In this document: piece by piece, positions 1 through 28,782 of the stretch
Numbering within the stretch: the stretch's first letter is position 1
How the letters are laid out: every line of letters starts with the position of its first letter
Source: a virus
Virus record (IMG/VR): IMGVR_UViG_3300017917_000938
Span: 1 to 28,782 of that record
Reading direction: 5' to 3' (one strand)
DNA: 28,782 nt
Position numbers and translations under genes: made by a program
Notes under the pieces: generated by a model
What the model saw: the letters and a program-made list of their open reading frames with translations, nothing else
Told to the model about the DNA's origin: nothing
Database searches by the model: none

Positions 1-63
1 CAATTTAATATGCAAACAAACACATCAGGATGGTCAATCAAATCATTAGTAACATTTATATAA
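1..63 (+). CDS. Tail fibre protein, C-terminal end (partial)
   Basis: The window opens inside a reading frame that ends at TAA 61-63. Only the last 20 residues are visible, ending TSGWSIKSLVTFI. This matches the end of the next gene (AGWTIKTIIKAI), so the truncated gene is probably a paralogous fibre with the same C-terminal beta domain. The start and the rest of the protein lie outside the window. The similarity is visible directly; the fibre role is inferred from the neighbour. Confidence 0.6.
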   Translation, partial: QFNMQTNTSGWSIKSLVTFI

Positions 64-73
64 AAATAACAAT

Positions 74-1096
74 ATGCCAAACGAATTTGTAATAGGTAGC
101 GGTTTTATAGCAACAAACAATAGTACAGTAACTGGCTCTTTAACGGTAACTGGTGGTATTACTGGCTCATTGTTAGGTACATCTTCGTGGGCGTCAAATG
201 CTATAACATCTAGTTATGTATTAAATGCAATAAGTGCGTCATATGTTTTGAATGCAATTAGTTCATCATATGCTCTAAATGCTACTAGTGCTTCTTATTC
301 TTTAAATGGAACATCAGCATCGTATGCTATTAATAGCACATCAGCATCGTATTCAGTTAATAGTACAAGTGCATCATATTCTTTAAATAGCACTAGTGCT
401 TCCTATGCCCTAACAGCATCTTTTGCAATGAATGGTGGAGGTGGTGGAGCAACTAATCAAATAACATCTGGTAGTGTTACAGCCTCTGTATCTCCTGTTA
501 ATGGGTTTACAGTAAATGCAAGCGCTATAATATCTGGATCTGCTAATATAACAGGCAGTGTAACATCATCTGCTATGATAATAACTGGTTCTGGTACACA
601 ACGGTTAACAGTAATAGGATCAGGATCGGCACAAGCAATATTTACAGTACAAGGATCACAAGGAGAATTGTTTAGTGTAACAGATAGTTTATCTGGTTCA
701 TTATTTAGTGTAAGTGATATATCAGGTTTACCAATATTAGAAGTATTTTCAGATAGTACTATATTAATGGGTAACTATATAGCTCCATCATTATATACTA
801 CAAATGAAATAATATCTTCTACATCAGGAGTAAACAGAATATATAATATACCAACTGCTTTATATGATGGTGTATTTATGGATTATACAATTAGATCAGG
901 ATCAAACGCAAGAGCAGGTACATTTACTGCTATTTGGTCTGGTTCTAGTGTAAACTTCATGGATAATTCAACAACTGATTTTGGTAGTACAACAGGATTT
1001 ACATTCGGAGCTAATATATCATCAAGTTTTATGGTGGTATCTGGTTCAGGTACAACAGCTGGATGGACAATAAAAACAATAATAAAAGCAATATAA
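74..1096 (+). CDS. Tail fibre / adhesin with SASY nonapeptide repeats
   Basis: This 340-aa protein is built almost entirely of Ser, Thr, Gly, Ala and Asn, as in fibrous trimeric phage appendages. Residues 1-36 form a head starting MPNEF, the same five residues as the S74 fibre at 5787, which suggests a shared attachment module. Residues 37-117 are nine tandem 9-residue units of the form SASYxLNxT, followed by a glycine hinge (GGGGG, about 122-126). Further Gly/Ser beta repeats follow. The C-terminal domain (about 255-340) contains YDGVFMDYTIRSGSNARAG and ends GWTIKTIIKAI, resembling the end of the upstream truncated gene. It is probably a virion-surface fibre at the baseplate. I do not recognise a named family, and receptor specificity cannot be read from sequence. 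Confidence 0.75.
   Translation: MPNEFVIGSGFIATNNSTVTGSLTVTGGITGSLLGTSSWASNAITSSYVLNAISASYVLNAISSSYALNATSASYSLNGTSASYAINSTSASYSVNSTSASYSLNSTSASYALTASFAMNGGGGGATNQITSGSVTASVSPVNGFTVNASAIISGSANITGSVTSSAMIITGSGTQRLTVIGSGSAQAIFTVQGSQGELFSVTDSLSGSLFSVSDISGLPILEVFSDSTILMGNYIAPSLYTTNEIISSTSGVNRIYNIPTALYDGVFMDYTIRSGSNARAGTFTAIWSGSSVNFMDNSTTDFGSTTGFTFGANISSSFMVVSGSGTTAGWTIKTIIKAI
182..424 (+). repeat. Nine in-frame 27-nt repeats (SASYxLNxT)
   Basis: Nine consecutive 27-nt units encode 9-residue repeats: SSWASNAIT, SSYVLNAIS, ASYVLNAIS, SSYALNATS, ASYSLNGTS, ASYAINSTS, ASYSVNSTS, ASYSLNSTS, ASYALTASF. Codons vary between units although the amino acids are conserved, so this is an old, selected protein repeat rather than a fresh DNA duplication. 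The unit length is a multiple of three, so copy number can change without breaking the frame. Confidence 0.85.
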
Positions 1097-1100
1097 TGTT

Positions 1101-1793
1101 ATGGGATTTAATTTTGCACAAAAAATAGTAACAAGTGGTTTAGTATTATACCTAGACGCTGCTAATAATAAATCATATCCTGGTAGTGGAACTACATGGA
1201 CTGATTTAAGTCAATATGGAAATAATGCTACTTTAGCTAATGGTCCTACATATAGTACTAGTAACGCTGGTATTTTATCTTTTGATGGTATAGATGATAC
1301 ATTTACAACAGCGGCTTTTAAAACAGTTACTACAGGAAGCAATGTGAACAATGATACCACTAATGAAATATGGTATAAATGGAATGGAGTAAATCAAGCT
1401 AAAGTTATTTCTTTGGTAGGTAACATTTCTTCTGCAGGATATTTAGGTTTAATTATAAATAATGGCTCTGGGGGTAGTGGAAATATTGTTACAGTAATAT
1501 ATGGAGGACAATATTATAGTGCAATTGACACCGGAACTTCATCCGCTTCATTAGTTTCTGGTATATGGACACAATTAGTAGTAACTAAAACTACAAGCAT
1601 TTGTAAATTTTATCAAAATGGTGTTTTTTTAGGTAGTACAATAAGATCACAATCAAACTATACAACAACATCGCCTTATCTATCATCAACATTTGCTGGT
1701 GGATTAGGATGTTGTAAATTTTATAACAGAGCATTATCGGATACAGAAATATTACAAAACTATAATGCAACAAAAGGACGATTCGGACTATGA
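1101..1793 (+). CDS. LamG-like lectin-domain adhesin (one domain)
   Basis: This 230-aa protein is a single concanavalin A-like/LamG (Laminin_G_3 type) jelly-roll domain. The signature segments are visible: GLVLYLDAANNKSYPGSGTTW near residue 14, then a DLSQYGNNATL turn, LSFDGIDD (about 60-67), ICKFYQNGVFLGS (about 168-180), and the closing segment GGLGCCKFYNRALSDTEILQNYNATKGRFGL. Such domains bind carbohydrate and are common at phage tail tips. It starts four bases after the fibre gene and overlaps the next gene by ATGA, so the two are translationally coupled. The likely role is host glycan recognition or capsid decoration; which of these is not decidable here. Confidence 0.8.
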   Translation: MGFNFAQKIVTSGLVLYLDAANNKSYPGSGTTWTDLSQYGNNATLANGPTYSTSNAGILSFDGIDDTFTTAAFKTVTTGSNVNNDTTNEIWYKWNGVNQAKVISLVGNISSAGYLGLIINNGSGGSGNIVTVIYGGQYYSAIDTGTSSASLVSGIWTQLVVTKTTSICKFYQNGVFLGSTIRSQSNYTTTSPYLSSTFAGGLGCCKFYNRALSDTEILQNYNATKGRFGL

Positions 1794-3118
1794 GTACTGT
1801 ACAAAATATAAATAAAACAACAACAAATGGATTAGTACTATGTATTGATATTGGAAATGATAAATCTTACAATACCACAAATAATACATGTAGAGATATT
1901 AGTCCTTATAATAGATCGTGTACGGTAAATAATTCACCAGCATATCTTGCGGATAATGCTGGAAGTTTAGTATTTGATGGTACTAATCAAAAAAGTGTAA
2001 CTTTTTCACCTACAAATCTCCCAACAGGAAATGAATCATTTTCAATTAGCGTTTGGGCAAAAGTAAATGAAATACCAACCGGAGGAGATACTAGAAGATT
2101 TATATTTGCATATGGTAATGGTGGTGCTGGTTATTCAAGAACAATGAATATTGGTATAAATGGAAGTAGTTATTATATTGGTTCTTATGGATTAGATACA
2201 ACTGTAACTGGAGCTACAGTTCAAATAAAAAAATGGTTTAATATAGTATTAACAAAAGATGCTACTACATTAAGATTTTATGTAAATGGTGTACAAGTTT
2301 TTACAACAAGTTCACCAACATATGGTATTCAATTAGCTAGTGCTGTAATTGGTTATGGAATAGATAATAATGCCGCATGGAATGGAAATATAAGTATTGT
2401 AAAAGTTTATAATACGGTATTAAGTGCATCAGATATATTAAATGATTATAATATTATTTTTAAAAGATATGCTTATACAGTTCCTCCACCACCTATTATT
2501 ACTACAAATTTACAATTTTATGTGGATGCTGGAAAAACAGAATCATATCCTGGATCAGGAACTACATGGTATGATATAAGTGGAAAGGGAACAAATGCTA
2601 CTTTATATAATGGAATAACGTATAGTACTTTTGGAGGAGGATCATTAGTATTTGATGGAAATGATGATTATGCAGCATTTGATGGTGTTAATTTACCTTA
2701 TGGAAATAGTGCAAGAACAATATCTACTTGGTTTTATTGTACTGATGCAACATATTTTAATTGGATATTTGCTTATGGAACAAACTCAGGAAATCAGCCA
2801 ATTTTCTTAGGTAGTAACTGGGGTAGTTATGTTTATGGTACAGGATATGATATTTTAGCTGGTGGGTTTACAACTAATAAATGGACTAATTATGTTGGAA
2901 CATATAATGGAACATCTGCTAAAATATACGTTAATGGTGCTTTATTAACAACTGCAAATAGGACTTGGAATACAGTTAAAAATGTTGCAGAAATCGGAAG
3001 AGCTTTTGGTAATGGAGATAATTTTCCTGGATATATAGCAGCAATAGCAATATATAATGCAGAACTAACGGATGCACAAATAACTAATAATTATAACGCT
3101 TTAAAAGATAGATTTTAA
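1790..3118 (+). CDS. Double LamG-domain adhesin
   Basis: This 442-aa protein contains two LamG-like domains. Domain 1 (about 12-228) has NGLVLCIDIGNDKSY, LVFDGTNQ, LRFYVNGVQVF and IVKVYNTVLSASDILNDYN. A proline linker (VPPPPI, about 231-236) leads to domain 2 (about 238-442), with LQFYVDAGKTESYPGSGTTW, LVFDGNDDY and AIYNAELTDAQITNNYNALKDRF. The start is the ATG of an ATGA overlap with the preceding gene. The domains are clearly homologous to each other and to those in the flanking genes. It is probably a tail or virion-surface carbohydrate-binding protein. The two-domain form could have arisen by fusion of two single-domain genes. Confidence 0.8.
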   Translation: MSTVQNINKTTTNGLVLCIDIGNDKSYNTTNNTCRDISPYNRSCTVNNSPAYLADNAGSLVFDGTNQKSVTFSPTNLPTGNESFSISVWAKVNEIPTGGDTRRFIFAYGNGGAGYSRTMNIGINGSSYYIGSYGLDTTVTGATVQIKKWFNIVLTKDATTLRFYVNGVQVFTTSSPTYGIQLASAVIGYGIDNNAAWNGNISIVKVYNTVLSASDILNDYNIIFKRYAYTVPPPPIITTNLQFYVDAGKTESYPGSGTTWYDISGKGTNATLYNGITYSTFGGGSLVFDGNDDYAAFDGVNLPYGNSARTISTWFYCTDATYFNWIFAYGTNSGNQPIFLGSNWGSYVYGTGYDILAGGFTTNKWTNYVGTYNGTSAKIYVNGALLTTANRTWNTVKNVAEIGRAFGNGDNFPGYIAAIAIYNAELTDAQITNNYNALKDRF

Positions 3119-3120
3119 TT

Positions 3121-4473
3121 ATGAGTGGTAATATAAGTACAAAAAAAATAGTAACAGACGGTTTAGTATTACATTTAGATGCTGCTAATAATAAATCTTA
3201 TGTTAGTGGTAGTACTACATGGAATGATTTAACTAATTTAAATAATACCTCTTCATTAACAAATAGTCCAACATTTAGTAGTGATAATGCCGGAGGCATT
3301 GTATTTGATGGAATAGACGATTATATAGCATTGCCAGCAATAGATACAAATAATAATTTTACATTATCTTTTTGGGTAATGAGAACTAATGATACATTCA
3401 CAACTATAATTGCGGGAGTTAATGCGACTGGATATTTGCAAGTAAGAAGTGGAGCTCTAAGTGTATCATTAGTAAAATCATGGGTAGTAGAATTAGGAAA
3501 TTTTGGCATCACCTCAGGAGTATCTAAAGATACAATAAACAATATTGTAATTACTAAAAATGGAACTACATTTAGTGCATATATTAATGGAAAATTTATA
3601 GGTAATTTAACAGTTAACCAAACGTTTACAACGTCAGCACCAACATTAGGAAGGAATTATAATTTAAATGAACCTTTTTCAGGTAGATATTATATATTTA
3701 GCTATTATAATAGAAAATTAACAGACTCTGAAATTTCTCAAAATTATAACGCATTAAGAGGTAGATTCAATCTAGGACCAACTCCGGATGTTATTATAAA
3801 GTCTGATACATTATTTAATGTAGATGCATCTAATAGTACATCATATCCAGGAAGTGGAACAACTTGGTTTGATTTGGGTGATTACAAATTTAATGGTTCA
3901 TTGAAAAATGGTGTAACATATAATAGTAGTAATGGAGGAAGTTTATATTTAGACGGTGGAAGCCAGAGAATAGAATTTGATGCTGGTACACTTTATACTA
4001 ATGATGCAGATTACACATTCAATGTATGGTTTAAAAATGATAATTTTTCGGAAATTAAATATGTAATGCATAGAGGAAGAAACCATACTGCAAATGGTTG
4101 GAGTTTAATGTTAACTTTAAATACTACAGGTAAAGCTGTAGCATCTGTTGTATATACATCACCGTCAGTTGTTAGTTTGAGTACATCTACGGGTCCATCA
4201 ACGTTATCTTTAAATACTTGGTATCATATTACTGGAGTTTGGAAACAAGGAGTTGGTATTTATTGTTATGTTAATGGAGTATTGGAAGGTAGTGCAACAA
4301 CAACTGGTACAATTTTACGCTCAAGTTCACTTTATGGTTGGGTATTGGGTTCAATAGATACATCAACTTACACTAGTGGGTATTATGGGTCGGCTAAAGT
4401 TAATTTTAGAGCATTGACCGATGCTGAAATACTAGCAGATTTTAATGCAACTAAAACAAGATTTGGATACTAA
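3121..4473 (+). CDS. Double LamG-domain adhesin
   Basis: This 450-aa protein contains two LamG-like domains. Domain 1 (about 12-215) has DGLVLHLDAANNKSY, IVFDGIDDYIALP, FSAYINGKFIGN and YNRKLTDSEISQNYNALRGRFNL. Domain 2 (about 226-450) has DTLFNVDASNSTSYPGSGTTW, LYLDGGSQRIEF, IYCYVNGVLEGS and FRALTDAEILADFNATKTRFGY. The linker is short and acidic/proline-containing (GPTPDVII). The ATG lies two bases after the previous stop. The end of domain 1 still matches the natural C-terminus of the single-domain gene at 1101, which supports origin by tandem fusion. It is a likely receptor- or glycan-binding virion protein. Confidence 0.8.
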   Translation: MSGNISTKKIVTDGLVLHLDAANNKSYVSGSTTWNDLTNLNNTSSLTNSPTFSSDNAGGIVFDGIDDYIALPAIDTNNNFTLSFWVMRTNDTFTTIIAGVNATGYLQVRSGALSVSLVKSWVVELGNFGITSGVSKDTINNIVITKNGTTFSAYINGKFIGNLTVNQTFTTSAPTLGRNYNLNEPFSGRYYIFSYYNRKLTDSEISQNYNALRGRFNLGPTPDVIIKSDTLFNVDASNSTSYPGSGTTWFDLGDYKFNGSLKNGVTYNSSNGGSLYLDGGSQRIEFDAGTLYTNDADYTFNVWFKNDNFSEIKYVMHRGRNHTANGWSLMLTLNTTGKAVASVVYTSPSVVSLSTSTGPSTLSLNTWYHITGVWKQGVGIYCYVNGVLEGSATTTGTILRSSSLYGWVLGSIDTSTYTSGYYGSAKVNFRALTDAEILADFNATKTRFGY

Positions 4474-4486
4474 AAATAATAAAAAT

Positions 4487-4753
4487 ATGGAACAACTAAA
4501 CAACTATCAAGACAGAACATTCATGATATTTAATGTATCAGAATTAAATAAAATTGATTTTACACAAGTACTAGAAACATCTGAAGAAACAGTAAGAAAA
4601 TCAGTAGATGAAACAAAAACTTTTGTAAAATGGGAAGGACAAATACCAGAATGTGTAGACACATTAACAACAAAAGAAGGACCATACACATATGAAGAAA
4701 TGTTAGCATTGATGGCTACACCAGAATGGAATAATCCTATCGTTATGTCATAA
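4487..4753 (+). CDS. Small conserved phage protein of unknown function
   Basis: This is an 88-aa protein. I chose the ATG at 4487 rather than the in-frame ATG at 4445, because 4487 follows an A-rich leader (TAAAAATAATAAAAAT) after the previous stop, as for the neighbours, whereas 4445 lies inside the LamG gene. The sequence has an N-terminal segment RTFMIFNVSELNKIDF, a central TKTFVKWEGQIP, and a C-terminal GPYTYEEMLALMATPEWNNP. I recognise this only as a type of small ORF that sits among tail-fibre genes of marine T4-like phages. No membrane segment or catalytic motif is visible. It might be a fibre-assembly or attachment factor, but that is a guess from position. Confidence 0.65.
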   Translation: MEQLNNYQDRTFMIFNVSELNKIDFTQVLETSEETVRKSVDETKTFVKWEGQIPECVDTLTTKEGPYTYEEMLALMATPEWNNPIVMS

Positions 4754-4762
4754 AAATATATT

Positions 4763-5533
4763 ATGTCACTAATAATAAACAGTAATACAATAATTAGGGC
4801 TCAAACAGTAATAGGAAATCCACCTTCTGGTATTTGGAATGGTGTAAGCGGAGCTGTAGCTATATACGATGCCTCATCATATACTAGTGGAAATACCTGG
4901 GTAGATTCTAGTGGTAATGGTAGAAATATGGTATTGACAAATCCTGTATACACAAGTGGAGCTAATCCATATTTTACATCTAATAGCAGTACTATGTTTG
5001 CTATACCTGGTAATCCTGCACTTTATACATCTAATTTTACGTGGTGTATGAGAATAAGATTTACAGGGCCTGGTTCAGGTGATTGGAGTGGATTATGGTG
5101 GTCTGAAATATCTGTAAAGAACTTCTTAATAGCTTTTGCAGGAGGAAACTGGAATGTTACTGGAAGTTGGGTACCAAGAATAGATACTAGTGGTGGTGTT
5201 TATATCCCATGGAATGCTAATAATGGTGTTACAAACCAAGGAACATCTCCAGCATTATGTACAGCAAATTATACACAATCTGCACCAGCTGCGATGTTAA
5301 CTGTTCGTAGAACTGGTAGTCTTGTTGAATGGTTTATTAATAACGAAGTTATATGGACTATAACAATATCAAGTTGGGTGACATATAACGCTAATCAAGA
5401 TATTCGCATATTAAGTAGATCTCAAGGTGTCTATTATACAGCCGGTAGATTAGCAAACGTATACATGTATGGTAGATCATTAAGCAACGCTGAATTAGCC
5501 GAAGTGGAATTAAATACTAGACGAAATTTATAA
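4763..5533 (+). CDS. Divergent LamG-like domain protein
   Basis: This 256-aa protein is a more divergent lectin-like jelly roll than the three genes before it. It retains AVAIYDASSYTSGNTWVDSSGNGRN near the start (compare LDAANNKSYPGSGTTW in the relatives), a tryptophan-rich core (FTWCMRIRFTGPGSGDWSGLWW), the LVEWFINNEVIWTI strand, and a closing segment NVYMYGRSLSNAELAEVELN that matches the FYNRALSDTEILQNYN ends. It probably binds carbohydrate as part of the adhesin set. The NPPSGIWNGV segment ahead of the domain may be its linker to the virion. Confidence is lower than for the canonical LamG genes. Confidence 0.65.
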   Translation: MSLIINSNTIIRAQTVIGNPPSGIWNGVSGAVAIYDASSYTSGNTWVDSSGNGRNMVLTNPVYTSGANPYFTSNSSTMFAIPGNPALYTSNFTWCMRIRFTGPGSGDWSGLWWSEISVKNFLIAFAGGNWNVTGSWVPRIDTSGGVYIPWNANNGVTNQGTSPALCTANYTQSAPAAMLTVRRTGSLVEWFINNEVIWTITISSWVTYNANQDIRILSRSQGVYYTAGRLANVYMYGRSLSNAELAEVELNTRRNL

Positions 5534-5542
5534 AATAAAAAT

Positions 5543-5731
5543 ATGACACAAACATTGAATTTAAGTATAATAAAAAATGTTATAATATTAATAGCAATAT
5601 TACTATTATTTTCATTATTAGTTACAACAAACTACACATCAGAGATTAATAATCCAATGGAAATTCCAATAGATCCTAATTGGCCTTATGATACACCTCA
5701 TATTAGTAATCCAATAAATGTAGAACAATAA
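5543..5731 (+). CDS. Small single-span membrane protein
   Basis: This 62-aa protein has a strong hydrophobic segment at about residues 9-28 (NVIILIAILLLFSLLVTT) and a short polar, proline-rich C-terminal tail (PIDPNWPYDTPHISNP). There is no lipobox and no positive-inside cluster beyond one or two Lys. It sits between a lectin-like gene and the S74 fibre, with an A-rich leader (TAAAATAAAAATATG). A lysis-related role (holin or spanin-like) is possible on size alone, but nothing in the sequence supports it specifically. Confidence 0.55.
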   Translation: MTQTLNLSIIKNVIILIAILLLFSLLVTTNYTSEINNPMEIPIDPNWPYDTPHISNPINVEQ

Positions 5732-5740
5732 TATTTATTA
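5731..5740 (+). promoter_or_regulatory. Putative promoter motif ATATTTATTA
   Basis: This copy of the recurrent ATATTTAT element lies 56 bases ahead of the S74 fibre ATG and overlaps the last base of the preceding stop codon. It is one of several copies placed 24-56 bases upstream of structural genes. The promoter assignment is an inference from position and recurrence. Confidence 0.4.
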
Positions 5741-5752
5741 CTATAAACCCAC

Positions 5753-5776
5753 GTTTTAGGGACAGTGAACTAAAAC
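5753..5776 (+). other. Leader stem-loop before S74 fibre
   Basis: GTTTTAG (5753-5759) and CTAAAAC (5770-5776) are perfect inverted repeats with a 10-base loop. The hairpin lies between the ATATTTAT motif and the ATG at 5787. There is no U-tract after it, so it is more likely a 5' leader structure affecting stability or initiation than a terminator. Confidence 0.4.
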
Positions 5777-5786
5777 ACAATATATA

Positions 5787-8252
5787 ATGCCAAATGAATT
5801 TATCGCCCGCAATGGACTCATTACTTTAGGTAATATTGGTATAAACACAACAACACTACAATCAGGTGGAGCATCATCTAGATGGATAACACTAAATGGA
5901 AGCGCAGGCACCTATTCAGGTGGTCATATTTACACGATAGGAGATGCTATTAAGATGTATCATTATGTTGATAATGATTCGATGTTTACCCATCAGGCAA
6001 CAGCTGGAATAGGACAGAAATTTTTTGTTAGTGGTTCTGAAGCTATGCGTATAACATCAGCAGGTAACGTATCAATAGGTAACACAAATAATACATATAA
6101 GTTAGATGTAACGGGAATAATTCGTTCTTCTGCTTCAATTATTAGAGGAGGAGCAAGTTCTGTATCTTATTTAGTATTTGATGCTACTGATAGAACAAGT
6201 GGAAGAAATTATGAAATAGGTAGTGGATATTCAAATATTGGTAATGAGAAATTTTATATTTGGGATAATACGGCTAATGCAGGAAGATTAGTAATTGATT
6301 CAAGTGGTAATGTAGGTATAGGTAATACAAATCCACAAAGTTCATTACATGTAGGTTCTATCATTACTAATAATGCCACATATAATGGTCAATTAATTTT
6401 AAAATCAGGAAATTCAACAGCAGGACCTCAAGATGCGAGTGGGATTGAAATTGTACAAGCAGATGTGAATGCTGGTTATGGTATGAAATTATATACCAAT
6501 AGCGCAACCGACCAATGTGGAATAGCAACAAGACATAACACTGCAACATGGACACCAAGATTATCAATTTCAACGGTAACAGGTAATGTAGGTATAGGAG
6601 TAACGCCAAGTGCATGGGATCCAACATTCAAAGCATTGCAAATAGGCAATAGAGCGTCAGTATTTTCATTTAATAATAACACAACAGATGTTGGTTCAAA
6701 TGTTTATTATGCAACAGATTATAAATATTTAGAATCAGCTTACTCTACAATTTATCGACAAGCAACTACAACAGGACAGCATCAATGGTACATAGCACCA
6801 TCAGGAACAGCAGGAAATCCTATTACCTTTACACAAGCAATGACCTTAGATGCAAATGGTAGATTGGGTATAGGTACTACAAGTCCGCAATATAAATTAG
6901 ATGTTAATGGCGAAATATCTTCTACAAGAATGTATGCTGGACAAAAAGGACTATTAGTAAGTTTTTATGGAGCATTAAGTCAGACAATATCTGGTCAAAT
7001 GACTATTTTAGGCCACAATTTAATTGCAGATTCATCAGCAGCAAATACTGTTTTAGTTTTAAATTCTTCATGGTATTCCTCTATGGTTAGAATGTATTAT
7101 AATGAAGGTATAACTTTTCATACAAGTACAACCGTTTATAATGCAGGAGATGTTTATCCAATGGCATCTACCGAAAGAATGCGTATAACATCAGCAGGTA
7201 ATGTAGGTATAGGTACTACAAGTCCAAGTGCGCCACTTCATGTAAATAGTTCATCTCAAAATGTTGGTATAATAATAGACGATAATTCAAATGTACGTTC
7301 TCCGACATTAGCTTTTTATATTTCAGGTACTATTAAAAATTATATTCAAACATCTAATTCAAATTCTGACTTTATTTTTGGTGTTAATAACGTAGAAAGA
7401 ATGCGTATAACATCAGGTGGTAATGTAGGTATAGGTACTACAAGTCCTGAAGCTATTTTACATATAAATAAAAACAATGCAGGTGGTGAAGGAGCATTTT
7501 TATTTATAGATAATCCAGCAGCAAGTACGTTAGGTAATAAGGCAGGTATTAGATTTGCTACAAATGCAGGTGCAACATTTGCAAATTATGGTTCAGCAAT
7601 TGAGGCAATAAATACTAATGCTGGGGATGGTTCAGAAGCATTAACATTTTCAACATGGAATGGTTCAGCAAGAGGAGAAAGAATGCGTATAACATCGGCA
7701 GGAGATATAATTGTCGGAAATTCGGCAGCAGCATTTGCATCAATTAATAGAAGATGTGTAGAAATTAATGGAGCAACAAGTTCAATATTGACTTTACAAG
7801 TAGCAGGAGAACATAAAGGATACGTTTATAGTGAAGCTTCCGCATTATATTTATCAAGAACACAAGCAGGCGGAAATCTATTTGTTGTTAATAATAGTAA
7901 TGGTGTTATATTAGGTGAAAATGCAACATCATGGACAGCAAATTCAGATATAAGACTTAAAAATATAAATGGAAACATAGAAAATGCTGTTGATAAATTA
8001 TGTACTTTAAGAACAGTAAATTTTTCATGGAAAAGTGATGCTACAAATAAAGAAAATTTAGGTCTTATAGCACAAGATGTAGAAAAAGTTTTTCCACAAG
8101 TAGTAGATAAAAATAAATTACCAAGCACACCTGAAAAACCAAACACAGATGATACAGAATATTTAGGAGTAAGATATTCTGAATTAGTACCTGTATTAAT
8201 AAAAGCAATTCAAGAACTTAAACAAGAAATAGAAATACTTAAAAACAAATAA
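5787..8252 (+). CDS. Long tail fibre with C-terminal peptidase S74 chaperone
   Basis: This 821-aa fibre begins MPNEFIARNGLI, sharing MPNEF with the fibre at 74. The shaft consists of beta-rich repeats punctuated by MRITSAGNVGIGTTSP-type motifs (about residues 90, 470, 545, 635), typical of phage fibres ending in an intramolecular chaperone. The C-terminal S74 domain starts at SDIRLK (Ser720-Lys725), followed by GLIAQDVEKVFPQVV and LGVRYSELVPVLIKAIQELKQEIEILKNK, a terminal helix. In this family the Ser-Lys dyad cleaves the chain just before the Ser, releasing a chaperone of about 100 residues after the trimer has folded. All key residues are present, so self-cleavage is expected. It is a likely long receptor-binding fibre. 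A LamG-type domain is not evident in it. Confidence 0.9.
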   Translation: MPNEFIARNGLITLGNIGINTTTLQSGGASSRWITLNGSAGTYSGGHIYTIGDAIKMYHYVDNDSMFTHQATAGIGQKFFVSGSEAMRITSAGNVSIGNTNNTYKLDVTGIIRSSASIIRGGASSVSYLVFDATDRTSGRNYEIGSGYSNIGNEKFYIWDNTANAGRLVIDSSGNVGIGNTNPQSSLHVGSIITNNATYNGQLILKSGNSTAGPQDASGIEIVQADVNAGYGMKLYTNSATDQCGIATRHNTATWTPRLSISTVTGNVGIGVTPSAWDPTFKALQIGNRASVFSFNNNTTDVGSNVYYATDYKYLESAYSTIYRQATTTGQHQWYIAPSGTAGNPITFTQAMTLDANGRLGIGTTSPQYKLDVNGEISSTRMYAGQKGLLVSFYGALSQTISGQMTILGHNLIADSSAANTVLVLNSSWYSSMVRMYYNEGITFHTSTTVYNAGDVYPMASTERMRITSAGNVGIGTTSPSAPLHVNSSSQNVGIIIDDNSNVRSPTLAFYISGTIKNYIQTSNSNSDFIFGVNNVERMRITSGGNVGIGTTSPEAILHINKNNAGGEGAFLFIDNPAASTLGNKAGIRFATNAGATFANYGSAIEAINTNAGDGSEALTFSTWNGSARGERMRITSAGDIIVGNSAAAFASINRRCVEINGATSSILTLQVAGEHKGYVYSEASALYLSRTQAGGNLFVVNNSNGVILGENATSWTANSDIRLKNINGNIENAVDKLCTLRTVNFSWKSDATNKENLGLIAQDVEKVFPQVVDKNKLPSTPEKPNTDDTEYLGVRYSELVPVLIKAIQELKQEIEILKNK

Positions 8253-8255
8253 AAT

Positions 8256-8675
8256 ATGGAAATCAATTATCAGTGGGTAATCTCACAAATGGACTCAAAA
8301 CCGAAAGAAGGTGAATTAACTGATGTAGTAATAACAGTACATTGGCGTAGAAATGCAACAACAACCGTTGATGATAAAACTTATTTTGCAGACGTTTATG
8401 GCGCACAAAATTTCACACAAACATCAAGTGAAAACTTTACCCCATACGACCAACTAACTTATGAACAAGTTTGCGGTTGGTTAGAAAACGCATTAGATGT
8501 ACCAGCTATGGATCAAAGTTTAGTAGGTCAATTAGAGAATCAAATTAACCCACCAGTAATAGTTTTACCATTACCTTGGGAACCAACGCCAACACCTACA
8601 CCAACTCCAACGCCTACACTAACTCCAACACCTACACCGGAACCAACACCAACACCTACACCGGATAATATATAA
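8256..8675 (+). CDS. DUF7936-like protein with Thr-Pro repeat tail
   Basis: This is a 139-aa protein. Residues 1-105 resemble a small conserved domain known from T4-like cyanophages (as I recall, DUF7936): YQWVISQMDSKPKEGELTDVV, ITVHWRR, then FTPYDQLTYEQVCGWLENALD and QLENQINPPV. The C-terminal part (about 109-136) is a low-complexity run of PTPT repeats with a few Glu/Leu interruptions, likely an extended, possibly surface-exposed stalk. It lies three bases after the S74 fibre stop with an A-rich leader. Homologues also sit next to fibre genes, so a fibre-associated or assembly role is plausible. The biochemical function is unknown. Confidence 0.7.
   Translation: MEINYQWVISQMDSKPKEGELTDVVITVHWRRNATTTVDDKTYFADVYGAQNFTQTSSENFTPYDQLTYEQVCGWLENALDVPAMDQSLVGQLENQINPPVIVLPLPWEPTPTPTPTPTPTLTPTPTPEPTPTPTPDNI
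8579..8662 (+). repeat. Thr-Pro coding microsatellite-like repeat
   Basis: A run of degenerate 6- and 12-base units (CCAACNCCTACN type) encodes about 14 Pro-Thr pairs, interrupted by Glu and Leu codons. Copy-number change in multiples of six bases would keep the reading frame, so the tail length of this protein could vary among relatives. Confidence 0.7.
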
Positions 8676-8696
8676 TAACTAATAAATTTATAACAT

Positions 8697-8867
8697 ATGT
8701 ATCAAGTACAAATGCAATTTTTACCTGATGTAGATATTTGGGTAGCACAATTAACAGAGAACGATCCAATATACGAGTATAAAACCAAATCTGCTGCCGA
8801 TAAAAAAGCTGAAGAGCTACAAGCAGCTGATCCTACTGGAAGATTATATAGAGTACAATTTATTTAA
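8697..8867 (+). CDS. Small hypothetical protein (56 aa)
   Basis: A short ORF begins at ATG 8697 and ends at TAA 8865-8867. The product starts MYQVQMQFLPDVDIWVAQL and continues with a charged helix (KSAADKKAEELQAADPTG) and RLYRVQFI. The composition looks like a real small alpha/beta protein: aromatic residues at both ends and a central amphipathic helix. It fills the space between the DUF7936-like gene and the next promoter motif. I recognise no family. The function is unknown. Confidence 0.6.
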   Translation: MYQVQMQFLPDVDIWVAQLTENDPIYEYKTKSAADKKAEELQAADPTGRLYRVQFI

Positions 8868-8896
8868 AAGATTTGGTTGTTTTGTGTTTTTGTTAT

Positions 8897-8907
8897 ATAT
8901 TTATATA
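8897..8907 (+). promoter_or_regulatory. Putative promoter motif ATATTTATATA
   Basis: This copy of the ATATTTAT element lies 32 bases before the ATG at 8929. It sits inside a larger inverted repeat, TTTTGTT (8887-8893) with AACAAAA (8913-8919), and is itself nearly palindromic. The promoter role is inferred from recurrence upstream of structural genes. Confidence 0.4.
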
Positions 8908-8928
8908 CGTTAAACAAAATATAAAAAT

Positions 8929-9138
8929 ATGTTATTCGTAATCTTACTCGTAGTAGCAGTGGTTATAGCAGCTGCAATAACACGTATGCTACAAGCAAAA
9001 CAAGCAAAAAATGAAACAGTTGTTACTGTAAAAGAAGTTAAAGTTGAAGAGGTTAAAGTTGAAAAGCCAAAAGCTAAAAAACAACCAGCTAAAACAGAAC
9101 CGGTAAAACCAGTTAAAACATCAGCAAAGAAAAAATAA
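8929..9138 (+). CDS. Small membrane-anchored Lys-rich protein
   Basis: This 69-aa protein has a clear N-terminal membrane helix (MLFVILLVVAVVIAAAITRML, about residues 1-20). The tail is highly basic and low-complexity, with repeated VKxE/VEK and PKAKKQPAK, ending SAKKK. This looks like a single-span inner-membrane protein with a cytoplasmic basic tail that could contact nucleic acid or other acidic partners. It starts a small cluster that ends before the sheath gene and is preceded by an ATATTTAT element. No specific family is recognised. Confidence 0.65.
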   Translation: MLFVILLVVAVVIAAAITRMLQAKQAKNETVVTVKEVKVEEVKVEKPKAKKQPAKTEPVKPVKTSAKKK

Positions 9139-9142
9139 GTTT

Positions 9143-9412
9143 ATGAGCGAAAAAATCACAGCAGAAGAACTACAACAAGTTCACCAAATCAAAACAGAAT
9201 ACAATAATATTCTAATGGCATTAGGTGAATTACCAGTTCGCAAAGAAATGCTATTAGAAGCATACAAAAAAGTAGCACTTCAGGAACAAGAATTAATGGG
9301 AAGACTTAGTATAAAATACGGAGACGGTTCCATTGATTTAAAAACAGGAGAAATAACAAAAAGCGATGTTGAAAGTAGTGGAGATAGCGAAAGCGTGGAT
9401 AGCAAAAGCTAA
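9143..9412 (+). CDS. Coiled-coil protein, paralogue of the gene at 9604
   Basis: This is an 89-aa, mostly helical protein (ITAEELQQVHQIKTEYNNILMALGELPVRKEMLLEAYKKV) with a conserved ending IKYGDGSIDLKTGEIT at about residues 60-74. The gene at 9604 shares this plan and ends KYGQGNINIETGEITAI, so the two are paralogues. Here an extra Ser/Asp-rich tail (SDVESSGDSESVDSKS) follows. It is encoded in the stretch that overlaps the start of the zinc-ribbon gene in another frame, so it may be a by-product of that overlap. The function is unknown; the position just before the sheath suggests a structural or assembly role. Confidence 0.7.
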   Translation: MSEKITAEELQQVHQIKTEYNNILMALGELPVRKEMLLEAYKKVALQEQELMGRLSIKYGDGSIDLKTGEITKSDVESSGDSESVDSKS

Positions 9413-9599
9413 TCCAACGCCTGAACAAAAAGAAATAGCTGAATATAGGGCAAGTGTTTGTGATGCTTGCCCTAGTAAAGCACATTCACCCTTATTAGAT
9501 TTATATTATTGTGGAGAATGTGGATGTCCATTAGAGGGTAAAATATTTAGTCCTCGTCCTGGTCCTGAAGCATGTCCACTAAAAAAATGGCAAAAATAA
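9366..9599 (+). CDS. Cys-rich zinc-ribbon-like small protein
   Basis: This 77-aa protein has six cysteines: CxxC at 32/35, CxxCxC at 49/52/54 and Cys70 (in the motif ACPLKKW). The spacing fits one or two zinc sites of the ribbon/knuckle type. An N-terminal helix (VVEIAKAWIAKANPTPEQKEIAEYRASV) precedes the metal site. The start overlaps the previous gene by 47 bases in another frame. Similar small proteins ending CPLKKW are familiar from T4-like phages, but I know of no assigned function. It sits between the two coiled-coil paralogues and may have been inserted between duplicated genes. Confidence 0.75.
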   Translation: MLKVVEIAKAWIAKANPTPEQKEIAEYRASVCDACPSKAHSPLLDLYYCGECGCPLEGKIFSPRPGPEACPLKKWQK

Positions 9600-9603
9600 C
9601 GTT

Positions 9604-9867
9604 ATGGCAAAATTACTACCCGAAGAACTACAATCTATAAAAGACCTACAGTCTCGTTACAATCAAACTATATTTGAGATAGGTGCTGCTCAAGCACAAC
9701 TGATGGCGTTTCAAGAACAAATTGATAAATTGAATGAAAGTAAAAAACATTTACTATCTGATCTTAAATCAATTGAACAAAAAGAAACAGAATTAGTTAA
9801 ATCTCTTGAAGAGAAATACGGCCAAGGTAATATAAATATTGAAACTGGAGAAATTACTGCTATCTAG
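9604..9867 (+). CDS. Coiled-coil protein, paralogue of the gene at 9143
   Basis: This 87-aa protein is a long predicted coiled coil (EELQSIKDLQSRYNQTIFEI ... QIDKLNESKKHLLSDLKSIEQKETELVKSLEEKYG) capped by a short beta-like ending GQGNINIETGEITAI. That ending is homologous to the GDGSIDLKTGEIT of the gene at 9143. It follows the zinc-ribbon gene by four bases. The shared terminal motif may be the interacting part. The role is unknown; it is possibly a virion or assembly factor because it lies in the structural operon. Confidence 0.7.
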   Translation: MAKLLPEELQSIKDLQSRYNQTIFEIGAAQAQLMAFQEQIDKLNESKKHLLSDLKSIEQKETELVKSLEEKYGQGNINIETGEITAI

Positions 9868-9897
9868 TAATGTTTCGCGTTTTATCGTTGTTTTTAG

Positions 9898-9908
9898 ATA
9901 TTTATTGG
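9898..9908 (+). promoter_or_regulatory. Putative promoter motif ATATTTATTGG ahead of sheath
   Basis: This copy of the ATATTTAT element lies 51 bases before the sheath ATG at 9949, in an 81-base intergenic gap. It is the TATTTATTGG subtype, also seen at 12260-12270. Confidence 0.45.
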
Positions 9909-9925
9909 TAGGTTAATCCTATCAA
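9905..9925 (+). other. Leader stem-loop of the sheath gene
   Basis: TTGGTAGG (9905-9912) pairs with CCTATCAA (9918-9925) with one G-U wobble and a 5-base loop. It overlaps the end of the promoter motif and is followed by only a short AUUUU. It could be a 5' stabilising hairpin on a highly expressed mRNA or a weak terminator for the upstream operon. Confidence 0.4.
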
Positions 9926-9948
9926 ATTTTCAAAAACAATAATATAAA

Positions 9949-11664
9949 ATGGCAGAAAAAATTATTTCACCTGGTGTATTCCAAAACGAATCTGACCAAT
10001 CATTAGTACAAAGAGGTATTCAAGGTACTGCAACAGCAATTGTTGGCCCTACAGTGTTAGGTCAACCATTTGTTCCTACCTATGTTACGTCATATAGTGA
10101 ATATGTGTCTAAGTTCGGGGAAACTTTTAAAAGTGGTAGCTACTACTACGAATATTTAACTTCATTAGCAGCAAAAGATTACTTCCAAAACGGAGGTCAA
10201 ACATTATTAGTAACTAGAGTTATAGCTAGCGGTAGCAATATGAGTACATATGCTAGCGCATTTGTATCAGCTTCAGTAGGTGCAGCATTTGTATTAGAAA
10301 CATTAGCTTGGGGTGATATTATGAATAACACTTCTAGCATGTCTAGTGGTGCTTTAGCTAGTGGTAGTGCAACAAACGTTCGTTGGGAAATTACAAACGT
10401 AAGTACAGGAAGTGGAACATTTACTTTAGCAGTTCGTGCTGGTAATGACAATGACACTCAAAAGAATTACATAGAAACATGGGCAAATTTATCATTAGAC
10501 CCAGCTTTACCTAACTACATCTCTCGTGTTATTGGTGATACTAAACCAGTATACAAAGTAGATACTGATGGTACTCCTTACATTGATTATACTGGTTCTT
10601 ATGCAAACGCTTCTCAATTCATCCGCGTTCAATCAGTAACAGCTCCTCAAGTAGATTCTATTGATAACAATGGTAACTACAAATCAGCTTCTTTAGCATC
10701 TGGTTTACCGCTTGTAGGTAGTGGATCATACGGTGGTTCATTTGCTGGTGGTTTATCTGATACAGCTTTAGCAAAATTAATGAATGAAAACATTACAGCG
10801 AACAATAACCAAGGATTTACTTCAGGTTCTTTCCAAATAGCTTTTGGTATATTAGGAAATAAAGATGAATATAGATTTAATGTATTATTAGCTCCTGGTG
10901 TAACTTTAAATAGCCCAACAGCAACATCAATGATTTCTACTTGTGAAGGTAGAGGTGATTCTATTGCAATAATAGATACTACATTATTTGGTTCAACTGT
11001 AAGCGGAGCTACACAAGCTGCTGCTGGTCAATCAAGTAACTATGCAGCTACTTACTGGCCTTGGATTCAATTATACAGCTCTAACTTAGGTAAAGCAGTA
11101 TGGGCTCCATCTTCAACAGTAATGGGTGGAGTATATGCATTTAACGATCAGGTAGCAGCAAGTTGGTTCGCACCTGCTGGTTTAAATCGTGGTGGTGTTC
11201 CTTCAGTATTAAAAGCTGAACGTAAATTATCTCAAAGCGATCGTGATGCTTTATATAATGGAAATGTTAACCCATTAGCTACATTCCCTGGAGAAGGTGT
11301 TGTAGTATTTGGTCAGAAAACATTACAACGTAAACCAACAGCTTTAGATAGAGTAAATGTTCGTCGTTTATTAATTGCATTGAAAGACTTCATTGGTCAA
11401 GTAGGTAATAACTTAGTATTCGAACAAAACACAAATATAACTCGTAATAAGTTCTTAGCACAAGTTAATCCATACATGGACTCAGTAGTACAACGTCAAG
11501 GTTTATACGCTTACAAAGTGGTAATGGATGAAACAAACAATACTGCTGATGTAATAGATAGAAACCAATTAGTAGGTCAAATATACATTCAACCAACTAA
11601 GACTGCTGAATTTATTATTTTAAACTTCAATGTATTACCAACCGGAGCTACATTTCCTGCATAA
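9949..11664 (+). CDS. Contractile tail sheath protein (T4 gp18-like)
   Basis: This 571-aa protein is of sheath family length (T4 gp18 is 659 aa). The N-terminus MAEKIISPGVFQNESDQSLV and the following GIQGTATAIVGPTVLGQPFVPTYV are typical of phage sheath proteins, whose termini thread into neighbouring subunits. The C-terminal sheath domain (about 455-571) shows RKPTALDRVNVRRLLIALKD, NITRNKFLAQVNPYMDSVVQ and IQPTKTAEFIILNFNVLPTG, the hallmark conserved region. The protein polymerises around the tail tube and contracts on infection. The tube gene follows, as in T4. The codons are richer in C/G third positions than in the fibre genes, consistent with high expression. A terminator hairpin overlaps its stop. 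Confidence 0.95.
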   Translation: MAEKIISPGVFQNESDQSLVQRGIQGTATAIVGPTVLGQPFVPTYVTSYSEYVSKFGETFKSGSYYYEYLTSLAAKDYFQNGGQTLLVTRVIASGSNMSTYASAFVSASVGAAFVLETLAWGDIMNNTSSMSSGALASGSATNVRWEITNVSTGSGTFTLAVRAGNDNDTQKNYIETWANLSLDPALPNYISRVIGDTKPVYKVDTDGTPYIDYTGSYANASQFIRVQSVTAPQVDSIDNNGNYKSASLASGLPLVGSGSYGGSFAGGLSDTALAKLMNENITANNNQGFTSGSFQIAFGILGNKDEYRFNVLLAPGVTLNSPTATSMISTCEGRGDSIAIIDTTLFGSTVSGATQAAAGQSSNYAATYWPWIQLYSSNLGKAVWAPSSTVMGGVYAFNDQVAASWFAPAGLNRGGVPSVLKAERKLSQSDRDALYNGNVNPLATFPGEGVVVFGQKTLQRKPTALDRVNVRRLLIALKDFIGQVGNNLVFEQNTNITRNKFLAQVNPYMDSVVQRQGLYAYKVVMDETNNTADVIDRNQLVGQIYIQPTKTAEFIILNFNVLPTGATFPA

Positions 11665-11683
11665 GGGAATGTAGTTATTTATA
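11648..11683 (+). terminator. Hairpin terminator after sheath gene
   Basis: CTACATTTCC (11648-11657) pairs over ten positions (one G-U) with GGGAATGTAG (11665-11674), leaving a 7-base loop that contains the sheath stop codon. The downstream TTATTTAT is U-rich but not a pure U-run, so termination may be partial. The ATATTTATTA element follows directly. Confidence 0.6.
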
Positions 11684-11690
11684 TTTATTA
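11681..11690 (+). promoter_or_regulatory. Putative promoter motif ATATTTATTA ahead of tube gene
   Basis: The element lies 34 bases before the tube ATG at 11715 and immediately after the terminator-like hairpin. This placement would let the tube be transcribed independently of the sheath. Confidence 0.45.
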
Positions 11691-11714
11691 ATAGCAATTA
11701 AAATTTAAAATAAA

Positions 11715-12200
11715 ATGGCAGTATTAGATGCAAATGAGATTATGTTTACAGCATTTGAACCAAAGGTTCAGAACCGTTTCATAATGTATATAGATGGAAT
11801 CCCAGCATATTTAATCAAGAAAGCTTCAGCTCCTGGATTTGAAGCTGGAGAAATCATATTAGATCACATTAACGTTTACCGTAAAGTAAAAGGTAAAGTT
11901 AAATGGGATGATATGACTTTAGAATTATACGATCCTGTAACACCGTCTGGTGCACAAGCAGTAATGGAGTGGGCTCGTTTAGCACACGAATCTGTAACTG
12001 GTCGTGATGGATATTCTGACTTCTATAAAAAAGATTTAACATTAAATATACTAGGTCCTGTAGGGGATGTAGTAGGTGAATGGATTATTAAAGGAGCTTA
12101 CATTAGGACAGCAAAATTTGGAGATTATGATTGGAGCAGTGAGGCACCAATTAGCTTATCTGTTACAGTTACTATGGATTATTGCGTACTCAATTTTTGA
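11715..12200 (+). CDS. Tail tube protein (T4 gp19-like)
   Basis: This 161-aa protein is essentially the length of T4 gp19 (163 aa). It starts MAVLDANEIMFTAFEPKVQNRFIMYIDGIPAYLIKKASAPGFE, the typical tube N-terminus in which the segment NRFIMYIDGIPAYLIKKA forms the first strands. It continues with VYRKVKGKVKWDDMTLELYDPV and ends AKFGDYDWSSEAPISLSVTVTMDYCVLNF, matching the family's final strands. It stacks in hexameric rings inside the sheath to form the DNA conduit. It is flanked by hairpins and ATATTTAT elements on both sides, suggesting a separately controlled, strongly expressed transcript. Confidence 0.93.
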   Translation: MAVLDANEIMFTAFEPKVQNRFIMYIDGIPAYLIKKASAPGFEAGEIILDHINVYRKVKGKVKWDDMTLELYDPVTPSGAQAVMEWARLAHESVTGRDGYSDFYKKDLTLNILGPVGDVVGEWIIKGAYIRTAKFGDYDWSSEAPISLSVTVTMDYCVLNF

Positions 12201-12248
12201 TGCGCTTTATGCTCAATTAAAAACAATATCGTCCAAAGCATATTTTTT

Positions 12249-12290
12249 AACCCTCTCGTATATTTATTGGTATACAAGAGGGTTTCTTTA
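12249..12290 (+). terminator. Strong hairpin terminator after tube gene
   Basis: AACCCTCT (12249-12256) pairs perfectly with AGAGGGTT (12277-12284). After one mismatch an inner GTATA/TATAC helix follows, closing an 8-base loop TTTATTGG. The sequence UCUUUA follows. It is located 49 bases after the tube stop. Unusually, the inner stem and loop contain the ATATTTATTGG element. Confidence 0.65.
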
Positions 12291-12357
12291 TGCTTAAGAA
12301 AGACAAACTAATATTAGAAAAATATAATTAATAATTACATGAAAAATAAATAGTGCA

Positions 12358-12367
12358 ATATTTATTG
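12358..12367 (+). promoter_or_regulatory. ATATTTAT element in intergenic region
   Basis: AATATTTATTGAC lies between two terminators, with no gene between it and the second terminator. If it is a promoter, it would produce a short RNA of roughly 70 bases ending at the 12409-12437 terminator, or supply read-through to the chaperone gene. Confidence 0.3.
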
Positions 12368-12408
12368 ACAAATGAATCGAAAAAAATCATTTATATTCTT
12401 ATCTTTAG

Positions 12409-12437
12409 GTGTCTGCTTTCGCAGGCACTTTTTTTTT
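12409..12437 (+). terminator. Classical intrinsic terminator
   Basis: GTGTCTGC (12409-12416) pairs with GCAGGCAC (12421-12428; one G-U pair) around the loop TTTC, followed by nine consecutive T residues. This is a textbook rho-independent terminator and the clearest in the window. It sits only 34 bases ahead of the chaperone start, with a promoter-like element in between. Confidence 0.85.
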
Positions 12438-12441
12438 GTGT

Positions 12442-12450
12442 ATATTTATA
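12442..12450 (+). promoter_or_regulatory. Putative promoter motif ATATTTATA ahead of chaperone
   Basis: The element begins four bases after the U-tract of the terminator and 30 bases before the ATG at 12472. The tight coupling to a terminator is the best local argument that the motif drives new transcription. Confidence 0.5.
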
Positions 12451-12471
12451 TATATAAAAATAAAATAGTTT

Positions 12472-13227
12472 ATGGCAGAATTAAAAATCCCAACAGAAAC
12501 CGTTACATTACCTTCAAAAGGTTTACTGTATTCTAAAGAATCACCACTTTCTAAAGGTGAAATTGAAATGTGTTACATGACAGCAAAACATGAAGACATT
12601 TTAACTAATGTTAACTATATTAATCAAGGTATTGTAATTGATAAATTATTACAAGCATTGATTGTAACACCTATTAACTATGACGATTTAGTTGTAGGAG
12701 ATAAAAATGCAATAATGATTGCAGCTCGTGTTTTAGGTTATGGTAAAGACTATACATTTAGTTATGTTAGTAAAGGTAAAGAACTAACAACGACTGTTGA
12801 CTTATCTGCTCTTAAAGATAAAGAGATAGATGAATCTTTATTCATCGGTGGTGTAAATGAATTTACATTCACATTACCAACAACAGGTAATGTAGTTACA
12901 TTTAAACTATTAACACACGGTGATGAGAAAAAAATAGAGGCTGAAATTAAGGGATTGAAAAAAGTAAATCCAAACGGCTCTACTGATGTTACTACTCGTT
13001 TAAAACACATAATAACATCTATCAATGGAGATAGGGAACCAAAAGCAATCAGAGATTTCGTTGATAATAACTTCTTAGCACCTGAAGCTAGAGCATTTAG
13101 AGAATACTATAGCAAAATATCACCAGATATCAATCTAAAGTTTATTCCTGAAGACGATAACTATGTAGGGGAGGGCATAGATATTCCTATATCTCTTAAC
13201 TTTTTTTGGCCTGACGCCGGAGTATAG
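12472..13227 (+). CDS. Tail/baseplate-hub assembly chaperone, short form
   Basis: This is a 251-aa protein. The N-terminus (KIPTETVTLPSKGLLYSKESPLSKGEIEMCYMTAKHEDILTN) and the later segments VIDKLLQALI, ITSINGDREPKAIRDFVDNNFLAPEARAFREYYSKISPD fit the T4-like baseplate hub assembly protein type (gp26/gp51-like), which occupies the position of tail assembly chaperones just before the tape measure. It ends NFFWPDAGV. The ending coincides with a T7 run from which a +1 shift opens a conserved-looking 90-codon extension, so this is probably the short product of a two-product gene. It lies downstream of a terminator and promoter-like element. The family call is from recollection of motifs, not a search. 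Confidence 0.75.
   Translation: MAELKIPTETVTLPSKGLLYSKESPLSKGEIEMCYMTAKHEDILTNVNYINQGIVIDKLLQALIVTPINYDDLVVGDKNAIMIAARVLGYGKDYTFSYVSKGKELTTTVDLSALKDKEIDESLFIGGVNEFTFTLPTTGNVVTFKLLTHGDEKKIEAEIKGLKKVNPNGSTDVTTRLKHIITSINGDREPKAIRDFVDNNFLAPEARAFREYYSKISPDINLKFIPEDDNYVGEGIDIPISLNFFWPDAGV
13200..13209 (+). other. Candidate programmed frameshift site
   Basis: In the chaperone frame the codons are AAC TTT TTT TGG. A +1 (or -2) slip on the seven-T run gives TTT TTT GGC and enters a frame that is open from 13181 to 13480. That frame has no ATG, GTG or TTG before 13304, so it lacks a plausible independent start. The -1 frame closes at once (TGA 13212-13214). A GC-rich stretch (GGCCTGACGCCGG) follows the slip site. 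Confidence 0.55.
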
Positions 13228-13480
13228 ACTACATCTATTCAGACAAATACATGAAATAGTATTTAACAGTCAAGGAGGATACGATTGGAGTACTGTATAT
13301 AATATGCCTATTTGGTTGCGACGTTTTACTTTTGAAACATTGCGTGAGCATTATGAGAAACAAAAAGAGGAAATGGACAAACAACAAAATATGTTAAAGA
13401 ATACTAATAATAAAGAATTATCACGACCAAACATTGCTCCTAAGCAACCAACATACACAGCAAAGGCGCCTAAAAAATAG
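13208..13480 (+). CDS. Assembly chaperone C-terminal extension (frameshift product)
   Basis: This frame, entered by a +1 or -2 shift, encodes GLTPEYRLHLFRQIHEIVF, NSQGGYDWSTVYNMPIWLRRF, then a Lys/Glu/Gln-rich tail ending TAKAPKK. The full fusion would be about 335 aa. The region upstream of the first ATG (13304) is as protein-like as the rest, including the GGYDWSTVYNMPIWLRR core, so initiation at 13304 would lose half of the domain. Long/short pairs made by frameshifting just before the tape measure are known for many tailed phages (lambda G/GT type). An assembly error in the T-run is the main alternative. Confidence 0.6.
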   Translation, partial: GLTPEYRLHLFRQIHEIVFNSQGGYDWSTVYNMPIWLRRFTFETLREHYEKQKEEMDKQQNMLKNTNNKELSRPNIAPKQPTYTAKAPKK

Positions 13481-13488
13481 GCGCTTTT
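13466..13488 (+). terminator. Hairpin terminator before tape measure gene
   Basis: GCGCCTA (13466-13472) pairs perfectly with TAGGCGC (13478-13484) around a loop AAAAA, followed by TTTT. It overlaps the last codons and TAG stop of the frameshift extension. An AATATTTATAC element begins immediately afterwards. Confidence 0.75.
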
Positions 13489-13489
13489 A

Positions 13490-13499
13490 ATATTTATAC
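13490..13499 (+). promoter_or_regulatory. Putative promoter motif ATATTTATAC ahead of tape measure
   Basis: The element begins two bases after the terminator's U-tract and 26 bases before the tape measure ATG at 13516. This is another direct terminator-promoter junction. Confidence 0.5.
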
Positions 13500-13515
13500 T
13501 ATATAACAATATAAT

Positions 13516-15642
13516 ATGGCTACACCACAACCACCAGATGTTAATAATTTAAGGGAGGTAAATCAAGAACTATCTATTATTGAAGATTCACTTACAAGTA
13601 TAGGAGTATTATTACAATCTAAAATTGAAGAAGCTTTTGCTAATGTTCAAGATTCAACCCAAACTATAGCTGAGATATATAATAAAAATCTAAACAAGAG
13701 TATTAGAGATATGGCTAAAAACTCTGATACTATTCTTAAAAACAGCTTAGGAATAATATCAGGGCAAAACAAAACTAAAGATATTAGCAAACAGTTATTA
13801 AATCTTGAAATAAAAAAAGAAGCAACTGCCCGAAATATTGAAATGCTTAAAGCTAATGGGTTGATAGATGATGTTGAATCTCTTAAACTACAGGAAGATT
13901 TAACAGAACAATATGATGCTCAAAAGAACTTACTAACAAAACAATTAGATTTTAGTAAAGAAATTGAAGATAAAGTTGGATTAACAGGTAAACTTTTAAA
14001 AGAATCTTCTAAAATACCTATTATAGGTAAATTTATAGATGGTGAAGAAGCTTTAACTAAAATGAACATAGCAGCAGCTAAAGGTGCATCAAAACTTACT
14101 GTTTTAGCAACTGGTTTTGCTTCTGTAGGAAAAAGTTTAGCTAAAAATTTATTTGATCCTTTAACAACTATTGTTCTTTTATTTAATAGTGCTTTAAAAG
14201 CTAACAAACAGATTGTAGATTTAGGTAAAGCATTAGGTAAAGATTCATACGATTATAGACAAAATATAGCATCCGCTGCTCGTTCGTCAAGTAATTTAAA
14301 TGTTACTACTGAAAATTTAGTAGGAGCATTTAATGAAATATCCCAATCCACAGGATACACATACGAATATACAGCCGATCAACTTGAAACTCAAGTTAAG
14401 TTAACTAAACAAGTAGGCTTACAAGCAGACGAAGCTGCACAAATACAAAGATATGGTGTTTTAAATAACCAAACATCAGAAAAAACATATAGTAATTTTA
14501 TTAAAGGATTAGTATCAGCTAGAAATCAACTTAGAGTAGGTATTGATTTTAAAGCTACATTAGCAGAGGCAGTAAAAGTATCAGGTCAGTTAGCAGCGAA
14601 TCTAGGATACAATCCTGAACGTATTGCTAAAGCTATAGTTACTGCTAAAGCATTTGGTATGACTTTAGATCAAGTAGCGAAATCAGGAGAAGCATTATTA
14701 AATTGGGAATCATCTATTGATAATGAACTTAAAGCTGAATTATTAACTGGTAAACAATTAAATTTAGAAAAAGCTCGTTATGCGGCTTTAACTGGTGATC
14801 AAGTTGCATTAGCTGAAGAATTAGCAAACCAAGTAGGAACTGCAGCCGATTTTACTAAAATGAATGTATTGCAACAGAAAGCATTAGCTGAGTCTGTTGG
14901 TATGACCGCTGATGAGCTTTCAAATACATTAAGAAAACGAGAAGAAGCTATTAAAAGTGGTAAATCATTAGCACAAATAACTGATGAAGAGGCTAAACAA
15001 GCTATTGAAAGACAAAATATACAAGATAAATTTAACGCTGCTATTTTAAAATTACAAGATTTAGTGGGTAATTTAGTAGCAGGTCCTTTTGGACAACTAC
15101 TAGATATATTAGCAAAATCACTAAATATAATATCTAGTATATTAAGTAATTCTTTAGTTTTAGGAGCTGTATTGGGGGGTGTAGTAGGAGCTAATTTATT
15201 AAAGATGGTTGGTTATTTTAAGCAAATGAAAAAACTATCCATTGCAACTGCTATAACGGATATTGTTAGTGCTGCTTTTAAATCTTTAGGTCCTTTACCT
15301 GTTGTAGGTATGGCTTTAGCAGGAGCTGCTGCTGGTGCTGGTATAGCTTATTTGATGAGCCAATCATCTAAATCTGGTCCTGAATTTGCAGCAGGTGGTA
15401 TTGTAACAAGTGAAATTAATAATGCTACTATTGGTGAAGCTGGTCCTGAAGCTATTATACCATTAAATTCTCCAAAAGCAGCAGGAATGTTAGGGGGAAA
15501 TGTAGATCTAACACCAATGATAGCTGCTATAAATGAAGTTAGAGCATCTGTTGATAGATTATACAACAAAAATACAACAATTAATATGGACAGTAAGCAA
15601 GTAGGTTCAACACTAGTACAAAGTTCATATAAACTAGCATAA
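13516..15642 (+). CDS. Tail tape measure protein
   Basis: This 708-aa protein has long helical, coiled-coil regions in its first 500 residues (EVNQELSIIEDSLTSIGVLLQ; QLLNLEIKKEATARNIEMLK; EDLTEQYDAQKNLLTKQLDF). Hydrophobic segments occur at about 530-620 (ILSNSLVLGAVLGGVVGANLL; LPVVGMALAGAAAGAGIAYLM). Near the C-terminus (about 626-655) it carries GGIVTSEINNATIGEAGPEAIIPL, the typical end motif of tape measure proteins. It sets tail length and is expelled with the DNA. At about 0.15 nm per residue it would correspond to a tail of roughly 100 nm. It directly follows the frameshifted chaperone, the expected order. Confidence 0.9.
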   Translation: MATPQPPDVNNLREVNQELSIIEDSLTSIGVLLQSKIEEAFANVQDSTQTIAEIYNKNLNKSIRDMAKNSDTILKNSLGIISGQNKTKDISKQLLNLEIKKEATARNIEMLKANGLIDDVESLKLQEDLTEQYDAQKNLLTKQLDFSKEIEDKVGLTGKLLKESSKIPIIGKFIDGEEALTKMNIAAAKGASKLTVLATGFASVGKSLAKNLFDPLTTIVLLFNSALKANKQIVDLGKALGKDSYDYRQNIASAARSSSNLNVTTENLVGAFNEISQSTGYTYEYTADQLETQVKLTKQVGLQADEAAQIQRYGVLNNQTSEKTYSNFIKGLVSARNQLRVGIDFKATLAEAVKVSGQLAANLGYNPERIAKAIVTAKAFGMTLDQVAKSGEALLNWESSIDNELKAELLTGKQLNLEKARYAALTGDQVALAEELANQVGTAADFTKMNVLQQKALAESVGMTADELSNTLRKREEAIKSGKSLAQITDEEAKQAIERQNIQDKFNAAILKLQDLVGNLVAGPFGQLLDILAKSLNIISSILSNSLVLGAVLGGVVGANLLKMVGYFKQMKKLSIATAITDIVSAAFKSLGPLPVVGMALAGAAAGAGIAYLMSQSSKSGPEFAAGGIVTSEINNATIGEAGPEAIIPLNSPKAAGMLGGNVDLTPMIAAINEVRASVDRLYNKNTTINMDSKQVGSTLVQSSYKLA

Positions 15643-15649
15643 CAATTAA

Positions 15650-15660
15650 ATATTTATATT
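15650..15660 (+). promoter_or_regulatory. Putative promoter motif ATATTTATATT
   Basis: The element lies 24 bases before the ATG at 15674 in a 31-base gap. No terminator hairpin precedes it here, so read-through from the tape measure gene is expected as well. Confidence 0.4.
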
Positions 15661-15673
15661 AAACAACAATACA

Positions 15674-15922
15674 ATGGGATTATTAGACAATTTAAAAAAC
15701 AGTATACTAGGTTTAGGTGGAAATAAACCAAAAACTTTTGGAGTTGACCCTGTTCCTCCAGATTCATTACATCTTAATTACTCAACTGAGGGAACACCAG
15801 TTATAACATGGAGAACGATCAGTGGTGTTGGTCCAAAACCACAACCATCTAGATTAGACATTGGTAATACTAAAAGTAAATACAAACCTAAAGGTAAATA
15901 CACAGACAATCTTCCTAAATAA
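15674..15922 (+). CDS. Small structural-region protein (82 aa)
   Basis: This 82-aa, proline- and lysine-rich protein begins MGLLDNLKNSILGLGGNKPK. The next gene also begins with MGL and an NLK segment (MGLINLKTDLKSLKYG), so the two may share an N-terminal signal or have arisen by duplication of a short head. The remainder (VDPVPPDSLHLNYSTEGTPV, KYKPKGKYTDNLPK) looks extended. The stop overlaps the next start as TAATG, so translation is coupled. Position between tape measure and baseplate genes suggests a minor tail or baseplate component. No family is recognised. Confidence 0.65.
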   Translation: MGLLDNLKNSILGLGGNKPKTFGVDPVPPDSLHLNYSTEGTPVITWRTISGVGPKPQPSRLDIGNTKSKYKPKGKYTDNLPK

Positions 15923-17796
15923 TGGGATTAATAAACCTCAAAACCGATTTAAAATCACTTAAATACGGACATGATCGTCCTGGGGGTGGAAATAGTGGTC
16001 AACCTTACATTCAAACTGATATTAATAGACCTGGAGCTAATGTTATAGGTAACTTAGACGATGGTTTAGTTAGAGGTGGAATTTTAGGTGCTACTAAAGC
16101 ATCCGTAGTCGATACTATTCGTATTGGGAAATTTCTAACTGACTTTGCTAAAGGACCACTGTTTATTGTTAAACAGGTTGGACTACAGTTATCTAATCCT
16201 AGATTAGAATCTAAAGCTGCTGTAACCGGTATTGGGTTTATAGATAGAATTGCATCAAAATTAAATGATGTAAATATAGGTCCTACCCGTATATACAATT
16301 TAGGTATTAATACTATAGCTCAAGTACCTGTTAATGCATTTGGTATACATTTTAATAGACATGGTTTATTACCTGTACAAGATGATACTAACAAATACTT
16401 AGCCATAGTTCAATCAAATAATAAAGGAAATGGAGTTAATAATAGATTAGTAAAATATGCTAATAAATTATTACCTCAAACTCAACCACAACCAACAGGA
16501 GCGCTAAAACTACTACAATCAGTATTATCGCTAATACCAGGAGCATCTAATTTTATTACTCCACAACAACAAATGATAGACCAATATGTTGGTGGACCTG
16601 GATCGGTTTATGGTATAGGTAAAACATTTATTAGACGTTATGATTACACTAATAATGGTGTAAACAAACAACAACCACAAGAGAAAGGTAAAATAAACTA
16701 TGCTGGATTATTAGGGGTATCTAACAATTATTTTGACTATTCACCAGTTAATGAAAAAGTTAAAACAGACAATCCACTTACTCAACGTATACTACGTGGA
16801 GGAATAATACCAGGAGTAACAGATATTAATATTTTACCCACACAATCTTTACAACCCCAAATAGCGGAATATAATAATATAGATCTTAATAACCCTACAA
16901 GCATACCAACACAGGTAAATAACAATGCTGTGTTATATGGTAATTCTAAAACATATAGTAAATTAAGGGCACAAATAAAAAAACAATCTACTATAACAGG
17001 ATCATATTCTGGATCTATATCAACTATTCAAAATACAGTAAATAGAAATACTCCTGACTACAAATATTATGGAAAAAGAAACTTAGTAGAAGGATACAGT
17101 GGTTCTAAAGTAGAATATAATAACACAAATTTATTTAGCAGAAAAGATGCAGATATATTATCAGTATCGTTTAGAGCTATTGATCCGTTCAATCCAAGTA
17201 TAAACAGTGTAGATGATAAAGGTAGATTTTTATTTTCTGCTTATATGAAAGGATTTAAAGATAATTTTGAAGGAACATGGAACGACGTTAACTACGCAGG
17301 TCGTGCTGAAAGTTTCTTTGTATATAATAAATTTAAACGCACTGTAAACTTTAGTTTACAAATACCATGCTTTAATAAAGTAGAATTATTTCTTAAACAT
17401 AGAGCATTAGGTCAGTTAGCATCAACAACAGCTGGTGCCTATAGTACAGGTAAAGAAAATGGAGGTTTATTAGGTGGTGTTATATTAAGAGTAAATGTAG
17501 GTAACTATCTAGTAGGAGAATACGCTATATTAAATAGTTTAATTTATGATATACCCGACGATACAGCTTGGGACATAGATGATGATGCTTTATTAGCAAT
17601 GAATATAAATGCTAATTTTAGTCTTACTATAATACATAAAAAATTACCACAATATAGCCCAACCGATGGTTTCTTTGGTTACCTACCTAAACCTAAGGTT
17701 CCTAAACCTACGATAGATGGAAAAGATTCTAAAGATGCTGATTTCCTTATATCGTCTGAACGAGTAGCACAGTTTACTAAAAACGAATATAAGTAA
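15922..17796 (+). CDS. Baseplate protein, probably tail-tube-like (gp48/gp54 position)
   Basis: This is a 624-aa protein. The first 400 residues are Gly/Asn/Pro/Gln-rich with few recognisable motifs. The C-terminal 220 residues look like a globular tube-type domain: ADILSVSFRAIDPFNP, then YAGRAESFFVYNKFKRTVNFSLQIPC, LGQLASTTAGAYS, GGVILRVNVGNYLVGEYAILNSLIYDIPDDTAWDID and MNINANFSLTIIHKKLPQ. A GR-x-E ... Y ... R-x-V-x-F-x-L-x-I pattern is what baseplate tube initiators and caps (T4 gp48/gp54) show, and the order (after tape measure, before a gp53-like wedge gene) agrees. The assignment is an inference. The start is fixed by the TAATG junction. Confidence 0.6.
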   Translation: MGLINLKTDLKSLKYGHDRPGGGNSGQPYIQTDINRPGANVIGNLDDGLVRGGILGATKASVVDTIRIGKFLTDFAKGPLFIVKQVGLQLSNPRLESKAAVTGIGFIDRIASKLNDVNIGPTRIYNLGINTIAQVPVNAFGIHFNRHGLLPVQDDTNKYLAIVQSNNKGNGVNNRLVKYANKLLPQTQPQPTGALKLLQSVLSLIPGASNFITPQQQMIDQYVGGPGSVYGIGKTFIRRYDYTNNGVNKQQPQEKGKINYAGLLGVSNNYFDYSPVNEKVKTDNPLTQRILRGGIIPGVTDINILPTQSLQPQIAEYNNIDLNNPTSIPTQVNNNAVLYGNSKTYSKLRAQIKKQSTITGSYSGSISTIQNTVNRNTPDYKYYGKRNLVEGYSGSKVEYNNTNLFSRKDADILSVSFRAIDPFNPSINSVDDKGRFLFSAYMKGFKDNFEGTWNDVNYAGRAESFFVYNKFKRTVNFSLQIPCFNKVELFLKHRALGQLASTTAGAYSTGKENGGLLGGVILRVNVGNYLVGEYAILNSLIYDIPDDTAWDIDDDALLAMNINANFSLTIIHKKLPQYSPTDGFFGYLPKPKVPKPTIDGKDSKDADFLISSERVAQFTKNEYK

Positions 17797-18104
17797 TGAA
17801 CAGATATAATAACGCAACTATATTAAAAACAGAATACACTAACAGACCCTATTATAAAGGTAAAATGTACCCTAACATTCCTTTGTCAGAGTCTGATGTG
17901 TATGTTATTACTACTGTAGGAGACAGGCTTGATTCCCTAGCCTATTCTTATTATAATGACGCTACATTATGGTGGGTAATAGCTATGGCTAATAACAATG
18001 CAACTAAAGGAGCATTATACCCAATACCAGGAACACAATTAAGAATACCAACTGATATAAATGCAGTTTTAGATCAATACGAACAGTTTAACCAAGCTAG
18101 ATAA
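17796..18104 (+). CDS. Baseplate wedge protein, gp53/LysM-like
   Basis: This 102-aa protein has a LysM-like core at about residues 33-90: VYVITTVGDRLDSLAYSYYNDATLWWVIAMANN, then LYPIPGTQLRIP. The pattern GDRLDSLAYxYYxDxxLWWVIAxAN with PGTxLRIP is shared by phage tail LysM proteins and the T4 baseplate wedge protein gp53, which is longer (196 aa). It probably links the tube/hub to the wedges or binds peptidoglycan-like surfaces. It is coupled to the preceding gene by TAATG, and the hub gene follows seven bases later. Confidence 0.8.
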   Translation: MNRYNNATILKTEYTNRPYYKGKMYPNIPLSESDVYVITTVGDRLDSLAYSYYNDATLWWVIAMANNNATKGALYPIPGTQLRIPTDINAVLDQYEQFNQAR

Positions 18105-18111
18105 AAAAGTT

Positions 18112-21100
18112 ATGTCAATATTTAAAAGCACATTTACTAAAGAAGTAAAGGAACAATTAGCAGTAAGACAAAAAGCCATTGCTAATCGTACACCGGAATC
18201 AATACAATACATTAATTCTCGTAATTCATGGATTAGAATGACTTCTAGTGTTAATGTAAATGGTTCTGCTGACTTAGCTAAACAATACGTTTTATTAGGT
18301 GGTACTTCAGATAACGGCAAATTAAGATCTGGGGTTGGAAGTAAAAACGAAGCATACTCAACAGTATCACCTGGTGGTAATCCACATTTAAGAGGTATTA
18401 GACCAATGCCTGGTATAACATCAATAGAAGTTAAATCAAAGTCAGCATATGGTTCATTAAGAGAGGTAACAGTAAATTTTCAATGCTGGGACATAGAACA
18501 ACTACAAGATTTAGAAGTTCTATATATGAGACCAGGATACACAGCATTAATAGAATGGGGGTGGTTTCCATATCTAGATAACGCTGGAAAATTAATAACT
18601 ACATTTCCTGGTTTTTATGATATATTAAATAAACCACAAACAAATAGAACAGAACTATTTAAAGCATTATATCAAAAATCATTAGATAGTAGTGGAAACT
18701 ACGATGCTATGTTTGGATATATTAAAAACTACCAATGGTCTGCTAGACCAGATGGAGGTTATGATTGTACAACAACATTAGTTTCTACTGGGGAGATAAT
18801 TGAATCCCTAAAAATAAATTATATATTACCTGATAAAGCAGAACTAAATACAAAAACTGAATTATTAGCTAACGATTTTATAGTTTCTGAAAAGAAAAAA
18901 GATTGGCTATCCGAGTATCAAAAAAATATAGTAGCAGGAGTATGGGCTGAGGCTTTATTTAAACTCAAAGCACCAGGAGTAACTATTTCTCCTAGTTCAG
19001 TCTTTTACAATAAAACAGCAAATATACCATTATCTTATTCCTCAACTGATGGTACTAATGAAAAAAATAACATATCTAATGATGGAACTCAAGTATATGT
19101 TACTTTAGAATGTGTGATAGACGTACTTAATAAGCATGTTATTGCTAAATCAAAAACTGATGGAGAACCGTTAGTAAAATTATCAATATATTCAAAAGAA
19201 TTAAACAGCAACGGAAGTAATGATTTATATTGTGTAGCACATCCTTTACAAGTATCAGTGGACCCAGGAGTATGTTTAATTAAAAGTCCATTATGGTATA
19301 ATGGTGGTCAATCAACTATAATTGAACAAACAAGAGAAAATGTAAGTGCTGATCCTGAAGTACAAACGGCTAGTGGTTCTTTTGAATTAATTAAAAAGGG
19401 TTGGGAAGGTAGCTGGATTAACCCCACTGATGAAAATTCATTATTGAAAGGTATTGAAATGATAACTAGTCAAAAGGTATACAACATAGTTGAAAATTAT
19501 ATTAAAAAATCTAAAAGTGAAAGTGGATATGGTAGTTTAGAAGAAGTTCTTAATGGTGAATTAGGTAGTGGAGATTTAGAATTAGCAAACAAAATAAAAG
19601 ATCATTTAGAAAAAAATGTACTATCAACAGCAGGAAAATTAACAGTTATTGTAACTCCTGAATTAATAACATATTCTGATAAAGCAGGAAATATAGTAGA
19701 AGTAAAATCAACTAAAAATGTTAAAAAAATAGAAATTAACCGTACATTTTCTTTAGATGAATCAGCAGGGTTTGCTCAAGTTATTATAGGTTCTAAATCT
19801 ACTCAAGCTATAGCTGCTTTAGATTTTTTAAAGAATCTATCATTAGATTATTTTTATAAAAATGAATATAGTGAAATAGGAATTATAAAAAATATCTATG
19901 TAAATGTTGATTATCTTTATCAAAAAGCAATAGATGTTAATATTGAAATAGGAGATAATAAAGAAAAAAATGAAATTAGTTTATACACTTATTTGAAAAC
20001 CATAATAAGAGATATTCAAATATCTATAGGTAATTTAAATTCATTTGAAATTCATGTTGACCCTAACGATAACAATGTTGCTAGAATAATAGATATAAAT
20101 TATACAGAACCAGAAAAAGCTACATATAAAAACCTATTTGAATTACAAGTACACAATCTACAATCAGTAGTGAGGTCTTATAGTATGCAGTCTCAAATAT
20201 TTCCTGATCAAAGTGCTACAATAGCTATTGGAGCCCAAGTAAAAGGAGGACAACTAGGGATGCAAACTAACACTATGATTGATTTTAATAGAAATCTAAC
20301 CGATAGAATCATTCTTGAAAAGGTAGATGGACAACAAAGTAGTACAAGTATAAATAACAACAACCCTACTATTACTAATGGCATATCTCAAATAGTAGAG
20401 GCATTTGCTGCCTTTAATGAAAAATCTGTAGAACCTAACAATAAAATAGATTATAGCAAACTTGTAGCAAATGCTAAAAATTCTTTAAGAGATGTAATAA
20501 AATATTTCCAATCAGTAACACGATCACCAGGTAGTAATAGAAACTTAATACCAATTAAATTATCATTGGAAATGGATGGTATTAGTGGTTTAGTAATAGG
20601 ACATATGTTTAAATTACCTAAAAATGTAGTACCTAAAGGATATAGAGGAGATGGGAATGTAGGTTCTCAATTAGGAAATGTTATAACTTCTATTGGTCAT
20701 ACTATTGGAAATGGAGATTGGGTAACTAAAATAGATACATTAAATGTAGTATTAGAAACATATGATGGAATTTTATTTGGAGGACTAAATTTAGATATAG
20801 TAAAAGAAATAATAAATATAGGAACTACAAATGATAACATAAAAACAACGGAGACAAATAGATACTCAGCTTCTTCTGTAGCTCCTATATCAAATTATTT
20901 GTTTGGTAAAGCAGTATCATTTGATGGTAATAAACCTGGTGAAGGAATAAATTCATTACCACATGAAAATTGGGGAGGTTTAAAACCAATATGGCAGAAC
21001 TCTAATGGATGGGATATAGCTAATGAAGCTGGTACTCCAATATATGCTTTGTTTGATGGTATTGTATCTAAAGTTTCATTTTATGAAAATAATAATACCG

Positions 21101-21330
21101 TTTGGGGATATTCAATGACTATAAATGGAAAAGATAATAAAGTATTTATTACCCATATGGATAGTGTAGTGGTGAATGATGGATCAACAGTAAAAAAAGG
21201 ACAATTAGTTGGTTTTGTAGGATTATGGCCTATCAGATATGCTAGATTGCATTTTTACCCTCATACACATATAGCACTTGAAAAAGGAAAATTAAGCCAG
21301 TATGTAACAAACAACCTTCAGCTAAAATGA
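18112..21330 (+). CDS. Giant baseplate hub protein with C-terminal M23-like peptidase domain
   Basis: This is a 1072-aa protein. The N-terminal part (about 80-200) contains GNPHLRGIRPMPGITSIEVKS and VTVNFQCWDIEQLQDLEVLYMRPG; the middle carries long helices and beta segments. The region about 815-880 (SLEMDGISGLVIGHMFKLP ... SIGHTIGNGDWVTKIDTLNVVLE) resembles the hub fold of gp27/gpD proteins. The C-terminal 130 residues are LytM/M23-like: GWDIANEAGTPIYALFDGIV, VFITHMDSVVVNDGSTVKKGQLVGFVG and HTHIALEKG. His1015 and His1051-x-His1053 are present, but the HxGxD motif reads SNGWD (Ser964, Asp968), so a zinc-ligand His is missing. It is the likely cell-puncturing hub with a wall-binding or wall-degrading tip. 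Confidence 0.8.
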   Translation: MSIFKSTFTKEVKEQLAVRQKAIANRTPESIQYINSRNSWIRMTSSVNVNGSADLAKQYVLLGGTSDNGKLRSGVGSKNEAYSTVSPGGNPHLRGIRPMPGITSIEVKSKSAYGSLREVTVNFQCWDIEQLQDLEVLYMRPGYTALIEWGWFPYLDNAGKLITTFPGFYDILNKPQTNRTELFKALYQKSLDSSGNYDAMFGYIKNYQWSARPDGGYDCTTTLVSTGEIIESLKINYILPDKAELNTKTELLANDFIVSEKKKDWLSEYQKNIVAGVWAEALFKLKAPGVTISPSSVFYNKTANIPLSYSSTDGTNEKNNISNDGTQVYVTLECVIDVLNKHVIAKSKTDGEPLVKLSIYSKELNSNGSNDLYCVAHPLQVSVDPGVCLIKSPLWYNGGQSTIIEQTRENVSADPEVQTASGSFELIKKGWEGSWINPTDENSLLKGIEMITSQKVYNIVENYIKKSKSESGYGSLEEVLNGELGSGDLELANKIKDHLEKNVLSTAGKLTVIVTPELITYSDKAGNIVEVKSTKNVKKIEINRTFSLDESAGFAQVIIGSKSTQAIAALDFLKNLSLDYFYKNEYSEIGIIKNIYVNVDYLYQKAIDVNIEIGDNKEKNEISLYTYLKTIIRDIQISIGNLNSFEIHVDPNDNNVARIIDINYTEPEKATYKNLFELQVHNLQSVVRSYSMQSQIFPDQSATIAIGAQVKGGQLGMQTNTMIDFNRNLTDRIILEKVDGQQSSTSINNNNPTITNGISQIVEAFAAFNEKSVEPNNKIDYSKLVANAKNSLRDVIKYFQSVTRSPGSNRNLIPIKLSLEMDGISGLVIGHMFKLPKNVVPKGYRGDGNVGSQLGNVITSIGHTIGNGDWVTKIDTLNVVLETYDGILFGGLNLDIVKEIINIGTTNDNIKTTETNRYSASSVAPISNYLFGKAVSFDGNKPGEGINSLPHENWGGLKPIWQNSNGWDIANEAGTPIYALFDGIVSKVSFYENNNTVWGYSMTINGKDNKVFITHMDSVVVNDGSTVKKGQLVGFVGLWPIRYARLHFYPHTHIALEKGKLSQYVTNNLQLK

Positions 21331-21821
21331 AAATACCAGCAAACATAATAGTAGAAAACAAGTATACTCAAGGTAATGAATATATAGAAGAAAAAACTAA
21401 TAAAAATTACCAAGGGTATTACTATGAACTAAATGGTTCATTATATGCTGGGAAATCATATAGCGATAATGCTTTAAAAATTATTCCTATAACTGATAGA
21501 AACAAAATGCTAACACAGGGACTGTCAGTGGCTACATTTTCTGTTGTATCTGGGGTTACATCTCAACAGTTAGCTTCACCTACAGTAACGAGTATTGCTG
21601 GACCAACAGGAGCGAGTTTTAATACTCATAATAGTTTTTTAGTTAGATATTTCTCAAGCCAAGTTAATATACAACCAAAAATAATTAAAGAAATAAGTAA
21701 AGAAACATACGATTCTTTAAAAACAAACTCACTGTATCAAACTACTTTTATTGGACCTACCCAAAGCATAGATCAAGCAGATAAACAAATGCCTGGTTTA
21801 AAATCTTTTTTGTTAGGCTAA
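21327..21821 (+). CDS. Baseplate-region protein of unknown function (164 aa)
   Basis: This 164-aa protein starts at the ATG of an ATGA overlap with the hub gene, so it is translationally coupled to it. Visible features are MKIPANIIVENKYTQGNEYI, then YQGYYYELNGSLYAGKSYSD (an aromatic beta hairpin), a Ser/Thr/Ala-rich middle, and FLVRYFSSQVNIQPKIIKEISKETYDSL. There is no signal peptide or membrane helix. I think similar proteins accompany hub genes in other T4-like phages, but I cannot name a family. It is probably a minor structural or hub-assembly protein, and the last gene of the tail operon. Confidence 0.65.
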   Translation: MKIPANIIVENKYTQGNEYIEEKTNKNYQGYYYELNGSLYAGKSYSDNALKIIPITDRNKMLTQGLSVATFSVVSGVTSQQLASPTVTSIAGPTGASFNTHNSFLVRYFSSQVNIQPKIIKEISKETYDSLKTNSLYQTTFIGPTQSIDQADKQMPGLKSFLLG

Positions 21822-21858
21822 ATTTTTATTTTATCTTTAACCTTAAATAGGTTATGAT

Positions 21859-23145
21859 ATGAGTTTTTACATTATAGAGCGTTCTGATCAGCTCTCAAAA
21901 CTAGGTCCCTTTAACGACTGCTTTGTTCGTTTCATTCCTAAAAGCAACAAATACCATCCCGCATTAACAACATTAAGTTTAGTCTATGTTAGACCACTTG
22001 ATGGAAAAAAAGGATTTATACTATGTATAAACCATAGTGAATCGTTTAGCTTATCTAAGGATGAAGCAATACAATTTCTACTAAACAATACTAAGCGTTT
22101 ATTTGTTTTAGATAAAAAACAATCACGCTATTGGTTTAATTATCCTAAAAAATTATATGATGTTAATTTTATTGAACATATCAATATAACAACAACATCA
22201 TGTACTGATTATTACTATAATAAACATAGTGATCTACCTAATATCAACTGTCTGATCCCCATTAGTAAACATTATGAAGAATGTGAGAATACTTTTGATA
22301 AAGTACAACAAATACTAACAGGAAATTGGCAAACGCCTCAATTTGAATTTAACAACAACTATACATCTAATGTATTTTATCAGCTCGAATCAAACGGTTT
22401 AAAGCTAGATAAAGACAGCTTTATCACTTACTATAGAGACAAATTGCCACATCCAGAATTCAGTTTATCTCGCGGAAAAATACACACATACTATAATTTA
22501 TATACAACAACATCAAGACCATCTAATGTATTCAATAGTATTAATTTTGCAGCATTAAACAAAGATAATGGTGAAAGATTATGCTATGTGCCTGAAAACG
22601 ATAAATTTATAGAACTAGACTTTCAGGGGTATCATCCACGTTTAATTGGTGAATTAGTTGATTTTCATTTTCCTAAAGACAGAAACACATATGATTATTT
22701 AGGTGAAATATTAGGCGTAACGCAACAGGAGGCTAAGGAATTAACGTTTAAGCAATTATACGGTGGTGTTTGGACTGAATATCAATCAAAACCGTTTTTT
22801 GAAAAGGTAGTTGCGTATACTGATGATATGTGGGATACGTATCAATATGAAAAGAAATATACTACTAAAAGTAAAACATTTACGCCCGACGCTGATATTA
22901 ATAAAAGTAAATTATTAAGTTACGTAATACAAAGCTACGAAACATCAACTAATGTTCAGTTACTAACATTAGTATTAGATTATTTAAAAGATAAAAAAAC
23001 TAAAATTGTATTATATACATATGATGCATTTTTATTTGATTATAGTGAAGAAGACGGAGATATTATAAAAGATATAATAAATATATTACATTATCCCGTA
23101 ACAATTAAACAAGGTAAAACGTATCACGGTTTAGAAAAAATTTAA
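21859..23145 (+). CDS. Divergent short family A DNA polymerase
   Basis: This is a 428-aa protein. The C-terminal half has all three PolA motifs. Motif A is IELDFQGYHPR (Asp254 and Arg261 in DxxxxxxR spacing). Motif B is QQEAKELTFKQLYGG (Lys293, Phe297, Tyr301 in K-x3-F-x3-Y spacing). Motif C is YTYDAFLFD (Asp389). Compared with Klenow, the motif A steric-gate Glu is His259, the O-helix Arg is Gln289, and the motif C His and Glu are Tyr388 and Ala390. The N-terminal 150 residues may be a degenerate 3'-5' exonuclease fold without its acidic motif. A typical PolA Klenow unit is about 600 aa, so this one is compact. It could replicate, repair or act on special primers; activity is likely but not certain. 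It lies downstream of the tail genes with no ATATTTAT element. Confidence 0.75.
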   Translation: MSFYIIERSDQLSKLGPFNDCFVRFIPKSNKYHPALTTLSLVYVRPLDGKKGFILCINHSESFSLSKDEAIQFLLNNTKRLFVLDKKQSRYWFNYPKKLYDVNFIEHINITTTSCTDYYYNKHSDLPNINCLIPISKHYEECENTFDKVQQILTGNWQTPQFEFNNNYTSNVFYQLESNGLKLDKDSFITYYRDKLPHPEFSLSRGKIHTYYNLYTTTSRPSNVFNSINFAALNKDNGERLCYVPENDKFIELDFQGYHPRLIGELVDFHFPKDRNTYDYLGEILGVTQQEAKELTFKQLYGGVWTEYQSKPFFEKVVAYTDDMWDTYQYEKKYTTKSKTFTPDADINKSKLLSYVIQSYETSTNVQLLTLVLDYLKDKKTKIVLYTYDAFLFDYSEEDGDIIKDIINILHYPVTIKQGKTYHGLEKI

Positions 23146-23154
23146 ATATTTATT

Positions 23155-23571
23155 ATGGATAATATATTTTTTGATTTGAGCAGACTATTTTGTACATTTG
23201 CGGCATTTGACGAGTTAGAGAACGTAGTTTCTACTATTAATCGTCGTTATTCAATATTATATAATAAAATATTTATTCTTGAATCGCCACAAAGCGATGA
23301 ATTAATATGTACCTATAATATTGATATGGGAAATACATCCGATGTTCCCCTACCTAACACAATATTACTTCATCGTAAGAAGGAATCTAATACGTTATAT
23401 ACCATCAATGCATTAAACACATTGATTAAATCACTTAATAATGGTAGATTAGATAAAAACTATATAGTTAATTGGAATGATTATAAGAATAGCATACTAT
23501 TAACTAATGGTCCTGACTTGCGTAAGCTAGACACAGCTATTTATAAAATTATAGATTTATCCGCCCATTAA
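23155..23571 (+). CDS. Hypothetical protein next to polymerase (138 aa)
   Basis: This 138-aa protein starts nine bases after the polymerase gene. It has an alpha/beta look: MDNIFFDLSRLFCTFAAFDELENVV, KIFILESPQSDELICTYNID, NTILLHRKKESNTLYTINALNTLIKSLNNG and NWNDYKNSILLTNGPDLRKLDTAIYKIIDL. The TINALNxLIKxLNxG and DLRKLDTxIYKI segments look conserved in type with small ORFs of T4-like phages, but I know of no function. The ATG overlaps an ATATTTATT string at 23146-23154, probably by chance. Its placement suggests co-expression with the polymerase. Confidence 0.65.
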   Translation: MDNIFFDLSRLFCTFAAFDELENVVSTINRRYSILYNKIFILESPQSDELICTYNIDMGNTSDVPLPNTILLHRKKESNTLYTINALNTLIKSLNNGRLDKNYIVNWNDYKNSILLTNGPDLRKLDTAIYKIIDLSAH

Positions 23572-23572
23572 C

Positions 23573-24460
23573 ATGAATGTATTTAATTTTTTTAAATTCT
23601 TAGAAGATAAAGAAAACAGAAAAATACCCGGTAGGGCTAAAATACTAGATCCTAACTATGTATTTGATGTAAATGATTTTATAGATGGAGAGGGAGATAT
23701 AGATTTACAAGGATACAAAAGATCTATACTACTACCTGACAATTTAACTGTAGAAGGTAGTTTGCTATTAGGTTCTACACCTATTGAATCATTACCGGAT
23801 AATTTAACTGTAGCAGGTAGTCTTAGTTTAGCTTATTGCCAAAATCTACAATCACTACCTAACAATTTAAAGGTAGGAGATTTACTTGATTTACATAAGT
23901 GTGAAAATCTACAATCACTACCTGACAATTTAACTGTAGGAGGTGATCTTGATTTATCTTTTTGCATAAATCTACAATCATTACCGAACAACTTAACTGT
24001 AGGAGGTAATCTTGATTTATCTTTTTGCGAAAATTTACAATCACTACCTGACAATTTAACTGTAGGTGGTACTCTTGTTTTAGCTAGTTGTAAAAGTTTA
24101 CAATCACTACCTGACAATTTAACAAGAGTAAAAGGTGATTTTGATTTACGGGAGTGTGAAAATCTACAATCACTACCTGACAACTTAACTGTAGGAGGTC
24201 ATCTTGATTTATCTTTTTGCACAAATCTACAATCACTACCTGACAATTTAACTGTAGGTGGTACTCTTGTTTTAGATTATTGTAAAAGTTTACAATCACT
24301 ACCTGACAATTTAACAGTACACGGTAATATTTATGTGTACCATACACCATTATCAAAAAAATACACAGAAGAAGAAATTAAACAAATGTGCCCTGATGTT
24401 ATAGGAGATATAATTGGAGCTAAAAGCAATGAATCAAGAAGAAACACACGAAACCCATGA
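23573..24460 (+). CDS. Cys-type leucine-rich-repeat protein 1 (10 repeats)
   Basis: This is a 295-aa protein. Residues 1-50 form a head (VFNFFKFLEDKENRKIPGRAK, DPNYVFDVNDFIDGEGDIDL) shared with three later genes. Ten 21-residue LRRs follow, with consensus LQSLPDNLTVGGxLxLxxCxN, giving a column of Cys at the same repeat position (SFC, HKC, ASC, REC). The tail TPLSKKYTEEEIKQMCPDVIGDI is also shared. It ends AKSNESRRNTRNP, a read-through compared with its relatives, overlapping the next start by ATGA. LRRs are protein-binding scaffolds; no signal peptide is present, so it acts in the cytoplasm or inside the virion. The partner is unknown. Confidence 0.85.
   Translation: MNVFNFFKFLEDKENRKIPGRAKILDPNYVFDVNDFIDGEGDIDLQGYKRSILLPDNLTVEGSLLLGSTPIESLPDNLTVAGSLSLAYCQNLQSLPNNLKVGDLLDLHKCENLQSLPDNLTVGGDLDLSFCINLQSLPNNLTVGGNLDLSFCENLQSLPDNLTVGGTLVLASCKSLQSLPDNLTRVKGDFDLRECENLQSLPDNLTVGGHLDLSFCTNLQSLPDNLTVGGTLVLDYCKSLQSLPDNLTVHGNIYVYHTPLSKKYTEEEIKQMCPDVIGDIIGAKSNESRRNTRNP
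23731..24324 (+). repeat. 63-nt LRR-coding repeats in LRR gene 1
   Basis: About ten 63-nt units with high DNA similarity (CTACAATCACTACCTGAC, then AATTTAACTGTAGGAGGT in most). One unit is 66 nt because of an extra codon (LTRVKG). The 110 bases at 24110-24219 recur at 24814-24923 in LRR gene 2 with two differences. Near-identity of units at DNA level points to recent duplication or gene conversion. Confidence 0.85.
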
Positions 24461-25155
24461 CCGTACTTAATTTTTTCAAATTTTTAGAAGATAAAGAAGA
24501 TAGAGCAATACCTCCTAGGGCTAGATTAGCTTTAGATCCTGACTATGTGTTTGATGTAAAGGACTTTGAAGATAAAGATGGAAATGTAAGACTAAGTGGA
24601 AATCCTAACATTATTTCTATTCCTACTAATAATCTAACTGTGAAAGGTTATCTTGAGTTAGCTGATTGCAGAAAACTACAATCATTACCTAATAATTTAA
24701 TTGTAGGTGACTACCTTGATTTATCTTTTTGCATAAATTTACAATCACTACCAGATAATCTAAATGTAGGTAGGCAAATTTATTTAAAAGGTTGTAAAAG
24801 TTTACGATCATTACCTGACAATTTAACAAGAGTAAAAGGTAGTTTTGATTTACGGGAGTGTGAAAATCTACAATCACTACCTGACAACTTAACTGTAGGA
24901 GGTCATCTTGATTTATCTTTTTGTAAAAGTTTACAATCACTACCTGACAATTTAACAGTACACGATGTTTATTTAGATTATACTTCTATTGAAACACTAC
25001 CTAAAGACTTAAAAATACACGGTAATATTTTTATGTACAATACCCCATTATCAAAAAAATACACAGAAGAAGAAATTAGACAAATGTGTCCTGGTATTAA
25101 AGGAGACATATATGGAGCTAAAGGAGCAAAAACTACTAACATATTTACAAATTAA
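24457..25155 (+). CDS. Cys-type leucine-rich-repeat protein 2 (7 repeats)
   Basis: This is a 232-aa paralogue of the gene at 23573. The head MTVLNFFKFLEDKEDRAIPP and DPDYVFDVKDFEDKDGNVRL is almost the same as in the genes at 25877 and 26556. About seven LRR units follow, including the LTRVKGSFDLRECEN unit shared with gene 1, then a unit without the Cys (YLDYTSIETLPKDL), then the tail TPLSKKYTEEEIRQMCPGIKGDIYGAKGAK. The ATG is within ATGA of gene 1. The function is unknown; the fold suggests binding of another protein. Confidence 0.85.
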   Translation: MTVLNFFKFLEDKEDRAIPPRARLALDPDYVFDVKDFEDKDGNVRLSGNPNIISIPTNNLTVKGYLELADCRKLQSLPNNLIVGDYLDLSFCINLQSLPDNLNVGRQIYLKGCKSLRSLPDNLTRVKGSFDLRECENLQSLPDNLTVGGHLDLSFCKSLQSLPDNLTVHDVYLDYTSIETLPKDLKIHGNIFMYNTPLSKKYTEEEIRQMCPGIKGDIYGAKGAKTTNIFTN

Positions 25156-25165
25156 AAAATAATAA

Positions 25166-25873
25166 ATGATACAACTACTACCAATCCTACTTGAATCACT
25201 AAATGAAGCATCAATTGAACAGCTTCAACAAATTTATGTAGATAAAAACATAATATCTAGTGAAGATTTTGAAGCTATTAAAAAAGCTACTAACAATAAA
25301 GGAGCATATGCTACCTGGTTAGCTAAAAAAGTAGCAGATAAAATAATTAAAGCTGAAGACATTTACAAATATGAAGAATATTTTAAAATATTTGATAAAT
25401 ATAGAGCCAAATACCCATTAAAGGATATCAACCAGTACAAAACTAAAAGCGACGTCCAATCTTTTATAGAAACAACAACTGGTATAAAAGATAATCTAAC
25501 TAAGGTTACAGGAGGACAGAGTACAGAACCTAGTAAAAATCTAGTTCCTATAAAAGGAGTAGAAGAATTAAAATCAGTTGGTATTTCTCTTTTAGGAATA
25601 GTTGATGGATATCAATGTTTTAAAGTTCCAAGTTCATTAGAAGGAAATGAAGCAGCATGGAAAATTTATAGAAAATGGTTAGCAAGATGTGGTGGAAGAG
25701 GAGAAGGAGAATCAATAGAAATTTGTACTATGGGTAGTTTTGGTCATTTTAATACATACATAGCAAAAGGTCCTCTCTATGTATTTTTTAATATGAATGA
25801 TAATCTATCCCCATATCAATTCAGCTATGAAACCAACCAATTTATGGATAAAAATGATAAGGAATTGATATAA
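25166..25873 (+). CDS. Unrecognised protein between LRR genes (235 aa)
   Basis: This 235-aa protein sits between LRR genes 2 and 3. The N-terminus MIQLLPILLESLNEA is a short amphipathic/hydrophobic helix like those of the genes at 24457 and 27247. A helical region follows (QLQQIYVDKNIISSEDFEAIKKATNNKGAYATWLAKKVADKII), then a linker with TGGQSTEPSKN. A second domain (about 125-235) has GYQCFKVPSSLEGNEAAWKIYRKWLARCGG, SIEICTMGSFGHFNTYIAKGPLYVFF and SPYQFSYETNQFMDKND. I do not recognise the family. The second domain could be a small enzyme or recognition module, but no catalytic signature is clear. It lies four bases upstream of LRR gene 3 and may function with it. Confidence 0.7.
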   Translation: MIQLLPILLESLNEASIEQLQQIYVDKNIISSEDFEAIKKATNNKGAYATWLAKKVADKIIKAEDIYKYEEYFKIFDKYRAKYPLKDINQYKTKSDVQSFIETTTGIKDNLTKVTGGQSTEPSKNLVPIKGVEELKSVGISLLGIVDGYQCFKVPSSLEGNEAAWKIYRKWLARCGGRGEGESIEICTMGSFGHFNTYIAKGPLYVFFNMNDNLSPYQFSYETNQFMDKNDKELI

Positions 25874-25876
25874 ATT

Positions 25877-26485
25877 ATGACCGTACTTGATTTTTTCAAA
25901 TTTTTAGAAGACAAGGAAGATAGAGCAATACCTCCTAGGGCTAGATTAGCTTTAGATCCTGACTATGTGCTTGATGTAAATGATTTTATAGATGAAAATG
26001 GAGATATAGATTTAAGTGGAAATCCTAACATTATTTCTATTCCTGTTGATAGTTTAACAGTGAAAGGTAATCTTGATTTACAAAGATGTAAAAATCTACA
26101 ATCATTACCTAACAATTTAAAGGTAGGAGGTTTACTTGATTTAATGTATTGTGAAAATCTACGATCACTACCGGACAACTTAAAAGTAGGTAGGCAAATT
26201 TATTTAAGAGGTTGTAAAAGTTTACAATCACTACCTGACAACTTAGATGTAGGAGGTAATCTTGATTTACCTTTTTGCATAAATCTACAATCATTACCGA
26301 ACAACTTAACTGTAGAAGGTGATCTTTATTTAGATTATTGCACAAATCTACAATCACTACCTGACAATTTAACAGTACACGGTGATGTTTATATGTACCA
26401 TACCCCATTATCAAAAAAATACACAGAAGAAGAAATTAAACAAATGTGCCCTGGTATTAAAGGAGACATATATGGAGGGAGCTAA
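25877..26485 (+). CDS. Cys-type leucine-rich-repeat protein 3 (6 repeats)
   Basis: This is a 202-aa paralogue with the head MTVLDFFKFLEDKEDRAIPP, DPDYVLDVNDFIDENGDIDL and SGNPNIISIPVDSLTVKGNL. It has about six LRR units (LQRCKN, MYCEN, RGCKS, PFCIN, DYCTN) and the tail TPLSKKYTEEEIKQMCPGIKGDIYGGS. It is the shortest of the four; relative to gene 2 it lacks the LTRVKG unit. The ending IYGGS arises from an extra short insertion (GGAGGGAGC) that brings in an early TAA compared with gene 1. The function is unknown, and the same scaffold interpretation applies. Confidence 0.85.
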   Translation: MTVLDFFKFLEDKEDRAIPPRARLALDPDYVLDVNDFIDENGDIDLSGNPNIISIPVDSLTVKGNLDLQRCKNLQSLPNNLKVGGLLDLMYCENLRSLPDNLKVGRQIYLRGCKSLQSLPDNLDVGGNLDLPFCINLQSLPNNLTVEGDLYLDYCTNLQSLPDNLTVHGDVYMYHTPLSKKYTEEEIKQMCPGIKGDIYGGS

Positions 26486-26490
26486 AAGCA

Positions 26491-26559
26491 ATGAATAAAG
26501 AAGAAACACACAAAACCAACATTTATTGGATCTACTTAAAGTATAAACAAAAACTATGA
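26491..26559 (+). CDS. Possible 22-aa peptide between LRR genes 3 and 4
   Basis: ATG 26491 opens a 22-codon frame, MNKEETHKTNIYWIYLKYKQ then KL, whose TGA overlaps the ATG of LRR gene 4. A clear relative lies after LRR gene 1 (24429-24470, MNQEETHETHDRT), truncated where the head of gene 2 begins. The shared peptide start and the overlap favour a real or formerly real small gene, but expression is unproven. An ACATTTATTGG string lies within it (26519-26529). Confidence 0.35.
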   Translation: MNKEETHKTNIYWIYLKYKQKL

Positions 26560-27245
26560 CCGTACTTAATTTTTTTAAATTTTTAGAAGACAAGGAAGAT
26601 AGAGCAATACCTCCTAAGGCTAGATTAGCTTTAGATCCTGACTATGTTTTTAATATAAATGATTTTATAGATAAAAACGGAGATATAGATTTAAGTGATA
26701 ATCCCAACATTATTTCTATTCCTGTTGATAGTTTAACAGTGAAAGGTAATCTTAATTTACACAGATGTAAAAATCTACAATCATTACCTAACAATTTAAA
26801 GGTAGGAGGTAATCTTCATTTAATGTATTGTGAAAATCTACAATCACTACCTGACAACTTAAAAGTAGGTCGTCATATTATTTTAGCTCATTGTAAAAGT
26901 TTACGATCATTACCTGACAACTTGAGAGTAGTAAATGGTACCCTTGATTTAATGGGTTGTAAAAATTTACAATCACTGCCTAATAACTTAACAACAATAG
27001 GATACAACCTTCTTATATCAGGCAATTCTAATATACAATCATTACCGAACAACTTAACTGTAGAAGGTGATCTTTATTTAGCAGATTGTACAAATCTACA
27101 ATCATTACCTGATAATTTAACTGTAGGAGGTGGTCTTTATATAAGAAGTACTCCTATAGCAAATAAATACACAGTCGACGAAATTCGACAAATGTATCCT
27201 GGAATTAAAGGAAAAATATCTGGATTTAAAAGAATAAAAAAATAA
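26556..27245 (+). CDS. Cys-type leucine-rich-repeat protein 4 (7 repeats)
   Basis: This is a 229-aa paralogue with the head MTVLNFFKFLEDKEDRAIPP, DPDYVFNINDFIDKNGDIDL and SDNPNIISIPVDSLTVKGNL. It has about seven LRR units, including variants not seen in the others: RVVNGTLDLMGCKN, and TTIGYNLLISGNSN, where Asn-rich SGN replaces the Cys column. Its tail (TPIANKYTVDEIRQMYPGIKGKISGFKRIKK) has diverged, with the Cys of QMCP changed to Tyr, and ends basic. It is followed one base later by the ParB-like small gene. It is the most diverged copy at the C-terminus. Confidence 0.85.
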   Translation: MTVLNFFKFLEDKEDRAIPPKARLALDPDYVFNINDFIDKNGDIDLSDNPNIISIPVDSLTVKGNLNLHRCKNLQSLPNNLKVGGNLHLMYCENLQSLPDNLKVGRHIILAHCKSLRSLPDNLRVVNGTLDLMGCKNLQSLPNNLTTIGYNLLISGNSNIQSLPNNLTVEGDLYLADCTNLQSLPDNLTVGGGLYIRSTPIANKYTVDEIRQMYPGIKGKISGFKRIKK

Positions 27246-27246
27246 C

Positions 27247-27708
27247 ATGATTAAGCTACTAGACATATTAAACGAAATCACAACCCAATTCGATAATTGG
27301 CGTGTACCTCCAGTACAGCAGCTTAAACAAGAATATCGAATAGAACATGAACTAAAGGGTAATGATTTCTTTAATGATGAATCTGAATTTCTAGATGCTG
27401 TCAACAACGGAAAAATAATAACGGTTACACCACAAATAGATGCTTCTATAGATTATAGAAGCGGAACATCTTCATATGATGAATTATTAGATCTGATTAA
27501 ATCTTATCGTTCATATCCTAAATATAGAAATGAAGATGTATTAAAATCTATATATGATGGGTTTAAGACTAACCAACCAATGGATCTACCTATTATAATA
27601 GAATTTACAGACGGATACAAACGTATATTCTCTGGAAACACAAGAATGGATATAGCATTCCAATTAGGAATCAATCCTAAAGCTCTACTGATAAAAAGCA
27701 CTATATAG
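27247..27708 (+). CDS. Small protein with ParB/sulfiredoxin-like segment
   Basis: This 153-aa protein starts MIKLLDILNEITTQFDNW, a short hydrophobic helix like that of the gene at 25166. The last 45 residues (MDLPIIIEFTDGYKRIFSGNTRMDIAFQLGINPKALLI) resemble the ParB/Srx-type core, in which a beta strand, a GNTR loop and a helix with LG form the nucleotide-binding pocket. Only this single domain is present, with no helix-turn-helix. It could be a small nuclease/CTPase-like or kinase-like enzyme, or merely a fold relative. It follows LRR gene 4 by one base, so it is probably in the same transcript. Confidence 0.65.
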   Translation: MIKLLDILNEITTQFDNWRVPPVQQLKQEYRIEHELKGNDFFNDESEFLDAVNNGKIITVTPQIDASIDYRSGTSSYDELLDLIKSYRSYPKYRNEDVLKSIYDGFKTNQPMDLPIIIEFTDGYKRIFSGNTRMDIAFQLGINPKALLIKSTI

Positions 27709-27754
27709 GATTGTCAGAGTTTTAGTTGTACATTTAATCAAAAATAAAAAGGTT

Positions 27755-28561
27755 ATGAATGAACAACGTAAACGCGGTCGTCCCCGCTCAAACTCCATCG
27801 ACTATGTTATTAAAACTGGATTTGATGCTGAACAAGTTACCACTAAACGTGGTTGGGATTTAAAATTCAGTAATGACATTTTTGTCCCTTTAAAAACTAA
27901 TTCTGAACTTGATGTAATATTAAGTACAGAGGGTGGAATAATGCCAGCTACTAACATGGTACTTGTTGGTGGACCTGGGTCAGGTAAATCAACAGTAGCA
28001 TTAGATATGCTATCTAATCTAGTGCAACAAGGTTATAAATGCTTATATATCTCAGCAGAGATGGATGAAATTGCATATTTTAAATACTGTCGTCGTATTC
28101 CTAAATTTTCATGTATTCCTGTATTATTTTTAACTAACTACACTAATCATTTACGACCTACATTAGAACATGTATTTGATGAAGGTTATGATGTTATCGT
28201 AATAGATTCTATTGCTGAGGTTATAGATTCATATAAAATTGAATATCGCACAACTGAAAGTGCTGCTGAAAAATGGTTCCTTGAGCTACAAGAAAAACAT
28301 AAAAAAGGAAACAACAGTAAAAACTACTATACTACATTTGTTAACATACAACAAGTAACTAAAGCAGGTGAATTTGTAGGATCAAATAGATTAAAACATA
28401 TGACTGACGCTATGTGTCATATTGATTATTCAAAAGATAAACTAGAGCGTAGCATGTATTTTAGCAAAAACCGTGATTGTGATAAAGATTTTAAAATATT
28501 CTTCGCTATTAGTAAAGAAAATGTATATTATTCATACGCTGAACAAAAAGAAAACGATTAA
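27755..28561 (+). CDS. RadA-like RecA-fold ATPase with N-terminal AT-hook
   Basis: This is a 268-aa protein. The N-terminus MNEQRKRGRPRSNS contains KRGRPR (residues 6-11), an AT-hook-type DNA minor-groove binder. The RecA core follows: Walker A GGPGSGKST (72-80), Walker B DVIVIDS (Asp151), and the RadA-specific stretch QQVTKAGEFVGSNRLKHMTDAM (about 199-220, compare VTKEGxIAGPKxLEHMVD). A KNR motif (Lys238-Arg240) sits where RadA has KNRFG. Cellular RadA (about 460 aa) adds a C4 zinc finger and a Lon-like domain, both absent here. RadA acts as a DnaB-like helicase in recombination branch migration; this version probably does so in phage replication or recombination. The KNRFG variant (KNRDC) may alter DNA coupling. 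Confidence 0.8.
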   Translation: MNEQRKRGRPRSNSIDYVIKTGFDAEQVTTKRGWDLKFSNDIFVPLKTNSELDVILSTEGGIMPATNMVLVGGPGSGKSTVALDMLSNLVQQGYKCLYISAEMDEIAYFKYCRRIPKFSCIPVLFLTNYTNHLRPTLEHVFDEGYDVIVIDSIAEVIDSYKIEYRTTESAAEKWFLELQEKHKKGNNSKNYYTTFVNIQQVTKAGEFVGSNRLKHMTDAMCHIDYSKDKLERSMYFSKNRDCDKDFKIFFAISKENVYYSYAEQKEND

Positions 28562-28563
28562 TT

Positions 28564-28704
28564 ATGGCGTGTTCATCAAGTAAATCAACAAAGAGGGGTA
28601 AATACGATAAAGTAAAAAACCTACAACAACCTATTAGCTATACAGTCGATAGGAAAGGCAACATTAAACCCGTATATTCAATATCAACAAATAAAAAACC
28701 ATAA
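28564..28704 (+). CDS. Small basic hypothetical protein (46 aa)
   Basis: A 46-aa ORF starts at ATG 28564, three bases after the RadA-like stop. The sequence MACSSSKSTKRGKYDKVKNL, then QQPISYTVDRKGNIKPVYSI and STNKKP, is basic with no membrane segment. The start has the A/T-rich leader TTAATTATG used throughout. A role as a small DNA-binding accessory is possible from its charge, but no family is recognised. Confidence 0.55.
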   Translation: MACSSSKSTKRGKYDKVKNLQQPISYTVDRKGNIKPVYSISTNKKP

Positions 28705-28708
28705 TATT

Positions 28709-28782
28709 ATGAAAAACTCATTTATCCCGGTTAATAGTATTGAAAAAGCATTAGCTTTTGCACCGTCACTAACTGCTGATTA
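28709..28782 (+). CDS. Partial hypothetical gene at window end
   Basis: ATG 28709 opens a frame that runs off the window without a stop: MKNSFIPVNSIEKALAFAPSLTAD. It follows the preceding stop by four bases (TAATATTATG). Only 24 residues are visible, so no function can be assigned. Confidence 0.5.
   Translation, partial: MKNSFIPVNSIEKALAFAPSLTAD

Follow-up and report, generated by a model that had tools for sequence, protein, structure and literature searches.

A gp26/gp51-type tail assembly chaperone gene with a probable +1 frameshift and a conserved upstream RNA element

A chaperone gene in two reading frames

We analysed a 28,782-nucleotide stretch of viral DNA (positions 1 to 28,782 of IMG/VR record IMGVR_UViG_3300017917_000938, hereafter the window) that contains a contractile-tail module in the order sheath, tube, chaperone gene and probable tape measure. 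The chaperone gene lies between the tail tube and tape-measure genes, the latter assigned by position; the positional counterpart of 13516–15642 in Flavobacterium phage immuto carries a tape-measure annotation. The features considered here are as follows.

9949–11664, plus strand: tail sheath gene, context of the chaperone gene
11715–12200, plus strand: tail tube gene, context of the chaperone gene
12472–13227, plus strand: 0-frame ORF, short product of 251 aa, T4 gp26-like hub/tail assembly chaperone (PF12322 / phrog_150)
13162–13179, plus strand: hairpin HP1, stem 13162–13166 with 13175–13179, UAUG..CAUA here, with a G-rich loop
13168–13175, plus strand: Shine–Dalgarno (SD)-like GGGGAGGG in the HP1 loop, its SD energy compared with synonymous codon shuffles
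13179–13194, plus strand: tentative second hairpin HP2 (AGAUAU-UCCU-AUAUCU), between HP1 and the slip site
13201–13209, plus strand: +1 slip site UUU UUU UGG, P-site UUU to UUU, 0-frame A-site UGG
13208–13480, plus strand: +1-frame T-like domain of 90 aa, homologous to the T4 gp51 C-terminal part and cyanophage gp51
13225–13227, plus strand: 0-frame stop codon UAG, end of the short form
13516–15642, plus strand: probable tape-measure gene, 708 aa, downstream of the chaperone gene

The 0-frame ORF ends in ...LNFFWPDAGV. The +1 frame is open from 13181 to 13480, its first ATG, GTG or TTG being the ATG at 13304, and the two frames overlap at AAC TTT TTT TGG CCT, in which the T7 run occupies 13201–13207. 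An original prediction made from this DNA had described these frames, coordinates and T run and the lack of a start codon before 13304, and all of this was confirmed in the window sequence. It had joined the frames as NFFGLTPEYR through a +1 or −2 slip; +1 joining does yield NFF-GLTPEYR, whereas −2 joining would yield NFFFGL. It had further held that a T6 or T8 run would create a single continuous ORF, which is correct for T6; T8 runs into TGA, and T9 would be needed instead.

Elsewhere in the window, 23573–27245 contains four paralogues (23573, 24457, 25877 and 26556) with leucine-rich repeats of the LPDNLTVGG type. By eye, a large tail protein (5787–8252) ends in a C-terminus like an endosialidase-type intramolecular chaperone (SDIRLKN...), and a row of similar tail-associated genes (1101–5533) carries LamG/concanavalin-like repeats.

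Relationship to T4 gp26 and gp51

The short ORF matched phrog_150 in a profile search (E = 3e-11); its match to PF12322 (E = 2.6e-4) scored 21.2 bits, under the curated cut-off of 24.5. An AlphaFold (AF2) model of the fused protein, with a pLDDT of 86, matched T4-like baseplate hub assembly proteins in BFVD, the best named one being that of Bacillus phage SP-15 (E = 5e-16). Against the PDB the same model gave nothing at E ≤ 0.001, and the HK97 chaperone 2ob9 appeared only at E = 3.0. Because there was no structural match to solved tail chaperones, we confine the comparison with lambda G/GT to a protein that works like it.

T4 gp26 and gp51 both match PF12322 (5e-63 and 4e-52, respectively). 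On phrog_150, gp26 covers positions 14–235 and gp51 covers 13–280, and from this further reach we take gp51 to be a gp26-like protein with an added C-terminal part. When T4 gp51 C-termini and cyanophage-type domains were aligned with the +1 domain by hhalign, the score was 34.4 (probability 89%), whereas 150 column shuffles reached at most 15.2. The gp51 profile became significant after the cyanophage, phiM12 and phiW-14 domains were added; neither single-sequence HMM tests, nor initial profile comparisons between gp51 and the +1 domain, nor a direct HMM test of T4-type gp51 alone reached significance. As judged from the enlarged profile, the +1 domain shares homology with both cyanophage gp51 and the C-terminus of T4 gp51.

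The match to phrog_150 is split over two ORFs, at an offset of −1, in Prochlorococcus phage P-SSM2, Synechococcus phage S-PM2, Pelagibacter phage HTVC008M and Sinorhizobium phage phiM12. At the end of gp26, phiM12 has U UUU UUU, and P-SSM2, S-PM2 and phiW-14 have U UUU UUC. All 77 relatives of P-SSM2 gp26 that could be scored have a TTTTTTC site and the gp51 domain in the −1 frame. Kyanoviridae cyanophages share with the window the same two domains, and their gp51 ORF overlaps the end of gp26. They differ in that the second domain lies at −1 behind the classical U UUU UUC, the two parts are annotated as two genes and an ATG is available to the gp51 ORF (77/77). Cyanophage gp26 and ‘gp51’ resemble one −1 frameshift gene (L293–L372; NC_006883, 6495–7390; NC_006820, 150471–151363). 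Separately, gp51 of one T4-like phage (L257:1983–2758) is split mid-gene into two frames, probably by an indel or sequencing error.

The window gene resembles T4 gp26/gp51 in its PF12322 and phrog_150 matches and in the homology of its +1 domain to the C-terminal part of gp51, but the short and long forms of T4 are two separate, divergently oriented genes, whereas here there is one gene with a +1 shift. From these profile relationships, T4 gp26 and gp51 appear to be a chaperone pair of the lambda G/GT type encoded by two genes. The gp26/gp51 family as a whole seems to reach its two products by three routes: two genes in T4 relatives, a putative −1 shift in cyanophage-type members and a +1 shift in the window's group.

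The +1 arrangement among relatives and the direction of the shift

Three scans of viral contigs with the chaperone protein family provided 240 loci (L008–L247), and a search of annotated phage proteins matched Flavobacterium phage immuto, Microcystis phage Mel-JY01, Bacillus phage SP-15 and others. We scored the frame relation with profiles for both domains; 243 loci contain the two. The second domain is in the +1 frame at 242 of these loci, which come from widely divergent phages; isolates in GenBank with this relation are immuto, SP-15, Mel-JY01 and Streptococcus phage GXN1. At much lower similarity, Rhodothermus phage RM378 (L268, p029/p030) also displays TTT TTT TGG and a +1 continuation. 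The p030 product of RM378 is annotated from an internal GTG.

The sole exception (L077) carries a homing-endonuclease insertion: a GIY-YIG-like ORF at 5832–6446 separates the two chaperone parts, the downstream domain starts at its own ATG (6446), overlapping the endonuclease stop, and the slip site is altered to TTC TTC TGG CCC. An Rfam search of the window and five relatives, including L077, in which an intron was considered, returned no match.

The 52-codon core of the +1 frame contained 0 stops, whereas the two remaining frames averaged 2.2 and 7.8. Across 70 unique close relatives the domain carries conserved residues, and the median dN/dS (omega) of its part past the 0-frame stop is 0.16. 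The downstream +1 domain is under purifying selection, and by these counts the +1 arrangement is evidently more than chance. The programmed frameshift proposed by the original prediction, giving long and short hub/tail assembly chaperones ahead of the tape measure, is supported by this comparison, which also brought to light matters beyond its scope: the upstream hairpin with its SD-like element, the homology of the +1 domain to the T4 gp51 C-terminus and the cyanophage −1 version.

The downstream frame might instead encode an independent protein, reached by an internal start or through reinitiation; the SD-like GGGGAGGG might then serve a non-AUG start codon. Besides that element, the separate ATG of L077 and the ATG open to cyanophage gp51 speak for such a start, as do four of the 70 unique close relatives, whose +1 frame offers an ATG and no other start codon before the junction (for example, L031 and L064). 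Against it, a start codon ahead of the junction is missing from this frame in 64 of the 70, relatives have different codons (ATA, CAA, CGA or CTA) where the spacing would place a start, T4 gp51 fuses both domains and the invariance of the slip site would be without reason. Initiation from the SD-like element was rejected on the ground that the start codon is not conserved, and we consider an independent protein very improbable.

The overlap carries a near-invariant slippery sequence of the prfB type, UUU-U, CUU-U or UUU-C. The run reads TTT-TTT-TGG-CCT at 194 loci, TTT-CTT-TGG-CCT at 35, TTT-CTA-TGG-CCT at 4 and CTT-TTT-TGG at 3; at the remaining loci TAC, CAC, CGT or TTC replaces TGG, in one or two loci each. 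The A-site codon is UGG in 236 of 242 loci. SP-15 has UUU-UUU-C, and in the four loci with CUA before UGG a +1 slip must sit one codon earlier, at UUU-C. In prfB, CTTTGA is the standard site and TTTTTGA a rare alternative (PMC12421855).

These variants bear on the direction of the shift. A T7 run permits re-pairing either way, and the tail chaperone of phage Mu offers a precedent for −2 frameshifting (PMC5009743), which here would produce the NFFFGL fusion. At the 35 CTT sites, +1 is favoured over −2 because CUU to UUU is the prfB slip, while CUU to UUC re-pairs poorly, and the UUU-UUU-C of SP-15 also counts against −2. The CTT-U and UUU-C variants fit P-site slippage by +1, as in prfB, and disfavour −2, which has only a slim chance of being correct; of the two directions originally allowed, +1 is the one that stands.

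Transcriptional slippage on the T7 run could also fuse the frames without any ribosomal shift, through a minority of T6 (or T9) mRNAs, and a seven-base homopolymer is indeed present at 194 loci. Yet loci with TTTCTTTGG or TTTCTATGG, in which T runs are at most 3, keep the frame relation, and the codon-phased conserved context and the upstream element point to translation. As CUU-U sites share the frame relation, we reject this and a homopolymer artefact as general mechanisms, and we give transcriptional slippage an equally slim chance. Sequencing error or a pseudogene, suggested by the homopolymer, is negligibly probable given an arrangement repeated in more than 240 loci, isolate genomes included, with non-homopolymer sites and an omega of 0.16 in the +1 frame. 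On the strength of the CTT-containing sites and the breadth of the arrangement, we reject error, transcriptional slippage and −2 shifting as general explanations.

Our preferred reading, with a probability of roughly 0.9, is that 12472–13480 encodes a G/GT-like tail (hub) assembly chaperone pair made by a +1 ribosomal shift. Most ribosomes would terminate at 13225–13227 and release the 251-aa short form. Some would slip by +1 with tRNA-Phe in the P site, UUU UUU|UGG (13204–13206 to 13205–13207), and read on to 13480, producing a 335-aa long form (...NFF-GLTPEYR...) to which the T-like domain is added. Sequence comparison brings out the frame architecture, the slip site, selection on both products and the homology of the short form to gp26 and of the long form to gp51. 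By analogy with lambda G/GT and T4 gp26/gp51, together with the position of the gene, we infer the ribosomal shift and a role for both forms as chaperones of the tape measure (gp29-type).

Like lambda G/GT, the gene has a short product and a frameshift-extended long one just upstream of the tape-measure gene, with an extra domain joined on close to where the short ORF ends. It differs from the −1 shift of lambda in its +1 direction, its prfB-like slip site and its upstream hairpin with an SD-like loop, and its protein, of the T4 gp26 type, resembles none of the solved tail chaperones to a detectable degree. With the prfB (RF2) site it shares a P-site CUU-U or UUU-U and an SD-like purine block upstream; there, however, the A-site codon is UGA rather than UGG, the block lies 3 nt rather than ~28 nt upstream of the slip codon, and the shift is regulated by RF2 rather than, as presumably here, constitutive. 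Among phage structural and tail-chaperone genes, precedents for access to a +1 frame are phage Mu (−2), archaeal HSTV-2 (likely +1) and Listeria PSA, which has +1 shifts in its capsid and tail shaft genes (PMC5009743). Their slip sites differ from the one described here (CCC-U in PSA). To our knowledge, their shifted proteins also belong to different families.

A hairpin with an SD-like loop upstream of the slip site

GGGGAGGG is invariant in all 70 unique close relatives, occurring once per locus and nowhere else in these loci, and its start is exactly 40 nt from the +1 GGC codon in every one. Codons 233–236 read GGG GAG GGY ATA, with GGG and GAG each in 70/70 and ATA in 68/68 of those with Ile; GGG is otherwise rare among Gly codons in these loci. 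In L031, L033–L035 and L064 an ATG in the +1 frame lies just past GGGGAGGG, at a spacing that could permit independent initiation.

The 5-bp stem of HP1 pairs in 100% of cells across 35 sequences, and sliding the partner abolishes the pairing. The same sequences hold 11 double-sided changes from A-U to G-C and one from U-A to C-G. By parsimony on the tree, the pair has switched at least seven times, both sides always together; 4 of these switches fall on well-supported branches, too few for significance in a sign test. The covariation is at the RNA level, because on one side of the pair the change is a synonymous one between the Gly codons GGU and GGC. It is confined to the window's clade, outside which the stem is not conserved, and some relatives (for example, L210, L239 and L103) have no obvious SD-like element. 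HP2 displays no strict covariation and is only suggestive, from its sequence and the family-wide excess of local folding.

Complementarity to CCUCCUUU at the element is −6.8 kcal/mol, compared with −3.8 kcal/mol in synonymous codon shuffles (116 sequences), or −10.6 against −5.1 kcal/mol in the window's clade alone, and the family region from −49 to −7 is more stably folded than its shuffles; the t values of these tests overstate independence, as the sequences are phylogenetically related. Taken together, these comparisons indicate that the upstream hairpin with its SD-like loop is under selection, and it probably acts as a stimulator or tuner of the shift. By eye and from pairing probabilities, we considered the T7 run, UCUCUU, UUCC and GGCCU as pairing partners of GGGGAGGG; none had convincing support.

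The SD-like block lies ~28 nt upstream of the slipping P codon, and HP1 ~25–42 nt behind that codon. With 3 nt in prfB, this distance puts the known SD effect out of reach, and we know of no SD stimulator that acts from ~30 nt behind the P site. One working idea is that the RNA structure refolds behind a ribosome arriving at the slip site; another is that the intervening hairpin cuts the distance from SD to slip site. That the loop stimulates the +1 shift from ~30 nt behind the P site, in a family whose gp26/gp51 pair would be made in three ways, is a proposal we hold tentatively, at somewhat under even odds. The host of the window virus is probably a member of the Bacteroidota, given immuto and the scarcity of SD sequences: SD-like sequence is found at only two of the window's 28 gene starts, as expected for Bacteroidota. 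Ribosomes of this phylum occlude the anti-SD (PMC8710568). Stimulation by the loop, if true, would act at a distance unlike that of known SD stimulators and on ribosomes whose anti-SD is normally occluded.

A 2016 review names T4 as the exception among long-tailed phages, in which G-T frameshifting is otherwise conserved (PMC5009743). T4 gp51 is essential for tail assembly but absent from the particle (PMC3004832). A literature search, limited to open papers, found no report of frameshifting in gp26/gp51, an absence that is weak evidence; the upstream RNA element is likewise previously unreported. The conserved hairpin with an SD-like loop may represent a new kind of +1 stimulator, in phages that hardly use SD sequences. 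Judging by our data, T4 would seem to be no real exception, with gp26 as the short and gp51 as the long chaperone. This correspondence gives the poorly understood but essential gp51 a testable role, and hundreds of phage genes could be correctly annotated.

Follow-up and report, generated by a model that had tools for sequence, protein, structure and literature searches.

The four complete leucine-rich repeat (LRR) genes, A to D, that lie with one interposed non-LRR gene at 23573-27245 of the window (the whole viral stretch of 28,782 nt analysed here, IMG/VR record IMGVR_UViG_3300017917_000938) are, on comparison of their sequences, mosaics with whole units exchanged, and the differences among units are concentrated where the binding face is expected. 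Our favoured explanation, tentative and put at a little short of an even chance, is that they encode LRR binders whose surface is diversified by recombination and that would be loaded into the prohead and then ejected. Diversification in the window is well supported by the sequence comparisons, and virion loading of the LRR proteins is what we infer by analogy. If right, the explanation would join T4-style prohead-loaded, ejected proteins with the diversification, by recombination, of a binding face made of LRRs. Each of these two principles is already known; a literature search found no publication combining prohead-loaded ejection with such a diversified LRR face.

All window features given here are on the plus strand. 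On its left, the variable slot that holds the cluster is bounded by a conserved gene (23155..23571). By tblastn, 11 further contigs or records have a homologue of this gene, once three window pieces and two second copies of a contig already counted are taken off the 16 non-window loci. The content downstream of it differs among these 11, and in the annotation of Flavobacterium phage immuto its homologue comes after DNA polymerase A. The right edge of the window's slot is a RecA/DnaB/Sak4-like ATPase (27755..28561; Pfam KaiC-type ATPase 6e-11, PHROG 19 1.4e-12). Gene A (23573..24460, 295 aa) has 10 units, B (24457..25155, 232 aa, its first 4 nt overlapping the end of A) has 7, C (25877..26485, 202 aa) has 6 and D (26556..27245, 229 aa) has 7, in each case between a common head, head 1, and a tail, which is divergent in D. 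ORFs and unit counts thus agree with the four-gene family of 10, 7, 6 and 7 units described in the original prediction. The near-identical, in-frame 63-nt units of that description need qualification, since every unit is in frame but some are 57, 60 or 66 nt long, and near-identity holds for the best tracts only (94-97%), the TRF match of the period-63 arrays found in all four genes being 67-77%. Likewise, the heads are near-identical at the DNA level in B, C and D (86-93%) but not in A (75-79% to them), and the tail, taken as mostly constant, is 74-79% identical to the others in D. The description had also passed over the non-LRR gene inside the cluster, P0005 (25166..25873), an ORF with the leader MIQLLPILLE, for which searches of Pfam, PHROG, NCBIfam and PADLOC gave no match at E 0.01. 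Genes judged by eye to be P0005-like adjoin LRR genes in contigs L025, L067 and L083; in L103 and L111 such a gene forms a fusion with an LRR protein. P0006 (27247..27708), with the leader MIKLLDILNE and 34 related loci in viral contigs, follows D. When B was used as query all five matches fell within ORFs A-D, and five short probes (units, head, tail) gave 82 matches within A-D and three weak ones elsewhere (E 0.09-0.89).

Mosaic tracts between the paralogues bear out the predicted homologous exchange among arrays. A and B have heads 75.5% and tails 75.7% identical and a best array tract 96.8% identical over 126 nt (Fisher p 1.6e-7), part of which is an exact 81-nt match of A 24139..24219 to B 24843-24923, marking exchanged units. 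C and D are 95.2% identical over 126 nt at the array start and 74.1% in their tails (p 2.5e-5), and B and C are 97.5% identical in their tails and 81.7% at most in their arrays (p 3.7e-4), all of these p values being optimistic because the best windows were chosen. Because the units, about 63 nt long, stay in frame and the genes have heads and tails in common, homologous recombination or gene conversion can operate between them. Exchange between complete genes is enough to explain the arrays, with no need for VLR-type assembly or a DGR. A reverse transcriptase (PF00078) was found in 0 of 16 records, the window and fragments among them, and in 3 of 14 control genomes; by inspection, near-identical units differ at more than the A nucleotide positions, which also disfavours a DGR. 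The lamprey and hagfish VLR relies on an incomplete gene with flanking LRR donor cassettes and somatic assembly. The window genes resemble it in their LRR solenoid, constant ends and variable concave face on a conserved frame, but change by exchange between complete genes, without donor fragments. In a PDB sequence search the family profile matched VLRB (2o6s, E 1e-8) among others. VLR-like assembly, as earlier suggested, was therefore rejected for the window, where all genes are complete and no incomplete gene, orphan LRR fragment or donor-cassette reservoir was found.

For those units that are exactly 21 residues long, 17 of the 24 listed, pN was 0.522 on the concave face, and in the framework pN was 0.100 and pS 0.333. 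Nearest-neighbour N/S over all 24 units, with one codon dropped from each of seven 22-residue units, was 1.28 for the concave face and 0.28 for the framework. In related loci, counted over units fitting the 20-residue pattern only, concave N over all S exceeded 1 in 10 of 10 (range 1.35-13.6; 6.6 and 13.6 in the two loci of lowest synonymous divergence) and framework N over all S was below 1 in nine of the 10. It is thus well supported in the window, as far as sequence can tell, that the expected binding face diversifies while the framework stays conserved, in line with the variable binding surface that had been proposed. Against the favoured explanation count the concave N/S of just 1.28 in the window and the loci L064 and L074, where change at the few synonymous sites of the concave face exceeded that at its nonsynonymous sites.

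The favoured explanation envisages an Immutovirus-kind T4-like phage encoding a family of proteins built from an N-terminal leader or cap, an LRR solenoid variable on its concave side and a constant C-terminal cap, whole units being exchanged between genes by homologous recombination or gene conversion. The N-terminus would direct them to the core of the prohead in the way that the T4 capsid-targeting sequence directs internal proteins there. Ejected together with the DNA, the LRR proteins would bind targets in the host, of which variable defence components are the most plausible, and because such targets vary a reassorting surface would pay off. By analogy, we infer that the LRR proteins may work like the T4 internal proteins (IPI, IPII, IPIII, Alt), without asserting membership of that group. 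The clade is T4-like, its closest cultured relative being immuto, and the host is probably a member of the Bacteroidota. Immuto (MW353175), a phage of Flavobacterium sp. LMO8 from a Baltic mesocosm, has leader genes, for example those at 1803, 103806, 117631 and 118632, but a search by pattern found no LRR gene in it, which counts against the favoured explanation; a paper on Baltic Flavobacterium phages (PMC7077304) does not mention immuto. As in T4, a short N-terminal leader spans unlike proteins of the clade and is shared by LRR genes of the MIKL type. A search for an S77 prohead protease found it in 7 of 24 and 6 of 16 kin records (13/40, many being short fragments), in contig 3300005613_000311 directly upstream of an LRR gene. 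The internal proteins of T-even phages are described (PMC3012670) as a highly diverse defence set of which the targeting sequence alone is conserved. Unlike T4, the clade has more leader-bearing sequence groups and its putative LRR cargo is multi-copy and recombining; moreover, the window LRR heads are without the leader motif.

The leader MIKLxxILxE, whose codons vary synonymously, begins 62 of 602 distinct ORFs from 54 sources (the window plus 53 loci, L010 omitted), and these fall into 24 groups that blastp at 1e-4 does not link to one another. Among the carriers are a superoxide dismutase and a protein whose P-loop stretch is zeta-toxin-like. A more general leader motif was found on 58 of 227 close-clade ORFs versus 1 of 171 in unrelated contigs, and on 8 of 228 ORFs in 150 kb of T4, ipII, ipIII and gp24 among them. 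These enrichment counts take in P0006 and the LRR genes by which loci were chosen, and the unrelated set omits L095 and L109, chance-hit contigs taken for kin on the leader-like start of the matched protein. Low counts in L045 (0/12 ORFs) and in L047-L058 (14/159) speak against the reading. Among 32 distinct complete LRR ORFs (plus-strand, ATG-start, 100-399 aa, at least three pattern matches, the window's four included), 16 have head 1, 13 the MIKL leader and 3 another start; these limits leave out L067's sixth LRR gene, which starts with GTG, L010's second LRR gene, genes on the minus strand and fragments at contig edges. The MIKL leader and head 1 (FKFLE) alternate before the same tail, and L067 has both head types on its LRR genes. 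The presence of the leader on 24 groups, and as the alternative head of LRR genes, counts for the cargo reading and suggests that the constant head, previously seen as an exchange frame only, may be a portable N-terminal leader. If so, the leader would mark the 24 groups as candidate virion-carried proteins and offer a handle on many unknown genes of the clade.

Counting against the cargo reading, A-D are without the leader motif, the 2 matches among the window's 31 ORFs being P0005 and P0006. MIKL leaders end in L/I-x-E (e.g. ILKE, ILNE), the T4-type leader cleavage site, and head 1 reads KFLED, without it. In T4 as in giant phages, the cut is described as falling after Glu (PMC5694885). Head 1 is internal in the L103/L111 fusion, which weakens a universal leader role and, together with the missing L/I-x-E, makes an LRR cap a possible alternative. 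In AlphaFold2 models gene A forms a solenoid (mean pLDDT 90) with a helix at residues 3-14, and the head-1 helix (pLDDT about 77) is less disordered than the MIKL leader (about 50 over the first 20 residues in a model of an LRR protein of the MIKL type). On the other side, head 1 resembles the leader in outline, and its presence on one non-LRR protein, in L092, overturned the idea of a restriction to LRR proteins and counts for the cargo reading.

A further step, in which several LRR variants would be packed per virion and injected as a ready-made diversified set against variable defence proteins, amounting to a VLR-like viral repertoire, is conceivable, if doubtful. It is on balance unlikely, though a serious competitor of the cargo reading, that the diversified binders are made and act unpackaged in the infected cell, in counter-defence or host takeover, with the head as solenoid N-cap. 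This would agree with the features of head 1 just described and with the position of the window genes, which have a polymerase-like gene on one side and a recombination ATPase on the other and are not next to head genes. The distant likeness to injected bacterial LRR effectors would also fit an intracellular binder fold: SspH1 was among the matches of the PDB sequence search, and XopL and SlrP were matched far under their cut-offs, the best score against the curated effector families (XopL, XopAE, XopAC, SlrP, SspH2) being 36.7 bits versus cut-offs of 450-1243. Effectors of the LPX type (IpaH/SspH/SlrP/XopL) are delivered by bacteria into the host cell and share with the phage proteins short units of about 20-22 residues starting with LP. 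The window units differ in having Cys at the ladder position, in being phage-encoded and in having no further Pfam domain, and for the phage LRR proteins host-cell delivery is only proposed. An unpackaged role is less easily reconciled with an alternative head on the same LRR-tail body being the leader of 24 sequence groups.

Repeat gain and loss across relatives, which had been anticipated, was seen in half of the comparisons. Eight pairs of related contigs were informative, with complete genes in both partners and flank identity of 83-98.5%, and in four of them unit number differs: L076 and L080 (13 and 7 units, flanks 98.0% identical), L064 and L074 (10 and 7, 89.9%), L078 and L086 (8 and 3, 89.0%), and L066 and L071 (8 and 7, 83.4%). 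Gene length or unit number is constant in L082/L083, L097/L106, L103/L111 and L118/L119 (flanks 88-98.5%); L097/L106 and L118/L119 were scored by ORF length (195/196 and 146/147 aa), the unit pattern nonetheless counting 4 and 5 in L097/L106. The tally takes L071-L073 as one and L080/L081 as one, and omits L067/L096/L101 (ambiguous orthology of several genes), L105 and L088 (without a complete gene), and L074/L079 and L094/L100 (gene cut by a contig end). The visible part of L079 is colinear with L074. All four unchanged pairs are of the window's head-1 type, to which the claim of turnover between relatives therefore does not extend; this weighs the favoured explanation down and the unpackaged alternative up. 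Arrays identical in all relatives, or synonymous variation only, were not what was found.

Mostly neutral repeat turnover, with slippage or recombination copies, relaxed concave residues and no diversifying function, could account for these four unchanged pairs, for the near-neutral concave N/S of the window and for local copy multiplication, the second LRR gene of L072 matching the first one in L070, L071 and L073 at 99.5% identity. Arrays are also unchanged between near-identical contigs, namely L067/L077 (100% over 7,665 nt), L080/L081 and L070-L073 (99.9%), whose near-identity gives little information on turnover. Such neutrality is improbable, given the strongly constrained framework, the concave values above 1 in all ten other loci and the open reading frames wherever examined.

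Recombinational diversification is common among phage receptor binders, and tail and baseplate genes precede the cluster, as would suit virion-surface or tail adhesins for host receptors whose reshuffled arrays alter host range. An LRR-like ORF in the tail module of a Vibrio phage (10% HHpred probability according to its authors, PMC10945359) points the same way, yet this is the least probable reading, the proteins being small and almost entirely head, array and tail, and their genome position variable, for example beside the prohead protease or between recombinase and exonuclease genes.

General homology searches with A-D gave no Pfam model above the gathering cut-off and no further domain; the best PHROG match (6.7e-6) was a family of unknown function, and PADLOC had no match for the submitted LRR proteins. 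Bacterial genomes searched with an LRR query yielded 117 pattern-matching stretches, of which 0 were confirmed. The best PDB sequence match, 8z5u, is an LRR protein of a polar flagellar motor structure, and PDB and Foldseek matches give little information past an LRR solenoid. The best BFVD structural match (A0A6J7X691, TM 0.69, 36% identity) is, like others from uncultured Caudovirales, labelled 'Leucine-rich repeat' only, without function. The only isolate phages matched were Edwardsiella phage Edno5 (two records) and, with the MIKL type, EBPR podovirus 1.

The window, 28,782 bases and an entire IMG/VR virus record, is taken to be a genome fragment; it carries tail genes, a protein (18112-21330) that contains an M23 peptidase domain, a polymerase-like gene (21859-23145) and, at its right end, a RecA/DnaB/Sak4-like ATPase. 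The polymerase-like gene has no match in Pfam or PHROG and is named from its position, where the cultured Flavobacterium phage immuto (MW353175) has a gene annotated as DNA polymerase A. Between this side and the ATPase lie the LRR genes A (23573-24460), B (24457-25155), C (25877-26485) and D (26556-27245), with 10, 7, 6 and 7 units as in the original prediction. The non-LRR gene P0005 (25166-25873) lies within the cluster and P0006 (27247-27708) after it. The typical unit, LPDNLTVGGxLxLxxCxNLQS, has 21 residues, and unit, head and tail probes over the window found no copy outside A-D except three weak matches. The near-identity of the units claimed earlier does not hold uniformly (TRF matches 67-77%). 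Elsewhere, ORF 8256-8675 ends in a proline-threonine tract encoded by a hexanucleotide repeat (8582-8662).

Among 50,697 phage records, immuto records are the best matches of the window's sheath gene (protein identity 52.6% over 91%, E 8e-127; DNA of the sheath-tube stretch 71.4% over 55%), and we infer a Bacteroidota bacterium as host. The immuto record ends in the tail module and begins with DNA polymerase A, followed by a gene homologous (59% identity) to 23155-23571, one leader-bearing gene, a single-strand-binding protein and a recombinase, an order which defines a slot holding six genes in the window and one in immuto. Among the related viral contigs fetched for comparison (L numbers), the slot holds P0006 alone (L027), an 81-aa ORF, an LRR gene, a P0005-like gene and P0006 (L025), a P0005-like gene with three LRR genes (L083), a P0005-LRR fusion (L103, L111) or one other gene (L100). 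It is empty in L074 and L079, with an LRR gene immediately to its left, and in L097 and L106, with one farther right. The variable slot (window 23571-27755; immuto 1801-2426; L025, L027, L083, L100, L103) thus contains differing sets of mostly leader-bearing genes, bordered by the conserved gene beside polymerase A and by single-strand-binding/recombination genes.

Head, array and tail of A-D have different histories, and the sequences show the paralogues to be mosaics. DNA identities of head, tail and best 126-nt array window are 75.5, 75.7 and 96.8% for A-B, 89.9, 97.5 and 81.7% for B-C, and 92.5, 74.1 and 95.2% for C-D; Fisher p values of 1.6e-7 (A-B, head versus array), 3.7e-4 (B-C, array versus tail) and 2.5e-5 (C-D, tail versus array) are optimistic, since the array windows were the best found. 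The longest exact shared tract, 81 nt, links A at 24139 to B at 24843, and within A 3 nt distinguish unit 6 from unit 9. Units 1-3 of C match units 1-3 of D and unit 5 of C matches unit 6 of D, hence D has one extra unit ahead of the matching one. A stretch like CAATGAATNAAGAAGAAACACAC is common to 24427-24456, the DNA ahead of B which encodes a C-terminal extension of A, and 26486-26555, the non-coding spacer after C; exchanged cassettes therefore seem to reach past the ORFs.

Sequence comparison shows turnover of units in some relatives. In eight contig pairs whose two members each have complete LRR genes and whose flanks, with arrays masked, are 83-98.5% identical, the arrays differ in four and are unchanged in four. 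L076 and L080/L081 (flanks 98.0% identical over 6,062 nt and 99.1% in the longest stretch) have 13 versus 7 units in altered order within a large protein of 989 versus 869 aa, a difference of exactly six 20-residue units. The other changed pairs are L064 and L074 (10 versus 7 units, flanks 89.9%), L078 and L086 (8 versus 3, 89.0%) and L066 and L071-L073 (8 versus 7, 83.4%). Head 1, the FKFLE-type N-terminus of A-D, occurs in all four unchanged pairs, L082/L083 (98.5%), L103/L111 (98.1%), L118/L119 (93.9%) and L097/L106 (88.0%); in the changed pairs the gene starts with the MIKL head or another head, or the array is internal. Contigs 99.8-100% identical have the same arrays; the window and L025 (flank 78.8% over 1,823 nt) have four head-1 genes versus one MIKL-head gene. 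Three contigs of sample 3300005613 stop or start within an LRR gene (_000311 and _000130 at their ends, _000490 at its beginning), which would fit assembly breaks caused by repeats. The second LRR cassette of L072 (5401-6063) is 99.5% identical to the first (3991-4652) of L070, L071 and L073, and its product is identical to that of the first L072 cassette: a recent duplication or homogenisation. In L076 (2468-5437) the array is embedded in the 989-aa protein between flanks resembling separate kin proteins, with a WCT-like domain and a C-terminal ARHKC...W stretch.

The frames are open, and variability is concentrated on the expected binding (concave) face, taken in the window as positions 10, 12, 14, 15 and 17, at or beside the LxLxxC strand. 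Among 17 canonical window units, concave pN is 0.522 versus 0.100 elsewhere, and pS 0.193 versus 0.333. Nearest-neighbour units give 53 nonsynonymous (N) and 11 synonymous (S) differences on the concave face versus 34 and 36 in the framework (N over all S per site, 1.28 and 0.28). Ten related loci with 20-residue units (positions 10, 12, 14, 15) all have a concave ratio of N over all S between 1.35 and 13.6; the framework ratio is 0.40-0.99 in nine of them and 2.86 in L076. Against such a signal, when only the few synonymous sites of the concave face are used, pS is higher than pN in L064 (0.63 versus 0.36) and L074 (0.55 versus 0.38). As unit pairs are non-independent, L064 and L074 are related and positions were picked knowing the repeat type, the diversifying signal should be read as an indication rather than as the outcome of a formal test. 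Phage LRR proteins are already present in databases and a variable LRR-like ORF is described in one Vibrio phage (available part of PMC10945359). The accessible text of the Far-T4 paper (PMC4360716) mentions neither 'leucine' nor 'LRR', and literature listings that lacked most subscription papers and preprints gave no report connecting LRR proteins in phages to capsid targeting, to a prohead protease, or to diversification of a VLR-like or repeat-based kind.

Different heads sit on one LRR-tail body. The 32 distinct complete LRR ORFs in the fetched contigs comprise 16 with head 1 (FKF[LI]E), 13 with MIKLxxILxE, where another cap follows the leader, and 3 others; 29 pass a tail pattern like TPLxKKYTxEEIxxMxPGxKGxIY, and L067 has two head-1 and four MIKL-type genes. 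MIKLxxILxE is not LRR-specific: it starts 62 of the 602 distinct ORFs, which fall into 24 groups (no blastp link at 1e-4): 22 P0006, 14 LRR, 5 of another family and 21 single. Leader codons differ synonymously and the upstream 30 nt are unlike (33 starts read), hence the peptide appears to be under selection. The leader differs by phage, five genes of L046, including its P0006 homologue, starting like MKKIKLFEEFLNE and four of immuto like MENFDLKKFLVENK. Of ten leader bodies scanned, five either matched nothing, with the MIKL leader in front, or belonged to the same uncharacterised families. One body is an Fe/Mn superoxide dismutase (Sod_Fe_C, 1e-30; L037:700-1401, leader MIKLINLLTE), possibly a virion-carried enzyme. 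Leader-bearing proteins at L006:2704-3663 and L036:1478-2110 gave one short zeta-toxin match (28 residues, 2.4e-8, on a MIKL-leader body) and one ADP-ribosyltransferase match below cut-off (6.4e-4, with a related leader), the latter recalling T4 Alt.

A more general leader motif was found in 56 of 212 ORFs of L026-L040, versus 4.5 expected from shuffled N-termini and 2.8 from internal windows (58/227 with L025), about one match per locus (16) being built in by picking these loci through leader-bearing P0006. Other counts were 21/175 in the LRR loci L063-L088 (LRR genes included), 12/106 in L006-L012, 14/159 in L047-L058, 0/12 in L045, 13/219 in immuto and 1/171 in 12 unrelated contigs, two leader-like ones left out. 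The window's 31 ORFs gave two matches, P0005 and P0006, and none on the LRR heads of A-D. The eight matches among 228 T4 ORFs include ipII, ipIII and gp24 and miss ipI, alt, gp22 and gp23; the five others are, by annotation, not known head cargo.

In T4, a targeting sequence of about 10 residues at the N-terminus takes internal proteins into the head; it can bring in foreign proteins and is removed by the head protease (available parts of PMC7697877; PMC9958956). The internal proteins of T-even phages are described as highly varied defence proteins in which nothing but the targeting sequence is conserved (accessible part of PMC3012670). The MIKL-type leader is probably a comparable prohead-loading signal. 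Head protease family S77 occurs in 7/24 and 6/16 kin records, and in contig 3300005613_000311 an LRR gene directly follows it. AlphaFold2 gave a MIKL-type LRR protein pLDDT of about 50 over its first 20 residues, then a confident solenoid, and gave head 1 of A a helix at residues 3-14 (pLDDT about 77). Against prohead loading of A-D, their heads do not match the leader motif: head 1 (KFLED) carries Asp in place of the Glu of the other leaders. It also lies inside the L103/L111 P0005-LRR fusion, which itself starts MIRLKSLLFE; the 33 head-1 matches read were 22 N-terminal (some one gene in overlapping loci), 2 internal in fusions and 9 chance. One N-terminal match is on a non-LRR protein (L092) whose residues 27-140 match a PHROG of unknown function. 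Head 1 may thus combine a leader with a cap, or be a cap only. No virion data were found. More tentatively, head 1 might act like the MIKL leader, the LRR proteins might be ejected, and their targets might be variable host proteins.

P0005, which had no library match, has counterparts in L025 (5216-6001), L067 (4849-5598), L083 (2823-3461) and the L103 and L111 fusion ORFs; several share a CT...F..Y....P....F stretch, with WCT in some. These genes repeatedly adjoin LRR genes and are fused to one in L103/L111, and the P0005-like protein is likely a functional partner of the LRR protein.
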